A stretch of 64,000 nucleotides of DNA. Origin: Haloarcula japonica DSM 6131. GTDB lineage: Archaea > Halobacteriota > Halobacteria > Halobacteriales > Haloarculaceae. The first letter of the stretch is position 1. The number at the start of each line of letters is the position of its first letter. Shown here in pieces: positions 1 to 64,000 of the stretch. Below the pieces are notes generated by a model. The model was given only the letters and a program-made list of their open reading frames with translations. It was not told where the DNA came from and did no database searches. Location of the stretch: positions 1 through 64,000 of the forward strand of contig NZ_AOLY01000007.1 of the NCBI RefSeq assembly GCF_000336635.1, written 5' to 3'. A program made the position numbers and the translations under genes.

Positions 1-35
1 TTGCCAGCCCGCTCAGAGATGTGTATAAGAGACAG
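1..35 (+). other. Sequencing adapter left on contig end (not genomic)
   Basis: Positions 17-35 are exactly the 19-base Tn5/Nextera mosaic end (AGATGTGTATAAGAGACAG). Positions 1-16 (TTGCCAGCCCGCTCAG) match the 3' part of the Roche 454 primer B used in Nextera 454-compatible libraries. The junction is exact: the amylase reading frame continues in phase from base 36. This is untrimmed library adapter and should be removed. Any open frame starting inside it is artificial. Confidence 0.96.
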
Positions 36-626
36 GACCTGTTCGACGCGCTCCGTGACATCGGGACTGGGGAGGCACCGGCGACAGCGCTGTTCGAGGC
101 GCTCGACGCGACACCCGAGCGCGGCTATCCCGACCGTGCCGCTCACATGCGGTACGTCGACAACCACGACGAGGACCGCTACATCGACGAGTGCGGGGCC
201 GCGCCGCTGCGGGCGGCCGTCGGAGCCACGTTCACGCTCCCCGGGACCCCGATGATCTACGCAGGACAGGAACGCGGCGTGGAAAAGCAGCGCGGGACGA
301 TGCGCTGGCACGACGGCGACAACGCGCTGACGGACTTCCACCGGCGACTGGTGGACTTGCGAACCGACTACGCTGCGTTACGCGCGCCGGCCGTACGCCC
401 GGTTCTCCACACCGTCGAGACGGACGATGCGGACAGGGTCGTCGCGTACGAGCGCACCGACGGCGACGAGACGTTGGTGGTAGTCCTGCACTTCGGCGAC
501 GGGACGGCGACGGTATCGTTCGATACCCCGGTCGGCGACACTGACCTGCTCAGCGATGACCAGGTCGGCGGCGACGGGACGGTCGAGGTTGGGGATGTCG
601 TCGTGGTACCGGCGGCCGACAGCTAA
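36..626 (+). CDS. GH13 alpha-amylase-family enzyme, C-terminal part (5' truncated)
   Basis: This is the last 196 residues of a glycoside hydrolase family 13 protein; the 5' part is cut by the contig edge. Near the start, RYVDNHDEDR is the conserved GH13 region IV, whose NHD aspartate stabilises the transition state. It is followed by the typical GTPMIYAGQE strand of the TIM barrel and then a C-terminal beta domain. The family hydrolyses or rearranges alpha-glucans. It lies about 100 bases upstream of a MalK-type ATPase and near a GH15 enzyme and a TrmB regulator, so maltodextrin metabolism is likely. The exact specificity (amylase, cyclomaltodextrinase, glucosidase) cannot be told from this fragment. 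Confidence 0.88.
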   Translation, partial: DLFDALRDIGTGEAPATALFEALDATPERGYPDRAAHMRYVDNHDEDRYIDECGAAPLRAAVGATFTLPGTPMIYAGQERGVEKQRGTMRWHDGDNALTDFHRRLVDLRTDYAALRAPAVRPVLHTVETDDADRVVAYERTDGDETLVVVLHFGDGTATVSFDTPVGDTDLLSDDQVGGDGTVEVGDVVVVPAADS

Positions 627-696
627 GCCGGCTGCGCTCACGGACCAAGCGGTGCATCTGCCCGACGCTAGAACTTCTATGAAAAATCCCATCAAA

Positions 697-703
697 CTTA
701 TTA
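697..703 (+). promoter_or_regulatory. TATA box of the ABC ATPase gene
   Basis: CTTATTA lies 25-31 bases before the ATG at 728. This is the spacing expected for a leaderless haloarchaeal transcript. It favours 728 over the in-frame ATG at 707. Confidence 0.6.
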
Positions 704-727
704 GCGATGAGTGTGAGACTCTGTGTA

Positions 728-1894
728 ATGGCGAGTCTCGAACTAGACGGTCTCCGCAAGGAGTTCGACGGCGGCTCCATCGTGGCGGTCGACGACGTCG
801 ACCTGTCCATCGACGATGGGGAGTTCGTAACGGTTGTCGGGCCCTCGGGGTGTGGGAAATCGACGACGCTGCGGATGATTGCCGGGCTCGAACGGCCGAC
901 GAGTGGGCGAATCCGCATCGGCGGCGAGGACGTGACGGACGTTCACGCCCGCAAGCGCGACGTGGCGATGGTCTTTCAGAACTACGCGCTGTACCCGCAC
1001 AAGTCAATCCGGCAGAACATGGCCTTCGGGCTGCGAATGAGCACTGACCTCTCGAAGGCGGAACGCGAAAAGCTGGTCACCGAGACGGCCGAGATGATGG
1101 GCATCGGCGACCTGCTGGATGACACGCCGGACCAGCTCTCGGGCGGCCAGAAACAGCGGGTCGCGCTCGGGCGCGCCATCGTCCGGGAACCGGACGTGTT
1201 CCTCTTCGACGAGCCGCTGTCGAACCTCGACGCGAAGCTCCGGACCACGATGCGAACGGAGATTCAGCGCCTGCAGGAGGAGCTCGGTATCACGGCCGTC
1301 TACGTCACCCACGACCAGGAGGAAGCAATGACGATGGGGGACCGCATCGTCATCCTCAACGACGGGGAACTCCAGCAGGCCGGCCGACCGAAGACGGTGT
1401 ATAACAATCCGACGAACCAGTTCGTCGGCGGCTTCGTCGGTTCGCCCTCGATGAATTTCCTCGACGTGACCGCGGAGCCGTTCGACGGCGGTGTGCGGCT
1501 CACCGGCGCGAACGACGACTTCGTCTATGACCTCACGGGCGGTCGAACCAATGCCTTCGGCGACATCCAGCCCGGCTCGTACGTGCTGGGTGTCCGCCCG
1601 GAACACGTCTCCGTCAGCGATGGCGGTGACCAGAACGCCGTCCCAGCGACGGTCGACGTGCTCGAACCCGTCGGCAGCGACAACTACCTGTATCTCGATC
1701 TGGGTGGGTCACAGACCGGGTTTGAGGGCGACGGCGCGCCGGATTTCATCGCCAGGGTGCGCACCGACGTGGAGCCGGCCATCGGCGACCGCGTGCAGGT
1801 GTCGTTCGATGAGTCCGCGGTTCATCTGTTCGATTCGGAGACCAGCGAGGCAGTCACGCCCGGCGAGGACACGCCCGTCGCAGCACCGCAGTAG
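728..1894 (+). CDS. Sugar ABC transporter ATP-binding protein (MalK/UgpC family)
   Basis: The 388-residue protein powers uptake of a carbohydrate by an ABC importer. Walker A is GPSGCGKST at residues 38-46, the Q-loop is in VFQNYALYP, the signature LSGGQKQR begins at 137, and Walker B is VFLFDEP at 157-163. The H-loop is TAVYVTHDQEEA. About 150 further residues form the TOBE regulatory/sugar-binding domain typical of the MalK/UgpC subfamily. ATG 728 was preferred because a TATA box sits 25-31 bases upstream. The cognate permeases and binding protein are not in the window and are presumably further upstream. The neighbouring GH13, GH15 and TrmB genes suggest a malto-oligosaccharide substrate. 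Confidence 0.93.
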   Translation: MASLELDGLRKEFDGGSIVAVDDVDLSIDDGEFVTVVGPSGCGKSTTLRMIAGLERPTSGRIRIGGEDVTDVHARKRDVAMVFQNYALYPHKSIRQNMAFGLRMSTDLSKAEREKLVTETAEMMGIGDLLDDTPDQLSGGQKQRVALGRAIVREPDVFLFDEPLSNLDAKLRTTMRTEIQRLQEELGITAVYVTHDQEEAMTMGDRIVILNDGELQQAGRPKTVYNNPTNQFVGGFVGSPSMNFLDVTAEPFDGGVRLTGANDDFVYDLTGGRTNAFGDIQPGSYVLGVRPEHVSVSDGGDQNAVPATVDVLEPVGSDNYLYLDLGGSQTGFEGDGAPDFIARVRTDVEPAIGDRVQVSFDESAVHLFDSETSEAVTPGEDTPVAAPQ

Positions 1895-2037
1895 GTCGAT
1901 AGCCAGTGCTCCGCGTTCGAACGTAGTCGCTGTTTTCGACTAGTTATAGAGTCCCTACGGCCAGCCGGTACGCTTTCGAACTCAAGCAGCGAGGTCCGCG
2001 TAAAGAGGTTACCCGCGGACGCTCAGTGACTCGGCGG

Positions 2038-4056
2038 TTACTCGCGGGCGCTCAGCGGTTCGGTAGTGAGCTCCCCGGCGTCAGCGAGGTGGGCGACGGT
2101 TGCCAGTCGGAGCGCGTGGGGCCAGCCGAGCGGCGTGCCACAGTCAGGCGTGCCGTCGTCGAACAGCTGCTCGGGCAGGTAGCCGCTGGACTGAACGAGC
2201 GAGCCACCGGGGAGGATCTCGCCCAGCAGGTCCCGAGAGCGGGCGTAGGCCGCCGCCGCTCGGGTGTCGTCGGCGTCACGCAGGAGCGCGCCCAGCTGAG
2301 CGGCCCCGTTTGCGCCCCACGCTGTCGAGACAGTCCAGATTTTCTCGCGGTCCTGCGAGCCGCGTCGCCAGTCGTCGTCCTCGAAGCGGACGAGACCGCG
2401 GATGTCGCCGGTGTCCCGTTCCAGCCCGTCGAGCGTCGTCTCGATGTGGGTACAGAGCCGGTCGCGAGTCCCCGCGGGCAGGTCGATGGCCTCGGCGGCG
2501 ACGCGACAGGCGGCGGGGAGGGCCAGCGTCGCGGAGTCGAGTCGGTCGTCGATGGCCCCGTCGTGTTCACGAAGGGCGTAGCGGTCACCGGTCCACAGCG
2601 TATCCAGCGAGGACAGCACCGTCTCGGCCTGTGACCGGGCGTGGTCTCGGAGCGTGGCACAGACGGGCGCGCGGGCGACGGCCGCGTAGGCGTGCAGGAA
2701 GGTCGCGGCGGTGTGCGTGAACCGGCCCTGCATGTTCTCCCAGGCGTTCTGGCAGGCGATGGGGAGGCCGTCGTCGGCCAGTGTGTCGTCGATGCTCTCG
2801 ACGGCGCGCCCGAGCGTGGCTTCTATGCGCTCCGGGTCGGCCGGCTCGTCGGTCCGGAGGTACGTCGCGAGGAAGGTGGTGACACTCGCGGTCTGGTCGG
2901 CCTGGTAGTCCGCGTCCGAACCGCTTTCGAGCCGGGCGTTCGCCCAGCCCGGCGCAAGCGTCTCATCGCCGGGCCAGACCCGGTGAGGCCAGCTCCCGTC
3001 CGGTTGCTGGGTGCGGCAGTAGAATTCAGCAGAGCGCTGGTGCCACGCATCAAGTCCCAGGTCGAACGTCCCGTCGGCTTCGAGCAGGAACGCGGATATC
3101 TCGGCGTCGTCGCGGAACCACGTGTAGCCGTACCCGCCGGAGGTGACGTAGTACGGGTCGAAGTCCGGCGCGGCGATTCTGGCCCCGTTCGTGGCTGAAA
3201 GCAGCGAGAGGACGCGGAGATCGGCCACGACGCTCTCGCGGCTCGGCGTGTCCGCAGGCACAGTCCACTGGCGCTGTGCCTGGCCCGCTTCGAGCAGCGT
3301 CTCAGAAGTATAGTGGTCGCTCACCAGCCGGTCGATGGTCGACAGCGCCGCGTCACGGCCGATGTCGTTCGTGTCAGTCAGCAGTGTCGTCAGCGTGACG
3401 CCCTTGTCGACAAAGGGTGCGGACAGCAGGACACTACCAGTCAGCGTCGTATCCTCGTACCGGCGCTCCCCGGTTGCTCGGGGGAACGAGACCGGGTCGT
3501 CGTCGACGAGTTCGGGGAACCGCTCGGGGATTTGGCCCTGAACGGCGTCAAGTTCGGTAGAGACACCGACGAAGTCGTGTTCGGACCGGTGGTAGGCCTC
3601 GACGGTGTTTCCGTGCATCAGCAGGCTCTGTCGGCCGTCCCGCCCGTCGGGTGCGAAATCGACGAACGCCCGAAGCGATACGTCAGTGGGTGCGTCGCCA
3701 CGAAGTTCGAACCGGGTGACGTGAGCCTGCTCGATGGTGCAGTCCGTCTGGACGACGGCCCAATCGCCGCAGTCGTGGATGGTCTCGACGACGCCTGCGT
3801 CACCGCGATACCGCTGGTCGGCGTCGGCGCTGAACCACGTCGTCGAACCCGTGTCGATACCGAACCGCGAGCGGTCGATCCCCGTGAGCCCACACAGCGG
3901 ATAGGAGTAGTCCCGCAGTGAGCCGTCGCTGTCGACGTGGACCAGTCTGCTGTCGAGTCCGGAGAAAGTACCCGTCGTAGAACGGAACTCGCCCGGGAAC
4001 TGGTGACGGCGGTCCCGGGTCCGCTTGAAGTCGTTAAGTGCCGTCCGGAGCGTCAT
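2038..4056 (-). CDS. GH15 glucoamylase-like glucan 1,4-alpha-glucosidase
   Basis: The 672-residue protein has an N-terminal beta-sandwich (about 1-270) followed by an (alpha/alpha)6 barrel. The architecture fits prokaryotic GH15 enzymes, which release glucose from the non-reducing ends of alpha-glucans. Recognisable barrel motifs are GYGYTWFRDD, the TQQPDGSWPHRVW segment and a late PEQLFDDGTP motif that carries a glutamate in the usual GH15 position. No signal peptide is visible, so it probably acts in the cytoplasm on imported dextrins or stored glycogen. It is divergent from the TrmB gene across 175 bases, suggesting shared control. A trehalase-type GH15 specificity cannot be excluded. Confidence 0.88.
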   Translation of the reverse strand: MTLRTALNDFKRTRDRRHQFPGEFRSTTGTFSGLDSRLVHVDSDGSLRDYSYPLCGLTGIDRSRFGIDTGSTTWFSADADQRYRGDAGVVETIHDCGDWAVVQTDCTIEQAHVTRFELRGDAPTDVSLRAFVDFAPDGRDGRQSLLMHGNTVEAYHRSEHDFVGVSTELDAVQGQIPERFPELVDDDPVSFPRATGERRYEDTTLTGSVLLSAPFVDKGVTLTTLLTDTNDIGRDAALSTIDRLVSDHYTSETLLEAGQAQRQWTVPADTPSRESVVADLRVLSLLSATNGARIAAPDFDPYYVTSGGYGYTWFRDDAEISAFLLEADGTFDLGLDAWHQRSAEFYCRTQQPDGSWPHRVWPGDETLAPGWANARLESGSDADYQADQTASVTTFLATYLRTDEPADPERIEATLGRAVESIDDTLADDGLPIACQNAWENMQGRFTHTAATFLHAYAAVARAPVCATLRDHARSQAETVLSSLDTLWTGDRYALREHDGAIDDRLDSATLALPAACRVAAEAIDLPAGTRDRLCTHIETTLDGLERDTGDIRGLVRFEDDDWRRGSQDREKIWTVSTAWGANGAAQLGALLRDADDTRAAAAYARSRDLLGEILPGGSLVQSSGYLPEQLFDDGTPDCGTPLGWPHALRLATVAHLADAGELTTEPLSARE

Positions 4057-4080
4057 TGATGAGAGACACCACTGCGGGGA

Positions 4081-4088
4081 ATATAAAA
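4081..4088 (-). promoter_or_regulatory. TATA box of the GH15 gene
   Basis: On the minus strand TTTTATAT lies 25-32 bases before the ATG at 4056, so the transcript is predicted to be leaderless. It sits in the 175-base divergent region shared with the TrmB gene, where TrmB would be expected to act. Confidence 0.65.
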
Positions 4089-4231
4089 TATGGTGTAATA
4101 GTTTTTCATTCTTGTGAACGGTGGTGGTGGGCTAGTCGACGATACGGTTCCGTTGAGGCGGCTTCGGGGGCGTTGGTGGGCCATACAGCACCGAAACACA
4201 GTTATCCGCCGCCGTTACCAGATGTGAACAG

Positions 4232-5284
4232 ATGGACGATTCGACTCTCAGGGACAGGCTGGAGCAACTGGGCCTGTCGGAGAAGGAAGTCGACACGTAC
4301 CTGTCGATTCTCGGCAGCGGCGAGGCCACGGCCAGCGAAATCGCCGACGACACCGGAGTCTCCAAACGGTACGTCTACAGCATCAGTGAATCGCTCGAAG
4401 ACCGCGGGTTCGTCGAGGTCAACGACCACGTCGTGCCCACGACGATACGCGCCCGGCCGCCCGAGGAGGTCATCGACGCCCTGACCGACCGGCTAGAAGA
4501 GATGAGCGGGGCGCTCGATTCCCGATACTCGTCGAGTGCGCGGGAACCCCAGCAGTTCGACGTCATCAAGTCGCGGGTGACAGTCATCAAGCGACTCACG
4601 GAGTACATCAGAAACGCGGAACGGGAGATCATGCTGTCGGTTCCCCAGCAATACCTCCCGGAGATCTCGGAGGAACTGGCCGCGGCCGTCGACCGGGGCG
4701 TCCTCGTAATGCTGGTCGTCAGTAGCGCCGACGGCTTGCGTCCGGATGACGCGAGTGGGCTGGCCTCCGTGGTCCGGTCCTGGGATCAGCCGATGCCGAT
4801 AATGCTCACCGTCGACGCTCAGTTCGGCCTCGTCTCTCCAACCGAAATGGTGACACGCACCAACTCCGACCAGCGCGCCATCGCCTTCGTCCAGCAACAG
4901 CTCGTCCCCGTGTTGTCTGGGTCGTTCCTCGGGAACTACTGGCTGATGGCCACCGAGGAGACCGTCACCGACCCGGCCCCGCTCCCGGCCACTTACCACG
5001 ATTTCCGCCACGCCGTCCTCCAGGCGACGCTTCACCTGCGCGCGGGCCACGATGTGCAAGTCTCTGCGGAAGTGCGACCGGTGCAGGCCGAGGACGACAC
5101 CACTCATATCGAAGGGGTCGTCGTCGAGACGAAACAGGGAGTGGCCGAGCCACAGACCAACTCCTACCCCATCGAACACACGCTGCTTGTGGACATCGGC
5201 GACCGGACGGTCTCGCTTGGCGGCTCCGGGTCGTTCATTGAGGACTACGAAACCGACGAGGTCACGCTCTCGCTGGCCGAGTGA
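4232..5284 (+). CDS. TrmB-family sugar-responsive transcriptional regulator
   Basis: The 350-residue protein begins with a winged helix-turn-helix (about 1-75; LGLSEKEVDTYLSIL, then ASEIADDTGVSKRYVYSI). A short coiled linker follows, then a TrmB-type effector domain (about 105-245) and a C-terminal beta-rich extension. TrmB proteins bind sugars and repress or activate sugar transport and glycolytic genes in archaea. Its position divergent from the GH15 gene and beside a MalK-type ATPase makes local control of glucan use the simplest role. Some haloarchaeal TrmB proteins act globally on central metabolism, which cannot be judged here. A weak GTTATC TATA element lies 25-31 bases upstream. Confidence 0.87.
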   Translation: MDDSTLRDRLEQLGLSEKEVDTYLSILGSGEATASEIADDTGVSKRYVYSISESLEDRGFVEVNDHVVPTTIRARPPEEVIDALTDRLEEMSGALDSRYSSSAREPQQFDVIKSRVTVIKRLTEYIRNAEREIMLSVPQQYLPEISEELAAAVDRGVLVMLVVSSADGLRPDDASGLASVVRSWDQPMPIMLTVDAQFGLVSPTEMVTRTNSDQRAIAFVQQQLVPVLSGSFLGNYWLMATEETVTDPAPLPATYHDFRHAVLQATLHLRAGHDVQVSAEVRPVQAEDDTTHIEGVVVETKQGVAEPQTNSYPIEHTLLVDIGDRTVSLGGSGSFIEDYETDEVTLSLAE

Positions 5285-5327
5285 CGAGAGCCGACCCACC
5301 GGCAGCTAGAGGGGTCGAACCGACGAC

Positions 5328-5831
5328 TCAGTTACGCTGGCTCGGGTCCGGCCAGCGATAGATGACGTACGTTTCCGACGCCGGTTCATCCACGGGGTTC
5401 CAGACGAGCCAAAGCGTCGCATCGCCCAGGTCCAGGTGCTCCCCGCTACCGATGCCGGTGAACTGCCCCCGATGGATCGTAATTTGGGTCCCCGACGTAA
5501 TCCGTGTCGAGGCCTGTGCCCGTATCGGGTCGCTGGCCAGCGTCACGTCGCTGCCGTCGGAGCTTTTTGCGCCCGACACGACGACAGTGAGGGTATCCCG
5601 GTAGACGGTTTCACCGCTGCTGAAGCTGAGGTTCAGATACTCCCCGTTGCCAGTGGTTCGCTCGCTGTAGTCGGCCACGATAGCGACCTGGGGTGCCTGC
5701 GTAGGCTGTTGCTCGCTGAAGCCGAGCGCGAACACGCCGATAGTGGCGGCGAGAATTGCAACAATGCCGACGAGGATAACAACACCAATGACTGGGCTCA
5801 CGGCCCGACTTCGCCCATCTACCCGACTCAT
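5328..5831 (-). CDS. Archaeal type IV pilin-like protein
   Basis: This 167-residue protein has a class III (prepilin) signal: a short basic N-terminus, then SPVIGVVILVGIVAILAA, a hydrophobic helix at about 12-36. This is the archaeal type IV pilin N domain processed by PibD-type peptidase just before the hydrophobic stretch. The remainder is a small beta-rich head with no cysteines. Such pilins form adhesion filaments or are minor pilins. No PilB/PilC genes are adjacent, so it is probably an orphan pilin that uses an assembly system encoded elsewhere. A TATA-like CTTTTATATA lies about 20-30 bases upstream. Confidence 0.85.
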   Translation of the reverse strand: MSRVDGRSRAVSPVIGVVILVGIVAILAATIGVFALGFSEQQPTQAPQVAIVADYSERTTGNGEYLNLSFSSGETVYRDTLTVVVSGAKSSDGSDVTLASDPIRAQASTRITSGTQITIHRGQFTGIGSGEHLDLGDATLWLVWNPVDEPASETYVIYRWPDPSQRN

Positions 5832-5909
5832 TGACCACAGGTGAGAACTGGGTATATAAAAGGAACAGCGTCGACTCAGCGTTCGATATCCGGCCGCGAA
5901 ACCGCTCGG

Positions 5910-6908
5910 TTACGCTGTCGGGAAGAGCGTCTCGGGGAGGTCGCCCGGCAGGTCGTCGCGGTCGTGGTCGGCCTCGAAGTCGGGGTCGGGACCCATCGGG
6001 ATGATGCGCTTCGGGCTCACGTCGGGGTGCGTGGTGTAGTAATGCTCCGTGATGTGGTCCATGTTCACCGTCTCGGCGACATCGGGGAGCTGGTAGAGGT
6101 CCCGGAGGTACGGCCAGAGGTTATCGTACTCGCGGATGAGCTTGTGGTTGCACATGAAGTGGGTGTGGTACACTTCGTCGAAGCGCACGAGCGTCGTGAA
6201 CATGCAGATGTCCGCCTCCGTCAGGCGGTCACCGGCGAGGAATCGCTGGTCTTCGAGGACAACGTCCCAGTGGTCCAGGGCGTCAAACAACTCTTCGACG
6301 GCCTCGTCGTAGGCCGACTGGCTGTTCGCGAAGCCACTCCGATAGACGCCGTTGTTGATCGGCTCGTAGATGTCGTCGATGATGCGGTCGACCTCGTCCT
6401 GATAGCCCTCGGGATAGAGGTCAACATCGTTGTCAGACACGTCGTCGAACTCGGTGTCGAGCATCCGGAGGATTTCCTCGGACTCGTTGTTGACGATGGT
6501 CTCTTCCTGCTTGTCCCACAGCACCGGGACCGTCACGCGGCCAGTGGTGTCGGGGTCGGCCGCGACGTAGACCTCGCGGAGGTAGTCCGACCCGTTGACC
6601 GTATCCGGCGTGCAGCCGTCCTTCTCGGGCGTGAACTGCCAGCCGTCCTCGCCGCGGAAGGGGTCGACGTAGTCGACGGTGATAGCGTCTTCGAGCCCCA
6701 GGAGCTTCCGGGCGACCAGAACCCGGTGAGCCCACGGGCAGGCGCGGCAGGCGTACAGGTGGTACCGGCCCGCCTCGGGCTGGAACCGCGCGTCGGGGTC
6801 GTCCTCGACCCGGTCACGGAAGGTGGTGTCCTGCCGGTCGAAAGCCCCGTCCTCGTCCGTCGTTTCGTACGCGTCGGTCCGCCACTCGCCGTCGACGAGC
6901 ATGTTCAT
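5910..6908 (-). CDS. Glutathionyl-hydroquinone reductase-like protein (Xi-class GST family)
   Basis: The 332-residue protein matches the YqjG/ECM4 family in length and architecture: an N-terminal thioredoxin fold and a C-terminal all-helical GST domain. The catalytic motif RACPWAH (about 74-80) carries the nucleophilic cysteine used to reduce glutathionyl-hydroquinones. [20 protein letters not shown] and [10 protein letters not shown] are typical family segments. Haloarchaea are known to use gamma-glutamylcysteine rather than glutathione, so the natural thiol partner is probably gamma-glutamylcysteine (inference). ATG 6908 was kept; an in-frame ATG two codons later is equally possible. A TATA-like CTTTTAGG lies 25-33 bases upstream. 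Confidence 0.9.
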
Positions 6909-7118
6909 TGGTTACCGTCCGTAGGCGCGCGAAGCCTAAAAGAGCGCGGTGACAGCGGTGTTACTGGGACAGTACTGCGATATACACAGGCATCACAGTA
7001 CCGTTCAGTTTGGGCCCGTTCACGGTTGCGAGCCGGTGTATGGGATACCACGACACGCCGCCGGGCGGGTTCGAAGCCCTTATTGGGCCGCTCGGCGACG
7101 TATTCTCCAAGAGTACCT

Positions 7119-7652
7119 ATGTCGGACAAACCCGCCTCAATGTACCGGGACATCGACAAGCCCGCGTACACCCGACGCGAATACATCACAGGCATTCCCG
7201 GGTCGAAGATCGCACAGCACAAGATGGGCCGCAAACAGAAGGACGCCGACGAGTACCCCGTCCAGATCAGCCTCATCGTCGAGGAGACCGTCCAGCTCCG
7301 TCACGGCTCGCTGGAGGCGTCTCGCCTGTCGGCCAACCGCCACATGATCAAGGAGCTCGGCGAAGAGGGCGACTACAAGATGATGCTGCGGAAGTTCCCC
7401 CACCAAGTCCTGCGTGAGAACAAGCAGGCGACCGGTGCCGGGGCCGACCGTGTCTCCGACGGGATGCGTGCCGCCTTCGGGAAAATCGTCGGCACCGCCG
7501 CCCGCGTTCAGGCTGGCGAACAGCTCTTCACTGCTTACTGCAACGTCGAGGACGCAGAGCACGTCAAGGAAGCGTTCCGCCGTGCCTACAACAAGATTAC
7601 GCCCTCTTGCCGCATCAAGGTCGAGCGGGGCGAAGAACTGCTGATCGCGTAA
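7119..7652 (+). CDS. rpl10e: 50S ribosomal protein L10e (uL16)
   Basis: The 177-residue protein is the archaeal/eukaryotic L10e form of uL16. It binds 23S rRNA near the peptidyl-transferase centre and the tRNA entry site. Conserved stretches include [42 protein letters not shown] and [22 protein letters not shown] 7119 gives the expected family length; much longer in-frame extensions upstream are antisense to the preceding gene and not real. A CTTATT TATA element at about 7078 implies a very short leader. The last codons and the following bases are partly duplicated just downstream. Confidence 0.97.
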
Positions 7653-7741
7653 GTCAATCAGCAACGTCTTCTCACCGTTTGCAGAACACGGCGAAGAACT
7701 GCGTATCGCGTAAGTCGGACAGCGGCGTTCGCTCACCGTTC
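7630..7741 (+). repeat. Imperfect tandem duplication of the L10e gene end
   Basis: The 51 bases at 7630-7680, covering codons for GEELLIA, the stop and 26 bases beyond, recur at 7691-7741 with 40 of 51 matches by hand alignment and a 61-base period. The second copy still reads GEELRIA-stop in the same sense but has no gene attached. It looks like an old local duplication or a remnant of recombination. Confidence 0.8.
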
Positions 7742-7897
7742 GTACGGTGGAACAACCGCCCGACTTCGTTTTTCAGCGCCGCTCCGAAAAGTCCCGAGTA
7801 ACGTCCCAGTTGCTGGATGGCGCAGGTACCTCCACTTTCTTGTTTCATGTTACCATTACCCACAATACTCTTGCACCCGTCCCGCGTACCTCCGCGT

Positions 7898-8095
7898 ATG
7901 GTACTCCGACTCGCACTCCTGGCCCTCGGCGTCCTCGAACTGCTCCGGCCCCGGAAGGTCGTTGACTTCTGGATGGGACTCGCGACGACAGATGGCGACG
8001 AGATTAACCTACGCCCGTGGGTGTACAGCGCCGCCCGCGTCGAAGGCGCGCTTCTCGTGCTGTGGGTGCTCCGGCGGCGTCGTAGCGGCGAGTGA
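7898..8095 (+). CDS. Small membrane protein, 65 residues
   Basis: The predicted protein begins MVLRLALLALGVLELL, a hydrophobic helix, continues with an amphipathic charged middle (RPRKVVDFWMGLAT) and ends with a second hydrophobic stretch (VEGALLVLWVL) capped by arginines. This is a two-helix membrane hairpin of unknown function. The proline-rich in-frame sequence upstream is unlike haloarchaeal protein, which supports the ATG at 7898. It is flanked by L10e and a UspA gene on the opposite strand. Confidence 0.6.
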   Translation: MVLRLALLALGVLELLRPRKVVDFWMGLATTDGDEINLRPWVYSAARVEGALLVLWVLRRRRSGE

Positions 8096-8162
8096 CTCGG
8101 CAAAGTAACTGGGCAACGATCGCCACACCACACTGCTGACCGGCACTACTACCGGTTGCCCG

Positions 8163-8594
8163 CTACGTATCGTCAGATAGCCGGACCGTCAACACCGGCG
8201 CGTCCGCTGTCCGGACGACCTTCTCAGTGACGCTCCCCAGCAGAAACCGGTCCAGACCGCTCCGGCCGTGGGTTCCCATGACGATCATATCGACACCCGT
8301 AGTCTCGGCGTAGTCGATAATCTCCTCGTACGGATCGCCCATTCGGTGCTCGGCGACAACGGCCGCACCGTGGTCGGCAATATCGTCGACAGTCTCATCG
8401 ATGACTTGTTCAGTCTGTTCCTGCAGCGATTCGATAGTCGTTGCTTCTGCCGCGGCGCTCCCGAGATACGTCGAATCGACAACAGAGAGCACGTGTATCG
8501 ACGCGTCGTGCGTCTCCGCCAGTTCGAGCGCGTGTGCGAGCGCCTCGTCTGCACCGTCACTCCCGTCAGTCGGAAAGAGAATATCGCCGTACAC
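8163..8594 (-). CDS. Universal stress protein, UspA family
   Basis: The 143-residue single-domain protein has the alpha/beta Usp fold. ILFPTDGSDGADEAL forms the first strand and helix, and GTHGRSGLDRFLLGS is a full ATP-binding G-2X-G-9X-G-S motif. Such proteins bind ATP and act as dimers in stress or energy responses; the specific role is unknown. The start is GTG at 8594. A TATA-like AAGTATATT lies about 22-30 bases before it, and longer frames upstream read through that promoter into unrelated antisense sequence. Confidence 0.9.
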   Translation of the reverse strand: MYGDILFPTDGSDGADEALAHALELAETHDASIHVLSVVDSTYLGSAAAEATTIESLQEQTEQVIDETVDDIADHGAAVVAEHRMGDPYEEIIDYAETTGVDMIVMGTHGRSGLDRFLLGSVTEKVVRTADAPVLTVRLSDDT

Positions 8595-8771
8595 GCGTGG
8601 CCTATTTTTCCCCAATATACTTAGTATTTGTCTGACAATTTCGAATATAGTCCTGTATTCATCCACTCTACCCGTTATTCTGCGGATTGTGGTGGCCGGA
8701 GCGCGGCACGCGACAGGGCTTCGACTGTGTGGCTGCGAGCGTGTTTTATTCCTCCACGACAACGAAAATCC

Positions 8772-9635
8772 ATGCACAGGCTGGCCGTCGCCACGAACGC
8801 CGAGACCTTCGAGCGGATGCAAGCCCCGCTGGTGGCCCGGGATATCGAAGTGGGCCACGTCGAGACGGCCGAGCGGACACTGGCGCTCGATGAGAGTCCC
8901 TACAGCGAGTACGACGTGGGCTTCGTCTACCCCTCGCGGATTATGGAAGGTGCAGTCGCCGATGCCATGCTTGACGTGCCGTGGGTCAACGACCGCGAGG
9001 CTATCCTCCGCTCGCGGAACAAGGCCGACGTGCTGGCGCGCCTCGGACGCGCAGAAATTCCCGTTCCCGAGACCGTCGTCGTGTCGAACCCGGCGAGCGA
9101 GGCCGAACTGACGGCGGCGTTCGAGCGGTTCGACCCGCCCGTAGTCGTGAAGCCGAACTCGACGACCCGCGGCGTCGGCGTGGCCAAGGCTCACGATCTG
9201 GATTCGTTTCTCGGCATCGTCGACTATCTCGATCTGGTTCACGACTACCGCGCGGTCGGCGACCAGTCGTTTCTCGTACAGGAGTACATCGCCGACGCCG
9301 CCGACTACCGCGTGATGATCGTCGACGGCGAGTACGTCGGCGCGGTCGAGCGCCGCCTCCCCGAAGCGAGCCGCGAACGGGGCCGGTGGAAGCACAACGT
9401 CCACCGTGGGGCCGAAGCCGAAGGTCGGGAACTGCCACCCGAGCTACGGGAACTGGCCGAAGACGCGGCCGAGGAACTGGGGATTCCATATCTGGGCGTC
9501 GACCTGCTGGTGACCGCGGACCGCGCAGTGGTCAACGAGACGAACGCCCGCCCGACGATCGACTCGGCGACAAAGTACGAGGACGGCTTCTGGGACGACT
9601 TGGCGGCGTTGATACGGCAAACGGCTGAGCAGTAG
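8772..9635 (+). CDS. RimK/LysX-type ATP-grasp ligase
   Basis: The 287-residue protein has the ATP-grasp fold of the RimK family, whose members add amino acids (often glutamate) to protein or carrier-protein termini using ATP. PPVVVKPNSTTRGVGV is the ATP-binding glycine loop, FLVQEYI is the central strand, and VNETNARPTIDSATK carries the metal-binding Glu/Asn of the C-terminal part. No lysine or arginine biosynthesis genes, nor rpsF, are adjacent, so the substrate cannot be assigned. ATG 8772 follows a TTTTATTC TATA-like box at 8743-8750, 22-29 bases upstream. Confidence 0.83.
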   Translation: MHRLAVATNAETFERMQAPLVARDIEVGHVETAERTLALDESPYSEYDVGFVYPSRIMEGAVADAMLDVPWVNDREAILRSRNKADVLARLGRAEIPVPETVVVSNPASEAELTAAFERFDPPVVVKPNSTTRGVGVAKAHDLDSFLGIVDYLDLVHDYRAVGDQSFLVQEYIADAADYRVMIVDGEYVGAVERRLPEASRERGRWKHNVHRGAEAEGRELPPELRELAEDAAEELGIPYLGVDLLVTADRAVVNETNARPTIDSATKYEDGFWDDLAALIRQTAEQ

Positions 9636-9691
9636 CAAAACACGCGTGCTGTTGCTGGCACGCGAAAAACCAGAACCGCGTATCGGGCGCG

Positions 9692-10078
9692 CTACAGTTC
9701 GATGTCCGCGGAGTCCTCTTCGGGGTCGAAGGTGACTTCGAGGATGCCGTTGTTGTACGTCGCGGCGGCGGAGTGTTCGTCGACGCGGGTCGGCAGGGTC
9801 AGTCGTTCGTGGTACTCGCGCTCTGGACTTTCGGCGTTGATCGTGAGGACAGTGCCGTCGCACTTGAGGTCGATCGCGTCCTTGTCGACACCCGGAACGT
9901 CGGCGACGACCCGGATCTCCTCGTCGGTTTCGTGAACGTCGACGTGGAGGTCGGCCCCACCACCACCGGTGTCCCGGTCGATGTGGACGTCGCCTTCGGC
10001 CCCCATCATCTCGTCCATCATCCGCTCTATTTCCCGGAAGAACTCGTCGAACGGGTCGTCACTGTCATCGCGTCTCAT
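9692..10078 (-). CDS. Hsp20/alpha-crystallin small heat-shock protein
   Basis: The 128-residue protein has a Met/Glu-rich amphipathic N-terminal arm (EFFREIERMMDEMMG) and then an alpha-crystallin domain from about residue 45. It includes the VVADVPGVDKDAIDL strand pair and the conserved NGILEVTF motif. It is an ATP-independent holdase that forms oligomers and keeps unfolding proteins soluble. It lacks a clear C-terminal I-x-I anchor, which is not unusual for haloarchaeal members. It is divergent from the GAPDH gene, with a weak TATA element 27-35 bases before its ATG. Confidence 0.9.
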   Translation of the reverse strand: MRRDDSDDPFDEFFREIERMMDEMMGAEGDVHIDRDTGGGGADLHVDVHETDEEIRVVADVPGVDKDAIDLKCDGTVLTINAESPEREYHERLTLPTRVDEHSAAATYNNGILEVTFDPEEDSADIEL

Positions 10079-10193
10079 TCCTATAGACCAGTACGTCCGT
10101 CCGTTTCAAAAGCCTTCGGACGAATATTGTCCCTGTTAATCGACACCGTCGAGGGAGTCCTCTCACACGACTGGGCACCTTCACCATTAATCA

Positions 10194-10205
10194 TTCGAGC
10201 TCGAA
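10194..10205. promoter_or_regulatory. Perfect 12-base palindrome upstream of gap
   Basis: TTCGAGCTCGAA is a perfect inverted repeat 75-86 bases before the gap start codon and 116 bases from the hsp20 start. It lies outside both core promoters. It could be an operator for a dimeric regulator of gap or hsp20, but a 12-base palindrome can arise by chance. Confidence 0.35.
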
Positions 10206-10245
10206 CGCGCATAAACAAACACAAATTTACAACAAATCCGAAAAC

Positions 10246-10253
10246 ATTTTACA
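10246..10253 (+). promoter_or_regulatory. TATA box of gap
   Basis: ATTTTACA lies 27-34 bases before the ATG at 10280 in a locally AT-rich stretch, consistent with a leaderless or nearly leaderless transcript. Confidence 0.6.
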
Positions 10254-10279
10254 CTGACCGACTGCCTCTCTAGACACCA

Positions 10280-11284
10280 ATGAGTGAGCCAGTCCGCGTC
10301 GGCCTCAACGGCTTCGGCCGTATCGGCCGCAACGTATTCCGCGCATCGTTACACAACGACAACGTCGAGGTCGTCGGCATCAACGACGTGATGGACGATT
10401 CGGAGATCGATTACTTCGCCCAGTACGACACCGTCATGGGCGAGCTCGAAGGTGCCAGCGTCGACGACGGCGTCCTCACGGTCGAGGGGACCGACTTCGA
10501 GGCGGGTATCTTCCACGAGACCGACCCCACACAGCTCCCGTGGGACGACCTCGATGTCGATGTCGCCTTCGAAGCGACCGGCATCTTCCGCACCAAGGAG
10601 GGCGCGAGCCAGCACCTCGATGCCGGGGCCGACAAGGTCCTCATCTCCGCGCCGCCGAAGGGCGACGAGCCGGTCAAACAGCTCGTCTACGGCGTCAACC
10701 ACGACGAGTACGACGGCGAAGACGTCGTCTCGAACGCCTCCTGTACGACCAACTCCATCACCCCGGTCGCGAAGGTCCTCGACGAGGAGTTCGGCATCAA
10801 CGCCGGCCAGCTAACGACGGTCCACGCCTACACCGGCTCCCAGAACCTGATGGACGGCCCGAACGGCAAGCCCCGCCGTCGCCGCGCGGCCGCCGAGAAC
10901 ATCATCCCGACCTCGACCGGTGCCGCGCAGGCGGCCACTGAGGTCCTGCCCGAGCTTGAGGGCAAGCTCGACGGGATGGCCATCCGCGTCCCGGTGCCGA
11001 ACGGCTCCATTACCGAGTTCGTCGTCGACCTTGACGACGACGTGACGGAGAGCGACGTCAACGCCGCCTTCGAGGAGGCCGCCGCTGGCGAACTCGAAGG
11101 CGTGCTGGGCGTCACGAGCGACGACGTCGTCTCCTCCGACATCCTCGGGGACCCGTACTCCACGCAGGTCGACCTGCAGTCGACGAACGTCGTCTCCGGG
11201 ATGACGAAAATCCTCACCTGGTACGACAACGAGTACGGCTTCTCGAACCGGATGCTCGACGTGGCCGAGTACATCACAGAGTAA
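10280..11284 (+). CDS. gap: Type I glyceraldehyde-3-phosphate dehydrogenase
   Basis: The 334-residue enzyme oxidises glyceraldehyde 3-phosphate to 1,3-bisphosphoglycerate with NAD(P). GFGRIG at 11-16 is the dinucleotide-binding motif and SNASCTTN places the catalytic cysteine at 155. TGSQNLMDGPNGKPRRRRAAAENIIPTSTGAA and WYDNEYG are standard type I features. This is the bacterial-type enzyme rather than the archaeal type II form; haloarchaea are known to carry it, and acquisition from bacteria is the accepted explanation. Phosphoglycerate kinase, the next enzyme of the pathway, lies 320 bases downstream on the same strand. Confidence 0.97.
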   Translation: MSEPVRVGLNGFGRIGRNVFRASLHNDNVEVVGINDVMDDSEIDYFAQYDTVMGELEGASVDDGVLTVEGTDFEAGIFHETDPTQLPWDDLDVDVAFEATGIFRTKEGASQHLDAGADKVLISAPPKGDEPVKQLVYGVNHDEYDGEDVVSNASCTTNSITPVAKVLDEEFGINAGQLTTVHAYTGSQNLMDGPNGKPRRRRAAAENIIPTSTGAAQAATEVLPELEGKLDGMAIRVPVPNGSITEFVVDLDDDVTESDVNAAFEEAAAGELEGVLGVTSDDVVSSDILGDPYSTQVDLQSTNVVSGMTKILTWYDNEYGFSNRMLDVAEYITE

Positions 11285-11603
11285 TCATCGTCCGGCCGTT
11301 CTGTTCAGAAACCGGTTAAAATATAAGAAAAGATTATGGGGTTTGTTCGCAAACCATATTGATACACACAGAGTGTGAATCGGACTCACGCAACTGGCAA
11401 GCTCTGTGTGTCGGCGCAGTCGGTGGCCCGTGACCCACAGTTAGGTACAGCGGATGAGGACCCACCACTCCCACCCCATTCTTTCTCCCCTCTCCAAATC
11501 AGCAGTCGAAACAGAAGACGTAGTGGCAGTATGGCTCGGTCGGTAAGCCGCCCGCTGTCGGACTCGGAAACCGTTAAGCGGCCGGCAGGTTTCCTCCCGA
11601 GTG
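11285..11603 (+). other. gap-pgk intergenic region with TATA element and UUCG hairpin
   Basis: The 319 bases between gap and pgk contain a strong TATA-like run (TTAAAATATAAG, about 11316-11327). About 15-25 bases after it is a perfect 6-bp hairpin, GGTTTG-TTCG-CAAACC, at 11340-11355. This could be the 5' end of a small RNA or of a long pgk leader, or a processing/termination structure for gap. A second weak TATA (GTTAAGC, about 11570) lies at the right distance from pgk. No coding frame here looks real. Confidence 0.4.
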
Positions 11604-12809
11604 ATGACTTTCCAGACGCTCGATGACCTCGACGACGGACAGCGCGTCCTCGTCCGACTCGATCTCAATTCACCGGTGGAGGACGGCACGGTACAGGACA
11701 ATCGACGGTTCGATCGCCACACGGAGACGATCAGTGAACTCGTCGACCGCGGGTTCGAGGTCGCGGTGCTGGCCCACCAGGGCCGCCCGGGCCGCGACGA
11801 CTTTGTCTCGCTCGACCAGCATGCCGACATTCTCGCCGAGCACATCGACCACCCGGTCGAGTTCGTCGACGAGACCTACGGGCCACAGGCAATTCACGAC
11901 ATCGCGGCCCTCGACAGCGGCGACGTGCTCGTCCTCGAGAACACGCGGATGTGCGACGACGAACTGCCCGAGGAGGACCCGGAAGTCAAGTCACAGACGG
12001 AGTTCGTCCAGACGCTGAAAGACGAGTTCGACGCCTACATCAACGACGCGTACTCGGCGGCTCACCGCTCGCACGCCTCGCTCGTGGGCTTCCCGCTGGT
12101 CATGGACGCATACGCCGGCCGCGTGATGGAAACCGAGTACGAGGCCAACACGGCCATCGCCGAGAAGGAGTTCGACGGACAGGTGACGATGGTTGTCGGC
12201 GGGACGAAGGCTACTGACGTCATCGACGTGATGACCCACCTCGACGAGAAGGTCGACGACTTCCTGCTTGGCGGTATCGCTGGGGAACTGTTCCTGCGGG
12301 CCGCTGGCTACCCGGTCGGCTACGACATCGACGACGCGAACCTCTATGACGAGCAGTGGGAGCAAAACAGCGAGAAGATCGAGACGATGCTCGAAGACCA
12401 TCGCGACCAAATTACGCTCGCGGTCGACCTGGCCTACGAGGACGAGAACGGCGACCGCGCCGAGCAGGCCGTCGACGATATCGAGGAGAAGCGCGTCTCC
12501 TACCTCGACGTCGGCAGCGAGACCGTCATGGAGTACTCACCGGTCATCCGCGACTCTGAGGCCGTCTTCGTGAAGGGCGCGCTGGGGATGTTCGAGGACG
12601 AGCGGTTCTCGGTCGGGACCGCTGGCGTGCTCGAGGCCATCGCCGACACCGACTGCTTCTCCGTCGTCGGCGGCGGCGACACCTCACGAGCCATCGAGAT
12701 GTACGGGATGGAAGAGAACGAGTTCGGCCACGTCTCTATCGCGGGCGGGGCCTACATCCGGGCGTTGACCGGCGCAGAACTGGTCGGCGTCGAAGTGCTG
12801 CAGCGTTAA
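11604..12809 (+). CDS. pgk: Phosphoglycerate kinase
   Basis: The 401-residue enzyme transfers phosphate from 1,3-bisphosphoglycerate to ADP, the step after GAPDH. The N-terminal signature VLVRLDLNSPVEDG and AHQGRPGRDDF bind the phosphoglycerate; IAGELFLRAAGYPVG and VVGGGDTSRAIE belong to the nucleotide domain. The length fits archaeal PGKs. The start was taken as ATG 11604; an adjacent GTG one codon earlier is possible. Its last four bases overlap the stop codon of a small convergent gene on the opposite strand. Confidence 0.96.
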   Translation: MTFQTLDDLDDGQRVLVRLDLNSPVEDGTVQDNRRFDRHTETISELVDRGFEVAVLAHQGRPGRDDFVSLDQHADILAEHIDHPVEFVDETYGPQAIHDIAALDSGDVLVLENTRMCDDELPEEDPEVKSQTEFVQTLKDEFDAYINDAYSAAHRSHASLVGFPLVMDAYAGRVMETEYEANTAIAEKEFDGQVTMVVGGTKATDVIDVMTHLDEKVDDFLLGGIAGELFLRAAGYPVGYDIDDANLYDEQWEQNSEKIETMLEDHRDQITLAVDLAYEDENGDRAEQAVDDIEEKRVSYLDVGSETVMEYSPVIRDSEAVFVKGALGMFEDERFSVGTAGVLEAIADTDCFSVVGGGDTSRAIEMYGMEENEFGHVSIAGGAYIRALTGAELVGVEVLQR

Positions 12810-12952
12810 CTGCGGCCTTTCGTCTCGGCGTGTCGCAGGTCCCAGTCCTCGATTAGTTCGTCCGGTACCTCGACGAGTCGACCGGTTTCGGTCGGCTCCG
12901 TCCGTGCGTGACGGCCAGTCCAGTCGTGGTCAGCGTCGGGCGTAGCTGCCAT
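12806..12952 (-). CDS. Small acidic protein, 48 residues, convergent with pgk
   Basis: A 48-residue frame runs from ATG 12952 to a stop that overlaps the pgk stop by four bases. It starts MAATPDADHDWTGRHARTEP and has DELIEDWDLRHAETK near its end, with the acidic composition and GC-rich third positions of haloarchaeal genes. A TTTATT TATA element (12975-12981) sits 23-29 bases before the ATG, as for leaderless genes. No known domain is recognisable. It reads like a conserved haloarchaeal small protein, but that is an impression rather than a search result. Confidence 0.6.
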   Translation of the reverse strand: MAATPDADHDWTGRHARTEPTETGRLVEVPDELIEDWDLRHAETKGRS

Positions 12953-13080
12953 ACACCGCGCTATCAGCGGCGGGAATAAATTCCTTCTGCAATGTTGGTG
13001 AATATAATTACTCGATTCCGAGTCTATATTCCGTCTCCGGGAAGCGAAGTGCTTTCCGCCAGCCGCGCCGTATCTGGGAT

Positions 13081-13659
13081 ATGTTCACCGGAATCGTCGA
13101 GACGACCGGCGAGGTGCAGGCAGTTATTGACGATGAGGGCGGGCGTCGGATGCGGATCGGCGCGCCGTTCGAGGGACTCGACCACGGTCAGTCAATCAGC
13201 GTCAGCGGCGTCTGCCTCACCGTCGAGAAGGCGGCCGACGGCGAGTGGTTCGAGGTGTTTCTCGCCCAGGAAACCCTCGCCCGGACGTTCTTCGACGACC
13301 TCGACGGTGGGGACCGGGTGAACCTTGAGCGGGCGATGCCCGCCGACGGCCGGTTCGACGGCCACATCGTGCAGGGCCACGTCGATACGACGGCCGAAAT
13401 CGTCGGTATCGAGCAGGAAGGCGAGGACTGGACGTTCACCTTCTCCCTGCCTGCGGCCCATCGGGATTATCTAGTCCAGAAAGGGTCGATAACGGTCGAC
13501 GGCATCAGCCTGACCGTCGCTGACCGGCGCTCCGAGGAGTTTGACGTGGCGATTATCCCGACGACCTACGCCGAGACGACGCTGTCTGAGAAGTCGGTCG
13601 GCGATCCGGTGCATCTGGAGGTCGACGTGGTCGCAAAGTACGTCGAACAGTTGGCCTAA
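13081..13659 (+). CDS. ribE: Riboflavin synthase alpha chain
   Basis: The 192-residue protein dismutates two molecules of 6,7-dimethyl-8-ribityllumazine to riboflavin. It consists of two lumazine-binding repeats of about 95 residues each. The first begins MFTGIVETTGEV and contains SVSGVCLTV; the second contains FDGHIVQGHVDTTAEIV and VDGISLTV. Length and repeats match the bacterial-type trimeric enzyme. Its stop overlaps the stop of the convergent PrsW gene by four bases. No other riboflavin genes are adjacent. Confidence 0.95.
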   Translation: MFTGIVETTGEVQAVIDDEGGRRMRIGAPFEGLDHGQSISVSGVCLTVEKAADGEWFEVFLAQETLARTFFDDLDGGDRVNLERAMPADGRFDGHIVQGHVDTTAEIVGIEQEGEDWTFTFSLPAAHRDYLVQKGSITVDGISLTVADRRSEEFDVAIIPTTYAETTLSEKSVGDPVHLEVDVVAKYVEQLA

Positions 13660-14690
13660 GGGTCGAACTCAGTCTGTTCCGGCCGAAGCGCAGTCTCGTC
13701 CGGGTCCTCGTGAGCGCGCTTGTAGGCCCGCCGGTAGGCGTGAACCTTCTTCAGCAACAGCAGGCCGAAGAACGAATCGTACACGATGACGAATCCGAAG
13801 AACGCGACGAGGAAGTCGACGTTGTATATCGTGGCCACGATGGCAGTAACTGGGCCGGCTAGCGTGTTGTAGACGGCATGGATGAGCGAAGCGATGAGCA
13901 GCCCTTTCAGGACAATCGGCCCGGCATCGTCCGGATTGAACTTGGCTAGCCCGAGGTAGTAGCCGGCGAAGGCCGAGTAGATGACGTGTCCCGGTCCCGC
14001 GAGCGCTCTGACCGCGGTGATGTTGCTGCTGGCCGCGAGTAACTCAACCGTCCCCGTAGCCATCTCGGCGTTTTGGGTGATATACAACGCGTTTTCAATG
14101 GTCGCAAAGCCAAGGCCGGCGGCGGCACCGTACACTGCCCCGTCGACGACGGCGTCGAAGCGGTTGTCACGGAAGGCGTACAGGCGCACCGCCAGCAACT
14201 TCACTGTCTCCTCGACGGGACCGACGATGAGGAAGAAAACGAACACCTGACCGAGGAACGGGACCAGACCGAATCCGGAGCCGATTATTTGCACCGGCTC
14301 GCCAAGGAACCCGTTGAGGACGCCCGCGAAACCGGCGAACAGCACGCCAAGGAGGAACGTCCCCACGAGCAGCGTTAGCGGTTCCTGCGTGGTCACGTCG
14401 GCGTAGTAGATGTAGGCCGCAAGGCCGAGCGCCGGCACGGCGGAGAGAATCGCCATCCCAGCAAACAGCGGCTGGTCGCCGAGCGCGCCGAGGCTCCCGA
14501 ACGCGACCTGCAGGAGGAGAATCGCAATAGCTGTGAGCACAACCAGATACCGCAGCGTCCGTATTCCGATGTGGTAGAGCCAGTGGGCGAACCGGTCCAG
14601 TGTCGACCGGGGCTCCCAAGTCGATATCTCGTAGAGGTCTGCCGACCCATCCGCGTTTACCTCAACCGGGTCCTGCCGTCGCTTTCCCAT
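13656..14690 (-). CDS. PrsW-family intramembrane metalloprotease-like protein
   Basis: The 344-residue polytopic protein has about eight hydrophobic helices beginning at about residue 47. The PrsW signature VGPVEETVKLLAVR supplies the paired glutamates, and GLGFATIENALYI and GPGHVIYSAFAGYYLG supply the conserved E/N and H motifs expected for metal binding. PrsW was first described in Bacillus, where it cleaves an anti-sigma factor. Archaea lack sigma factors, so the substrate here is unknown. A TATA-like GGTTAGGT lies about 23-32 bases upstream of the start. Confidence 0.86.
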   Translation of the reverse strand: MGKRRQDPVEVNADGSADLYEISTWEPRSTLDRFAHWLYHIGIRTLRYLVVLTAIAILLLQVAFGSLGALGDQPLFAGMAILSAVPALGLAAYIYYADVTTQEPLTLLVGTFLLGVLFAGFAGVLNGFLGEPVQIIGSGFGLVPFLGQVFVFFLIVGPVEETVKLLAVRLYAFRDNRFDAVVDGAVYGAAAGLGFATIENALYITQNAEMATGTVELLAASSNITAVRALAGPGHVIYSAFAGYYLGLAKFNPDDAGPIVLKGLLIASLIHAVYNTLAGPVTAIVATIYNVDFLVAFFGFVIVYDSFFGLLLLKKVHAYRRAYKRAHEDPDETALRPEQTEFDP

Positions 14691-14855
14691 GTGCCACGTC
14701 TACAGTCCGCCTCACCTAACCGTTTGGTTCGGTTAGACCCGAACGAGCATTGGTGGCGGTACGGCTGACACTATGATTAGTCAGGACAGCCCCTGCCAGA
14801 ACAGACACTTGCAGGAGACGAGAAGCTTTTCGCACAGGCTCACTAACGGGGATGT

Positions 14856-15449
14856 ATGACGCTACGCGCGGGTGTACTCGCGGTTCAGGGCGACGTCTCT
14901 GAACACGGGGACGCAATCAAGCGGGCAGCAGCGGCCCACGACCGGACCGCGGAGGTCGTCGAGATACGTGAGGCAGGGCTGGTCCCGGACTGCGATGTCC
15001 TGTTGCTACCGGGCGGGGAATCGACCACGATTTCACGGCTTATCCACCGGGAAGGCATCGCAGAAGAAATCGAGGCCCACGTCGACGCCGGGAAGCCGGT
15101 GCTGGCGACGTGTGCCGGGCTCATCGTCAGCGCGACCGACGCACAGGACGACCGCGTCGACACGCTGAACGTCATCGATGTCTCCGTCGAACGCAACGCC
15201 TTCGGACGACAGAAAGACAGCTTCGAGGCCCCGCTTGACGTGACCGGACTCGGCGAGTCGTTCCCGGCGGTGTTCATCCGTGCACCGGTCATTGACTACG
15301 TCGGAGAGGACGTCGAAGTACTGGCGGCGTGGGACGACCGCCCGGTCGCGGTCCGTGACGGGCCGGTCGTCGGCACGTCGTTCCACCCCGAACTGACCGA
15401 GGACCCGCGCATCCACGACCTGGCCTTCTTCGACTCCGTGGAGTCGTAG
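14856..15449 (+). CDS. pdxT: Pyridoxal 5'-phosphate synthase glutaminase subunit PdxT
   Basis: The 197-residue class I glutaminase releases ammonia from glutamine for PdxS, which makes pyridoxal phosphate from ribose 5-phosphate and glyceraldehyde 3-phosphate. The oxyanion motif LPGGESTT is at 52-58, the nucleophile is C86 in ATCAG, and the SFHPE motif supplies H177 and E179. Length and motifs match PdxT closely. The partner pdxS is not in the window. An AAGCTTTT TATA-like element lies 27-34 bases before the ATG. Phosphoribosyl-ATP pyrophosphatase follows 36 bases downstream, possibly co-transcribed. Confidence 0.96.
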   Translation: MTLRAGVLAVQGDVSEHGDAIKRAAAAHDRTAEVVEIREAGLVPDCDVLLLPGGESTTISRLIHREGIAEEIEAHVDAGKPVLATCAGLIVSATDAQDDRVDTLNVIDVSVERNAFGRQKDSFEAPLDVTGLGESFPAVFIRAPVIDYVGEDVEVLAAWDDRPVAVRDGPVVGTSFHPELTEDPRIHDLAFFDSVES

Positions 15450-15485
15450 CGACGGCCTGAAGGCCCCGCTAACCGAACGGCGGCT

Positions 15486-15782
15486 ATGAGCGACGACACC
15501 GGCGACGTCATCGACGAACTGTTCGCGGTCATCGAGGATCGCAAGGCGAACCTCCCGGAGGACTCCTACACGGCGTCGCTGTTCACCCACGAGAAGGGCG
15601 AAAACGCCGTCTTGGAGAAGATCGGCGAGGAGACGACGGAGCTGATTCTGGCGGCCAAAGACGACGACACCGAAGAGCTCGCCCACGAATCGGCCGATAT
15701 CGTCTATCACCTGCTCGTCCTGCTGTCGATGAAAGAAATGGATGTCGATGATTTGCGATCAGAACTGGCCAAGCGGCGGTAA
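15486..15782 (+). CDS. hisE: Phosphoribosyl-ATP pyrophosphatase HisE
   Basis: The 98-residue all-helical protein hydrolyses phosphoribosyl-ATP to phosphoribosyl-AMP, the second step of histidine synthesis. It has the MazG-like metal-binding EE-x12-E-x3-D pattern in KIGEETTELILAAKD and ELAHESADIVYHLLVLL, plus SYTASLFTHEKGENAVLEKI, typical of HisE. The length is standard for a stand-alone HisE not fused to HisI. It follows pdxT by 36 bases on the same strand. Confidence 0.95.
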   Translation: MSDDTGDVIDELFAVIEDRKANLPEDSYTASLFTHEKGENAVLEKIGEETTELILAAKDDDTEELAHESADIVYHLLVLLSMKEMDVDDLRSELAKRR

Positions 15783-15844
15783 GGCGACCCCTCACCAGGT
15801 GAGGAGCGCGATAGATTGACACTGACACAGTTCATATCAGGAGT

Positions 15845-17779
15845 ATGGGCCATGTGGCGTCGGGCGTTACAGTCCTCTGTGTCGATGACGAACCGTCGTA
15901 CGCAGACCTGATCGCGACACATCTCGAATCCAACGACGAGGCGATTGACGCCACCGGGGTCACGAGCGCGACAGACGGACTGTCGTATCTAGCTGAGCAC
16001 GACGTGGACTGCATCGTCAGCGACTACGACATGCCCGGCATCGACGGACTGGAGTTTCTGGAGGCGGTCCGTGCCAGAGATCCGGATATACCGTTCCTGC
16101 TGTTTACCAGTCAGGGGAGTGAGTCGCTCGCAAGCGAGGCGATCACAGCCGGCGTCACTGACTATATTCAAAAAACGCACGGGACCCAGCAGTACGCCGT
16201 GCTCGCCCAGCGAATCCGAAACACAGTCGAGCGAGTCAGAGCGAAAGCAACGGCCGACACCGCACAGGAACGGACGAAACGGATTCTCGATGCGACGAGC
16301 GATGCGGTTCTCGTCAGCGTCGCCGACACCGTCGTGTACGTGAACCCGGCGGCGGTGGATTTGTTCGGCGCCGCCGACAGCGACGAACTCCGCGACCGGC
16401 CACTGACTGAACTCGTCGAACCGGTGGACGGCGGGACCGAGGCTGTCGAACGCGTCGTCAAGAACGGCCCGACGGCCGACAAGGTCAGACGGATAATACG
16501 GACGATGGCCGGTAACAGCATCCAGGCCAGCGTCACAGCGTGTGACGTGACTTGGGACGGCGAAGACGGCACAGTGGCGGTCATCAGCGACCGAAGCGAT
16601 AGCGACGAGCGCGACCACCGACTCGAAGCGCTCCACGAGGCCACGCGGGAGTTGATGGCCGCGGAAGTCCGCAACGAAGTCGCCGGCATCGGCGTCAACG
16701 CCGCCGCAGAGATCATCGGCCTCGATGCGAGTGCTGTCCACCTCGTCAACGACGACGGCCAGCTGGAGCCTGTCGCCGCGACCGCGTCGCTCAAGGAGCT
16801 TATCGGCGACATCCCGGCGTTCGGGCCGGACGACAGCATCGCCTGGCGGGTGTACGAACGCGGCGAGGTGACTGCAGTTCCCGACGTGCGGTTGGAAGCG
16901 GACGTGCAGAACCCAGAGACGCCGATACGCAGCGAGCTGTATCTGCCACTGGGGGAACACGGCATTCTCATCGCTGCATCGACGACTGTCGACGCCTTCG
17001 ACGAGGCGGACATCGTCGCTGGACGGGTCCTTGCGGCGAACATGGAGGCGGCTTTCGCGGCCGTCGAACGCGACCAGCAACTCCGCGACCGTGAGCAGGA
17101 ATTGTCGATGCAAAACGACCGGCTGGAACAGTTCGCCACGGTCGTCAGCCACGACCTCCGCAATCCGCTGAACGTCGCTATCGGCCGACTGGAAACGCTA
17201 AAACAGGAGGTCGATGACGATAACGTCGCCGCAGTAGAGCAGGCACTCGACCGGATGCAGACGTTGATTGACGACCTGCTGTTGTTGGCCCGGACCGGCG
17301 ACAGCGTCGCGGAGATGGAAACGGTGGCACTGGCGACGGCAGTCACTGACTGCTGGGAGGTCGTCGATACCGGCGACGCGGCGCTGGTGGTCGACACCGA
17401 CCGCAAGATACAGGCGGACATGACGCGGCTCAAACAGTTGCTGGAGAACTTGCTTCGAAACGCCGTAGAGCACAGCGCTACGGGCAGTCAAATCCAGTCT
17501 GGCGGTGCCGATGACCACGGCAGTCCGGACGTGACAGTAACGGTTAGTGAGATTCCGGGCGGGTTCGCCGTCTCGGATAACGGCCCGGGTATCCCCGAAG
17601 CCGACCGGGAGACGGTGTTCGAAAGCGGCTACTCGACGACGACTGACGGCACCGGATTCGGGCTTTCGATTGTCTCACAGATCGCCACTGCGCATGGCTG
17701 GACGGTCACGCTCACTGAAAGCGACACCGGCGGTGCACGCTTCGAGTTTACTGATGTCGACGTAGTATCGAAAGAATAG
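15845..17779 (+). CDS. Hybrid sensor: receiver-PAS-GAF-histidine kinase
   Basis: The 644-residue protein starts with a response-regulator receiver domain (about 8-125; phospho-acceptor D60 in VSDYDMPG). A PAS-like domain follows (about 145-255) and then a GAF domain (about 270-405). The transmitter module has the HisKA motif SHDLRNPLN (H436) and an ATPase domain with NLLRNAVEH, DNGPGIP and GTGFGLSIV. There are no membrane segments, so it is a cytoplasmic two-component protein. A receiver at the N-terminus of the kinase is common in haloarchaea. No dedicated output regulator is adjacent and the signal is unknown. Confidence 0.92.
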   Translation: MGHVASGVTVLCVDDEPSYADLIATHLESNDEAIDATGVTSATDGLSYLAEHDVDCIVSDYDMPGIDGLEFLEAVRARDPDIPFLLFTSQGSESLASEAITAGVTDYIQKTHGTQQYAVLAQRIRNTVERVRAKATADTAQERTKRILDATSDAVLVSVADTVVYVNPAAVDLFGAADSDELRDRPLTELVEPVDGGTEAVERVVKNGPTADKVRRIIRTMAGNSIQASVTACDVTWDGEDGTVAVISDRSDSDERDHRLEALHEATRELMAAEVRNEVAGIGVNAAAEIIGLDASAVHLVNDDGQLEPVAATASLKELIGDIPAFGPDDSIAWRVYERGEVTAVPDVRLEADVQNPETPIRSELYLPLGEHGILIAASTTVDAFDEADIVAGRVLAANMEAAFAAVERDQQLRDREQELSMQNDRLEQFATVVSHDLRNPLNVAIGRLETLKQEVDDDNVAAVEQALDRMQTLIDDLLLLARTGDSVAEMETVALATAVTDCWEVVDTGDAALVVDTDRKIQADMTRLKQLLENLLRNAVEHSATGSQIQSGGADDHGSPDVTVTVSEIPGGFAVSDNGPGIPEADRETVFESGYSTTTDGTGFGLSIVSQIATAHGWTVTLTESDTGGARFEFTDVDVVSKE

Positions 17780-17784
17780 GGCGC

Positions 17785-17916
17785 TCAGTCGTCGTCTTCG
17801 TCGCGGGCTTCGCTCATGTGCTCCCAGATTTCGGTACAGCCACAGCCGTCTTCAACGTCTGCGAGATGTGACCGCTCCGGGTCGTCCGCTTTCGACTTCG
17901 TCATCGTCTCTGTCAT
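17785..17916 (-). CDS. Small acidic CxC protein, 43 residues
   Basis: This 43-residue frame starts at ATG 17916. It is highly charged with one cysteine cluster (VEDGCGCTEIWEHMSEARDE) and an acidic tail. A CTTATCAA TATA-like element at about 17940-17947 lies 24-31 bases before the ATG, supporting this start over longer readings. It is convergent with the sensor kinase, ending six bases after its stop. The Cys-Gly-Cys plus nearby His could bind a metal, but no family is recognised. An in-frame ATG four codons later is an alternative start. Confidence 0.65.
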   Translation of the reverse strand: MTETMTKSKADDPERSHLADVEDGCGCTEIWEHMSEARDEDDD

Positions 17917-18019
17917 GTAGTTACTGATAGTTACCGGAGTTGATAAGGGTTGTCTGCGATGCGGTGGCAGTCTGCTCGGCTGTCGATTCAATTGCCGGCT
18001 GTCATCAGAGACCCCCGTC

Positions 18020-18337
18020 TCACTCGTCGACGGGCGCAAATCGGTGCCGGACGACCTCGCTGTCATCGTCCCACTCGAAGCTGCCGTGAACCTTTTTCAT
18101 CCGCTCTTTGTACGCCGCCAGGTCTTCAGACCCTTCTCGCTGTGCGTCCTCGTCCGTCATGTCGCCCAGCGTCCGGTGTGTTACGTCTGTCACCTCGAAC
18201 TCAGTGCCGTCGATCTCGAACGTATCGCCCTCATCAGCGTACTGGTGACCACGGTGCATCTGGGTGACCCGCCCCTCGGCGGCCATCTGCTGGACGTGGT
18301 CGTTGGGGAGAATCTCGCCGGCGTCAATCTGTGCCAT
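18020..18337 (-). CDS. ASCH-domain protein
   Basis: The 105-residue acidic protein fits the small ASCH domain, a beta-barrel related to PUA and often linked to RNA binding. GRVTQMHRGHQYADEGDTFEIDG and FEVTDVTHRTLGDMTDEDA cover the fold, and EGSEDLAAYKERMKKVHG is a C-terminal segment familiar from haloarchaeal members. The ATG at 18337 follows a weak CTTTTCAGC TATA. It is divergent from the NOG1-like GTPase gene, 94 bases away. The function is not established. Confidence 0.78.
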   Translation of the reverse strand: MAQIDAGEILPNDHVQQMAAEGRVTQMHRGHQYADEGDTFEIDGTEFEVTDVTHRTLGDMTDEDAQREGSEDLAAYKERMKKVHGSFEWDDDSEVVRHRFAPVDE

Positions 18338-18431
18338 ACCGGAACTGTGTCCGGGACGCTGAAAAGCGTGACTCGCAACAGTTTGGGGAGCGATTGAACG
18401 CGCTTTTACGCTCCGGCCGTCAACGGAACCT

Positions 18432-19427
18432 ATGAGCCATCCCTTCGAGGGTCTGCCGACGACGCCTACCGCCGAGGAGCTCGTGGACAAAGCCTTCTCG
18501 CGGGCGTCGCGCGCCGGCGGGGCCAAGGACGGGAACGAAGCCCAGCAGTCGATGCTGATGACGGCGTCGAACATCGCCTCCGACAACATGGAGAACGTGG
18601 TGACCGCGTGGCCGACGATTGACGACCTCGACCCATTCTACGTCGAACTCGCCGACGCGGTTGTCGGCGAGGCCTACCCCGCGGACGACGACCCCGGTAT
18701 CGACGCGCTGAAACAGCACCTTTCGGAGATCTCGTGGGCCGCAGACAAGGTCGTCGAGATCCGGCAGGAGTACGAGAGCCGCGTCGCCCGCGGCGATATC
18801 GACACCGCCCGGAAGCTCCGCAAGCAGGCCTTCGCCCGTATCGCCGACGTCGTCGAGGAAGTCGAAGACGACCTCGCCGCCGTCTCGACCGCACACAACG
18901 CCCTCAAAGACATCCCCGACATCCGCCCGGACGAGCCAGCTATCGTCGTCGCCGGCTACCCCAACGTCGGCAAGTCGTCGTTCGTCAACCGCGTCACGCG
19001 GGCCGACAACGAGATCGCCTCGTACCCGTTCACGACGACACAGATCCGCGTCGGTCACTTCGAGGACCAGCGGATTCGCTACCAGCTCGTCGACACGCCC
19101 GGCCTGCTCGACCGCCCGCCGGAGGACCGCAACGAGATCGAGTCACAGGCCGTGAGCGCGCTCGAACACCTCGCCGACGCGGTTCTCGTGTTCATCGACC
19201 CAAGTGGCGAGTGTGGCTATCCGCTCGCGGACCAGCTGGAACTGCGCAACGACATCGAAGCCCGCTTCGACGTGCCGGTGCTGACCATCGCGAACAAGAG
19301 CGATCTCTCGACGGACGTGGAGGCCGACCACTACATGAGCGTCACCGAAGACGACAACGTCGACGGCGTGTTGCAGGCCGCTATCGACGCTGTGGATTAC
19401 GAACTCGAACTGCCGTTTGACGAGTAG
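18432..19427 (+). CDS. NOG1-family GTP-binding protein
   Basis: The 331-residue protein has an N-terminal helical domain (about 1-165) like NOG1, followed by an OBG/TRAFAC GTPase domain. G1 is AGYPNVGKSSFVN (about 174-186), G2 lies in SYPFTTTQIRVG, G3 is DTPGL and G4 is NKSD. NOG1 proteins act in large ribosomal subunit assembly in eukaryotes; archaeal members are shorter and lack the C-terminal extensions, as here. A CTTTTACG TATA-like element lies about 22-29 bases upstream. It ends just before a pair of direct repeats. Confidence 0.92.
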   Translation: MSHPFEGLPTTPTAEELVDKAFSRASRAGGAKDGNEAQQSMLMTASNIASDNMENVVTAWPTIDDLDPFYVELADAVVGEAYPADDDPGIDALKQHLSEISWAADKVVEIRQEYESRVARGDIDTARKLRKQAFARIADVVEEVEDDLAAVSTAHNALKDIPDIRPDEPAIVVAGYPNVGKSSFVNRVTRADNEIASYPFTTTQIRVGHFEDQRIRYQLVDTPGLLDRPPEDRNEIESQAVSALEHLADAVLVFIDPSGECGYPLADQLELRNDIEARFDVPVLTIANKSDLSTDVEADHYMSVTEDDNVDGVLQAAIDAVDYELELPFDE

Positions 19428-19443
19428 CGAGACATAGCGAGAC

Positions 19444-19589
19444 GCCGACCAGCGGGAGGCGTCTCGTAGACTCCGAGCGGGGAGCACAGCGACCCGCGAG
19501 GGCTGTGATTGCTATCTGAATAAACCGCCGACCAGCGGGAGGCGTCTCGTAGACTCCGAGCGGGGAGCACAGCGACCCGCGAGGACTGC
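19444..19589 (+). repeat. Two 62-base direct repeats downstream of the NOG1 gene
   Basis: The stretch 19444-19505 recurs at 19528-19589 with one visible mismatch, an 84-base period. Each copy starts GCCGACCAGCGGGAGG and contains GTCTCGTAGACTCCGAG and AGCGACCCGCGAGG. Internal inverted pieces (for example GAGGCGTCTC beside GAGACGCC) suggest folding. The copies sit between two convergent genes (18432-19427 plus, 19675-20388 minus), so they may act as terminators or be a mobile non-coding repeat. Confidence 0.85.
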
Positions 19590-19674
19590 GGTCGCCATCG
19601 CGGGGGCTGTCGTCACCGGCAGATGGCATGTCGAAACGGCCGAACAAGGAACCGCGATGGTGAGTAAGGACGGC

Positions 19675-20388
19675 TTATTCTAGTTCGTACGTGACACTGA
19701 CCGAGGCGTCAACAGTGACTTCACCGGGTTGGATGGTCGTTCGTCCGCCGGCATCACTGGCGGTCATCGCTTCCGCGTACACGACGGGGCGGCCGTGGTC
19801 GCTGGTCTGGACCGTGACAGCGTCACCGACGGAGCGATCCTCCGCAGTGGCGACGACTTCAGCGTCCGTCCGGGCATTGTCCATAGCGGTCGTCAGGGCT
19901 TCTTCACGGGCGTCCTGTCGCGTCTCTTCGCTCAGGGAGTAGCGCACACCCTCAACGCGGTCCGCACCGGCGTCGACGGCGGCATCGATGAGTGTCCCGG
20001 CAGTCGAAACGTTGCTCGTTTCGGCCTCGACGGTATGGATCGCCACGTAGCCGACCTGTTCGCGGCCCTCTCTACTCTCCTCGTACTCGGGGCGTATCTG
20101 GAACCGCGAGGAAGTCACGTCTGCGCCCTCGTCTTCCAGCGCCGACGTGATGGCGTCGGCGTCGCCGGTGAGGTTGTTGCGTGCCGCTTCGGCGGTCTCA
20201 CCGCGGCCCACCGCGGCGACGGTGACAGTTGCACGGTCGGGCGCGCGTTCGACGGTGGCGTCGGCGTTGACGCTCACAGTCGAGTTCGATGACGACGCGA
20301 CGGCTCCGGTGTCCGCGAGTGCGAACCCGACGCCACCGGCGACGAGCAGTACAAGTACGCCAGCGATTGCGAGTGGTCGTGATACCAT
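19675..20388 (-). CDS. SIMPL-domain (DUF541) secreted or membrane-anchored protein
   Basis: The 237-residue protein begins with an N-terminal hydrophobic segment (LAIAGVLVLLVAGGVGFALA, about 6-25), a signal peptide or anchor, and continues as a SIMPL/DUF541 domain. Indicative pieces are VSVNADATVERAPDRATVTVAAVGRG near the start, GYVAIHTVEAET in the middle and the alanine-rich repeat ending in VTVDASVSVTYELE. Members are periplasmic or outer-surface proteins of uncertain function in stress and signalling. A CATAAATAG TATA element at about 20411-20419 lies 23-31 bases before the ATG. Confidence 0.85.
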   Translation of the reverse strand: MVSRPLAIAGVLVLLVAGGVGFALADTGAVASSSNSTVSVNADATVERAPDRATVTVAAVGRGETAEAARNNLTGDADAITSALEDEGADVTSSRFQIRPEYEESREGREQVGYVAIHTVEAETSNVSTAGTLIDAAVDAGADRVEGVRYSLSEETRQDAREEALTTAMDNARTDAEVVATAEDRSVGDAVTVQTSDHGRPVVYAEAMTASDAGGRTTIQPGEVTVDASVSVTYELE

Positions 20389-20449
20389 ATCATCCGTAAC
20401 ACGCCCGGCCCTATTTATGTCATCGAACGGTAAAAGTCGGTTTTGAGCG

Positions 20450-21730
20450 TCAGCCGTTCCGCTCGACGGTGACGTAGTGGACTTCCGTCGCGACATCTCG
20501 ACCGGCCGCGTCGTCGGCCACGGTATCGATCTGGTCAGCAAGCAACGGCTGCTCCGTGTCCGGCGGCAAGCCGACGGTGACAACGATACGGCGCGGCTGT
20601 TGGAAGATCGCAGTGTTCGTCGACTCGACTTCGACCGACAGGACACTCGCCGGCGGATCGATGCTCTCCTCAATGCCCTCGCGGATGTCCGACTCCGTCG
20701 CCGCTCGTTGGTAGGAATCCAGCGTCACGCCGCCCAAAAACGCCGAAAGGACGAGTATCGACACGGCGAGAACGCCGATCCGTTTGACGGTCGCCGACCG
20801 GGCGTCGCTCTCCCGGAACCAGTGCTCCGGGCGGTAGCCCTGGTACCAGAGCCCGACCAGCACCGCGAGGTTGATCGAGAGGACGTTCACCAGCAGGAGC
20901 ACGGCTGACCCGAGACTGACGAGCGGCTGGCCCCACGCGATGCCGATGCCGACCGTGGCCGCCGGCGGGATGAGTGCGACAGCAATCATGACGCCGACGA
21001 GCGCCGTCGAGACACCACTGGTGAGGCTGACGACGCCGGCCGCGCCAGCACCGAGCGCGACGACCAGCGAGAGGAAATCGGGGGCGACTCGCTCGCGTAT
21101 CTGACCGACCGAGGTCACGTCGGCGAGCGGCGGAATGACGTTGGCATACTGGACGAGCAACGCAAATACGGTCGCGCTTGCGATGGCAAGTCCGAGCCCG
21201 ATAGCCTGGAGTTTGACGCCACGGGCGAACATCTCGTGGTCGTCGACGACGGTGCCGACGTTGGCAGTCATCGCCGGGCCGATGAGCGGAGCGATGACCA
21301 TCGAGCCGACGACGACAGCCGGGGAATCGAGCAGGAGCCCCGCAGTCGCGATAATCGCGCTGATGACGGTCATCAGCGCGTAGTTCGACATCGACGGCGC
21401 GAGATCGTTTGCCTTCGACGTGAGTTCTTCCCGGGCGATGCGGTCCTCGTCTTCCTCCTCGGCGTACGTCTCCTCCAGTTCCTCGAACTGGCTAGAGATG
21501 ACAGTGTTCGCGTCCACGACGACTGTGTAGCCGTCGTCGTTGATGCCGACATCCCGCAACTCTTCGAGGACAGGTTCGAGTGCGTTTGTCGGGACCGGAA
21601 AGGTAACCACGGCGGTGAACTCCCGCCCGCTCGTCTCGTCGGTGAGTACGTAATCGATGCCCTCGTCAGCTAACACACCTAAAACGGCATCACGCTTCCC
21701 GGTCGGAATCAGTAGCTGTACCAGCCGCAC
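20450..21730 (-). CDS. DUF389 (TIGR00341-type) integral membrane protein
   Basis: The 426-residue protein has a soluble N-terminal region (about 1-100) resembling a small regulatory ferredoxin-like fold ([20 protein letters not shown]). Six or more transmembrane helices follow (about 115-320), with the glycine/proline-rich DUF389 motifs [18 protein letters not shown] and [23 protein letters not shown] soluble C-terminal domain of about 80 residues ends it. The family is widespread but has no firm function; transport has been suggested because of the repeated helices. A CTTTTTATCC TATA-like element lies just upstream. Confidence 0.86.
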
Positions 21731-21875
21731 GGCTCTCGGTGGGGCCGCCGAGGATAAAAAGGCGGCTAGTCAGCGGGTCTCAGGTGCGGGGCTGAAAGGC
21801 ACACGGCTATTGTTCCGGAATCGTCGGTCCCCGCTAAACGGACGCGCTTTTCCCCGCTGGCGGAGTACACGGGGT

Positions 21876-22493
21876 ATGTTCGAATCACGACCGGACCGGG
21901 ACGCCGAGGTGGTGCTCATCGGTCGGTCAAACGTCGGGAAATCGACGTTGATGCGCGAGATAACGGGCCACACGTTCGACACGGGCCAGCGGCCCGGCGT
22001 CACGCGTTCGCCAAATCACTTCGACTGGGCCAGCGCCGACTTCGTCATCAGTGACCTCCCCGGCTTCGGGTACATGAAGGGCGTCCCAGAGGACGTCCGC
22101 GAGGAAATCAAGACTGACGTGGTCCAGTACGTCGAGCGGAACGCCGAGCATATTCTCGTCGGTATTCTCGTCGTGGACGGCAAGTCGGTCATCGACATCA
22201 TCGACCGCCACTCCGGTCCCGACGAAATCCCCCACGACGTGGAGATGTTTCACTTCCTCCGGGAGGTCGGCGTCGAACCGGTCGTCGCCGTCAACAAGAT
22301 GGACAAGGTCGACGACACGGATGAGCGCCTGAATGAACTCTGTGATCGGCTCGGACTGCACCCGCCGTGGCAGCAGTGGCAGGAAACTATCGCACCGATC
22401 AGCGCAAAGCGGGGCTCCACCGAGCCGCTGAACGAGGCCGTCCGACACCACCTCCACGAGGTCCAGCGGGACGACCTGTTTCAGTTCTTTTAA
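21876..22493 (+). CDS. engB: EngB-type ribosome-associated GTPase
   Basis: The 205-residue single-domain GTPase has G1 GRSNVGKST at 16-24, G2 within [12 protein letters not shown]3 [11 protein letters not shown]4 NKMDK and G5-like ISAKRG. Size and the LPGFGYMKG sequence match the EngB/YihA/YsxC family, which acts in large-subunit assembly in bacteria. Archaeal members exist and probably have a similar role. ATG 21876 begins the protein directly before the P-loop domain; upstream in-frame sequence lacks haloarchaeal composition. Confidence 0.92.
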
Positions 22494-22683
22494 CCGGCTA
22501 AACCGTTCATAACCCAGCCTTACGCAAAATTCCACGGTGTAACAGCAGGGCGCCGGCGTTTACCATCATGCTTTGTCTCGGCATGTATGTGCTACTTTCG
22601 AGAACTAATTATTCATTAGTAGTGAACCGCGGTATATTGTCGCATATATAACAATATGCAGTAACCGCGTACAGACGGGAACG

Positions 22684-22746
22684 ATGAGTCAGATGATTGT
22701 CTATCTTGGTCCGACACCGGGCCAGCATCTATCGAGGTGGCTATGA
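22684..22746 (+). CDS. Candidate 20-residue upstream ORF coupled to the HprK-like gene
   Basis: A frame reading MSQMIVYLGPTPGQHLSRWL starts at ATG 22684. Its TGA overlaps the ATG of the next gene in an ATGA arrangement (22743-22746). A clear TATA box, CATATATA at 22643-22650, lies upstream at a distance that would give a leader of roughly 10-15 bases. It could be a translational-coupling or attenuation leader, or a very small peptide. The length is too short for coding statistics, so the call rests on promoter position and overlap. Confidence 0.4.
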   Translation: MSQMIVYLGPTPGQHLSRWL

Positions 22747-23879
22747 ACCAACGTTCGTATGACTTCTTCGGCGACGTTGTCGTAACGGTTCTCGGGGACG
22801 GCGGGCGGACGAGCCGGCAATACCGGAGGATGTATGACCAGTTCGAGACCGATACACCTGCGAACGACCCAGATATCGTCATCGAGGAGACGACCGAGGC
22901 GGTCCACGCGGAGGTCGTTCTCGGTAGCCCCGACGACCACTATGCCTGGACCGGTGACGAGTTCGTCATCCGAAACGGGGCGGACTTCATGGCGGTCTCG
23001 CCGGGCTGGCAGCATATCCGAGTGACGCGCGGCTTTGAGCCGTTTTACTCCATCTATCCGGTCGAATTCCACATTCGACAGCAGCGGGCTGCGCGACAGC
23101 AGGCCCTGATACACGCCTCGGGCGTGCGACTCGACGGCCGGACGACGCTGTTCCCGGCCTGGCGTGGAGCCGGGAAGACCAATACCCTGCTGTCACTGTT
23201 GCGCGAGGGCGCGGACTTCCTCTCCGATGATCGACTCTGGGTCGGCGCGGATGGCACGGCTGTCGGCTACCCGCTCGGTGTGAACCTCCAACCGTTCAAT
23301 ATCGAGTCGTTCCCCGAAATAAAACGACAGCATGACACAGAGCGGGACCGGCTGCGTAGTGAGCTTCACGGAGTTATCGATGAGCGAGTCGATAGAGCCG
23401 GTTCGTTTCCGGAAACAGTGCTCAACTTCCTGAACGAGACGTTTCTCGGCGACGATAGCCGGAGTTTCACGAGTATCTCGGACCTGTATCCACGTTCGGA
23501 ACATGTCGACAAATCGACAGTCGACAACGTCGTGTTCCTCCAGGCCACGCCAAACGCCGACACAGTCACTGTGGAAGGCATCTCGACCGACACCGCGATG
23601 TCGGCCACGTCGTCGATCTGTAACTTCGAATGGGACGGACGGCTCAGGGAATACTTCCACGCCTACGATTCACTCGTTGACGACGGCTCGATGGTCGCCA
23701 CCCTCGATGCGGTCGTCGAACAGGAGCGGGCGACGTTCCGGGAACTGTTCGACGATGTCGCGACCTACCGCGCACACATCCCCCGAAAACGGAACTGGGG
23801 CGACCACAACCTCGACACCGCCATCGTCGAGGCCGTCAAATCGCTTGACTCGCCGCGCGTGATCAAGGCGATGGATTGA
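22743..23879 (+). CDS. HPr kinase-like P-loop protein
   Basis: The 378-residue protein carries a P-loop FPAWRGAGKTNTLLSLL (about 136-152) followed by FLSDDRLWV, the layout of HPr kinase/phosphorylase C-terminal domains and related HprK-like kinases. RRMYDQFE and the beta-rich first 110 residues resemble the N-terminal part seen in HprK-related proteins from peptide-maturation and capsule clusters. No HPr or PTS gene is nearby, so the phosphorylated target is unknown. Proteins of this group may modify a peptide or small molecule. The start could also be a GTG two codons earlier. No close functional partner is visible apart from the tiny upstream ORF. Confidence 0.65.
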   Translation: MNQRSYDFFGDVVVTVLGDGGRTSRQYRRMYDQFETDTPANDPDIVIEETTEAVHAEVVLGSPDDHYAWTGDEFVIRNGADFMAVSPGWQHIRVTRGFEPFYSIYPVEFHIRQQRAARQQALIHASGVRLDGRTTLFPAWRGAGKTNTLLSLLREGADFLSDDRLWVGADGTAVGYPLGVNLQPFNIESFPEIKRQHDTERDRLRSELHGVIDERVDRAGSFPETVLNFLNETFLGDDSRSFTSISDLYPRSEHVDKSTVDNVVFLQATPNADTVTVEGISTDTAMSATSSICNFEWDGRLREYFHAYDSLVDDGSMVATLDAVVEQERATFRELFDDVATYRAHIPRKRNWGDHNLDTAIVEAVKSLDSPRVIKAMD

Positions 23880-24223
23880 GCCGAGTATCGTATATGCGTC
23901 GTGAAAACGGAATGAAACCGCGATCCCAGCCGAGAGTGACAGTGAGCCCTTAGCTATGCGTCGGTGGATAGTTGCGACAAAGAGTCCCTATCGCGAGAGC
24001 GCCGAAAAACAACAGCATACTCGCAGTAACCGAGCAATAACTAATCGCCGTCCTGCGAACGGGTCTGTGTTCGAGAGCCTAGAAATGTATCGACCATATG
24101 CCGAGACTGCCGGCCGATGGCAGACGCGACGGTGCCATCGTAGCGGCCGAGACAACGGATGGACCACAGGGAAGCGGCCGGGTTGTGCCCTGACTCATCG
24201 CAGGATCTGTGCCGGGTGTGAGT
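23880..24223. other. Non-coding gap before the dockerin gene
   Basis: This 344-base stretch shows no convincing gene. A frame at about 23956-24234 has unlikely basic composition. No clear TATA box was found at the usual distance from the ATG at 24224, so the promoter of the dockerin/cohesin pair may lie further upstream here. Confidence 0.4.
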
Positions 24224-26071
24224 ATGGACAGTAGCGACAGGTTCGAACGGTCGGCCACTACGACAAGACGAAGGGTGCTCAAAGCTGCTGGTGCTGGCGT
24301 CGGCCTCACTGCGCTGGGAACCACTGCCAGTACCGGCCAGCAGACGGACTACTGGACGGTCGTTGCACTGCCGGACACACAAGTGTACGCCAAAGAGGGG
24401 ACGCCCTACGGCAAGGACCAGACGCAGTGGATCGCCGACAACGCGGACGCCGAAAACATCGCGTTCGTCAGCCACGAAGGCGATGTGGTCGACCACGGTG
24501 ACGACGACGCGGAGTGGCAGTATATGGATGAGGCCATGTCCACGCTCGACGGGGTGGTCCCCTACGCCACCGTGACTGGCAACCACGACTACGCGACGCT
24601 GTGGGATCGGAATTCCTCTGTTGCCAACTACAAGGAGTACTTCGGCCTCTCGCGGTACGACGGCCGGGACTGGTTCGGCGGGGCGGGCCCGACCAACGGT
24701 GATGAAGGTCGGGATAACCTCAGCACCTATCAGCTGTTTTCGGCCGGCGGCTACGACTTCCTCCATCTCGCCCTGGAGTGGGAGCCGCCGGGAACGGTGG
24801 ACGACCCGTCGACAACGTTGGGGTGGGCACAGAGCGTTCTCGACCGGTATCCGAACCGGGCGACGATACTCACGACGCACTCGTATCTCCGTGACGAGCC
24901 CCAGCAACGGACACGGGAATTGCAGGAGGCCAGCAAGGTCGGGAATACGGGCCGGACCGTCTGGGAGAACCTCGTCTCACCGAACGGCCAGATATTCATG
25001 GTTCTCTGTGGTCACTGGCACGATGGGACGGGCAAGAGCGGCGGGGAGGCCCATCAGGTGTCGACGAACGATGCAGGCTCGTCAGTGTACGAGCTACTTG
25101 CGAACTACCAGTTCCGAGACGACGGCGGGCACGGCCTGCTTCGCCGCATCGAGTTCCGTCCGGGAGACGGTTCTGACGCGCCGGACCGGATCCAGATCCG
25201 GACGTACTCGCCGAGTACCGACGAGGAACAGACCGACAGCGACTCGCAGTTCGGGTTCGATATCGACTTTGACGCCCGATTCGGGTCGTCGCCCGGGACG
25301 CCGGAACCAACGGAAACACCCGAGACGCCAGACGGACCGACGGCGACGTTCCAGCAGCGGACGGATGGCTACAGCGGCACGACTGACACGATGATACGCG
25401 CTGCTGAGCCGGAGACGAGCTACGGCACCGCTGAGACACTATCTATCGGTGGCAGTGACCCGGAGGGGTCGGGCAGTAGCACACAAGCACTCCTCCGGTT
25501 CGATGGTATCATCGGTACAGACAGCGGGCAGATACCGCCCGGGTCGGACGTGAAACAGGCCACTGTAGCGCTTGAAACGTCGGGCGAGGGGGATGGCGCG
25601 GCGGTCCATCGACTGCGAACGGACTGGAGCGCCGATTCGACGTGGGCGTCGCTGGACGGCGGCGTCCAGACGGACGGCTCCCAGGCCGTCACCGATGCGG
25701 TCACACGAACCGGCGCGGTAGAGACAGGTAAGAGTTCGATTGATGTGACGGCGAGCGTGGAAGCATGGGCAAACGGCGCACAGAACGCCGGGTGGGTATT
25801 TCGCCCGCTCGGGAACGACGGCTGGGATATCCAGAGTGCCGACAGCGACGTACCACCGACCCTGACTGTCAGCTACACCCCTGGAGAAACCGTGGCCGGC
25901 GACGCCGACGGCGACGGTGACGTCGACACTGATGATGTAGACCGGATCCAGCGGTCAGTTGCCGGCGAGGACGGTAACATCGACCGGGACGCAGCAGACG
26001 TCGATGGCGACGGTGACGTCGACATCGGTGATGCTGTTTCCGCCCGGAACCTGGCGGAGGGGAATCAATGA
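24224..26071 (+). CDS. Secreted metallophosphoesterase with C-terminal dockerin
   Basis: The 615-residue modular enzyme starts with a Tat signal (TTTRRRVLKAAGAGVGLTAL, residues 12-31). A calcineurin-like phosphoesterase domain follows (about 45-300) with ALPDTQVY, HEGDVVDHG, TGNHDY, TTHSYL and CGHWHDG, the full set of metal-ligand motifs. A Thr/Pro linker (PEPTETPETPDGP) leads to a DNRLRE-like beta domain (about 375-545). A type I dockerin ends the protein: two calcium loops DADGDGDVDTDDV and DVDGDGDVDIGDA. Phosphoesters, nucleotides or phosphodiesters are possible substrates. Its stop overlaps the start of a cohesin gene (ATGA), so the two products are probably made together and bind each other outside the cell. 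Confidence 0.9.
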   Translation: MDSSDRFERSATTTRRRVLKAAGAGVGLTALGTTASTGQQTDYWTVVALPDTQVYAKEGTPYGKDQTQWIADNADAENIAFVSHEGDVVDHGDDDAEWQYMDEAMSTLDGVVPYATVTGNHDYATLWDRNSSVANYKEYFGLSRYDGRDWFGGAGPTNGDEGRDNLSTYQLFSAGGYDFLHLALEWEPPGTVDDPSTTLGWAQSVLDRYPNRATILTTHSYLRDEPQQRTRELQEASKVGNTGRTVWENLVSPNGQIFMVLCGHWHDGTGKSGGEAHQVSTNDAGSSVYELLANYQFRDDGGHGLLRRIEFRPGDGSDAPDRIQIRTYSPSTDEEQTDSDSQFGFDIDFDARFGSSPGTPEPTETPETPDGPTATFQQRTDGYSGTTDTMIRAAEPETSYGTAETLSIGGSDPEGSGSSTQALLRFDGIIGTDSGQIPPGSDVKQATVALETSGEGDGAAVHRLRTDWSADSTWASLDGGVQTDGSQAVTDAVTRTGAVETGKSSIDVTASVEAWANGAQNAGWVFRPLGNDGWDIQSADSDVPPTLTVSYTPGETVAGDADGDGDVDTDDVDRIQRSVAGEDGNIDRDAADVDGDGDVDIGDAVSARNLAEGNQ

Positions 26072-27399
26072 GGGCGGGCCGAACGATTGTTGTCGCCGTC
26101 GCCCTGACGGTCGTAGTCGGGACGCTCCCGATGGCGGTCGCCGCACTGGCACCGGGGTCTGCGAGCACGATCTCGGTCGGTACCACCGTCTCAGAAACGT
26201 CGGGCGACGGGGTCGCCGTTGCCCCCGGTGAAACGGTCACTGTACAGGTCTGGACCAACGCAACAGCGGTGCGTGGCTACCAGACCAATATCACGTTCGA
26301 CCCTACCATCGCGGATATCGACAGCGTTGCCGGCAGCGACGACTTCGACGACCCCGTTACAAACGTGAACAACGAGGCCGGCTGGGTTGCGTTCAATCAG
26401 CTCCGGCCCGGCGAGACGGACGATCCTGTTCTCGCCGAAATCACGCTCACAGTCCCCGAAAATGCGTCTGGGTCCACACAGCTCACCTTCGTCGGCGCGG
26501 ACACGAAACTGTCCGACAGCGACGGCGAGACTGTCACACCCGAAGCCTACAACAGTATTGAGCTACGCGTCGACACCGGTTCGTCGACTCCAACAGACAC
26601 CACGACACCGTCGGGAACGGACACGCCAACGGCTACGGAAACAGCAACCGGTACTGCTGGCGGAGCAGGAAACGATACTGACAGCTCTGATGGCAGCAGC
26701 GACGGCGGTAACAACGATACTGATGATGATAGCAACGCTAACGACGACGATGATAACAACGGTGGCGGGGGCGGTGGGGGTGGAGGCGGTGCTATCTCCC
26801 CACCTGAACCCTCGTTTTCGATCATAAACACGTCGCTCAACAGAACATCGGCCGCGCCTGGACAGTCGGTCATGGTGTCCGGAACCATCGAGAATGATGG
26901 CGACGATGACGGGACGTTCGAGGCGCGTGTCTACGATAACGGAACGGTGACGGGGGCGAATGCAAGCCTCGAAATCCCGGAGGGAGAACAGCGTCAGGTG
27001 AACCTCACAGTCCGGTTCAACTCATCCGGTGTCCACGCCGTGAAACTCAACACAACCAATGTGGGTAACGTGACTGTTCGAGCGGCCAACGGCACCACGA
27101 ATGGGACGATGAACGCAACTAGAAACGAGACAACAAATGGGACAGCAACTGCGACTGTCTCACCGACATCAGATTCGACAGCGTCGGCCACTGTACCCGA
27201 TACTGGGACGGCCACTGCATCGCAGACTACTGCACAGACAACAGCATCGGACACTGGGACCGGCACGACAACGTCCGTCTCAGAGACGCGGGCGACAACA
27301 ACGGACGGCTCCGGCCCCGGATTCAGTCTCGCCGCTGTTGTCGTCTCGCTATCGCTGTTGCTTGGCTGGCTCGGCTATCGCCGGGACGGGGTACAGTGA
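26068..27399 (+). CDS. Surface-anchored cohesin-domain protein with PGF-CTERM
   Basis: The 443-residue protein has a Sec-type signal peptide (about 1-26) and then a cohesin-like beta domain (about 32-170; ETVTVQVWTNATAVRGYQTN, ITFDPTIADI, VAFNQLRPGETDDPVLAEI). After a Thr-rich linker and a low-complexity Asp/Asn/Ser/Gly tract including ten glycines comes a CARDB-like domain (about 250-340). A Thr-rich, N-glycosylation-rich stalk leads to PGF followed by a hydrophobic helix and arginines at the C-terminus. That is a PGF-CTERM signal recognised by archaeosortase A. It overlaps the dockerin enzyme gene by four bases. The obvious model is a cell-surface receptor that docks the enzyme through cohesin-dockerin binding. 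Confidence 0.85.
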   Translation: MRAGRTIVVAVALTVVVGTLPMAVAALAPGSASTISVGTTVSETSGDGVAVAPGETVTVQVWTNATAVRGYQTNITFDPTIADIDSVAGSDDFDDPVTNVNNEAGWVAFNQLRPGETDDPVLAEITLTVPENASGSTQLTFVGADTKLSDSDGETVTPEAYNSIELRVDTGSSTPTDTTTPSGTDTPTATETATGTAGGAGNDTDSSDGSSDGGNNDTDDDSNANDDDDNNGGGGGGGGGGAISPPEPSFSIINTSLNRTSAAPGQSVMVSGTIENDGDDDGTFEARVYDNGTVTGANASLEIPEGEQRQVNLTVRFNSSGVHAVKLNTTNVGNVTVRAANGTTNGTMNATRNETTNGTATATVSPTSDSTASATVPDTGTATASQTTAQTTASDTGTGTTTSVSETRATTTDGSGPGFSLAAVVVSLSLLLGWLGYRRDGVQ

Positions 27400-27871
27400 G
27401 TCGCGGCTACAGAGAGGCAGTCGTTTCCACCACAGGCTGCCCGGCGGAAACCTCAGCCCGAAAGCGGGCGGTACGACAGCCGGTTTTCGGAGAAAGCATG
27501 CCTACGAGAAAAGACCAAACGACCGTGCCGATAGGGTGAGAAGGTCGCGTATCCGCAACAGCACCCGTATATAACCAGGACCAAGCTCGCAATCCGCCAG
27601 GTCAACGCCGAACATATTCTACAAGAGTGACGCTGTCACCACCCCGCGAAATTCTACATGCCGAAGAACTGCTATGACTCACCGCCCGTGCAACGAACCT
27701 GCCGAGCGATAGCGAACCCGGGTTTTACCAGCGGTGAGCGAACCGGCAGCGAGAAGTCACGTCGTCACGAAAGACGTGAGCGCCACTCGACCTGTTTCTC
27801 ACGGCTCCGTCGACTGTCACAGCACGGAATCGCCGCAACGTCCTTGGGGTTCCGACACAAGGTACGAGTGT
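27400..27871. other. Non-coding region after the cohesin gene
   Basis: About 470 bases with no credible gene. A short hairpin GCCCG-AAAG-CGGGC (27456-27469) lies 57 bases after the cohesin stop and may assist termination. A TATA-like GTATATAACC at 27566-27575 has no clear gene behind it on either strand. Frames here are short and of poor composition. Confidence 0.4.
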
Positions 27872-28756
27872 ATGCGTGTGCTCGTTGTGGGTGCGACCGG
27901 ATTTATCGGACAGCGACTGGTCCGCACCCTGGACGACGCAGGCCACGACGTAGTGGCGTTCTCTCGGAGCGCGAGTGAGGAATCTTTTCCCGATGGCGTC
28001 GAGCCGTTCGAGGGCGACCTTGGCGAACCGGACTCCCTCGACGGCCTCTGTGACGGTATCGATGTCGCGTACTACCTCATTCACTCGCTCACCTCGGAGA
28101 ACTTCGCTGAGCTGGACCGGCGCTACGCCCGTCGATTCGCCGACATAGCGTCGGCGTCGGATGTCGACCGTGTCGTCTATCTCAGTGGTATCAGCGGTGA
28201 CGAGGAGAATCTCTCGCCCCATCTGGCGTCGCGGCGCGAAGTCGAATCGGTGCTTGCGGAGGGGTCGTTCGACCTGACAGTACTCCGGGCGGCGGTCATC
28301 ATCGGCCCGGAGAGCGCGAGCTTTCGGATCGTCGACGACCTGACCGACCGTTTGCCGCTGATGCTCGTCCCCAAGTGGGTCCGAACGCCGTGTCAGCCCA
28401 TCGGTGTCGACGACGCGATTAGCTACCTCGTGGCGTTACTCGACGCTGACGAGACTCGCGGCGAGACCTACGACATCGGCGGGCCATCGGTGTGGTCATA
28501 CGAGTCACTGCTGAAGCTCACCGCGTCGGAAAAGGGCAAGCGGGTGTTTATCGTTGCCGTGCCGGTGATGACGCCGGGGCTGTCCTCGCACTGGCTCCGC
28601 TTCACGACAGACGTGCAGTACGCCATCGCCCGGCCGCTGGCAGAGAGTATGCGGAACCCGGTCACGGTCGACCCGGAAATGGACCTGCAGGACGTCGTAC
28701 CGATCGACCAAACGCCGATCAAGGACGCCGTTCGGCGGTCGCTGATGGAGTCGTAG
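27872..28756 (+). CDS. NAD(P)-binding atypical SDR / NmrA-like protein
   Basis: The 294-residue protein has a Rossmann fold starting MRVLVVGATGFIGQRLV; GATGFIG is the dinucleotide loop of atypical short-chain dehydrogenases. YLIHSL, VDRVVYLSGI and the LRAAVIIGPESASFRIVDDL segment are those of the SDR a5/a7 NmrA-like group often annotated as NAD(P)H-binding or NAD-dependent epimerase. There is no strict YxxxK catalytic pair at the usual place, so it may sense or bind rather than reduce. A second SDR gene follows 54 bases downstream on the same strand. Confidence 0.85.
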   Translation: MRVLVVGATGFIGQRLVRTLDDAGHDVVAFSRSASEESFPDGVEPFEGDLGEPDSLDGLCDGIDVAYYLIHSLTSENFAELDRRYARRFADIASASDVDRVVYLSGISGDEENLSPHLASRREVESVLAEGSFDLTVLRAAVIIGPESASFRIVDDLTDRLPLMLVPKWVRTPCQPIGVDDAISYLVALLDADETRGETYDIGGPSVWSYESLLKLTASEKGKRVFIVAVPVMTPGLSSHWLRFTTDVQYAIARPLAESMRNPVTVDPEMDLQDVVPIDQTPIKDAVRRSLMES

Positions 28757-28810
28757 GCGGCGACCGGCCCCTGCGGGACTGTTTTGGGGCTGTGCAGTGC
28801 AGACGTAGGT

Positions 28811-29713
28811 ATGCCCGAATCGGTCGCCGTCACTGGTGGCAACGGCCGTGTCGGCCAGCACGTCCTCGAACACCTGACCGCACAGGGGTATCGAACGGTC
28901 AACCTCTCCCGTGGGAAACAGGAGGAAGACCATTCGGACGCATATGTCAGGACCGACATGCTGGATGCGGGTGAGGTCTACGGGGCACTCGCAAAATCCG
29001 ACGCCGATGCGGTCGTCCATCTCGGGATGATTCCCACGCCCGACCACACGCCGGGATACCGGACCTACGAGAGCAACGTCATGTCCAGCTATCACGTGCT
29101 GGAGGCCGCCGGCAAACTGGGTGTCGATACGGTTGCCCTGGCGTCGAGTTTCAGCGCTATCGGCGGTGGGTTCGAACCGGACCCCATCGCGGTTGACTAC
29201 CTCCCGATTGACGAGGACCACCGCCTCACGCCGTCGAACCCGTATGCAATGGGGAAACAGGCACTGGAGATCGCTGCCGACGGGTTCGCCCGCCGGAGCA
29301 CAGACGCGCCGGACACTATCACGTCGCTTCGGCTTCCGTGGGTCGTCGACGACGACCTGGCCCGAGAGACCTTCGTCGCGCCAGACCGGACACTCGCCGG
29401 GTCTCGGGCGTCAACGAACTTCCACACCCAACGGAACACGCTGTATGCGTACGTCCACACCACCGACGCGGTTAGGCTCGTCGAGCGGACCGTTGCTGCG
29501 TCGTTCGACGGCCACGAACGCATCTGGATCTCGGCACCAGATACGAGCGCCGAGACACCAAGCGCCGAACTCGCGGCGGAACTGTACCCTGATGCTGACT
29601 ATCAGGGGCCGACAGCCGACGACGAGAACCCGTATGCACCGCTCATCGACACGACGAAAGCCGAGCGGCTGCTCGACTGGGAGCCGACCTGGAGCTGGCG
29701 GCAACTGGTGTGA
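28811..29713 (+). CDS. Extended SDR, NAD-dependent epimerase/dehydratase family
   Basis: The 300-residue protein has the glycine motif TGGNGRVGQHV near its N-terminus, a serine in the VALASSFSAIG strand and YAMGK as the YxxxK catalytic motif. These are the features of an extended short-chain dehydrogenase acting on nucleotide sugars or uronates. The tail LDTTKAERLLDWEPTWSWR has the KA...LGW-like motif of epimerases. A role similar to uronate dehydrogenase is possible given VVHLGMIPTPD, but the substrate is not determined. It follows another SDR gene by 54 bases, possibly as one unit. Confidence 0.87.
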   Translation: MPESVAVTGGNGRVGQHVLEHLTAQGYRTVNLSRGKQEEDHSDAYVRTDMLDAGEVYGALAKSDADAVVHLGMIPTPDHTPGYRTYESNVMSSYHVLEAAGKLGVDTVALASSFSAIGGGFEPDPIAVDYLPIDEDHRLTPSNPYAMGKQALEIAADGFARRSTDAPDTITSLRLPWVVDDDLARETFVAPDRTLAGSRASTNFHTQRNTLYAYVHTTDAVRLVERTVAASFDGHERIWISAPDTSAETPSAELAAELYPDADYQGPTADDENPYAPLIDTTKAERLLDWEPTWSWRQLV

Positions 29714-29791
29714 AGCCAGTGGTGGCCCGCACATCGATCCAGACGCCGCCATTACCGCGCCGCATGTAGCGGCCGTTTCATCCGGAACACG

Positions 29792-29799
29792 TTACTAAA
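29792..29799 (+). promoter_or_regulatory. TATA-like element of the SBP56 gene
   Basis: GTTACTAA lies 27-34 bases before the ATG at 29826. A nearby ATG at 29822 opens only a three-codon frame, so 29826 is preferred. Confidence 0.45.
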
Positions 29800-29825
29800 A
29801 CGGAATGTGTATGTAACTAACATGC

Positions 29826-31220
29826 ATGAGTGACGCAGAGCAGCCAGCTGAGAGTCGGACACACGACCATCACGATCACGACCACGAGGGACCGGGCTAT
29901 GCCACTCCGCAGGCCGCTATCGAGGAAGCCGAACCCGAACGGACCGCGTACGTGATGGGCCTGCACGTCGGTCAGGACGTCGACGCACCGGACTTCCTGG
30001 CTGTCGTCGACGTCGACCCCGACTCCGATACCTACAGCGAAATCGTCAATCGGGTCCAGATGCCGAACAAGGGCGACGAACTCCATCATTTCGGGTGGAA
30101 CGCCTGCTCCTCCTCGTGCCATATGGAGGGGCTGGAGCGCCGGCATCTCATCATTCCCGGCCAGCGGTCCTCGCGAATTCACATCGTCGACACCAAGGAG
30201 CGACGTGATCCTGAACTGACGAAAGTCATCGAACCGGAAGCGGTGTACGACCACGACCTCTCCGCGCCCCACACCGTCCACTGCATCCCCGACGGTGAGA
30301 TCCTCATCTCCATGCTCGGCGACGCCGACGGCGACCTCCCCGGCGGCTTCCTCGAACTGAACGACGACTTCGAGGTTCAGGGCCGGTGGGACACCCCCGG
30401 CGAGATCGAGATGAACTACGACTACTGGTACCAGCCCCGCCAAAACGTGATGCTGTCGACGGAGTGGGCAGCCCCGAAAACCTACTACCCCGGCTTCGAT
30501 TTGGAGGACGTCGAGGACGGCAAGTACGGTCAGCGGCTCAATTTCTGGGACTGGGCAGCCGGCACCGTTGAGCAAACCATCGACCTCGGCGAGGACGGCC
30601 TGATTCCGCTGGAGGCCCGCTTCCTGCACACCCCGGAGAGCACCCACGGCTACGTCGGGGCGGCGCTATCCTCGAACATCATCCACTTTCACGAGTCGGG
30701 CGGCGAGTACCACGCCGAACCGGTCATCGAATTCGACGACCGCGAGCACGAGGACTGGGACATGCCGGTGCCGGCACTGGTGACGGACATCCTCATCTCG
30801 ATGGACGACCGCTACCTGTTCGGGTCGAACTGGCTCCACGGCGAGGTGTGGATGTACGACATCTCGGACCCGAGCAACCCCCGGAAGGCCGATTCCATCT
30901 CCGTCGGCGGCTACTTCGGCGACATCCAGCAGATCCAGGGTCGGGACCTGGTTGCTGGCCCGCAGATGCTCCAGCTCTCACTTGACGGCGAGCGCCTCTA
31001 CTGGACGACCTCGCTGTTTTCCTCGTGGGACAACCAGTTCTTCCCCGAGGAGGCCGAGAACGGCTCGGTGATGCTCAAAGCCGATGTAGACCCGCGGAAG
31101 GGAACGATGTCGCTAGACCGGGACTTCCTCGTGGACTTCGGGGATCTCCCAGAGGGGCCGGCCCGTGCCCACGAGATCCGGTGGCCCGACGGGGACTGCA
31201 CCAGCGACGTGTGGCAATGA
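29826..31220 (+). CDS. Methanethiol oxidase / selenium-binding protein SBP56 family
   Basis: The 464-residue protein is full length for the SELENBP1/methanethiol oxidase family, predicted beta-propellers. GDELHHFGWNACSSSCH holds the conserved His and Cys residues, and SAPHTVHCIPDGEILISMLGD and YDYWYQPRQNVMLSTEW are family signatures. Characterised bacterial and human members oxidise methanethiol to formaldehyde, H2S and H2O2, with copper required in the bacterial enzyme. The N-terminus carries a His/Asp run (HDHHDHDHE), possibly metal binding. No signal peptide is visible. A [2Fe-2S] ferredoxin gene follows after 22 bases. Confidence 0.93.
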   Translation: MSDAEQPAESRTHDHHDHDHEGPGYATPQAAIEEAEPERTAYVMGLHVGQDVDAPDFLAVVDVDPDSDTYSEIVNRVQMPNKGDELHHFGWNACSSSCHMEGLERRHLIIPGQRSSRIHIVDTKERRDPELTKVIEPEAVYDHDLSAPHTVHCIPDGEILISMLGDADGDLPGGFLELNDDFEVQGRWDTPGEIEMNYDYWYQPRQNVMLSTEWAAPKTYYPGFDLEDVEDGKYGQRLNFWDWAAGTVEQTIDLGEDGLIPLEARFLHTPESTHGYVGAALSSNIIHFHESGGEYHAEPVIEFDDREHEDWDMPVPALVTDILISMDDRYLFGSNWLHGEVWMYDISDPSNPRKADSISVGGYFGDIQQIQGRDLVAGPQMLQLSLDGERLYWTTSLFSSWDNQFFPEEAENGSVMLKADVDPRKGTMSLDRDFLVDFGDLPEGPARAHEIRWPDGDCTSDVWQ

Positions 31221-31242
31221 CGACGCTGCGACCGGGCGGCCG

Positions 31243-31560
31243 ATGACCGAGGTCCTGCTGGAGTGGCAGGACAGCGGGCGAACGGAGACGGTCTCGGTGC
31301 CGGACGACGAGACGGTACTCGACGCCGCCGAGGCCGCGGGTGTCTCGCTTCCGTTCGGCTGTCGAACCGGCGCGTGCGGGACCTGTACGGCTCGTCTGCT
31401 GTCCGGCGACGTGACCCATCGCCGCCCGCCGCGGGCGCTCAAGGACCGGCATCTGCGGGACGGCTACGTCCTGCTCTGTATCGCCGAGCCGACGACCGAC
31501 ACGCATCTCGCCGTCGGCGCGACGGTGCAGGCCGAACTGGTGCCGAACCCCTGGAAGTAA
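31243..31560 (+). CDS. [2Fe-2S] plant-type ferredoxin
   Basis: The 105-residue protein has the plant-type ferredoxin fold. CRTGACGTC supplies three cluster ligands and the cysteine in YVLLCIAEP the fourth, giving C-x4-C-x2-C...C. It lacks the roughly 30-residue N-terminal insertion of the abundant halophilic ferredoxins. It probably carries electrons for a specific partner. It lies 22 bases after the methanethiol oxidase homologue on the same strand, which suggests a shared transcript and perhaps a shared redox pathway. ATG 31243 gives a start immediately before the first beta strand. Confidence 0.92.
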   Translation: MTEVLLEWQDSGRTETVSVPDDETVLDAAEAAGVSLPFGCRTGACGTCTARLLSGDVTHRRPPRALKDRHLRDGYVLLCIAEPTTDTHLAVGATVQAELVPNPWK

Positions 31561-31580
31561 CGCTCCCGTGCCGGATCCGT

Positions 31581-31805
31581 TCAGCCCGACAGTGCCTGCT
31601 GGAGGATCTGTCCCAGAAATCCGATAGCTGGGACGACGAACACCGTCGCGTGGACCCAGGCGTCGTAGGTGATGTCGCCGGGCTTGGTCGCGAGAAACAG
31701 GCCGTAGAGGACGACCATCACGACGATCCACAGGGCGGTGATGACAAGGAACGGCACGGCGTCCCGGACCGGCTCGGCGACCGCGTCGCGCAGTGTGTCG
31801 GACAT
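31581..31805 (-). CDS. Small two-helix membrane protein
   Basis: The 74-residue protein has an acidic N-terminus (MSDTLRDAVAEPVRDAV) and two hydrophobic segments (about 19-38 and 50-66), forming a membrane hairpin. It resembles small conserved haloarchaeal membrane proteins of unknown function. It ends 20 bases after the ferredoxin stop on the opposite strand and lies downstream of an alcohol dehydrogenase gene of the same strand. Confidence 0.72.
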   Translation of the reverse strand: MSDTLRDAVAEPVRDAVPFLVITALWIVVMVVLYGLFLATKPGDITYDAWVHATVFVVPAIGFLGQILQQALSG

Positions 31806-31844
31806 GCCCGACTAATCGGACGGACTCGGCAAAAGCGTACCCCG

Positions 31845-32912
31845 CTACGGCCCGAACTCGCTCACCAGTTCGACGCCGTCGGTTCCGTAGTCGGTCATCG
31901 CTGCCAGCCGATCCGAGACCGCATCGAGGCTGACCCGCCGAGTGACCAGTGCGCCCGGGTCGAGCGTCCCGTCGGCGACCAGACGGAGGAGTTCGTCGTA
32001 CCGGGAGGGCGGCATGCCACGGGACCCCAGCACGTCGATGTCCCAGCGGGTGATCCAGTCGGTCGGCAGCGCTACCTCGCCGCGCTCGGCGTCGGTCGTC
32101 AGCCCGACCTGCACGTGCGTGCCCCGTGGGCGGAGGCTCTGGACGCTGTTCCGGCAGGTCTCGGCCCGGCCCAGCGCGTCGACGGACACCTCCGCGCCGC
32201 CGTCCGTTTCGTCCTCGATGGCCGCCGGCACGTCCGCGACGGCGCTGGCGTCGACGACTGTGTTCGCGCCCACGTCGCGGGCCATCGCCAGCGGTTCCTC
32301 GCGGATGTCGACGGCGACGACGCTCGCGCCCAGCGCCGACGCGATTTGGACCGCCGCCAGTCCGAGGCCGCCACAGCCATGCACCGCGACGCGGTCCCCG
32401 GCGGCGATGTCAGCCCGATGAGCCAGCGCGTGGAAGGCCGTGACGTAGCGACAGCCCAGCGCCGCCGCGGCATCGAAGCCGACGCTCTCGGGGAGGCCGA
32501 CGAGGTTGTAGTCGGCTCGTGGAACGGCGACCTGTTCGGCGAACGCGCCCGGAACGCCGGATTCGAAGCCCAGCGCCCATCCGTCGGTACAGACATTGCC
32601 GTGCCCGTTCCGGCAGTAGCCACAGGTCCCGTCGCCGAGGTTGAACGGTACGACGACCCGGTCGCCGGAGGACACTGTCGTCACCTGATCGCCCGTTGCG
32701 ATGACGCGGCCCGCCGGTTCGTGGCCCAGCACCTGTCCCAGCGGCACGTCGTCGTCGGCCCAGTCGCCGTGGCCCTGCCAGGCGTGCCAGTCGCTCCGGC
32801 AGATTCCACATGCCTCGACCGCGACGACGGCCCCGTCCGGGTCCGGCGTCGGGGTGTCCCGGTCCCGGACCGCGAGCGGTTCGCCGTACGCCTCAAGCAC
32901 TGCTGCGCGCAT
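31845..32912 (-). CDS. Zinc-dependent alcohol dehydrogenase (MDR family)
   Basis: The 355-residue medium-chain dehydrogenase has catalytic zinc ligands in ACGICRSDWHAW and GHEPAGRVI, a structural-zinc Cys cluster in GTCGYCRNGHGNVC, and the Rossmann loop VHGCGGLGLAAVQIA. All elements of an active zinc enzyme are present. Substrate type is uncertain; the sequence resembles annotated alcohol, L-threonine or sorbitol dehydrogenases. It could form a unit with the small membrane protein gene 39 bases downstream. Confidence 0.92.
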   Translation of the reverse strand: MRAAVLEAYGEPLAVRDRDTPTPDPDGAVVAVEACGICRSDWHAWQGHGDWADDDVPLGQVLGHEPAGRVIATGDQVTTVSSGDRVVVPFNLGDGTCGYCRNGHGNVCTDGWALGFESGVPGAFAEQVAVPRADYNLVGLPESVGFDAAAALGCRYVTAFHALAHRADIAAGDRVAVHGCGGLGLAAVQIASALGASVVAVDIREEPLAMARDVGANTVVDASAVADVPAAIEDETDGGAEVSVDALGRAETCRNSVQSLRPRGTHVQVGLTTDAERGEVALPTDWITRWDIDVLGSRGMPPSRYDELLRLVADGTLDPGALVTRRVSLDAVSDRLAAMTDYGTDGVELVSEFGP

Positions 32913-33013
32913 GGACCGGCTTCGCGCGCCCCTGGCAAAATACCGGGGGACGGCGACCCCGGACTACTGACCGGGAGCCGAGTTTATGTAGCCCTGCGGC
33001 CAACTGTCCGATC

Positions 33014-33346
33014 ATGACCCTCCTCCCGATTGTCGCCGCCCTGTTCGTGTCGCCAGCCGTCGCCGCGCTGGTGTACGCTGACGCCAGGCGGCGTGACCTG
33101 TCACGGCGGTACCGGACTGCCGCCGCCTCGGTCGTCGGTTTCGCCAGTTTCGCCGGATTTCTGGCCGCGAGCGTCCTCGGTAGTGAGCTCTTTTCGGCGT
33201 ACTATCGCCTCTTGAACCAACCGGCCATAGCCGTCACGCCGCTCGATCTCCTGTTTTCGCTGCTCCTCTTTGGCTTCGCCATCACTGCACTGGCGGTTCT
33301 GGGGTACGGACTCACCAGTCGGTACGGCCCGCTCGCCCCATCGTAA
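33014..33346 (+). CDS. Membrane protein, 110 residues, three predicted helices
   Basis: The protein consists almost entirely of three hydrophobic segments (about 4-22, 36-55 and 72-98), joined by a basic loop DARRRDLSRRYR. No known domain is recognised. The ATG at 33014 gives a natural helix at the N-terminus. It lies 62 bases before an M28 peptidase on the same strand and may be co-transcribed with it. Confidence 0.65.
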   Translation: MTLLPIVAALFVSPAVAALVYADARRRDLSRRYRTAAASVVGFASFAGFLAASVLGSELFSAYYRLLNQPAIAVTPLDLLFSLLLFGFAITALAVLGYGLTSRYGPLAPS

Positions 33347-33407
33347 TTGCTTCCTCAGTCGCCCGCCGACCCCTAATTTCAAAGCCGGCACGGTCCCACC
33401 GAAACGT

Positions 33408-34736
33408 ATGGACGACACTGACTGGATCGGTGAGACGTTCACCAGCACGGTCGGGTGGGACCACCTGGAGACGCTGGTCGACATCGGGAACCGGATGGCG
33501 GGTAGCGACGGCGAACGGGTGGCCGCCGAGGCGACCCGGGACGCGCTGGCAGAATTTACTCGCGACGCCCGCCTCTCCGAATTCGGGATACAGGGCTGGG
33601 CACGGGGCAACAGCGCCGTCCACGCCGACGGGTCACCGGTCGCGACACAGGCCCACGAGTGTATCGCCTTGCCGCGGTCGCCGACCGACGAGGTGTCCGG
33701 CGAACTGGTCGACGTCGGTCACGGGCTTCCGGAGGATTTCGAGGACGCCGACTGCGAGGGCCATATCGTGTTGGCCCGCTCGGATGTGCCTGACTGGTAC
33801 GACCGGTACATCCACCGGCGGGAGAAGTACTACCACGCCGTCGAGGCCGGCGCAGTCGGGTTCATCTACCGGAATCACGTCGACGGCGTGCTGCCGCCGA
33901 CCGGGAGCGTCGGGACGGCAGACGCACCCATCGGCGAGATTCCGGCCGTCGGCGTCGCCAGCGAGACGGGCGCACGATTGGCCCGTCGTTACGCGGGCGA
34001 CGATATCACTCTCAGCGTCGACTGCGAGACGCCCGATGCCACGAGCCAGAACGTCCACGCCGAACTGGGACCTGACACCGACGAGCGCTTGCTGGTGACC
34101 AGTCACGTCGACGCCCACGACATCGCGGAGGGGGCGATGGACAACGGGGCCGGAACGGCGATGGTCGTCGAGGTGGCTCGCGCACTGGCCGGTCGCGAGG
34201 ACGAACTGGAGACACGCGTGGAGTTCGTCGCCTTCGGTGCCGAGGAGGTCGGTCTGGTCGGCTCGAACCGGCTGGCCGACGAAACTGGGCTCGACGACCT
34301 AACGGCCGTGCTCAACTTCGACGGCGTCGTGCAGGGTCGCACGCTGAAATGTTACACCCACGGCTTCGACGCGCTATCGGCCGCTGCCGAGGATGTGGCC
34401 GACCGCCTCGACCACCCTATCTCGCTCACGCCGGAGCAGGGTCCCCACAGCGACCACTGGCCGTTCGTCCAGCGGGGCGTCCCCGGCTATCACGTGACCA
34501 GCGAAACGGGCGGTGAGGGTCGCGGCTGGGGCCACACGCATGCCGATACACTGGACAAACTGGAACCCCGGACGTTCCGCGAGCAGGCCGTCCTCCTGAC
34601 CGAACTCGCCGTGACGCTTGCAGATAACTCAGTCCAGCCTTCTCACAAAGACCCCGCAGAGATCGCCGATGCGCTCGAAGCCCAGAACCTCGCTGAAGGG
34701 ATGCGGATTACCGGTGATTGGCCCTTCGATGACTGA
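33408..34736 (+). CDS. M28-family zinc aminopeptidase
   Basis: The 442-residue peptidase has a PA-type insert (about 85-190) and then the M28 catalytic core. Metal ligands and catalytic residues are in LVTSHVDAHDI (H about 233), AMDNGAGTA (bridging Asp), FGAEEVGLVGS (catalytic Glu), LNFDGV and the final GWGHTHADTLDKLEP. There is no signal peptide, so it probably acts inside the cell on peptides, unlike many secreted M28 enzymes. The ATG at 33408 follows a CCTAATTTC TATA-like stretch about 27-35 bases upstream. Confidence 0.92.
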   Translation: MDDTDWIGETFTSTVGWDHLETLVDIGNRMAGSDGERVAAEATRDALAEFTRDARLSEFGIQGWARGNSAVHADGSPVATQAHECIALPRSPTDEVSGELVDVGHGLPEDFEDADCEGHIVLARSDVPDWYDRYIHRREKYYHAVEAGAVGFIYRNHVDGVLPPTGSVGTADAPIGEIPAVGVASETGARLARRYAGDDITLSVDCETPDATSQNVHAELGPDTDERLLVTSHVDAHDIAEGAMDNGAGTAMVVEVARALAGREDELETRVEFVAFGAEEVGLVGSNRLADETGLDDLTAVLNFDGVVQGRTLKCYTHGFDALSAAAEDVADRLDHPISLTPEQGPHSDHWPFVQRGVPGYHVTSETGGEGRGWGHTHADTLDKLEPRTFREQAVLLTELAVTLADNSVQPSHKDPAEIADALEAQNLAEGMRITGDWPFDD

Positions 34737-35201
34737 CGTAACGCCGGTCCCGTCACCGCCACGTTCGACGCCTGCGACCTGTGATAAAGAATTACCAGAA
34801 TTCTAGTATTTCTTCCCCCGCCTGTGTTCCGGCGTCTTGGTCGCTGAGAATCGACTATAATGATTTACTCAGTATAGAAGTAACATATTCCGTAGGTTAT
34901 TTACCATATGGGTACATGGAAATCGATGGCAGGTCGATTGGTCTACGTACTGAAGCCCGCACGTGAACGCCGTCACCGGCGTTCGCTGCCAAGCTCCCAT
35001 GCTATTCGGTCTCGCGGAGTCCGAGGCCGAGCCGACGTGAGTAAACCATCCCTGCCGTCGTCAGTCAACACCAACACCAATACCTGACACAACGGCCGTC
35101 CACGTGCCAAGACGGCCGCTGTGTCCACTTTCGGACAATACCTCTGAGGAACACCGACCGGCCGCGTCCTGTGCAAAACAGCACTCAGCGGCAGAACCTC
35201 G
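34737..35201. other. Intergenic region with an AT-rich segment
   Basis: 465 bases between two stop codons (plus-strand peptidase, minus-strand hypothetical). The middle, about 34785-34930, is markedly AT-rich for this genome. No frame, tRNA or clear hairpin was found in it. Confidence 0.5.
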
Positions 35202-35885
35202 CTATGACTCGTAAGCCTGTTCTACGTCAGCCTTCGCCGACGGAATGACCTGCTGTTCAGCGCGGCGCATCGACCGCAACGCCTCGTCGGTGAACTCGAC
35301 ATCAAGCGTGGGCAGTGCCCGTGCCAGACCGCCCAGCACCTCGCCGGGGTCGATGCTCAGTTCGAAGGCGAAGGCGTTCTGGTCCTCCTGCAGTGGGACG
35401 GAGAACTCGAAGTGCGTCTGGACGATACCCGTCGCTGTCTCCTGGTCGTATGCGTCGGTGACAGCAGTCCAGAAGTCGTCGCTGTCGGCGGCCACCAGCG
35501 GTTCGAGGTCTTCGCCGAACGACTGCTGGCGGGCCAGCAGCCGCTCCCGGATCTGGTCTCGTCGGTCGCCACGGACGGTGTCACGGAGCGCGTTCCAGTA
35601 GATATCCCGGGCCAGCACTTCGTCAGCATAGGTGTCGAACGCCGCATCAGTGGCGGCGTAATCAAGCACTGGCTCCAGCTGGTCGAGTATCTGTTGCTGG
35701 TAGGACTGGAGTTTTGGCCGGACAACGTGGCGTTCTAGCGGGCGGCTGTTGTTCAGCAGTTTGCCTGCAACGCGGCCCCCGCTCGACCCGCGTAGCACGG
35801 CTGCCACGTCGAACGCCGCGTACGTCTCGTCGACGAACTGCGAGAGGTAACGTTCGAACTCCCGTTCGACGGCACGTCGTGTCAC
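35202..35885 (-). CDS. Uncharacterised haloarchaeal protein, 227 residues
   Basis: A mostly alpha-helical soluble protein with no domain I recognise. The chosen start is GTG 35885, giving TRRAVEREFERYLSQFVDE at the N-terminus; the longer in-frame extension upstream is Ser/Gly-rich and unlike the rest. Notable segments are RQQSFGEDLEPLVAADSDD and the C-terminal RRAEQQVIPSAKADVEQAYES. Its central part repeats short EV/LDQLEP-type helices. It is divergent from the gene at 36123. Function unknown. Confidence 0.65.
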   Translation of the reverse strand: MTRRAVEREFERYLSQFVDETYAAFDVAAVLRGSSGGRVAGKLLNNSRPLERHVVRPKLQSYQQQILDQLEPVLDYAATDAAFDTYADEVLARDIYWNALRDTVRGDRRDQIRERLLARQQSFGEDLEPLVAADSDDFWTAVTDAYDQETATGIVQTHFEFSVPLQEDQNAFAFELSIDPGEVLGGLARALPTLDVEFTDEALRSMRRAEQQVIPSAKADVEQAYES

Positions 35886-36122
35886 ACCCGACTCTGTGGG
35901 CTGCAGTGACCTATCCCTTACGCCGATGTTCGCCAGCGATAGTCGCTTGCGAGACGGGGCGCCGCCCACCGCCGCCGACTGGTGTATTTCCAGGTTCCTT
36001 CCGGCCTCCAATATGTGTCCGGATAGTGTTGGTTCGCCGCAACTGTTGTCCGGGGCTTGCGACTCGCTGCTCCACTGTACATCCAACACGACTGTTATCA
36101 CTGTGCATACCTAACAACGCCT

Positions 36123-36413
36123 GTGTCCAGAGACCTGCCCAGCGACGTACACGCGGTGCTGACACAACTCGCTGAAGAGGGAGAGACGGCGATCAGCGGC
36201 GCGGAGTTCGATACGGCTCGACAGACAGTTGCGACGGCTGAGACGGTCAGCCGCAACAAACTCCCGGAGTGTGAGTTGCGCTCGCAGTTGCTGCACGGCT
36301 GCGAGCAAGTGCACACCGCGCTTGATACCGGCCATCCTGACGCTGCCGCCGAGTATTTACGAGCGATGAACCGACGACTTGCAGCCGTCGACGACGGAAC
36401 AATCTCCGAGTGA
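36123..36413 (+). CDS. Uncharacterised helical protein, 96 residues
   Basis: A small helical protein starting at GTG 36123 (SRDLPSDVHAVLTQLAEEGE). A TGTTATCA element at about 36093-36100 lies 23-30 bases upstream, the usual spacing for a leaderless gene; a longer frame from 36057 would read through this promoter. Two cysteines occur in LPECELRSQLLHGCEQVH. It looks like a conserved haloarchaeal small protein, but I cannot assign a function. Confidence 0.62.
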   Translation: MSRDLPSDVHAVLTQLAEEGETAISGAEFDTARQTVATAETVSRNKLPECELRSQLLHGCEQVHTALDTGHPDAAAEYLRAMNRRLAAVDDGTISE

Positions 36414-36531
36414 TCTGGCTAGCACACCAACGCAGAACCGGCTTTGGAGGTTGCTGAGCGCCAGCCCGTGGTGAAAGCTGTTCTCTAGTCGCTGTCTATT
36501 TGCTCTCGATACCGTCCGCCACTGCATTCAT

Positions 36532-36544
36532 ACTGTCGGACAGT
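36532..36544. promoter_or_regulatory. Perfect palindrome upstream of queD
   Basis: ACTGTC-G-GACAGT is a perfect inverted repeat about 100 bases before the queD start. A second 6-bp hairpin, CTCGGT...ACCGAG, lies at 36566-36586. Together these may form a terminator or operator between the helical-protein gene and queD, but neither is followed by a clear T-run. Confidence 0.35.
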
Positions 36545-36611
36545 GACTGTTGGACTCCCTTCTGTCTCGGTTCCCGTGTTACCGAGGCACTGGCGGGCCA
36601 GCTCCCGTGAG

Positions 36612-36619
36612 AGTTAAGC
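36612..36619 (+). promoter_or_regulatory. TATA-like element of the queDEC operon
   Basis: AGTTAAGC lies 23-30 bases before the queD ATG at 36642, consistent with a leaderless transcript for the three queuosine-type genes. Confidence 0.5.
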
Positions 36620-36641
36620 CATCGACCGATAATACCGTGGT

Positions 36642-37091
36642 ATGTCTCAGCGACTATCGAAGGCCGAGGACACGCTCGCCGACGCGGGCGAACGTGAACT
36701 CGTCGTCGGCGGCGACCGGCCGCTCCGGATCTCTGCGGGCCATCGATTGCTACACCACGACGGGAAATGTTCGCGCCCGCACGGGCACAACTACGAAATC
36801 ACTGTCCGCGTCACCGGCGAACTCACGGACGACGGGTGGGTCGTCGACAAAGGCGAAATCACGGACGTAGTCGACGAGTGGGATCACCGGTTCCTGCTTG
36901 AGACTGGCGACCCGCTGGTCGAGGCGTTCGACGCGAGTGGCGACGGCGATGCCGTGGTGGTCCTCGACCACCCACCAACAGCCGAGGTCATGGCCGCGAT
37001 ACTGGAACAGCGTCTCGCCGACCGCCTCCCGGAGACGGTGTCGGATGTAGCCGTCTCTGTTCGGGAGACGAGCGAACTCTGTATCCGCTGA
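36642..37091 (+). CDS. queD: 6-carboxytetrahydropterin synthase QueD
   Basis: The 149-residue enzyme is a PTPS-fold protein that converts dihydroneopterin triphosphate to 6-carboxytetrahydropterin, an early step toward preQ0. Zinc ligands are H34 (SAGHRLLH), H47 and H49 (SRPHGHNYE), with catalytic C43. The stretch GELTDDGWVVDKGEITDVV and WDHRFLLE is characteristic. In archaea preQ0 becomes archaeosine in tRNA. It overlaps queE by one base (TGATG), so the two are translationally coupled. Confidence 0.95.
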   Translation: MSQRLSKAEDTLADAGERELVVGGDRPLRISAGHRLLHHDGKCSRPHGHNYEITVRVTGELTDDGWVVDKGEITDVVDEWDHRFLLETGDPLVEAFDASGDGDAVVVLDHPPTAEVMAAILEQRLADRLPETVSDVAVSVRETSELCIR

Positions 37092-37873
37092 TGCCGGTCG
37101 CGAACGACGCGCCCGGGGTCGATATCGAGGGGACCGATGCCGACGCCGAGACGGGCGACCTCCCCATCAACGAGCTGTTCCAGTCCCTCCAGGGCGAGGG
37201 CCGACTGGCGGGCGTCCCGAGCGTGTTCGTCCGGACCAGCGGCTGTAATCTGCGGTGCTGGTTCTGTGATTCCTATCATACCTCGTGGGAGCCGACCCAC
37301 AACTGGGTTACCGTCGACGACGTGCTGGCGGCTATCGAGGAGTACGACGCCGGCCACGTCGTCCTTACCGGCGGCGAACCGCTCATCCACGACGCGAGTG
37401 CGGACCTGCTGGAGCGGCTGGCCGACCGGGGCTATCACACGACGGTCGAGACCAACGGGACCGTTGTCCCGAACGCCCCTATCGACCTCGCCAGCGTCAG
37501 CCCGAAACTGGCCTCCAGCACGCCGACGGCTGAACGCGACCCCGACGGTGACGGCGAGTGGGCGGACCGCCACGAGGAGCGCCGGCTTGACCTGCCGACG
37601 CTGGCCGAACTCGTCGAAACCTACGACACACAACTGAAGTTCGTCGTCACGGGCCGCGAGGACATGGCCGAAATCGAGCGCCTCGTCGAGCGACTCCGCG
37701 ACGCTGCGTCCACCCGCGTACGTGACGACGACGTGTTACTGATGCCGGAAGGCCAGACGCGCGACCAACTCGAAGCGACCCGGACAGAGGTCGCGGACCT
37801 CGCGCTGGAGTACGGCTACCGGTACACGCCACGGCTTCACGTCGACCTCTGGAACGACGCACCGGGAACCTGA
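37091..37873 (+). CDS. queE: 7-carboxy-7-deazaguanine synthase QueE (radical SAM)
   Basis: The 260-residue enzyme uses radical SAM chemistry to contract 6-carboxytetrahydropterin to 7-carboxy-7-deazaguanine. The FeS ligands are C52, C56 and C59 in SGCNLRCWFCD, a CxxxCxxC motif, after INELFQSLQGEGRLAGVPS. VVLTGGEPLIH and VETNGTVVP are the family's substrate-binding strands. It starts inside the queD stop codon and is followed by queC after 19 bases, giving the natural order of the preQ0 branch. Confidence 0.95.
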   Translation: MPVANDAPGVDIEGTDADAETGDLPINELFQSLQGEGRLAGVPSVFVRTSGCNLRCWFCDSYHTSWEPTHNWVTVDDVLAAIEEYDAGHVVLTGGEPLIHDASADLLERLADRGYHTTVETNGTVVPNAPIDLASVSPKLASSTPTAERDPDGDGEWADRHEERRLDLPTLAELVETYDTQLKFVVTGREDMAEIERLVERLRDAASTRVRDDDVLLMPEGQTRDQLEATRTEVADLALEYGYRYTPRLHVDLWNDAPGT

Positions 37874-37892
37874 CTACCCCCAAATCCAACAG

Positions 37893-38591
37893 ATGACTGA
37901 CGACACCCGCGCTGTCGTGCTCGCCTCCGGCGGCATGGACAGCGCCACGGCGGCCTACGAAGCACAGACCCGCGGTTACGACCACCTGTACCTGCTGCAT
38001 ACGAGCTACGGGCAAAACACAGAGGACCGAGAGTACGAATGCGCCAGCGCACTGGCCGACCACGTCGACGCGGCGGACTTCCTCCACGTCGAGACCGGCC
38101 ACCTCACCCAGATCGGCGCGTCGTCGCTGACTGACGACTCGATGGAGGTAGCGGACGCCGACACCGACAGCGACGAGATTCCGACCTCGTACGTCCCGTT
38201 TCGCAACGCGAACCTCCTGTCGATGGCGGTCTCCTACGCCGAGGCCAACGACTGTGGGGCCGTCTTCATCGGCGCACACAGCGAGGACTTCTCGGGGTAC
38301 CCGGACTGTCGGCCCGCCTTTTTCGACGCCTTTCAGGGCGTCATCGACGCCGGTACGAAGCCTGACACCGACATTGACCTCGTTGCACCTTTCGTCGAAT
38401 GGTCCAAGACCGACATCGCCGAACGCGGTGTCGAACTCGGCGTCCCCTACGAAGACACCTGGAGCTGCTACCGTGACGACGAACCGGCCTGTGGAACGTG
38501 TGATGCCTGTGCGTTCCGGCTCGAAGCCTTCCAGCGCATCGGTGAACGGGACCCGATAGAGTACGCGGAACGACCGACGTACGCTGAGTAA
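37893..38591 (+). CDS. queC: 7-cyano-7-deazaguanine synthase QueC
   Basis: The 232-residue enzyme converts 7-carboxy-7-deazaguanine to preQ0 with ATP and ammonia. The PP-loop VVLASGGMDSATA binds ATP near the N-terminus, and the C-terminal cysteines in WSCYRDDEPACGTCDAC bind zinc. YVPFRNANLLSMAVSYAE and FIGAHSEDFSGYPDCRP are QueC signatures. As the last gene of queDEC it completes preQ0 synthesis, which archaeal TGT and ArcS-type enzymes use to make archaeosine. Confidence 0.96.
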   Translation: MTDDTRAVVLASGGMDSATAAYEAQTRGYDHLYLLHTSYGQNTEDREYECASALADHVDAADFLHVETGHLTQIGASSLTDDSMEVADADTDSDEIPTSYVPFRNANLLSMAVSYAEANDCGAVFIGAHSEDFSGYPDCRPAFFDAFQGVIDAGTKPDTDIDLVAPFVEWSKTDIAERGVELGVPYEDTWSCYRDDEPACGTCDACAFRLEAFQRIGERDPIEYAERPTYAE

Positions 38592-38627
38592 GCAACGTTC
38601 AGTCGGCTGTCTCCCGCTCCCGACAGG

Positions 38628-39011
38628 CTAGTCGTCGGCTTCGTCCCGGACCAGCCCGTCCAGAATGTACTCCGCCGATGTCCGGGTCGTCGCCAGCGGC
38701 ACGTCGTGGACGTCACAGATGCGCAGGAGTGCCGAGATGTCCGGCTCGTGGGGCTGTGCCGTCAGTGGGTCTCGGAGGAAGATGATACCGTCCATCCGGC
38801 CCTCGGCGACCTCAGCGCCGATCTGCGTGTCGCCCCCCATCGGCCCGCTCTCCTTGCGCTCGACCGTGAGGTCCGTCTCTGCCATGATGCGCTTGCTCGT
38901 CGTGCCAGTTCCGACGAGATCGAACTCCGAAAGCGTTGATTCGTAACTCTGTGCCAGATCGATCATCTCGGGCTTCTCGTCGTCGTGTGCGATGAGTGCG
39001 ACGCGGGTCAT
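38628..39011 (-). CDS. mgsA: Methylglyoxal synthase
   Basis: The 127-residue protein fits methylglyoxal synthase, which converts dihydroxyacetone phosphate to methylglyoxal and phosphate. It has [13 protein letters not shown] at the N-terminus, GTGTTSKRI for phosphate binding, and [20 protein letters not shown] containing the conserved Gly-Gly-Asp and the region around the catalytic acid. The length is slightly below bacterial MgsA. A CATAAGAC TATA-like box lies 22-30 bases before its ATG. It could act as an overflow valve for triose phosphates. Confidence 0.92.
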
Positions 39012-39069
39012 ATCTGGGGCTCTCGGGCCATCGTCTTATGTCATTGGGACGGGACCGTGTCAGCGCCGG

Positions 39070-39348
39070 TTACCCGTCGACAGAAATCTCTCCGTCAGCA
39101 GTTATCGTCACGTCGTGTCCTTCGACAGCGAACGTCAGCGACTCCGTCGTCCCCTCCCCGACGACCGCACGGAGTGATTTGCTGTCGACATACGCATCCA
39201 GCCCGTCAATATCAGCTGCATCTAGATCTGTCGCTTCAAGCACCGCATCGGCAATAATATCTCCTGCGGGTTCGGGGCTCACCCAGTCGTCGGACCCCTC
39301 CGTAGCCCGGTTCCGCAACATATACACAGTCCCCTCGTTCGAACTCAT
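39070..39348 (-). CDS. HalOD1-domain protein, 92 residues
   Basis: The protein is a single HalOD1 output-like domain (about 18-92): helices around EPAGDIIADAVLEATDLDAADIDGL and DSKSLRAVVG, then strands SLTFAVEGHDVTITADGEISVDG. HalOD1 occurs widely in haloarchaea, alone or fused to sensor domains, and is taken as a signalling output. A TTATAAG TATA-like element lies about 22-30 bases before the ATG. Partner unknown. Confidence 0.83.
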   Translation of the reverse strand: MSSNEGTVYMLRNRATEGSDDWVSPEPAGDIIADAVLEATDLDAADIDGLDAYVDSKSLRAVVGEGTTESLTFAVEGHDVTITADGEISVDG

Positions 39349-39574
39349 ACTCCAGCATACGCTCCCTTCTCTTATAACAGCGGATGAGCTGTTTCACTGT
39401 CTGAAGTAACCGGTGGTCAACTGACGGACCAGACGCTACGTCCTCCCACACTGTCGGCTCAAGCGACACAAAACGCAGCTATTCGGCAATATATCGCCCC
39501 TAGACCGGCTGCTCACAGACGGCGGCGTTCCACCATCCTCACTTTCCACCAACCGGGGGCCGTCCTTGTCCCGG

Positions 39575-40234
39575 TTACTCTGGCGGTGAGCCGACAAGCG
39601 GCCGCTCGGGGGCCGCCAGCGTGTTCTGTACCAGCGTTCGCGTCCCGCGACGGAGCCGCTCCGAGGCGGCCTGACTGGAGATTCCGAGCTCCGAAGCGAG
39701 GTCCGAGAGGGACGACTCCCGCGGGACGGTGAAGTACCCACGATTGAGCGCGAGCAACAGCACTTCTTGCTGTGGGTCCGTCACGCCGAACTGTGGGGAG
39801 GCTTCCGTGTCGTCAGTGATGGTCTGAATGTCGATGTTGATATCACTGGATACGAGCACGTCACGGAACGACAGCACCGAACTCTTCTCGGGGAACCGGG
39901 CTCGAAACACCCAGTCGTCACCGGTCTGTGCGGCACCGAGCAGGAACCCGTCCGCGTTCAACAACGCTTCTCCGATCGTATCGATTATCGTATCAGTTGT
40001 ATGTAGGGTGTACCAGTGACCATCTCCTTCTGCCGCTACGTGGGCATAGTCGGTGATACTCTCGTCCTGGGCCAGATTCGCTTCGATGGCGGGCCGCTCG
40101 ATGGGGCCAATCCAGGCGACGGCACGGCAGTCGCCACTCTCGCAGTGAAGTCGCTGTATCCGTATCGCTGCTTTACTCAGCGTTTCAGCTGTTCGCTGCA
40201 AGAGGGGGGCATCGATGTGAAATTCTACTATCAT
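39575..40234 (-). CDS. HTH-10 (bacterio-opsin-activator-type) transcriptional regulator
   Basis: The 219-residue protein has a mixed alpha/beta N-terminal region (about 1-155). Its C-terminal HTH-10 domain contains TDPQQEVLLLALNRGYFTVPRESSLSDLASELGISSQAASERLRRG in two parts, the hallmark of Bat-type haloarchaeal regulators. The linker has no PAS or GAF signature. An ATTTATCAC TATA-like element lies about 23-32 bases before the ATG at 40234. The target is unknown. Confidence 0.88.
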   Translation of the reverse strand: MIVEFHIDAPLLQRTAETLSKAAIRIQRLHCESGDCRAVAWIGPIERPAIEANLAQDESITDYAHVAAEGDGHWYTLHTTDTIIDTIGEALLNADGFLLGAAQTGDDWVFRARFPEKSSVLSFRDVLVSSDINIDIQTITDDTEASPQFGVTDPQQEVLLLALNRGYFTVPRESSLSDLASELGISSQAASERLRRGTRTLVQNTLAAPERPLVGSPPE

Positions 40235-40456
40235 GTCTCACTGTCACGCAGCAACGGTGATAAATCCCGGTCAGACAGTTGTCGTACCTGAAAACGGTGC
40301 TTGTATAATTTCCGGGTACTGGAGGCTGACGGCGGTATGGACCGGGGTATAGTTGCTTCAAGCACCAATCGATAGCACTCAGGAAATCCACTTAAATTCA
40401 CAGCATGGCCTACCATGTCTCGGGTTATGAGACACGTCTGGGACCGCGATTATGCA

Positions 40457-40918
40457 TCAGAGATTCTCACCCTGATACGACCCTTCGTACGTCCCCTCGT
40501 GAGCGGCATCAGCGAGAACGAGCTGTGCGATCCGTGCGCCCCGTTCGAGTTCGATCGGATGGTGGACTTCCAGTAGCCCTTCGCCCCGCCCTTCGTAGCC
40601 GGCGTCCCAGACAGCCGTATCGAGCATACAGGAATTGCGGAGCAACGACGACCGCGGGAGGAGAAAGCCGATATGCCCCTCCGGAATGACGACACGGTCG
40701 GCGTACTCGACGATGTAGCCGCCGCGGTCGAGGTGATAGACGCCATCGTCGCTGGCCACTTCCCGCCGGTCGCCGACGGTCTTGCCCTCGCGCTCGATGC
40801 GTCCCGGTTCGACCTGCTCGTAGACGGCCCCGAGCGTGAGGTCGACGCCGTTCGGTTGCACTTGCGATTCTCTCAGGTCGCCGAGGGCATCGGCGACGAA
40901 CCGCCCACTTTTGAACAT
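40457..40918 (-). CDS. dCTP deaminase/dUTPase-family protein
   Basis: The 153-residue protein has the Dcd/dUTPase trimeric beta-barrel fold. QPNGVDLTLGAVYEQ is the nucleotide-binding strand, GFLLPRSSLLRN contains the conserved RSS motif, and DTAVWDAGYEGRGEG carries the catalytic-region aspartate and Gly pair. These fit dCTP deaminase, which makes dUTP for thymidylate synthesis; the dUTPase alternative is less likely because RSS precedes LLRN. It starts just upstream of aconitase on the opposite strand, 162 bases apart. Confidence 0.88.
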   Translation of the reverse strand: MFKSGRFVADALGDLRESQVQPNGVDLTLGAVYEQVEPGRIEREGKTVGDRREVASDDGVYHLDRGGYIVEYADRVVIPEGHIGFLLPRSSLLRNSCMLDTAVWDAGYEGRGEGLLEVHHPIELERGARIAQLVLADAAHEGTYEGSYQGENL

Positions 40919-41047
40919 ACGCGGTTCTGTGCGAGTGTCGTGGAAAGAACTGCCGGTCTGGCCGACCGCTGTCCCGACCTGTTGACTCGCTTCTGAGTGA
41001 CGGACGGAGCGGGTTTTTATATGAAAAATACGACGGAATACGCGGGA

Positions 41048-41053
41048 TTTATA
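41048..41053 (+). promoter_or_regulatory. TATA box of aconitase
   Basis: TTTATA lies 28-33 bases before the ATG at 41081. It supports this start over longer in-frame sequence upstream. Confidence 0.6.
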
Positions 41054-41080
41054 CCGCCGCGCCATCCATTGACGCACGTT

Positions 41081-43054
41081 ATGGGACAGACGCTTACGGA
41101 AAAAATTCTCGACGACCATCTCGTCGAAGGGGAGCTAACACCCGGAGAAGAGATCGGGATCGAGATCGATCAGGTGCTGACACAGGACACGACCGGGACG
41201 CTCGTCTGGCTGCAGTTCGAGGCGCTGGGCCTTGAAGAGGTCCAGACGGAACTGGCCGCCCAGTACTGTGACCACCAGACGTATCAGTTCGACTTCAAGA
41301 ACACTGACGACCACCGCTTCCTCCGCTCTGCGGCAGGCACGTTCGGGGCCCACTTCTCGCGCCCCGGCAACGGTATCTGTCACAACGTCCACAAGGAGAA
41401 CTTCGCCGAACCCGGCAAGACGATGCTCGGGTCCGACTCGCACACGCCGACCCCCGGTGGCCTCGGGGAACTCGCTATCGGGTCCGGTGGCCTCGACGTC
41501 GCCGTCGCCATGGGTGGCGGTGCCTACTACATCGAGATGCCGGAAGTCGTCAACGTCCGCCTCGAAGGCGAACTGCCCGAATGGGCCACTGCCAAGGACG
41601 TCATCCTAGAGCTGCTCCGCCGGCTGTCGGTCAAGGGCGGCGTCGGCAAGGTGCTGGAATACACCGGCCCCGGCGTCGAGACGCTGACCGTCCCCGAGCG
41701 GACCACCATCACCAACATGGGGACCGAACTCGGTGCCACGTCCTCGATCTTCCCGACGGACGACCAGACCAAGGACTACCTCGAACGCCTCGGCCGCGAG
41801 GACGTCTTCGAGGAGATCGGCCCCGACGAGGATGCCGAGTACGCCGACGAAATCGTCGTCGACCTCTCGGACCTCGAACCGCTCATCGCCGAGCCGTCCA
41901 TGCCTGACAACGTCGTGCCCGTCTCCGAGGTCGAGGGCGTCGACGTCGAGCAGGTCATGATCGGCTCCTGTACGAACGGCGCCTACGAGGACATCCTCCC
42001 GGCCGCGAAGATGCTGGAAGGGCGCAACATCGACAAGAAGACCGAGATGATCGTCGCCCCCGGCTCCAAACAGGCCTCCGAGATGCTGGCCCGCGAGGGC
42101 TGGACCGCGGAGATGATGGCCGCTGGCGTCAACTTCTCCGAGGCGACGTGTGGTGCCTGTATCGGTATCGGTCACGTCCCGGCCTCCGACTCCGTCTCGC
42201 TGCGGACCTTCAACCGCAACTTCGAGGGTCGCTCCGGTATCGAGGACGACAACGTCTACCTCTGTTCGCCGGAGGTCGCCACCGCGGCGGCCATCAAGGG
42301 CGAAATCGTCGACCCGCGCAACCTCGCCGACGACCTCGGCGACCTCGAAGCGCCGGGTCTGGAGATGCCCGACTCCTACATCGGCAACTCCGAGTCGGAC
42401 CTCATCGCACCGGAAAACGCTGTCGACGACGAGCTCATCAAGGGCCCGAACATCGGCGACGTGCCGCTGAAGGACCCGCTGGAGACCGAAGTCGGTGGTG
42501 AGGCCCTCCTGAAGATGGAGGACAACATCACGACGGACCACATCATCCCGGCCACACAGGACATCCTGATGTACCGGTCCAACGTCCCGAAGCTCTCCGA
42601 GTTCACGCTCTCGCGCGTCGACGACACGTTCGCGGAGCGCGCACTCGAATCTGACGGCGGCGTGCTCGTCGCTGGCGAGAACTACGGTCAGGGGTCCTCG
42701 CGCGAACACGCGGCCCTGTGCCCGATGTACCTGGGTATCGAGACCGTCCTCGCACAGAGCTTCGCCCGCATCCACAAGGCGAACCTGTTCAACTTCGGGA
42801 TCGTCCCGCTCACCATCGACGAGGAGACCTACGAGAAGATCGAGCAGGGCGACGACATCGAGATCGTCGACGACGCGGCCGAGGCCGTCAAATCCGGTCA
42901 GACGGAGTTCACCATCCGCGTGAACGACGACTGGGAAGCGACCGGCCAGCTCGACGCCTCTGAGCGCGAACGCGAGATCCTCGCCGCCGGTGGCAAGCTC
43001 TCACACACGAAACAGCAGCACGACGAAGGCGGCGCTGCACCTGCAGACGACTAA
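41081..43054 (+). CDS. Aconitate hydratase
   Basis: The 657-residue enzyme interconverts citrate and isocitrate in the TCA cycle. The [4Fe-4S] ligands are the cysteine in IGSCTNGAYED (about residue 298) and the two in EATCGACIGIGH (about 357 and 360). LGSDSHTPTPGGLG and the C-terminal swivel motif GENYGQGSSREHAALCP are diagnostic. The length and order of domains match the monomeric bacterial-like aconitase known in haloarchaea rather than the two-subunit form. The ATG at 41081 is supported by a TATA box 28-33 bases upstream. A run of hairpins follows the stop. Confidence 0.96.
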   Translation: MGQTLTEKILDDHLVEGELTPGEEIGIEIDQVLTQDTTGTLVWLQFEALGLEEVQTELAAQYCDHQTYQFDFKNTDDHRFLRSAAGTFGAHFSRPGNGICHNVHKENFAEPGKTMLGSDSHTPTPGGLGELAIGSGGLDVAVAMGGGAYYIEMPEVVNVRLEGELPEWATAKDVILELLRRLSVKGGVGKVLEYTGPGVETLTVPERTTITNMGTELGATSSIFPTDDQTKDYLERLGREDVFEEIGPDEDAEYADEIVVDLSDLEPLIAEPSMPDNVVPVSEVEGVDVEQVMIGSCTNGAYEDILPAAKMLEGRNIDKKTEMIVAPGSKQASEMLAREGWTAEMMAAGVNFSEATCGACIGIGHVPASDSVSLRTFNRNFEGRSGIEDDNVYLCSPEVATAAAIKGEIVDPRNLADDLGDLEAPGLEMPDSYIGNSESDLIAPENAVDDELIKGPNIGDVPLKDPLETEVGGEALLKMEDNITTDHIIPATQDILMYRSNVPKLSEFTLSRVDDTFAERALESDGGVLVAGENYGQGSSREHAALCPMYLGIETVLAQSFARIHKANLFNFGIVPLTIDEETYEKIEQGDDIEIVDDAAEAVKSGQTEFTIRVNDDWEATGQLDASEREREILAAGGKLSHTKQQHDEGGAAPADD

Positions 43055-43057
43055 CAC

Positions 43058-43248
43058 GAGGTCGCTTCGCGACCTCAGATTCCGGAGCGGGACCTACGGT
43101 CCCGCAGGCAGTCGGGCAGCATCGACGCCCGACGACGGGGAGGAACGACCCGCGACGGAGCGATTCCGAGCGTAGCGAGGAATCACTTTCAGGTCGAACG
43201 GCGTTTCGCGCTGTGAGACAGCGCGGTCGCCTTCTGACCGCGATTTTT
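43058..43248 (+). repeat. Cluster of six hairpins and T-run downstream of aconitase
   Basis: Within 191 bases lie six inverted repeats: 43058-43076 (7 bp), 43087-43105 (8 bp, 3-base loop), 43111-43133 (7 bp), 43162-43184 (6 bp), 43207-43225 (8 bp, 3-base loop) and 43223-43241 (6 bp). The last is followed by a run of five T at 43244-43248. Four have perfect stems of at least 7 bp. The group begins right after the aconitase stop and probably terminates or stabilises its transcript. Confidence 0.75.
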
Positions 43249-43434
43249 CGAACATTGAAACGGGGCTGAGGACTACATTTGCCCTAGGTAACGGTACTAT
43301 CAGAAGTTTGCCCCGCAACAGTACCAAACAAACAAGACTCATTTTGTAGCCAGATCCCTTCATCACGACGCGTGCAGTCGGATCTGACAGAATCTATCTC
43401 TAGTACACCTCGGCAGCGATGGAAAAGTTTGGAA

Positions 43435-43475
43435 AGAGGGGTGGGGGTGGGGGTGGTGGCACCCAAAATGGGTGC
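43435..43475 (+). other. G-rich tract and hairpin upstream of the acetyltransferase gene
   Basis: 43435-43459 carries repeated G-runs (GAGGGGTGGGGGTGGGGGTG then GTGG), a sequence able to form a G-quadruplex. It is followed at 43459-43475 by a perfect 6-bp hairpin GCACCC-AAAAT-GGGTGC and then a TATA-like ATTATAAG. Between this and the acetyltransferase start at 43636 no gene was seen. The TATA could drive a small RNA or an unusually long leader. Confidence 0.45.
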
Positions 43476-43635
43476 GATTATAAGTAGCCTCGTCAGCCTA
43501 AAGAACCTTCCGCCTTTCTAACCTTGTCTCGGTCGTATCGATGCATGAATTATCAGTACTTATCGACAAACAGTCAGAAACCGGGTAGCTTCGGTCGGCG
43601 GTAACGCATATGTAGGTCCACACCGAAGTACACAT

Positions 43636-44133
43636 GTGACAACGGTCGCTCCTGATGGGCCGGAGACGCCGGATACGCCAGCGGTTCGGCGAGCCGTCCG
43701 CGCGGACCTCATCGAGATACACCGCATCGAGCAGGCGTCGTTTCCACAGCCGTGGCCGTTTTCGGCGCTGGAGAGCTATCTCGACGAAACGGGATTTCTC
43801 GTCGCCGAAACCGGCAACGACGACGGCAACCCGCCCGCCGTCGCGGGCTACGTCATCGCCGACACGGTGCCGAACCACGGTACCCCGCTCGGCCACATCA
43901 AGGACCTCGCGGTCCGGCCAACGTACCGCCGGCAGGGGGTTGCGAGCGCGTTGTTGACGCGTGCACTGGAGGTCATCGGCGAGACTGGTGCTGGCTCGGT
44001 TAAGCTGGAAGTTCGAGCCGACAATGACGGTGCACGAAAGCTCTACCGGCGCTTCGGGTTCGAGCACCGCAAGACCATTCCGAACTACTACAGCAACGGC
44101 GAGGACGCGCTTGTGATGGTCCGATTACTTTGA
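43636..44133 (+). CDS. GNAT acetyltransferase, RimI-like
   Basis: The 165-residue GNAT-fold protein has VRRAVRADLIEIHRIEQASF at the N-terminus, the acetyl-CoA-binding loop VRPTYRRQGVASALLTRAL and the C-terminal NDGARKLYRRFGFEH motif, as in RimI N-alpha-acetyltransferases. It probably acetylates protein N-termini; archaeal RimI-like enzymes have broad Nat activity. The start is GTG 43636; the ATG at 43634 is out of frame and followed by a stop. A CATATGTAG TATA-like stretch lies about 23-31 bases upstream. Confidence 0.88.
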   Translation: MTTVAPDGPETPDTPAVRRAVRADLIEIHRIEQASFPQPWPFSALESYLDETGFLVAETGNDDGNPPAVAGYVIADTVPNHGTPLGHIKDLAVRPTYRRQGVASALLTRALEVIGETGAGSVKLEVRADNDGARKLYRRFGFEHRKTIPNYYSNGEDALVMVRLL

Positions 44134-44281
44134 GTGTGTCAGCTACGCCTGGGACGGTTTGAGCGCTGTGGTAACTGTCTGTCTGTTGCCGGACGGCCCT
44201 GCACAGCCAGTTCTTCCGAACCGACCACCGCTCCGAGACCCCGACTGCATATACGGCTCCGCATCCACGGTTCGCACACCG

Positions 44282-44746
44282 ATGGGATACGCCTGTCCAG
44301 TGTGTGACGACCCGCAAGCCGACGACGTGCATCTGGCGAACCACCTTGCATTCACGGCGATGACCGGCGGTGACGACCACGAAGCGTGGCTCGACGAGCG
44401 CGTCCCCGACTGGGGCCAGCTTGGCGAGGACGAACTGTCCACTGAGGTCGTCGAGTACGCCGAGGAGACGGAGTTTCCACAGGTGTTCGAGGACACTGTC
44501 GACCGCAGCGACGACGGGCATAGCCACGAGCACGGTCACGGCCACGGTGACCTCCCGCAGGGCGCGGACCGCCACCGGGGATCGAACGCGCTCAGCGACC
44601 ACGACAGTGAGGTGCTGGCCGAGGCTCGGGACCTGACGCGGGAGATGTTGCGTGATAGCGACGAGGGGGACGACGCGGACGCCACTGACAGCGACACGTC
44701 CAGCGATGGCGACGACACGGGCGCGACCGGAGACGAAACCGAATAG
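44282..44746 (+). CDS. Haloarchaeal CxxC-containing protein (DUF5810-like)
   Basis: The 154-residue acidic protein starts MGYACPVCDDPQADDVHLANHLA, where the CPVC pair and following histidines suggest a zinc site. A short linker has a His-rich run (SHEHGHGHG) and the tail is a low-complexity Asp/Ser/Thr stretch. It resembles the haloarchaeal family I know as DUF5810, an assignment from memory. A CATATAC TATA element lies 28-34 bases before the ATG at 44282. It is followed by a DUF5809-like gene and forms a tight group of same-strand genes. Confidence 0.75.
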   Translation: MGYACPVCDDPQADDVHLANHLAFTAMTGGDDHEAWLDERVPDWGQLGEDELSTEVVEYAEETEFPQVFEDTVDRSDDGHSHEHGHGHGDLPQGADRHRGSNALSDHDSEVLAEARDLTREMLRDSDEGDDADATDSDTSSDGDDTGATGDETE

Positions 44747-44769
44747 TCCCGCCGGCAGCAAGAAGACGT

Positions 44770-45183
44770 ATGGACACTGAGGGGCAGTTCGCGCCGGTAT
44801 CGGCAGCCGAGGCCCGCGAGCGCTACGACGCGTTCGGGCCGACGGCGCAAGTGGTCGTCAAGGAAGTCGCGAAGGCGATGGGTCTCGACCCGGAGACCTA
44901 CGAAGAGCGAGTCACCAGCGAGGTGGTCGAAACCGCCCGCGACGTACTGTTTGCTGAATCGCTCGCAGTTCAGGTCGGCTCGATGGCGGAGTTCGAGGAG
45001 TGGCGCGAAGACACGGACTGCGAGGTGTCGCTGGTCGGCGCGGAGAACGTCGACAACGTCGTCTGGCACGCCGCCCCGTTCGCAGAGCAGGCCGTTGCGG
45101 CGACGTTTCAGAACGAACGCCGGGCAGCAGTCGGGACGCTCCGCCGTCAGGCCTTCGGCCGCATCTACCGCGAGGTCGTCTGA
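44770..45183 (+). CDS. Conserved haloarchaeal protein (DUF5809-like)
   Basis: The 137-residue soluble protein begins with the acidic helix MDTEGQFAPVSAAEARERYD and has EYEERVTSEVVETARDVLF-like helices and the conserved end RRQAFGRIYREVV. It follows the DUF5810-like gene after 23 bases and its stop overlaps the next ATG (TGATG). I recognise the pair DUF5810-DUF5809 as adjacent in other haloarchaea, from memory. Function unknown. Confidence 0.72.
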   Translation: MDTEGQFAPVSAAEARERYDAFGPTAQVVVKEVAKAMGLDPETYEERVTSEVVETARDVLFAESLAVQVGSMAEFEEWREDTDCEVSLVGAENVDNVVWHAAPFAEQAVAATFQNERRAAVGTLRRQAFGRIYREVV

Positions 45184-45596
45184 TGCGTCCGGTCACACGG
45201 AACACCTTGCTCGGCATTATCGCCGTCGTCGTGTTGTTGCTGGCGCTGGGTGCGCTCCCGGGCCTTCTCAAGAGCGGCGACCCCTACTACACTGTCGCCA
45301 CGCCGACCAACGGCGAATACAGCGTCGACAACGGCACGGCGATCAACTGGAGTACCCAGTCCGAGCGGCGGTTCCCGTACACAAGCGCGGCGCTGGCCGA
45401 GGCATCCTCGTCGACGGCCGGGCAGTCAGAGCCGTACTGGCGCGGACCGCTCGGATTCAAGGGCGCGTTCACCCACTCGCCCTTCGACGAACGCGATGCC
45501 TTGCGACAGCAGCACGACGGGGCTGTGACTGACGACGGCGTCGTCGTCCGGCACAACGGCACGTTTTACCACGTCGCGGTCCGACAGGACGTATGA
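45183..45596 (+). CDS. Single-pass membrane or secreted protein, 137 residues
   Basis: The protein starts with an N-terminal hydrophobic helix (LLGIIAVVVLLLALGALPGLL, about 9-29), then a soluble exterior domain with TNGEYSVDNGTAINW and DGVVVRHNGTFYHVAVRQDV. It starts inside the stop of the DUF5809-like gene and overlaps the NUDIX gene by four bases, so it sits in a translationally coupled run. No domain is recognised. Confidence 0.72.
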   Translation: MRPVTRNTLLGIIAVVVLLLALGALPGLLKSGDPYYTVATPTNGEYSVDNGTAINWSTQSERRFPYTSAALAEASSSTAGQSEPYWRGPLGFKGAFTHSPFDERDALRQQHDGAVTDDGVVVRHNGTFYHVAVRQDV

Positions 45597-46135
45597 CCCG
45601 CGAACCCGCCCACGAGTGGCCCGTCGTCGAGAGCGAGCGCGAGTACGAGACCGGCTGGTACACCGGCGGTTACGACCGGGTTCGCCAGCCCGACGGCTCG
45701 GAAAAGGATTACTACTGGGCTGAACTGCCCGACGCGGCCGTCGTGGTCGCTACGACCGGCGACGAACTCGTCATGGTCGACCAGTACCGCCCGACCATTC
45801 GCGAGCAGTGCCTCGAACTCCCGGCTGGTATCGTTGAGGACGACGAGTCCTACACGACTGCCGGGGCACGCGAACTCCGCGAGGAAACCGGCTTCGAGGC
45901 CGCCGGCGTCTCACTTATCGAGGAGTTCTCGTGTTCCACCGGCGTGCTTCGGCACCGCCGTGGCATTGTCTTCGCGGAGGGGCTCGAACCGGTCGACCGG
46001 GAACTGGACGACAACGAATTCCTCTCGGTGACGACTGTGCCCATCGACGAAGCGCTGCAGGTCGCCCGGCGCGAACCGGCCAACGACGCGACCATCGAAG
46101 GCATCCTGCTGGCACAGGCTGACGGCTTGCTGTAG
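45593..46135 (+). CDS. NUDIX hydrolase, ADP-ribose pyrophosphatase-like
   Basis: The 180-residue protein has a full NUDIX box in GIVEDDESYTTAGARELREETGFEA, the G-x5-E-x7-REUxEExGU pattern that binds Mg2+. VMVDQYRPTIREQCLELPAG before it is typical of the ADP-ribose/ADP-sugar pyrophosphatase subfamily. It probably hydrolyses ADP-ribose or similar nucleotide diphosphates. It overlaps the preceding gene by four bases (ATGA). The product is likely housekeeping clean-up of nucleotide sugars. Confidence 0.9.
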   Translation: MTREPAHEWPVVESEREYETGWYTGGYDRVRQPDGSEKDYYWAELPDAAVVVATTGDELVMVDQYRPTIREQCLELPAGIVEDDESYTTAGARELREETGFEAAGVSLIEEFSCSTGVLRHRRGIVFAEGLEPVDRELDDNEFLSVTTVPIDEALQVARREPANDATIEGILLAQADGLL

Positions 46136-46173
46136 CCGGTGAAGGTTTAGGTATCGCCCGCTAGCGGCTGGGT

Positions 46174-46560
46174 ATGGACGGCGAAATCGACACCGACGAG
46201 CTACGGTCGAAACTCGACAAGGAGGCGGTCCGGGTGGTCGATATCCGCTCGCCCGGCGCGTTCGAGCGGGGCCACATTCCTGGAAGCGAGAACGTTCCGT
46301 TCCCGTCGCTCGTCGACGAAGTCGAACGGTTCGAAGGCGATGACGAGGTGGTGACAGTCTGCCCGAAAGGCAAATCCAGCGTGCAGGCCGCCCGGCTCAT
46401 CGCGTCCTATGAAGGGTTTGAGGGCGACGTGGTAAGCTTTGAACCCGGACTGAACGGCTGGGACGGGCCGCTAGAACGTGCAAACGCTGACGGGGAGGCG
46501 ACGGCAGACACTGCGGCTGCTGACGGAGACACCGACGAAGGCCCTGCTGCACCGTTTTAA
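46174..46560 (+). CDS. Rhodanese-like domain protein
   Basis: The 128-residue protein is a single rhodanese domain (about 1-105): VVDIRSPGAFERGHIPGSENVP is the usual start, and the active site loop VCPKGKSSVQAA places the nucleophilic cysteine at 63. After the domain comes an acidic, alanine-rich tail (about 107-128). Rhodanese domains move sulfane sulfur; the partner is unknown. It follows the NUDIX gene after 38 bases on the same strand. Confidence 0.9.
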   Translation: MDGEIDTDELRSKLDKEAVRVVDIRSPGAFERGHIPGSENVPFPSLVDEVERFEGDDEVVTVCPKGKSSVQAARLIASYEGFEGDVVSFEPGLNGWDGPLERANADGEATADTAAADGDTDEGPAAPF

Positions 46561-47089
46561 CCGCTGTTCGGAGTGAAATGGTGGCTCAGGAATAGTCCAT
46601 CGTCACAAGGGGCTCAGCGGGGGTAACATCTCGTCATCGCCACCAACTCCTGGTAGCCTATCACTGGTGAAAAACTCGTTCATCGAACGTGGCGCGAATT
46701 GCGTTCGTCCACGCTCCTAGTTTATGGCACTGACCGATACTTTCCGGGATGCTACTCGCTGTTGGACGGGGTAACATCTGACTTCATGCCTCTCTTATTG
46801 TGTCTTGTTCGTTGGTATCTAAGATAATAACTGTATTGTCGACATATGAATTATTAAAATCTCAAACCCCTTCTGAATATATGAGTCTGTATTTGGGAGT
46901 TAAATATACAAAAAGCGAACAACGGTCACAAAAATTGCACTTGTACTTCTATCCCACTGGAAGGTAATTGTATATTACGATATCGCACTTCAGTTGTTTG
47001 TCGCCATCGTGACGGTAACCGAAAAGGCCTCTTGAAGTCGCTGAGCGCCGCTCACGGACCACAAGGGTCAGTTGTCTGGATCAGATGCG
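46561..47089. other. Intergenic region, partly AT-rich
   Basis: 529 bases with no convincing gene. An AT-rich stretch covers about 46780-46990. The 12-mer GGGGTAACATCT occurs twice (about 46622 and 46769). A 58-codon open frame around 46670-46830 lacks a start codon and looks spurious. It separates the small operon from the liv island. Confidence 0.5.
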
Positions 47090-48298
47090 TTATCTGTCTT
47101 GCATATACGTGTCGAGTTTGTCCGCGATCATCTGTGCGAACGCTTCGTCGTTGATCGCGGCCTCGGACTCGATCAACTCGACTGTCTCGTCCAGCGTGCC
47201 ACGAAGCGCATCGAACAGCGCCGCGTCGGCTTCGGGATCATCGAAATCCGCTCCGTCTTCATCGAGCATCGAAACGCCACCGAGCGGAAGCGCAAGCGCC
47301 GTCGGTCCCGTTGCGCCGTTCAGTTTCTCTGCGATAATCCGCCCGAGCTCGGCGTTCTCTTCCGGTGTCGTTCGCATCAACGTCACCTGTGGGTTGTGGA
47401 TGTGGAAGGTTCGTCCGTCGAATTTTTCGGGGACGGACTCACGCGGGCCGAAATTGACCATGTCGAGTGCGCCGGGGGCAACGACCTGCGGGATTCCCCG
47501 TTCGGCAGCGGCGTCGAGTCGGTCGGGGCCGGCGGACAGCACCCCGCCGACAAGTTCGTCGGCCCACTCAGTCGTCGTCACGTCAAGGACTCCATCGATG
47601 ACGCCTTCTCGAATGAGATTCTCCATCGCTCGACCGCCGGTCCCAGTCGCGTGAAAGACGATCGTCTCGTACCCGCTGTCTTCCAGCACCTCGCGTGCCG
47701 TCTGGACACACGGCGTGGTAACGCCGAACATCGTTATGCCGATGGTCGGCTTGTCGGATAGCTCCACGCCGGGGTCGTTGGCGACCATGCCGACCATCGC
47801 CAGTGCGGCGTTGGCGATGACCGTCCGTGAGAGTTGGTTCAGGCCTTCGATATCGGCGACGGAGTACAGCATCGCAATGTCGGTCGCTCCGACGTAGGGT
47901 TCGGTGTCGCCCGAGGCCATCGTCGAGACCATGAGTTTCGGAACGCCGACGGGCAGCGCACGCATCGCGTTCGTGGCGATAGACGTGTTCCCCGACCCGC
48001 CCAGGCCGAGGATGCCGTTGAGGCTGCCCGCCTCGTGGAGCCGCGACGCGATAGCCGCTGCGCCGTCGCCCATGACCTCCATCGCCGCACCGCGGTCCCC
48101 GTCCTCGCGGAGCGAATCGAGCGACGAACCCCCGGCTTCCGCAACCTCGGCCGCGGTAGTGTCCGGCTCGATTTCCGGCTCGCCCATCACGCCGACATCG
48201 ATCAAGTGGACCTCGACGCCCTGGGACTCGATGACATCGCGTGCGAAGCCGATCTCCTCACCTTTCGTATCGAGCGTGCCGACGATGACGACACTCAT
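47090..48298 (-). CDS. Tm-1-like ATP-binding domain protein (UPF0261)
   Basis: The 402-residue protein matches the Tm-1-like N-terminal domain named after the tomato resistance protein, where it binds ATP and forms dimers. It starts VVIVGTLDTKGEEIGFARDV; GLGGSGNTSIATNAMRALPVGVPKLMVSTMASGDTEPYVG splits into the conserved central motifs. The cellular function in microbes is unknown. A Shine-Dalgarno-like GAGGTG is six bases before the ATG at 48298, which decides against the GTG three codons upstream. The neighbouring gene encodes the partner found fused to it in plants (TIM-barrel part). Confidence 0.87.
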   Translation of the reverse strand: MSVVIVGTLDTKGEEIGFARDVIESQGVEVHLIDVGVMGEPEIEPDTTAAEVAEAGGSSLDSLREDGDRGAAMEVMGDGAAAIASRLHEAGSLNGILGLGGSGNTSIATNAMRALPVGVPKLMVSTMASGDTEPYVGATDIAMLYSVADIEGLNQLSRTVIANAALAMVGMVANDPGVELSDKPTIGITMFGVTTPCVQTAREVLEDSGYETIVFHATGTGGRAMENLIREGVIDGVLDVTTTEWADELVGGVLSAGPDRLDAAAERGIPQVVAPGALDMVNFGPRESVPEKFDGRTFHIHNPQVTLMRTTPEENAELGRIIAEKLNGATGPTALALPLGGVSMLDEDGADFDDPEADAALFDALRGTLDETVELIESEAAINDEAFAQMIADKLDTYMQDR

Positions 48299-48326
48299 CG
48301 TGTCCACCTCTCCCGTGTCTGTCGGC

Positions 48327-49163
48327 TCATGAGACGGTCATGTCCTTGAACTCGCGTGCCTGTTTTTCGATGGCGTCTTCGGTAGCGAGGCGTTCGATGC
48401 TGGACGCGCCGAAGAAGCCGACGACGCCGTCGGTGTTGTCGAGGACGTACTGGGCGTCCTCGGGCCAGGCGATAGGGCCTCCGTGACAGATAACCATTAC
48501 GTCGTCGTTGATGCTCTTGGCGGCGTCGTGGTGTGCCTGAACCCGCTCGGCGGCCTCATCGAGGCTCAGTGCCGTCTCTGCGCCGATGTCGCCGGACGTG
48601 GTCAGTCCCATGTGTGATACGATAACGTCTGCACCGGCTTCGGTCATCTCACGAGCCTGTGACTCGTCGAAGACGTAGGGACAGGTGAGCATCCCTTGCT
48701 CGCTGGCTTCTCGGATCATCTCGACTTCCTTGTCATACCCCATTTCGGTCTCTTCGAGGTTCTTCCGGAAGGAGCTGTCCTCGTCGATCAGTCCGACGGT
48801 GGGGAAGTTCTGGACGCCAGAGAAGCCGCGGCGTCGGAGGTCTTCGATGAAGACGTCCATCTCGCGGAACGGGTCGGTACCGTTGACGCCCGCTAGTACC
48901 GGCGTGTCCTCGACGACCGGCAGGACCTCCTGGCCCATCTCCAAGACGATCTCGTTCGCGTCGCCGTACGAGAGCAGTCCCGCCAGCGATCCGCGCCCGT
49001 TCATCCGGTACCGTCCCGAGTTGTAGATGATGAGGAGGTCGACTCCGCCGCGTTCAGCGAACTTCGCCGAAATTCCCGTCCCGGCTCCCGCTCCGATGAT
49101 CGGTTCGTCGTCCTGTACGGTCGATTCCAGTCGCTCTAGCGACTCCGTTCGTGCGAACTCCAT
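48327..49163 (-). CDS. PEP-hydrolase-family TIM-barrel protein
   Basis: The 278-residue protein is a TIM barrel of the phosphoenolpyruvate hydrolase-like family, also seen as the C-terminal half of plant Tm-1. It contains PIIGAGAGTGISAKFAERGGVD, GFSGVQNFPTVGLIDEDSSF, ADVIVSHMGLTTSGDIG and ICHGGPIAWPEDAQYVL, which place the beta strands and active-site edge. The reaction is not proven in this family. It is upstream of the Tm-1-like gene on the same strand (28 bases), the same two-domain arrangement as in Tm-1, which argues for joint function. Confidence 0.85.
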   Translation of the reverse strand: MEFARTESLERLESTVQDDEPIIGAGAGTGISAKFAERGGVDLLIIYNSGRYRMNGRGSLAGLLSYGDANEIVLEMGQEVLPVVEDTPVLAGVNGTDPFREMDVFIEDLRRRGFSGVQNFPTVGLIDEDSSFRKNLEETEMGYDKEVEMIREASEQGMLTCPYVFDESQAREMTEAGADVIVSHMGLTTSGDIGAETALSLDEAAERVQAHHDAAKSINDDVMVICHGGPIAWPEDAQYVLDNTDGVVGFFGASSIERLATEDAIEKQAREFKDMTVS

Positions 49164-49280
49164 AGTGCAACCGAGTAATCGGTAGAATCCCTAATCAAGA
49201 TTGGGGTTCAGTAGCGGCGAACCACTGAACAGTTCGTTCTGGCGATGTCGTCGGTTGCCGGAAATCGACCTGACCAAAAT

Positions 49281-49290
49281 ATTTAATATA
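49281..49290 (+). promoter_or_regulatory. TATA box of the cupin gene
   Basis: ATTTAATATA lies 25-34 bases before the ATG at 49315, one of the strongest TATA elements in the window. The cupin transcript is predicted to be leaderless. Confidence 0.65.
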
Positions 49291-49314
49291 CTTTGCTGTT
49301 CGATATCACACGTT

Positions 49315-49725
49315 ATGGTAGCAGACGAGCGGTTCGTCCGACCGGACGACGTCGAGACGATTCAACTGGACTGGGGAACCCTGAAATGGATGAACACTCC
49401 CGATGTCACCGGTTCAGAGGGGTTCAGTGCGGGAGTCGTGGTCCTCGAACCCGGAAAAGGGCACGAGCGACATACACACCCTGATAGTGAAGAGATACTC
49501 TACTTCCTCAGCGGCGAGGGCGAACAGACCATCGCGGACGAGGAGCGGTCCGTCAGCGCGGGTGAGATGGTCTACATCCCGAGCGGTGTCGAACACAGCA
49601 CAGTCAACACGTCCTGGGAGCCGCTTCGCTTCATCGCCGTGTACTGCCCGCCTGGACCGGAAGCCGAGATACGTGACCTCGACGAAGCGACGGTCTTCCC
49701 TCCGGGTGAAGTCCCGGACGCGTAG
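49315..49725 (+). CDS. Single-domain cupin protein
   Basis: The 136-residue protein has one cupin barrel. The first metal motif is GHERHTHPDSEEILYFLSG with H50, H53 and H55 and a downstream Glu; the second is MVYIPSGVEHSTVNTSWEPLRF. It may be an isomerase, dioxygenase or a binding protein; the metal site is intact. It is divergent from the TIM-barrel/Tm-1-like genes and may share their regulation within the liv island. Confidence 0.88.
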   Translation: MVADERFVRPDDVETIQLDWGTLKWMNTPDVTGSEGFSAGVVVLEPGKGHERHTHPDSEEILYFLSGEGEQTIADEERSVSAGEMVYIPSGVEHSTVNTSWEPLRFIAVYCPPGPEAEIRDLDEATVFPPGEVPDA

Positions 49726-49810
49726 GCCAGACGAAATCATCACCGTTCAGAGCGTGGAGGATTGCTCGCCAGCCTGTCCCGCCGCCGCTTATTGTGGCGA
49801 CTCCTGAACG

Positions 49811-51067
49811 TTACTCGACTGCGTACACCGTTGCGTCGGTCCCGCTGAAGTAGAGTACGTCGTCGACGAGTGCCGGGCTGGAACCGACGCCTCGGTTTCC
49901 GATTTCGAGGAACCACTCCTCGTCACCGTCGGTTGTGAGAGCGTGAATACCGACGTCCTCGCCGTCGGTCTGACGGTGACTTCCGACGTAGAGGCGCTCT
50001 TCCGTCACGACGGGACTGCTCCCGATCTCCAGGGCCGGCGTCTCGAATGTCCACTCTTCGGTGCCGGTCGTTCGGTCGAATCGGAAGACCTTGGCGTGGT
50101 TCGTCGTGGGATCGTCGAGCGTGTTGTACGGCGTGTGGCCGACGTACACGCCTTCCTCGTCGATGGCTACGGACCCAGAGATGTACCTGCCAGCCGTGTC
50201 CGCGAGCCACTCCTGGTCCCCCGTGGCCGCGTCGACGGCGTGGACGTTCCCGTTCCAATCGGTGATGAACACGGTCCCGAACGCGAGGGCCGGGCTCGAC
50301 CAGATCATGTCCCGGGTGTCGTACGTCCACTTGATGTCGCCCGACGCGGGCGTCAGTGCATATAGGGTCCCGTCCGACGCACCGACGTACACCGCCTCGT
50401 CGGTGACAGCCGGGCTGCTCACGACCTCGGTGCCGACCTCGTAACGCCAGTTCGTCTCGCCCGATGCGGCGTCGAGTGAGTAGACCCAGCCGTTCTCCGG
50501 AACGTCAGTCTCGTCGGCGTACCATGCACATGCCAAGTTGTGACACCCGACGCCGATGAACACCGAGCCGTCCCACACTGTCGGACTCCCTCTGACCAGA
50601 CCGTCGAACGACCGGGACCACTCCTCCGTTCCGTCCGTCGCGTCGACGGCGTACAGGTGCTTGTCGTAGGACCCGACGTACACCGTCCCGTCGCTGTAGG
50701 CCGGCGTCGCTTCGATCCGGTGCTGTGCCGGGAACGCCCACTCCTCCGTTCCCGTTTGGGCGTCGATTGCATACAGCGAATTGTCCGTGCTGCCGACGTA
50801 GACCGTCCCGTTGGCGACGACCGGGCTGCCCCAGAACGGTCCGTCGGCGTCGTAGGTCCACTTGATCGACGGGCTCGATCCAATCGACGAGGCCCCGCCC
50901 GTGTAGCCGGTGTTGTATCGACCCCCCCGAAACGACGGCCACGACGTGATCGGCTCCGAGACGGGATGGGTCGTTCGCACGGATCCCGGACTCTGACAGC
51001 CGGCAGCTACGGTGACTGTAGTCGCCGAGATCGAAGCGAGAAACTGTCGACGGGTTCTGTTCGACAT
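49811..51067 (-). CDS. Tat-exported PQQ-repeat beta-propeller lipoprotein
   Basis: The 418-residue lipoprotein starts NRTRRQFLASISATTVTVAAGC: twin arginines for Tat export and a VAAGC lipobox, a typical haloarchaeal route to the membrane exterior. The mature part is an eight-bladed propeller of PQQ-like repeats (YAIDAQTGTEEW, YAVDATDGTEEW, YSLDAASGETNW, HAVDAATGDQEW). Such proteins often act as scaffolds; PQQ itself is not implied. It lies downstream of livF on the same strand but has its own TATA box, so it may be transcribed alone or with the importer. Confidence 0.88.
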   Translation of the reverse strand: MSNRTRRQFLASISATTVTVAAGCQSPGSVRTTHPVSEPITSWPSFRGGRYNTGYTGGASSIGSSPSIKWTYDADGPFWGSPVVANGTVYVGSTDNSLYAIDAQTGTEEWAFPAQHRIEATPAYSDGTVYVGSYDKHLYAVDATDGTEEWSRSFDGLVRGSPTVWDGSVFIGVGCHNLACAWYADETDVPENGWVYSLDAASGETNWRYEVGTEVVSSPAVTDEAVYVGASDGTLYALTPASGDIKWTYDTRDMIWSSPALAFGTVFITDWNGNVHAVDAATGDQEWLADTAGRYISGSVAIDEEGVYVGHTPYNTLDDPTTNHAKVFRFDRTTGTEEWTFETPALEIGSSPVVTEERLYVGSHRQTDGEDVGIHALTTDGDEEWFLEIGNRGVGSSPALVDDVLYFSGTDATVYAVE

Positions 51068-51090
51068 CTATCACACATATCGACGCGGGG

Positions 51091-51099
51091 AAAATAATG
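51091..51099 (-). promoter_or_regulatory. TATA box of the PQQ-repeat lipoprotein gene
   Basis: On the minus strand CATTATTTT lies 24-32 bases before the ATG at 51067. It sits within the 65-base spacer after livF, indicating a separate leaderless promoter. Confidence 0.5.
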
Positions 51100-51132
51100 C
51101 TATCGGCTGCTGACGTCCGCAGTCACCCGTCG

Positions 51133-51876
51133 TCAAACGACGAGGTATTCGTCGAGGTCCTCGTTTTCGAGTTGCTCGACGGACCCCTCGTAGACGATGT
51201 CTCCCTGGTCGAGGACGTAGCCCCGATCCGCGATGCGAAGCGCCTCACGGACGTTCTGCTCGATGAGCAGCACCGTCAGTCCCTGGCTCGCTATCTCCTC
51301 AATCGAGTTACCGACCGTCTCGACGATCTGCGGGGCCAGCCCCTCGGTCGGTTCGTCCAGCAACAACAGCTGTAGATCAGGTAATCGGAGCGTCCGGGCA
51401 ATCGAGAGCATCTGCTGTTCGCCACCGGAGAGCGTTCCGGCCTCCTGTTCTCGTCGCTCCTCAAGTCGAGGGAACAGGTCGTAGAGTTCCGTGAGCGACA
51501 TCGTACTATCGTCACCACCGAGCCCGCCACGGCGGATCGTATTCCACCAGCCGCGCGTGATCTTGGACATCTCGAGGTTCTCCTCGACCGTCAGTTCGCT
51601 GAACAGACGGCGTCCTTCGGGGACGACACCGATGCCGCCCATCGCAATGTCGTCGGCCGGCCAGTCCGTGATGTCTGTCCCGTCGAAACGGATGGTTCCG
51701 GACCGAACGTCGGGCGGTTCGGTGCCGGCGATGCTCCGGACCGTAGTCGTCTTGCCGGCACCGTTCCGTCCGAGGAGCGTGACGATCTCACCTTTCTCGA
51801 TGGTGACCGAGATACCACGGAGGATGTGACTCGGGCCGTAGTAGGAGTGGACGTTGTCCAACTGGAGAAGACTCAC
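51133..51876 (-). CDS. livF: LivF-type branched-chain amino acid/amide ABC ATPase
   Basis: The 247-residue ATPase has Walker A GRNGAGKTT at 36-44, signature LSGGEQQMLSIARTL and Walker B LLLLDEPTEGL. The length without a TOBE domain and EGLAPQIVETV are typical of LivF. Together with LivG it drives a HAAT-family importer for hydrophobic amino acids, amides or similar carboxylates. The start is GTG 51876, overlapping the livG stop by four bases. The order livH-livM-livG-livF is canonical. Confidence 0.92.
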   Translation of the reverse strand: MSLLQLDNVHSYYGPSHILRGISVTIEKGEIVTLLGRNGAGKTTTVRSIAGTEPPDVRSGTIRFDGTDITDWPADDIAMGGIGVVPEGRRLFSELTVEENLEMSKITRGWWNTIRRGGLGGDDSTMSLTELYDLFPRLEERREQEAGTLSGGEQQMLSIARTLRLPDLQLLLLDEPTEGLAPQIVETVGNSIEEIASQGLTVLLIEQNVREALRIADRGYVLDQGDIVYEGSVEQLENEDLDEYLVV

Positions 51877-52634
51877 GCCTCTTCACCTCCGCCGAGGTAG
51901 GCCTCGCGAACGGCCGGATGCTCTCTGATCTCTTCCGGCGTCCCTCGCGCGATCAGTCTTCCCTGGTGAAGCGTGAAGATCCGGTCAGAGACGTCGAAGA
52001 CGATATCCATGTCGTGCTCGACCAGGAATATCGTCATTCCCCACTCGGTCAGGAGGTCCCCGATGAGCTTCACCGTCATCTCGGTCTCCGTGGGGGACAT
52101 CCCGGCCGTCGGCTCGTCCATGAACAGCAGGTCCGGATCAGTCGCGAGACCGATGGCGACTTCGAGGCGACGCTTATCACCGTACGGAAGTGATCGGGCA
52201 TCCATGTCGGCCTTGGAGTCGAGATCAATCGTCTGCAGGATCTCGTTCGTCTGCTCCTGGACTGCATCGAACGAGTCACGGCGGCGGAGGAAGTTGATCC
52301 TGAACGAGCCATGCTCCGCCGCGAAGGACGCGACCTGGATGTTTTCGCGAACCGTGAGTTCGGGCAGAATCGATGCGGTCTGGAACGACCGCCCGACGCC
52401 GAGTTGCGCGATCTCGAACGGTTTCATTCCGACGAGATCGGTCCCGGCGTAGTAGACATCGCCCGCCGTGGGCGAGAGCTGTCCCGTTATCGTATTGATG
52501 AGTGTCGACTTGCCGGCACCGTTGGGGCCGATGAGGGATACCAGTTCGCCTTCCTCAACGGCCATGTCGACGTCGTCCAGCGCCGTGAGGCCGCCGAACT
52601 CCTTTGTCAGTCCGCGCGTTTCGAGCAATGCCAT
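51873..52634 (-). CDS. livG: LivG-type ABC ATPase
   Basis: The 253-residue ATPase has Walker A GPNGAGKST early in the protein. It has an insertion typical of LivG before the signature and the LivG-specific FLVEHDMDIVFDVSDRI near the C-terminus. The canonical LSGGQ is degenerate: the corresponding position reads ARSLPYGDKRRLEVAIGLA, as is usual for LivG. Walker B is LLFMDEPTAGM. ATG 52634 overlaps the livM stop by one base (TGATG). Confidence 0.92.
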   Translation of the reverse strand: MALLETRGLTKEFGGLTALDDVDMAVEEGELVSLIGPNGAGKSTLINTITGQLSPTAGDVYYAGTDLVGMKPFEIAQLGVGRSFQTASILPELTVRENIQVASFAAEHGSFRINFLRRRDSFDAVQEQTNEILQTIDLDSKADMDARSLPYGDKRRLEVAIGLATDPDLLFMDEPTAGMSPTETEMTVKLIGDLLTEWGMTIFLVEHDMDIVFDVSDRIFTLHQGRLIARGTPEEIREHPAVREAYLGGGEEA

Positions 52635-53776
52635 CACCGATCACCCCCATTCGGAACGAGATCCGCGATCCGCTGTCTCGTTTTCGTTAGCAGTTCCTTC
52701 GGGTCGCGGAGGGCCGCGGTAAAGTCAGTTAGCATCCCCCAGATGCCGTCGGGATAGGCCCACACGACCGCGGTGAACGACAGCGACAGCAGGAGCAGCC
52801 AGTAGTTTCCGAGCGTGGGGAACCCGTTGACGATGCCCTTGAAGTAGAAGAAGACGAACGTCCCGATCACGGGCCCAGCGAGCGTTCCCAGACCGCCGAG
52901 AACGGTCATTACGACGATATCGCCGCTGACCGACCAGTAGAGACGTTCCACGCCGGCGAACTGCGTGTTGACGGCCATCAGTCCTCCGGCGAGCCCCACA
53001 ATCGCCGCCGAGAGGAGGAACGCCGCGAACTTGTAGCGCCAGACGTCGAGGCCCATGAACGCCGTCCGCGTCTCGTTTTCCCGAATAGACTTGAATATCA
53101 GCCCGTAGGGCGACTTTCGGATGCGCGTGATGAGCGCGACCACGGCGACGAAGAAGATCCCGATGAAGATGTAGAGGTTATTCACCAGGAGCGTTCCGAC
53201 GAGACCGCTGTATTCGTGGTTCAGATCGACGATTCCCAGGAGAGGAACACGCGGGATGTCGAGTCCGTTAATCCCCTTGGTTATTTCGACCAGCGGCTCC
53301 CGAGCGAGGAAGTAGAGGAACTGGGCGATGGCGAGTGCGACGATAGAGAAGTACACGGTGTGCAGACGCAGCAGTAACAGTGCCGAGACCACACCAAGTG
53401 CAACGGCGGCCAGCATCCCGACAAGCACGACGACGAGTGGCTCGTTATAGACGTGGATCGCAAAGAGGGCCGCTGCGTAACTCGCCGTCCCGAAGAACAT
53501 GGCGTGTCCGAACGAGAGGAGCCCGGTCTGCCCCAGAAGGAGGTTGAAACCGAGGGCGAAGATGGACCAGATGAGTATCGTCATCGCGAGTCCGTGGTAC
53601 CCCTGGAACACGTCCGAGACGACCGGTGCGCGGCCGAACGCGTACGAGAACAGGAGCACGAACAGCACCGACGACAGGACGACGAACCGTTCGGTGTGCT
53701 TGATCCGGTTCCACGTCTCCCAGCTGAGTACCGACGAGTCCCCGTCGAAGCTGTTGCGGATCGTGTCCATGCTCAT
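52634..53776 (-). CDS. livM: LivM-type ABC permease
   Basis: The 380-residue permease has about ten hydrophobic segments between residues 30 and 345. It carries the LivM motif FNLLLGQTGLLSFGHAMFFG and GGLGTLAGPVIGTF, the EAA-like region that contacts the ATPases. The N-terminal soluble tail is somewhat longer than in many bacterial LivM proteins. It overlaps livH by four bases (ATGA). Substrate identity depends mainly on the binding protein encoded upstream. Confidence 0.92.
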   Translation of the reverse strand: MSMDTIRNSFDGDSSVLSWETWNRIKHTERFVVLSSVLFVLLFSYAFGRAPVVSDVFQGYHGLAMTILIWSIFALGFNLLLGQTGLLSFGHAMFFGTASYAAALFAIHVYNEPLVVVLVGMLAAVALGVVSALLLLRLHTVYFSIVALAIAQFLYFLAREPLVEITKGINGLDIPRVPLLGIVDLNHEYSGLVGTLLVNNLYIFIGIFFVAVVALITRIRKSPYGLIFKSIRENETRTAFMGLDVWRYKFAAFLLSAAIVGLAGGLMAVNTQFAGVERLYWSVSGDIVVMTVLGGLGTLAGPVIGTFVFFYFKGIVNGFPTLGNYWLLLLSLSFTAVVWAYPDGIWGMLTDFTAALRDPKELLTKTRQRIADLVPNGGDR

Positions 53777-54714
53777 TGTCCGATCTCCGTCGACGGGTAG
53801 ATCCCGTTCGGTCTGAGCGTCAGGACCACAATCGCCAGCAGGTAAATGCTGGCCCGAGTCATGCTCGGGACGAGTTCCGTGGCCGTCGCGAAGAAGAGCC
53901 CCGCGAGGAGCGCGCCGATCACGGTTCCTCTGAGACTGCCGACGCCGCCCATGATGACGATGACCAGCGACGGAATGATGATCTCCATGCCGATGCCGGA
54001 GGTGACGTTGAACAGTGATCCACCGAGAACGCCAGCGAGCCCCGCGTATGCGGCCCCGACCGCGAATATCAGCAGGAACGGACGGCCGACTCGAATCCCG
54101 AGCATCTGGGCCATCTCCGAGTCCTCAGTCCCGGCGCGCACTGCGAGCCCGTAGTCGCTGTACTTGAAGAACGCGAAGATAGCCAGGATTAGCAAGAGCG
54201 TGAGCACGACGACCAGGACGCGTATCGTCGATGCGGCGCTCATCCCGGGTGGCGTGCCGATTACGGGAAGCGATATCGCGCCAGTGAGCCACTCGGGGCG
54301 GGGATAGATCGTCCCTGTCCGACCGAAGACGATGGCGACGAGCTCCTGAGCGGCGATCAGGATGCCAAACGTCACCAGCAACTGGTCGAGGAGGTCGCGC
54401 TCGTAGAACGGCTTCGCGATGAACCGCTCCATGACGATCCCCAGGACAAAGATAACGACGGGGGTTAGTACCAGCGCCGGGATGAACCCCCAGCCGAGTC
54501 CGACCTGGCCCGCCTCGCCCAACAGCCCGCCGTACTGATTGCTCGACGCGATGAGGAGGCCGATGTACGCACCCGCGAGGTACAGTACTCCGTGCGCCAT
54601 GTTCACGTATTTGAGCGACCCGAAGACGATTGAGAGGCCGACCGCGACGAGTAGGTACAGGGACGCGACGCTCAGCGCGATAAACAGGAAGCCGACGATT
54701 CCGTCGATACTCAT
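53773..54714 (-). CDS. livH: LivH-type ABC permease
   Basis: The 313-residue permease has seven to eight hydrophobic segments. LSIVFGSLKYVNMAHGVLYLAGAYIG splits into the N-terminal LivH motif, and GGVGSLRGTVIGALLAGLF is the ATPase-contact loop. The start was set at ATG 54714 because GAGGTGG, a good Shine-Dalgarno match, lies five bases before it; a GTG three codons upstream overlaps that site. It is the first gene of livHMGF and lies 244 bases after the binding-protein gene. Confidence 0.92.
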   Translation of the reverse strand: MSIDGIVGFLFIALSVASLYLLVAVGLSIVFGSLKYVNMAHGVLYLAGAYIGLLIASSNQYGGLLGEAGQVGLGWGFIPALVLTPVVIFVLGIVMERFIAKPFYERDLLDQLLVTFGILIAAQELVAIVFGRTGTIYPRPEWLTGAISLPVIGTPPGMSAASTIRVLVVVLTLLLILAIFAFFKYSDYGLAVRAGTEDSEMAQMLGIRVGRPFLLIFAVGAAYAGLAGVLGGSLFNVTSGIGMEIIIPSLVIVIMGGVGSLRGTVIGALLAGLFFATATELVPSMTRASIYLLAIVVLTLRPNGIYPSTEIGQ

Positions 54715-54957
54715 CTCTGCCACCTCGATACAGGTGTGATTATCTGTCTCATGGGTATCCGATTCATACTGATTCTATCTGGTATGTTAATCTTGCGCTT
54801 CAACGGACCTGGGAGAGCGACCTCGCAGCGGCGCGGAACCCGCCGTTCTCGAACGAGCCACCGCGGCGGATGCCCGATTGCCCTCTCCGTGTCCAGCTAT
54901 CCGCCTGCAGTCTGCCGACCGAAGCTGCCGATGAAGATCCGTCGGACGCGTTCGTCG

Positions 54958-56388
54958 CTACTCGTCTCCATACGGGTTGTCGCCCATCGCGCAGTTGGAC
55001 GCCGGGAACTCGCTGCACTCGTAGACGAGCGGGTCGGTCGTCCCGACGATCTCCGTCCGGATACCGAGTTCCTCGGCGCGGTCATCGCCGACGCCACGCA
55101 CGAGGTACCACGGCCGCTCGACCTGGTGGTCGCACGTTCGGTACGCCGAGTCGCCCCACGCGAGGCTCCATTCGAACTCTTCGAGCGTTCTAACCACTGT
55201 CGGTGGGTGGAACGTGCCGGCCTCCTCGACCGCGGCGGCGTAGACCATCATCGACTCGTAGGTGTGCATCGAGCTCTGGTTGGGCGTCTCGTCGTACTCC
55301 TGTTGATACGATTCGACGAACACCTGGCTGGCCTCGTTGTCGGCGTTGGGATTCCACGGCTCCATCCCGAGGACGCCCTCTGCGTCCGCACCGAGTGGGT
55401 CGAGCGTGAACGCGCTGACGTGCGGAATGATGACATCGATATCGTCTGTCAGCCCCGCGTCTCGCAACTGTGCGAGACCGCTGGCCGCGAAGTTCCCGAA
55501 ACTGGAGAAGTACAGCGTGTCGGCCCCGGAGTCTTCGAGCGCCTGTATCTGGGAGCTATGGTCGGTCTCGCCCTCCGCGATAGCAGCACCGCCGGCGTCC
55601 TCCCACGGACCCTGTTCGGTGAGGTACTTGCGAGCGGCGTCGCGGTTCGACTGGCCGTAGGAGTAATCCATGTAGATATGGAACAGCGACCGGTCCTCGC
55701 CGAGCACGGACGGCGCGGCCTCGCCCATCGCCATCCCGATGATCTCCGCGTGGAACGTCGGATGGAAGTAGTACCGTGAGCAGTTCTCACCGGAGATTCC
55801 TGCAGAGGTTGAGTTCCCACCCATGAACGGTACTTTCTCGCGCTGAGCGACGTTCTGCATCGCCATCGTCACCGTACTGGACATCCCACCCGTCCAGAAC
55901 TGGATGTTGTCTCGCTGGATCATCCGGTCGATGTTGTCCTGGGCGGTGTCAGCACTCCCCGCAGTGTCGGCTTTCGATGGCTCGATCTGGTGGTCCATGA
56001 TGCCGCCACCGCTCAGACGGTCCCAGTAGTCTACGAGCCCACCACCGTTGTTGAGGTGTGTGACAGCCAAGTCGAAGCCCTTCTCCTGGTCTTGTCCGTC
56101 GGGACCTAAGGCACCCGAGGTCGGTCCGTTGAATCCGATGGCGACGGTATCCCCTTCGGGTGGGAAGTTCCCGATGGCGGCGTACTCGGTTCCACTGTCA
56201 CCGTCGCCGTTGCCGCCACCACCTCCGTTTCCGTTACCAGTGCCACCCCCGTCTCCGCCGGTGCCACCGTCACCCCCGGAACAGCCGGCGAGCCCGGCAG
56301 CGATGCCAGCGGTCCCGATTGCTTTCAGATAGCTTCGCCTGGACCCGTCCACCGCTTCTGCATCTCTAGTCATGTTTGGAACGTCCAT
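54958..56388 (-). CDS. Liv-type solute-binding lipoprotein
   Basis: The 476-residue periplasmic-type binding protein (Peripla_BP family) starts with a Tat/lipoprotein signal (SRRSYLKAIGTAG then GLAGC) followed by a Gly/Asp/Asn spacer of about 35 residues. The mature domain has VAIGFNGPTSGALGPDGQD, FWTGGMSSTVTMAMQNVAQ, VPFMGGNSTS and PNQSSMHTYESMMVYA, segments of the branched-chain amino acid/amide-binding fold. The ligand is not predictable; binding proteins of this group take up amino acids, amides, urea or aromatic acids. ATG 56388 was chosen because TTTAAA at 56411 is 23 bases upstream; ATG 56373 is the alternative. Confidence 0.9.
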   Translation of the reverse strand: MDVPNMTRDAEAVDGSRRSYLKAIGTAGIAAGLAGCSGGDGGTGGDGGGTGNGNGGGGGNGDGDSGTEYAAIGNFPPEGDTVAIGFNGPTSGALGPDGQDQEKGFDLAVTHLNNGGGLVDYWDRLSGGGIMDHQIEPSKADTAGSADTAQDNIDRMIQRDNIQFWTGGMSSTVTMAMQNVAQREKVPFMGGNSTSAGISGENCSRYYFHPTFHAEIIGMAMGEAAPSVLGEDRSLFHIYMDYSYGQSNRDAARKYLTEQGPWEDAGGAAIAEGETDHSSQIQALEDSGADTLYFSSFGNFAASGLAQLRDAGLTDDIDVIIPHVSAFTLDPLGADAEGVLGMEPWNPNADNEASQVFVESYQQEYDETPNQSSMHTYESMMVYAAAVEEAGTFHPPTVVRTLEEFEWSLAWGDSAYRTCDHQVERPWYLVRGVGDDRAEELGIRTEIVGTTDPLVYECSEFPASNCAMGDNPYGDE

Positions 56389-56410
56389 GAAAGAATCGAA
56401 CAACAACCTA

Positions 56411-56418
56411 TTTAAAAT
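56411..56418 (-). promoter_or_regulatory. TATA box of the solute-binding protein gene
   Basis: The minus strand reads ATTTTAAA at 56411-56418, 23-30 bases before the ATG at 56388. It is consistent with leaderless transcription starting at that ATG. Confidence 0.55.
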
Positions 56419-56582
56419 TTTTGCTATATTAATGATGTTGGATACGTCGCAACTGGGATTTGAACTGACGATAGCCGTTCAACGTATAAACATACATAAT
56501 CAATCATGTTTTTCAGTCTCTCTCCCTCGTTCCTTTCGGACAGATAGCATATCGAGCAGATCTCGGACATTCCGCAACAATG

Positions 56583-56597
56583 TTCGCATTATGTGAA
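56583..56597. promoter_or_regulatory. Candidate IclR operator, copy 1
   Basis: TTCGCATTATGTGAA is a near-perfect inverted repeat (TTCxCAT-T-ATGxGAA, one mismatch). It is identical to the 15-mer at 57617-57631 on the other side of the IclR gene. It lies about 165 bases upstream of the TATA box of the binding-protein gene and between that gene and the iclR 3' end. Confidence 0.6.
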
Positions 56598-56761
56598 TAC
56601 TGCTGTCTAGTTCTGGGATCCTCCGGCCCAGCTACCCGATCTTATCTGCAGGTACGAACGATGGCTGTGGGATCATCTGTTTACCTACTGCGATGAAGGA
56701 TTATTTCAGTTGGGATACTGGCTCAGACCCAAACAAACTAACACACGTACACTCGTTATTC

Positions 56762-57544
56762 CTACTGAGTAACCCGCTGGGACTGAAGCGAGGATTCCAG
56801 TGATTGCACGGCGTCGAGCAACTGGTCGCCCAGTTCTTGGTCGATGCGGGTTCTATCGACCCGATACTTCGGCCCCCCCACACTCAACCCCCCGAGGATA
56901 GTACCGTCGTCACGGTGGACTGCCGCCCCGACGGCGACGAGTCCCGGCGCGAACTCCTCGTCAACGATGCCATAGCCACGCTCGGCAGTCTCCTCAAGCG
57001 TATTGAACAGTTGCTCTCGGTCCGTGATGGTCGCTTCGGACTCCCGCGGCAACCCCCACTTTTCCAGGATTCGGTCGACTCGGGCCGAGTCGATCTCCGA
57101 GAGGATAGCTTTGCCAGCGGCCGTATTGTGGAGATAGTACTCCGAGCGATAGTCGGCTTCGTCTTCCTCGGTCGCCGCGTTGCCCGACGTCCCGTGGAAC
57201 ATCAGCAACCGCCCGTGTTCGAAAATCGTGAAGTTCGCTTCTTCACCAGTCCGTTCAGCCAACTCCTCGAGAACGGTTCTGACGCGCTCGCGACTCGGGT
57301 ATCGAGATCTGACCGTCTCACCCAGCAGGGCCACCCTGAAGCTCACGCGATACGTTCCGTCCGACTTCACCAGATATCGACTGTCACGGAGCGTGTTGAG
57401 ATGACTGAGAATCGAACTCTTCGGACTCTCGATCATTTCATCGAGTTGCGCCAGCGTGAGCCCTTCGTGCTCCAGAACCAAAGTGAGAATTCTCAGCGAG
57501 GTCCGGGTCGTCTTGAGGGTTCGGCTGCCGGTATTCTCGATCAT
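56762..57544 (-). CDS. IclR-family transcriptional regulator
   Basis: The 260-residue protein has an N-terminal winged helix (about 8-75; LTLAQLDEMIESPKSSILSHLNTLRDSRYLVK) and a GAF-like effector-binding domain (about 85-255). The latter has EYYLHNTAAGKAILSEI, ERGYGIVDEEFAPGLVAVGAAV and the C-terminal GGLSVGGPKYR typical of IclR proteins. IclR regulators sense small carboxylates or aromatic acids. It is adjacent to the liv importer and flanked by matching palindromes (56583-56597 and 57617-57631, plus a weaker 57577-57591), which fits autoregulation and control of the transporter genes. Confidence 0.92.
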   Translation of the reverse strand: MIENTGSRTLKTTRTSLRILTLVLEHEGLTLAQLDEMIESPKSSILSHLNTLRDSRYLVKSDGTYRVSFRVALLGETVRSRYPSRERVRTVLEELAERTGEEANFTIFEHGRLLMFHGTSGNAATEEDEADYRSEYYLHNTAAGKAILSEIDSARVDRILEKWGLPRESEATITDREQLFNTLEETAERGYGIVDEEFAPGLVAVGAAVHRDDGTILGGLSVGGPKYRVDRTRIDQELGDQLLDAVQSLESSLQSQRVTQ

Positions 57545-57576
57545 ACGCTACTCATACTGCGCCGTTTTGTTAACTA

Positions 57577-57591
57577 TTTCCATATTGCGAA
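57577..57591. promoter_or_regulatory. Candidate IclR operator, weaker copy near own promoter
   Basis: The reverse strand reads TTCGCAATATGGAAA, matching 12 of 15 bases of the strong operator motif. It is 33-47 bases before the iclR start, at the expected place for autorepression. Confidence 0.45.
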
Positions 57592-57616
57592 CGCTACCGC
57601 TTTCTCCCCCATATTA

Positions 57617-57631
57617 TTCGCATTATGTGAA
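57617..57631. promoter_or_regulatory. Candidate IclR operator, copy 2
   Basis: TTCGCATTATGTGAA, identical to copy 1 at 56583-56597, lies 73-87 bases upstream of the iclR start. A further half-site TTCGCA is at 57637-57642. Exact repetition of a near-palindromic 15-mer on both sides of one regulator gene is strong evidence of a regulator binding site. Confidence 0.65.
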
Positions 57632-57852
57632 CACTATTCGCAAGTACTGTCAGCACTCCCCCGTTGACCGCGAGTAATCGACTGTCCGAATCTGCAAAAT
57701 GGTAATACATTTGACTATATTGACTGGTCGGACCAACACGCCGACCGGAATGTCAATTGTATCCCGATTTACCGCAGACGGTTCCGAATGCAATGTGGAC
57801 ACGCGATACGAAAGTTTTTAATTGGGGACTGTGTGAGTTCTTGGCAAGAAAG

Positions 57853-58749
57853 ATGGGCAACAACCGAGACCGACAGCCGTTGGAGCCTCTGAACGAAGCG
57901 CAGTGTCTGGAACTGTTGTCGAGCATCCAGCGGCTTACCGGCGTCGGTATGTGGGCCCACGATGTGGCGACCGAGGAGACCTGGTGGAGCCGACAGGCCA
58001 AGGAAGTCCACGGTCTCGATCCGAACCAGGAGTTCGCTTTCGGTGAGCTCGTTGCCCGGTATACGGACACCGACGCGGAAGCGGTGCTGGGGCTCTTTGC
58101 CGACGCGATATCAGACACCGAACCGTTCTCTGTGGATGTGGCACTCACCGGGGCGGGAACGACTGAGCGGTCGATCAGGCTACACTGTGAGCCGCGTCAA
58201 TCGGCAGACGGGAAACTACGGTTGTACGGGACCGTCCGAGATATTACCGACGTGAAGCGGCGCGAACAGCGCATCGAGGTGCTCCGGAAGACGAGCCAAG
58301 AACTCCGTTCCGTGAGTTCGCGACAGGACGTGGCTGAGATTATCGCCGACGCCGCGAAGAATATCCTCGGACTGGTCAACACGACGGTTCGCCTGGTCGA
58401 TACCGACGACGAACTCCTTCGAACGGTCGTCGCGACCGAGGAGTGCTTAGAGCGGGCCGGTGATCGCCCCGACTATTCCGTCGGCGAGGCAACACCCGCT
58501 GCACGGACGTTCCGAACGGGTGAACCCGAACTCCACGCGGATCACGAACTGACCGAGGACGATCACAACCGTGGGGATCTCCAGTCGGGACTGTACGTCC
58601 CGATCGGTGAACATGGCGTCCTCAGCGCCGGCGACGTCGTCGTCGACGCGTTCGCGGAACACGACCTCGAGGCCGCGGGATTGCTGGGCCAACTGGGCGC
58701 GGAAGCCATCACGCGCATCGGCTGGGTCAAACGGTCGAGAGCGGTTTGA
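57853..58749 (+). CDS. PAS-GAF signalling protein without kinase
   Basis: The 298-residue protein has a PAS-like domain (about 15-135; MWAHDVATEETWW, then LYGTVRDITDVKRREQ at its end). A GAF domain follows (about 150-290; SRQDVAEIIADAAKNILGL, GLYVPIGEHGVL). No histidine kinase, cyclase or DNA-binding domain follows, so it ends as a sensory input protein. It may work with a separate output protein. The start at ATG 57853 was chosen because TTTTTAAT at 57813-57820 gives a short leader; in-frame starts at 57793 and 57757 are alternatives. It lies next to the iclR gene, divergently. Confidence 0.75.
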   Translation: MGNNRDRQPLEPLNEAQCLELLSSIQRLTGVGMWAHDVATEETWWSRQAKEVHGLDPNQEFAFGELVARYTDTDAEAVLGLFADAISDTEPFSVDVALTGAGTTERSIRLHCEPRQSADGKLRLYGTVRDITDVKRREQRIEVLRKTSQELRSVSSRQDVAEIIADAAKNILGLVNTTVRLVDTDDELLRTVVATEECLERAGDRPDYSVGEATPAARTFRTGEPELHADHELTEDDHNRGDLQSGLYVPIGEHGVLSAGDVVVDAFAEHDLEAAGLLGQLGAEAITRIGWVKRSRAV

Positions 58750-59298
58750 GGTCGTTCGAATCGAGCGGCCCAACTGCATCATATGGTGGTAGTGTCCGAG
58801 TTTCGAGTAGACGGATGATGTTACTCCCTACCGACGAGCGTCATATGTAATCCAGACCGAAAAGACCCCCTATTTGGATATTCTAATCACATATATGGGA
58901 TATTTAGATTAAAATTGGGTAGAAACAACTCTAGATATCAGAATTTAGCATTTAAAATGATATAAAAGAGCTTGTAATACCAAATCCACCACCAAACTCT
59001 CCCTACGTGGGTCAGACGGTTGTCGCTCTCACATCTATCTCTGCTAGAATGTCTGTGCTCTCTGATGGATGCAACTGAATGCGTCAGAAGGTACAAGTGG
59101 AGGGTTCGACGAGAATCTCTCCGTTAGGACCCGCTTTCTCGACCACCGCACTGAATCCCCGCTGGATTAGCCGAACCTACTCGGCTTGGTTCCGTCGGGA
59201 CCGATTGCCCTGTCATGCTACCCACCGCTACCACATACTATATAGACAACATAGAAAATATCTATATCGGCCGTTTCGAAGAACACTCCGACTAACCC
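58750..59298. other. AT-rich intergenic stretch
   Basis: 549 bases without a credible gene. 58850-58980 is very AT-rich, with many TATA-like runs. 59234-59280 has a motif TACTATATAG...ATATCTATAT resembling parts of the phoU-pst intergenic region. The only open frames have poor composition. Confidence 0.5.
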
Positions 59299-60093
59299 GT
59301 GTCTCATACTGACGGCCCTGAGACGAGCCACCCTCGCATCGAAACCGCCCTCACTGTTGTCGAACGCGAAACCGAGTGCATCGAGGCCGAGCTGACGGCA
59401 TTCAGACGCTTCCGGTCGCGTGTCCGATCAATCGAACCGGCCTCGCCAGCGGCCGGCGGCGTCGACACGATGGGCGGCGGCGCGGCGTCGATGCTGGCGA
59501 CGGCAACGGAACCCGACGCTGGCCTGCGTGCCGTCCGGGAAGCCTATCGAGAGACGGTCATGGCGGTACCGCACTTCGAAGCTGAGTACGACGACTCGCT
59601 GGAAGCGAACATGTCGATGGAGTTCGGGCCGGAACTCGGCATGCAGATCGCGACGGGACCGCACCTGACCCCGCAGTTGTACGAGGCACTGCTGACCGCA
59701 AGTGAGGGGGCACGCGACGAACGTGAGACGCTGCTCCCGGCACTCGAACGCGAACGGGAGTCGTTACAGTCAGTGCGAGCGACACTCGACGACTGTGAAC
59801 GCCGCGGGGCCGCACTCGGCGCGAACGCACGCCGAACGACTGACGCAGCCCGTCTCGACAGCATCGACGCGCAGCTCGCCGAAATCGAAGCCGACTGCGA
59901 GGCGGCGGCAGCGACCCGCCAACACCAACTCCACAGCCGGTCGGCCGCCGCCCTCTCAGGCGTTGATGAGACCAGTCTCGTTCGGTATCTCTACGACGGT
60001 TGTCCAGTGACGTGTCCGGCGCTCGCTGACACCATCGCCTGCCTCGACACGATCAGGCGGCATCGTCGTCACTGCATCGTCTCGACGAGCTAA
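59299..60093 (+). CDS. Uncharacterised coiled-coil haloarchaeal protein (DUF7260-like)
   Basis: The 264-residue, mostly helical protein starts at GTG 59299. Features are an N-terminal helix (ALTVVERETECIEAELTAF), the central AVREAYRETVMAVPHFEAEYDDSLEANM and a C-terminal coiled coil (about 140-220, RARDERETLLPALERERESL-like heptads). Cysteines near the end occur as CPVTCPALADTIAC. I relate it to the haloarchaeal DUF7260 family from memory. It is convergent with the PhoU-like gene, whose stop is 42 bases away. Confidence 0.7.
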   Translation: MSHTDGPETSHPRIETALTVVERETECIEAELTAFRRFRSRVRSIEPASPAAGGVDTMGGGAASMLATATEPDAGLRAVREAYRETVMAVPHFEAEYDDSLEANMSMEFGPELGMQIATGPHLTPQLYEALLTASEGARDERETLLPALERERESLQSVRATLDDCERRGAALGANARRTTDAARLDSIDAQLAEIEADCEAAAATRQHQLHSRSAAALSGVDETSLVRYLYDGCPVTCPALADTIACLDTIRRHRRHCIVSTS

Positions 60094-60134
60094 GGCCACG
60101 GAACGACTGTCTATAGTTTTCGCACTGCCGACGG

Positions 60135-61139
60135 TCAGGACTGCGGTCGCGGCGCGGCCTTCTGGAGCGCGCTCTCGGCGATGTTGCCGCCGTAGTCGGC
60201 GGTCCGGGACAGGGAGTCGACGATGAGGCCCAGTACCTGTGCGCTCTGTGGGTCGAACTCACGGATCTGGCCGTCGACTTCGCGGGCGGTTCCGTCGACG
60301 TCAGGGATCTGGCTCCGGGCCTCGTTTGCCAGTTCGACGGCTTCGTCGGAGTCCTCGGTCAACAGCGCATCCATCGCGGTTTCGGGGACGGCAATAGCCT
60401 CGGCTTCCAGTTGATCGAGGAGATTGGCAGTTTCGCCGGTGATTTCACCGATCTCCTGAGAGAGGCTGGCGATCTTGGTCGCGTGGTCGGCGATACGCTC
60501 AAGCTGGCGGGCACTGGACTGGAAATCGAACACGGTCTCGCGCGGGAAACCGATCTCGTCAGCTGTCGTCGGGTTTCGGAGGACAGTGCGAAACACGCGC
60601 GAAACCATGTACCAGAGCCGGTCGACGTCGTCGTCGCGTTGCATCACGTCCGCCGCGAGGTCGTCGTCGTCCTCGATGAGCGCCTCGACGGCATCGGAGA
60701 GCATCGTCAGCGAAACCAGTCGCATTCGTGTGATCGCGTTGTGGACCGACAGTTCCGACGAATCGAGCAGGTCCTGCAGGACGACCCGGTCGGTCGTCTC
60801 CTCGATCATCTCTAAACCGACCAGTCCCTGGGTCGCATCGCGGATGATGCGACGCTGTTCGGCCGTTATCCGAGTCGCTTCGAGCTGGATGATGTCGAAG
60901 CCGCTGACGTACATCGTCATCACCGCCCGCGTGAGTTCGTGCCTGTTTTCGAGTCCCTCCACGTCGAGACTGCCTTCCACGCGGCCGTTGTCCCGCTGTG
61001 GAGCGAGCAACAGCAGGTCCCGTTCAGCGTGGAATTCGACGACGCTGCCCGCGCTCACGTCGTTTTCTGTCGCCCACTCTTTGGGTAGTGAGACGGTGTA
61101 TGTCGACCCGCCCGTCACCTGGACCTTGCGTGTCTCCAT
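60135..61139 (-). CDS. AbrB-PhoU phosphate regulator
   Basis: The 334-residue protein combines a SpoVT/AbrB swapped-hairpin DNA-binding domain (about 1-45; METRKVQVTGGSTYTVSLPKEW) with a PhoU-like helical domain. The latter contains DDDVDRLWYMVSRVFRTVL and ARQLERIADHATKIASL; the second carries the conserved E...RIxDHA metal-binding pattern of PhoU. Such fusions are typical of haloarchaea and probably control phosphate uptake. It is divergent from pstS across 331 bases, an arrangement that suits direct regulation of the pst operon. Confidence 0.92.
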   Translation of the reverse strand: METRKVQVTGGSTYTVSLPKEWATENDVSAGSVVEFHAERDLLLLAPQRDNGRVEGSLDVEGLENRHELTRAVMTMYVSGFDIIQLEATRITAEQRRIIRDATQGLVGLEMIEETTDRVVLQDLLDSSELSVHNAITRMRLVSLTMLSDAVEALIEDDDDLAADVMQRDDDVDRLWYMVSRVFRTVLRNPTTADEIGFPRETVFDFQSSARQLERIADHATKIASLSQEIGEITGETANLLDQLEAEAIAVPETAMDALLTEDSDEAVELANEARSQIPDVDGTAREVDGQIREFDPQSAQVLGLIVDSLSRTADYGGNIAESALQKAAPRPQS

Positions 61140-61162
61140 GTGACTGCCACTCGTTCACGGGA

Positions 61163-61170
61163 TGATATAA
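61163..61170 (-). promoter_or_regulatory. TATA box of the PhoU-like regulator gene
   Basis: On the minus strand TTTATATC lies 24-31 bases before the ATG at 61139, predicting a leaderless transcript. Confidence 0.6.
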
Positions 61171-61176
61171 ATCCAC

Positions 61177-61433
61177 TCATATCTATATACTATATTGGGA
61201 CTCTAATATTTGGGGACATATTTCCCGGCTGAGCGTCGATTTTTCGACGATATTCGCCGGTACAGGTGAGTTAAACGGCTGAAAAGCTACACCGAGGGCA
61301 TTCATCCACATGTAGTGTATTCGGGGCGCTAAAGGCATAATGACAACGTATTCGCTGATATATGCCTGCCAGTTTGTGGGTGTTTAGCATACTAGATATA
61401 TATAGTAATAACCCAATAGATATAGCTATCTTA
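61177..61433. promoter_or_regulatory. Divergent phoU-pstS control region with similar AT-rich motifs
   Basis: Near the regulator, 61177-61212 reads CTCATATCTATATACTATAT then TGGGACTCTAATATTT. Near pstS, the reverse strand of 61391-61433 reads GCTATATCTATTGGGTTATT. Both share TATATCTAT or CTATAT elements with TATTGGG. A related ATATCTATAT is upstream of the gene at 59299. These are plausible sites for a phosphate regulator, but AT-rich sequence makes chance similarity possible. Confidence 0.4.
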
Positions 61434-61440
61434 GCAGATT

Positions 61441-61448
61441 ACTTATTA
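61441..61448 (+). promoter_or_regulatory. TATA box of pstS
   Basis: ACTTATTA lies 23-30 bases before the ATG at 61471. This favours that ATG over the adjacent GTG one codon earlier. Confidence 0.6.
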
Positions 61449-61470
61449 CCTGTCTCGCTGGACTCTGGTG

Positions 61471-62622
61471 ATGGCGCACGATTCAGACGGGCTGGCAGAG
61501 TTCGTATCGCGGCGGAAATTCATCGCAACGACAGGTGCGACCAGCATCGCTGCAATCGCCGGCTGTTCCAGTGGCAGCGGCGACTCCGAGTCGGACGGGA
61601 GTTCCGGCGAGAGTGCGGACACCGAGGCGGTGTCGACGGAGATGGAAGCGACCGAAAGCACCGACGAGGGCGGTAGCTCCGGCGGTACCACCGCACTCGA
61701 ATCCGGCGGCTCCTCGACGGTGTACCCCATCGCGAACACGGCGGCCTCCTACTGGAACGCCAACCGGCCGGCCAGCGACACCGAGTACTGGCCCCACGGC
61801 GAGTACGACATCGACACGGAACAGAATCTCGCCGACTACTGGGCTGGGCTCTACGGGTTCGATGCCGGCGGTGAGGACGGCCCGCCGTTCCAGTTCACAG
61901 TCGGCCTTTCCCACTCCGGGACCGGCGTCGAGAAGGTCATGAACGGCCAGAACGACATCGGCAACTCCTCCGGGAACGTCGAGGACGAACTGCCGGACCG
62001 TGACTCCTACGAGCAGTTCGTCGACCACGTCGTCGGCGTGGACGGCCAGCCGCTGGTCGTCTCCCAGGAGATCGCCGACGCCGGCGTCGAGAAGATCACC
62101 GGTGACCAGCTCAAGGGCCTCTACAAGGGCGAAATCACCAACTGGAGCGAACTCGGTGGTCCGGACCGCGAGATTCAGGTGCTCGGCCGCGTCAAGGGCT
62201 CCGGGACGCGGACCTCCTTCGTCTCCAACGTCTTCGGTAACCCTGAGGAAGATACCTCCGTCGCCAACCGCTACGGCCAGAACCAACGCCTCGCACAGGC
62301 CATCGCACAGGCCGACAACGCCATCAGCTACCTCGCGCTGGCGTTTATCGACACTGACGGCCTGGCACCCGTCGGACTGGAGTGGGAAGGGACGACCTAC
62401 AGCTACCAGGACGACGAGAACGGTCTGGACTCGAAGGCCTACCCACTCTCGCGTGACCTCCACATGTACACGTGGGAAGGCACCTCGGAGAAAGAGGCCG
62501 CAGTCATCAACATGATTCTGTCCGACTTCGGTCAGGACACCTTCGTCGCGCCGAACAACTACTTCAAGCTCGGCAAGCGCCGGAAGGAAGAGCAGCGCGC
62601 GAAGCTCCCTGATCAGGTGTAA
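61471..62622 (+). CDS. pstS: Phosphate-binding lipoprotein PstS
   Basis: The 383-residue lipoprotein has a Tat signal (SRRKFIATTGATSIAAIAGC; twin arginines at 14-15, lipobox cysteine C32) and an acidic Ser/Glu spacer. The phosphate-binding fold follows, with GGSSTVYPIANTAASYW, SHSGTGVEKVMNGQNDIGNSS and VKGSGTRTSFV, the strands that hold the anion. It delivers phosphate to PstC/PstA. It is the first gene of the pst operon, 59 bases before pstC. Confidence 0.94.
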   Translation: MAHDSDGLAEFVSRRKFIATTGATSIAAIAGCSSGSGDSESDGSSGESADTEAVSTEMEATESTDEGGSSGGTTALESGGSSTVYPIANTAASYWNANRPASDTEYWPHGEYDIDTEQNLADYWAGLYGFDAGGEDGPPFQFTVGLSHSGTGVEKVMNGQNDIGNSSGNVEDELPDRDSYEQFVDHVVGVDGQPLVVSQEIADAGVEKITGDQLKGLYKGEITNWSELGGPDREIQVLGRVKGSGTRTSFVSNVFGNPEEDTSVANRYGQNQRLAQAIAQADNAISYLALAFIDTDGLAPVGLEWEGTTYSYQDDENGLDSKAYPLSRDLHMYTWEGTSEKEAAVINMILSDFGQDTFVAPNNYFKLGKRRKEEQRAKLPDQV

Positions 62623-62681
62623 TCGACCGCAACCGAGAATAGTCGAACGACTGTCGACCGTGTCGGTCGATTTTCCATACT

Positions 62682-63803
62682 ATGACAGAGGACATACCTA
62701 CGACGGAAGGCGAGGCGGTGTCGAGCGGGGACAGAGCCGATGGGTCGACGCTCGCCGTCGGCGCAATAGCGACGACGCTGGTGGCGACGATTCTCGTCTT
62801 CCTGTTTCGGCCGGCCCTTGCGTTGCCCATGCTGCTGGCGTTCGTGTTCGTCACGGCGGTCGGCTGGGTCACCTATCAGGCCGAGGTTGCACGCCTGCTC
62901 ACGCTGGTCGCGACTATCCTCACGGTGCTGACCGTCGCGTTCATCACGTTCTTCCTGTTCGCGAGCGCGCTGCCGGCGTTTCTCGAACACGGGACTGGAT
63001 TGCTACTGATTCCGGAACAGGGCGGGGAGGCCCGCTGGTTCTTCTGGCTCGAAAACGTCTTGCCGTCTGATCCGACGTACTGGAACCCGCTTAGCGGGGC
63101 CTACTCGCTGATACCGATGATCTGGGCGACGGTGGTCGTCACCGTCATCGCAGGCGCGGTGGCGGGGCCGCTCGGCCTGTTCGGCGCGCTGTTCATCGCC
63201 GAGGTCGCCAGCGACCGCCTGCGGGAGCTCATCAAGCCCGGCGTGGAGATTCTGGCCGGCATCCCCTCTATCGTCTACGGGTTCATCGGGTTTCAGGTGC
63301 TGAACGGCTTCATCCAGACGAACTTTCTCGACGACGGGGCGAGCTTCCTCATCGCCGGCATCGTCGTGGGCGTGATGGCGCTACCGACGGTCGTCTCCGT
63401 CGGCGAGGACGCCCTCTCCAGCGTCCCCCAGTCGATGGGTGACGGCTCCGTCGCCATGGGCGCGACCGAGTGGCAGACGATGAAAAGTATCTCCATCCCG
63501 GCGGCGTTCTCGGGCATCTCGGCGGCCGTCATTCTCGGTCTGGGCCGGGCCATCGGCGAGACGATGGCCGTCGCCGCGATCATGGCCTCGGGGACGCAGT
63601 TCGCCGACCCACTGTTCGACATCTTCGACGCGAACGCGACGCTGACCAGTCTGATCGCGACTCAGTACGGGAGCGCGTCCGAGAGCACCGTCGACGTGCT
63701 GTTCGTCGCCGGCGTCATGCTGTTCGTCATCGTTGCCGGGATGAGCATCGTCTCGCAGTACATCGAGCGACGCATGCAGCGGAAACTGAAGGGGCAACAA
63801 TGA
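62682..63803 (+). CDS. pstC: Phosphate ABC transporter permease PstC
   Basis: The 373-residue permease has a charged N-terminal tail and about eight hydrophobic segments. The EAA-type loop is in VPQSMGDGSVAMGATEWQTM, then SIPAAFSGISAAVILGLGRAIGETMA, which contacts the PstB ATPase. SIVYGFIGFQVLN is a PstC signature. Its first part has two extra helices relative to compact PstC proteins, common in haloarchaea. It overlaps pstA by four bases (ATGA). Confidence 0.93.
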   Translation: MTEDIPTTEGEAVSSGDRADGSTLAVGAIATTLVATILVFLFRPALALPMLLAFVFVTAVGWVTYQAEVARLLTLVATILTVLTVAFITFFLFASALPAFLEHGTGLLLIPEQGGEARWFFWLENVLPSDPTYWNPLSGAYSLIPMIWATVVVTVIAGAVAGPLGLFGALFIAEVASDRLRELIKPGVEILAGIPSIVYGFIGFQVLNGFIQTNFLDDGASFLIAGIVVGVMALPTVVSVGEDALSSVPQSMGDGSVAMGATEWQTMKSISIPAAFSGISAAVILGLGRAIGETMAVAAIMASGTQFADPLFDIFDANATLTSLIATQYGSASESTVDVLFVAGVMLFVIVAGMSIVSQYIERRMQRKLKGQQ

Positions 63804-64000
63804 GTGACGCCTACGCGACGACGGACCGACTCGTCAGTGCCGACTCGAACGTCTACGACAGAGGGCTCGATACGGCAATCGCGCTGAGCGTCATCGGCTT
63901 CACGCTCGGGCTCGTCACGCTCGTGAACCTGGTCCCGCCCGGTGCCAGCGGCAGTGCCCTCACCACGGCGCTTGGGACACTGCTTGCTGTCGTCGTTGGG
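63800..64000 (+). CDS. pstA: Phosphate ABC transporter permease PstA (3' truncated by window)
   Basis: The first 67 codons are visible: a charged tail (MSDAYATTDRLVSADSN) and two hydrophobic segments starting about residue 27. The start overlaps the pstC stop by four bases. Identification rests on operon order pstS-pstC-pstA and the N-terminal membrane pattern; the diagnostic loops lie beyond the window. Confidence 0.82.
   Translation, partial: MSDAYATTDRLVSADSNVYDRGLDTAIALSVIGFTLGLVTLVNLVPPGASGSALTTALGTLLAVVVG

Follow-up and report, generated by a model that had tools for sequence, protein, structure and literature searches.

Results and Discussion

Two adjoining genes of Haloarcula japonica, one encoding a putative Tat-type metallophosphoesterase (MPE) with a C-terminal dockerin and the other a cohesin-bearing protein with a C-terminal anchor, quite likely form a dedicated two-part surface-display module, in which the enzyme would be docked onto the anchored cohesin. 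The genes lie in the window, the 64,000-nucleotide stretch of DNA analyzed here, on contig 7 of a 4.28 Mb genome (G000; other genomes are also given by G numbers), and their features are collected in Table 1. Docking of a phosphatase to the cell envelope had been proposed in a first-pass annotation of the window, and the comparative evidence supports it. All 15 dockerin-bearing genes of the MPE family adjoin a cohesin gene, as compared with none of the 12 without a dockerin, and a similar partner follows 17 of 19 dockerin-bearing genes for the phosphatase PhoX; the binding itself we infer.

Table 1. Features of the MPE-cohesin locus, in window coordinates
Feature	Position	Strand	Basis
HprK-related kinase-like gene, 380 aa, upstream of gene 1	22737..23879	+	NCBIfam HprK_rel_B E 9.7e-7
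Gene 1: MPE + DNRLRE/CBM96 + C-terminal dockerin, putative Tat-type, 615 aa	24224..26071	+	ORF, coordinates as in the first-pass annotation
Twin-arginine motif TRRRVL, RR = residues 15-16	24263..24280	+	TIGR01409, conservation, motif scan
MPE domain, PDTQ type (D-x-Q, GDVVD, GNHD, TTH, GHWH)	24350..25279	+	PF00149 E 1.9e-8; motifs in 15 homologues
DNRLRE/CBM96 domain	25358..25876	+	NF033679 E 1.3e-16; PF24517 E 8.4e-9
Two-loop type I-like dockerin (DADGDGDVDTDD ... DVDGDGDVDIGD)	25889..26059	+	PF00404, family profile, conserved Ca ligands
ATGA, gene 2 start within gene 1 stop, 4-nt overlap	26068..26071	+	Sequence
Gene 2: cohesin - stalk - CARDB - stalk - C-terminal anchor, 443 aa	26068..27399	+	ORF and domain matches
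Cohesin domain, FNQxR motif invariant in MPE-linked subfamily	26164..26577	+	PF00963 E 9.4e-11
Acidic/Thr/Gly-rich stalk	26578..26805	+	Sequence; dN/dS 0.27
CARDB-like domain	26806..27078	+	PF07705
C-terminal anchor GPGF - hydrophobic helix - YRR, PGF-CTERM-like	27310..27396	+	Sequence, by eye

A Metallophosphoesterase with a C-Terminal Dockerin

Gene 1 is also present in the named relatives Har. sebkhae, Har. argentinensis and Har. salina. The ATG at 24224 was preferred as its start because it is conserved in seven species; a longer version from the GTG at 24209 is possible. A 92-residue ORF at 23956-24234 was discarded as a gene, being basic, overlapping and without support. The match of the signal region to TIGR01409 falls just under the cut-off (E 0.011; 16.1 vs 16.7 bits), and the arginine pair of the motif is invariant across 15 of 15 homologues. 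The metal-site motifs of calcineurin-like phosphoesterases (PF00149; D-x-H, GDxxD, GNHD/E, H and GHxH) are all present save that D-x-Q replaces D-x-H, a substitution invariant within the family. An AlphaFold model of the gene 1 product (575 residues, four sequences) had a pLDDT of 32 and was left unused. Scans for sigma-70 promoters and terminators gave no usable signal, archaeal promoters being outside the coverage of the scan.

The two-loop type I dockerin that the first-pass annotation placed at the C terminus of the enzyme is upheld by its family. When the profile was searched, the window protein scored under the curated Dockerin_1 cut-off (PF00404; 18.1 vs 22.9 bits, E 0.003), whereas several orthologues exceeded it, such as those of G387 (34.4 bits) and G261 (45.3 bits), and a profile of the dockerin family retrieved the solved dockerins CelS (4.4e-6) and XynY (1ohz_B, 0.0028). 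The calcium-ligand positions of both F-hand loops are invariant or nearly so in the 15 homologues. Between Haloarcula species, dN/dS is 0.155 for the dockerin, 0.13 for the MPE domain and 0.20 for DNRLRE; the values of the dockerin and the MPE are low, and the dockerin is under purifying selection.

The Adjoining Cohesin Surface Protein

The four-base overlap of the two genes was confirmed. The cohesin-like domain predicted for gene 2 is likewise borne out, both by a profile match that passes the Pfam cut-off (PF00963; 42.5 vs 24.1 bits) and by structural comparison, in which the best matches are cohesins. An AlphaFold2 model of the domain from a four-row alignment was of moderate confidence (pLDDT 67, pTM 0.65). 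The best 13 Foldseek matches to it were all cohesins, mostly out of cohesin-dockerin complexes, and upon structural realignment the 24 top matches were cohesins with Z scores of 11.2 to 8.8, dockerin-bound ones among them; the non-cellulosomal cohesin of Archaeoglobus (2xdh) gave a Z of 8.5. Matches to p53-type β-sandwiches lower in the Foldseek list were set aside because the fold is common. As modeled, the domain fits the cohesin β-sandwich (jelly-roll) fold. A PDB search from the single cohesin sequence gave low-complexity matches only, and one from the cohesin profile retrieved cohesins.

The remaining parts of the protein were less uniformly recovered. The CARDB-like domain passes PF07705 in two orthologues (4.5e-7 and 5.5e-7) and lies under the cut-off in the window protein (E 0.001). 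The proposed PGF-CTERM anchor is recognizable by eye, and the Pfam PGF-CTERM model gave no match on the window's gene 2 product. Between Haloarcula species, dN/dS is 0.32 for the cohesin, which is under purifying selection, 0.22 for CARDB, and 0.27 and 0.50 for the two stalks. The value of the cohesin is no lower than that of the first stalk.

The Cohesin Gene Follows the Dockerin across Halobacteriales

In G000, the only Dockerin_1 match and the only Pfam cohesin match fall on these two adjoining genes, in agreement with the subfamily profiles, and the pairing is therefore beyond chance. A search of 392 Halobacteriales genomes with the MPE domain yielded 27 genes in 24 genomes. Each of the 15 dockerin-bearing genes is followed on the same strand by a PF00963 cohesin gene at a spacing of -4 to +6 nt: -4 in 11, which is the overlap that the first-pass annotation had suggested surveying, -1 in two, and +2 and +6 in the remaining two. 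The cohesin of G261 scored 24.0 against the cut-off of 24.1 bits by hmmscan and lay above it in the genome search. No cohesin gene adjoins any of the 12 dockerin-less MPEs, a count based on the surroundings of eight and, for the other four, on genomes that hold no Pfam cohesin match; nor was a Pfam cohesin found in the nine genomes that hold only dockerin-less MPEs. G261 and G294 each carry one MPE of either sort, with the cohesin beside the dockerin-bearing copy only.

A Fisher test of dockerin against adjoining cohesin gives 6e-8 with kinship ignored, a value that overstates independence because the trait needs only about two changes on the tree of the family (bootstrap 2-4). In G074, which is sister to the docked G271, the dockerin and the cohesin appear to have been lost jointly. 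In this family, presence of a cohesin gene tracks the dockerin and not the enzyme. Class B (G002 and G010), G331 and G281 lack both DNRLRE and CARDB and retain the dockerin and the cohesin. DNRLRE/CBM96 is a module of polymer-binding type and is present in most members of the family. Class B enzymes also have altered metal-site motifs (GDHD/GDQD and GHSW); those of the window protein and most homologues are intact.

Neither domain alone implies docking, since no cohesin was detected in the genomes of many haloarchaeal dockerins, and a distinct haloarchaeal group of PF00963 proteins comes from genomes that gave no dockerin match. Matches to PF00963 in G081, G091, G106, G107, G119, G129, G135, G136 and G143 were dropped as further pairs, having no dockerin nearby and no dockerin match in the genome.

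PhoX and Other Cargo

The dockerin-bearing PhoX genes come from Haloarcula and its relatives, and the gene downstream of 17 of them encodes a small cohesin-like surface protein, at a spacing of ∼40 nt where measured. In the two exceptions, G054 and G123, an internal cohesin-like domain stands ahead of the dockerin and there is no separate cohesin. None of the four dockerin-less PhoX paralogues examined has a downstream cohesin-like gene. Against the Pfam cohesin, the PhoX partners range from 1e-4 to no match, and against the MPE-type cohesins they reach 90% probability in profile-profile comparison, by which they are best read as a diverged cohesin subtype. One of them matches the Pfam PGF-CTERM model (3.7e-7).

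The layout of dockerin enzyme and cohesin thus recurs, as judged from domain matches, in at least two phosphatase families, MPE and PhoX, and it probably extends to other cargo. The same gene order was seen with SBP_bac_5 proteins in G038 and G057, where a lipobox is present and the cohesin proteins are giant, with a GH3 protein in G015, whose degenerate dockerin was seen by eye only, and, also by eye, with a subtilase-like protein in G063. The description of the window genes as a distinct two-gene system therefore needs qualification: the coupled pair is real, but it is not a lone pair, as the layout recurs with PhoX and the MPE is almost always accompanied by a third, kinase-like gene.

A Model for Docking

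The model starts from what the sequences show, namely the domains, the overlapping genes and the joint occurrence of a dockerin with a neighboring cohesin. The routes of export, the anchoring, the binding and its dependence on calcium, and the ratio of the two proteins are proposals. The MPE would fold in the cytoplasm and be exported by the Tat pathway without an anchor of its own. The adjoining, translationally coupled gene would give a Sec-exported protein, whose C terminus would hold it at the cytoplasmic membrane or S-layer, with a stalk that carries the cohesin domain outermost. In the salt outside the cell, the dockerin of the MPE, loaded with calcium, would bind this cohesin, and the enzyme would thereby be fixed on the cell surface at ∼1:1 with the cohesin protein. 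The termini of the proteins are consistent with such a division of labor. MPE and PhoX cargo have the twin-arginine motif and no C-terminal hydrophobic anchor, and every MPE or PhoX partner checked has a hydrophobic C terminus with a basic end. The partners are without the twin-arginine motif, with weak exceptions in G281 and in the GH3 partner of G015.

The dockerin might instead bind a carbohydrate or another extracellular ligand, the cohesin protein being an unrelated operon neighbor. Substrate binding has been ascribed to haloarchaeal dockerins (PMC10963439, PMC13260240), and the many that occur without a detected cohesin fit that description. It does not account for a cohesin gene that follows the dockerin rather than the enzyme through the MPE family (15/15 vs 0/12), nor for the same layout with PhoX, and DNRLRE/CBM96 already supplies most members with a polymer-binding module; we consider this explanation improbable. 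That the pair is decayed or nonfunctional baggage, as the altered metal-site motifs of class B might suggest, is very improbable indeed in view of the low dN/dS of the MPE, dockerin and cohesin and of the motifs that remain intact in the window protein and most homologues. Docking of the enzyme to the anchored cohesin is thus the reading followed below. If it is correct, it would explain how a folded Tat cargo can stay on an archaeal surface without an anchor of its own, and a salt-stable pair for surface display could result.

A Kinase-like Neighbor and the Task of the Enzyme

The gene upstream of the MPE resembles HprK-related kinases in the P-loop region, to which the match is limited (28.2 bits vs a full-length cut-off of 200 bits, which is not reached). 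Homologues were found in 14 of 43 genomes tested, and each adjoins an MPE gene (one is a fragment), whether upstream, downstream or convergent. The kinase-like gene is present in 14 of the 16 genomes with dockerin-clade MPEs, including G074, and was found neither in the tested Haloarcula without this MPE nor in class B (G002, G010). Because it lies beside the MPE in every case, even in G074, which has no dockerin or cohesin, it is tied to the enzyme and not to the anchor.

Once docked, the MPE would most likely hydrolyze phosphoesters at the cell surface, whether in the service of phosphorus uptake or with a surface polymer as its target. Two accounts of this task, both compatible with docking, can be weighed. 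An ectophosphatase that scavenges phosphorus from nucleotides, DNA or organic phosphate is plausible, although we give it somewhat less than even weight. In its favor, PhoX, the other docked cargo, is an alkaline phosphatase, and a distant MPE relative in G365 adjoins PhoX and PhoD genes; that relative is, however, only 30% identical and undocked, no uptake genes were seen beside the pair, and the kinase neighbor is left unexplained. Alternatively, the HprK-related kinase would phosphorylate an exported peptide, protein or glycan, from which the docked MPE would remove or trim the phosphate at the cell surface. In lasso-type pathways, peptides serve as substrates of HprK-like kinases (PMC13381572), and a kinase-phosphoesterase relation is therefore possible. 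It would accord with the company that kinase-like gene and MPE keep in varied gene orders, and with the absence of the former from the tested genomes without such MPEs. Glycan genes (WecB, DegT, GT2 and Gfo/Idh) near the class B loci and that of G281 point the same way. As no substrate or precursor gene was identified, the kinase similarity is confined to the P-loop region and the class B pairs are without the kinase, this account is tentative and, on balance, doubtful.

Phosphate scavenging from nucleotides or DNA, which the first-pass annotation had tentatively suggested, is not directly supported. A surface polymer may equally be the substrate, as allowed by DNRLRE/CBM96, the kinase neighbor and, at some related loci, nearby glycan genes. 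A broader scheme, in which haloarchaea would hang Tat-exported enzymes on Sec-exported membrane anchors via a family of dedicated, mutually orthogonal cohesin-dockerin pairs and the MPE version would work together with the kinase on a phosphorylated substrate outside the cytoplasm, is speculative and in its entirety unlikely.

Comparison with Known Cohesin-Dockerin Systems

Among the closest precedents is AF2375/AF2376 of Archaeoglobus fulgidus, an adjacent cohesin-dockerin gene pair. It is archaeal and non-cellulosomal like the present one and shares the cohesin fold. In contrast, the haloarchaeal dockerin is borne by a putative Tat-type phosphoesterase and the cohesin by a C-terminally anchored stalk, the genes overlap at ATGA, and phosphatase cargo recurs. 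ANME archaea also have many dockerin and cohesin proteins (PMC9012536, PMC5244752), among them dockerin-bearing solute-binding proteins as in G038 and G057. These form large sets with multi-cohesin scaffoldins, whereas in the haloarchaeal unit one cohesin gene lies directly behind one enzyme gene. Earlier reports of archaeal cohesin-dockerin binding are cited in PMC9012536. Since archaeal pairs are known from Archaeoglobus and ANME, it is not the kind of pair that is new but its use. In the open-access literature searched, no description of a haloarchaeal cohesin partner was found, and the gene comparisons suggest that haloarchaea fix enzymes they export to their surface by a two-part arrangement undescribed for them in that literature. 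The role of cohesins and dockerins outside cellulosomes has been called unknown (PMC5244752); with one enzyme and one anchor in culturable genera, the question becomes directly testable.

Analogous to the bacterial type I cellulosome with its anchoring scaffoldins such as OlpA, the dockerin is borne by the enzyme and a cohesin of the same fold would be anchored at the surface. The window pair differs in having neither a multi-cohesin scaffold nor a cellulase, and a putative haloarchaeal membrane anchor replaces SLH or sortase attachment. Membership of a cellulosome was rejected, as there is a single cohesin, the only Pfam match of the genome, and the dockerin cargo seen in G000 consists of phosphatases. 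PhoX (PF05787) is likewise a Tat-type phosphatase with, in Haloarcula, a dockerin and a downstream cohesin gene; it differs from the window MPE in its catalytic family and in the diverged subtype of its partner. Such a diverged pair is also present in G000 itself, where a contig end separates its two genes, PhoX lying on C35 and the cohesin at the start of C36.

Other dockerin and cohesin arrangements

The genome of the window, G000, holds a second dockerin/cohesin pair, of the PhoX (alkaline phosphatase) type, the halves of which lie on either side of a contig break. At the contig end, the last residues of the truncated PhoX ORF are CLLYTSLS and resemble Nextera adapter-derived sequence. In the PhoX-dockerin proteins of loci L071, L078, L168, and L160, a cohesin-like domain lies immediately N-terminal to the dockerin. 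Profile-profile comparison shows this internal domain and that of the partner to be close kin (99.7%), and head-to-tail chaining or self-docking of such proteins is conceivable.

Locations of the PhoX-type pair of G000 and of the kinase-like gene
Feature	Location
PhoX half	L170, end of G000:C35
Cohesin half	L169:178-930
HprK-related kinase-like gene	22737-23879 (window)

Homologues of the kinase-like gene accompany the PDTQ metallophosphoesterase in 14 genomes, with varying gene order. In the class B metallophosphoesterases (L064 and L068), the metal-site motifs are changed (GDHD/GDQD, GHSW), and the dockerin and adjacent cohesin are nevertheless retained.

At L075 and L076, the genes that come after a solute-binding protein with a lipobox and a dockerin encode giant proteins of 1065-2107 aa, of cohesin-dockerin and cohesin type. 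A distinct group of small haloarchaeal surface proteins with PF00963 (Pfam Cohesin; L009, L010, L012, L014-L017, and L020) carries an RGPW or RGPF-like motif; no dockerin match was observed in their genomes, and a lipobox-bearing lipoprotein adjoins several of them. The 2.7-Mb haloarchaeal genome G036 (locus L074) contains 41 dockerin matches and two Pfam cohesins, one in a protein that also bears a dockerin, possibly forming a multi-enzyme system.
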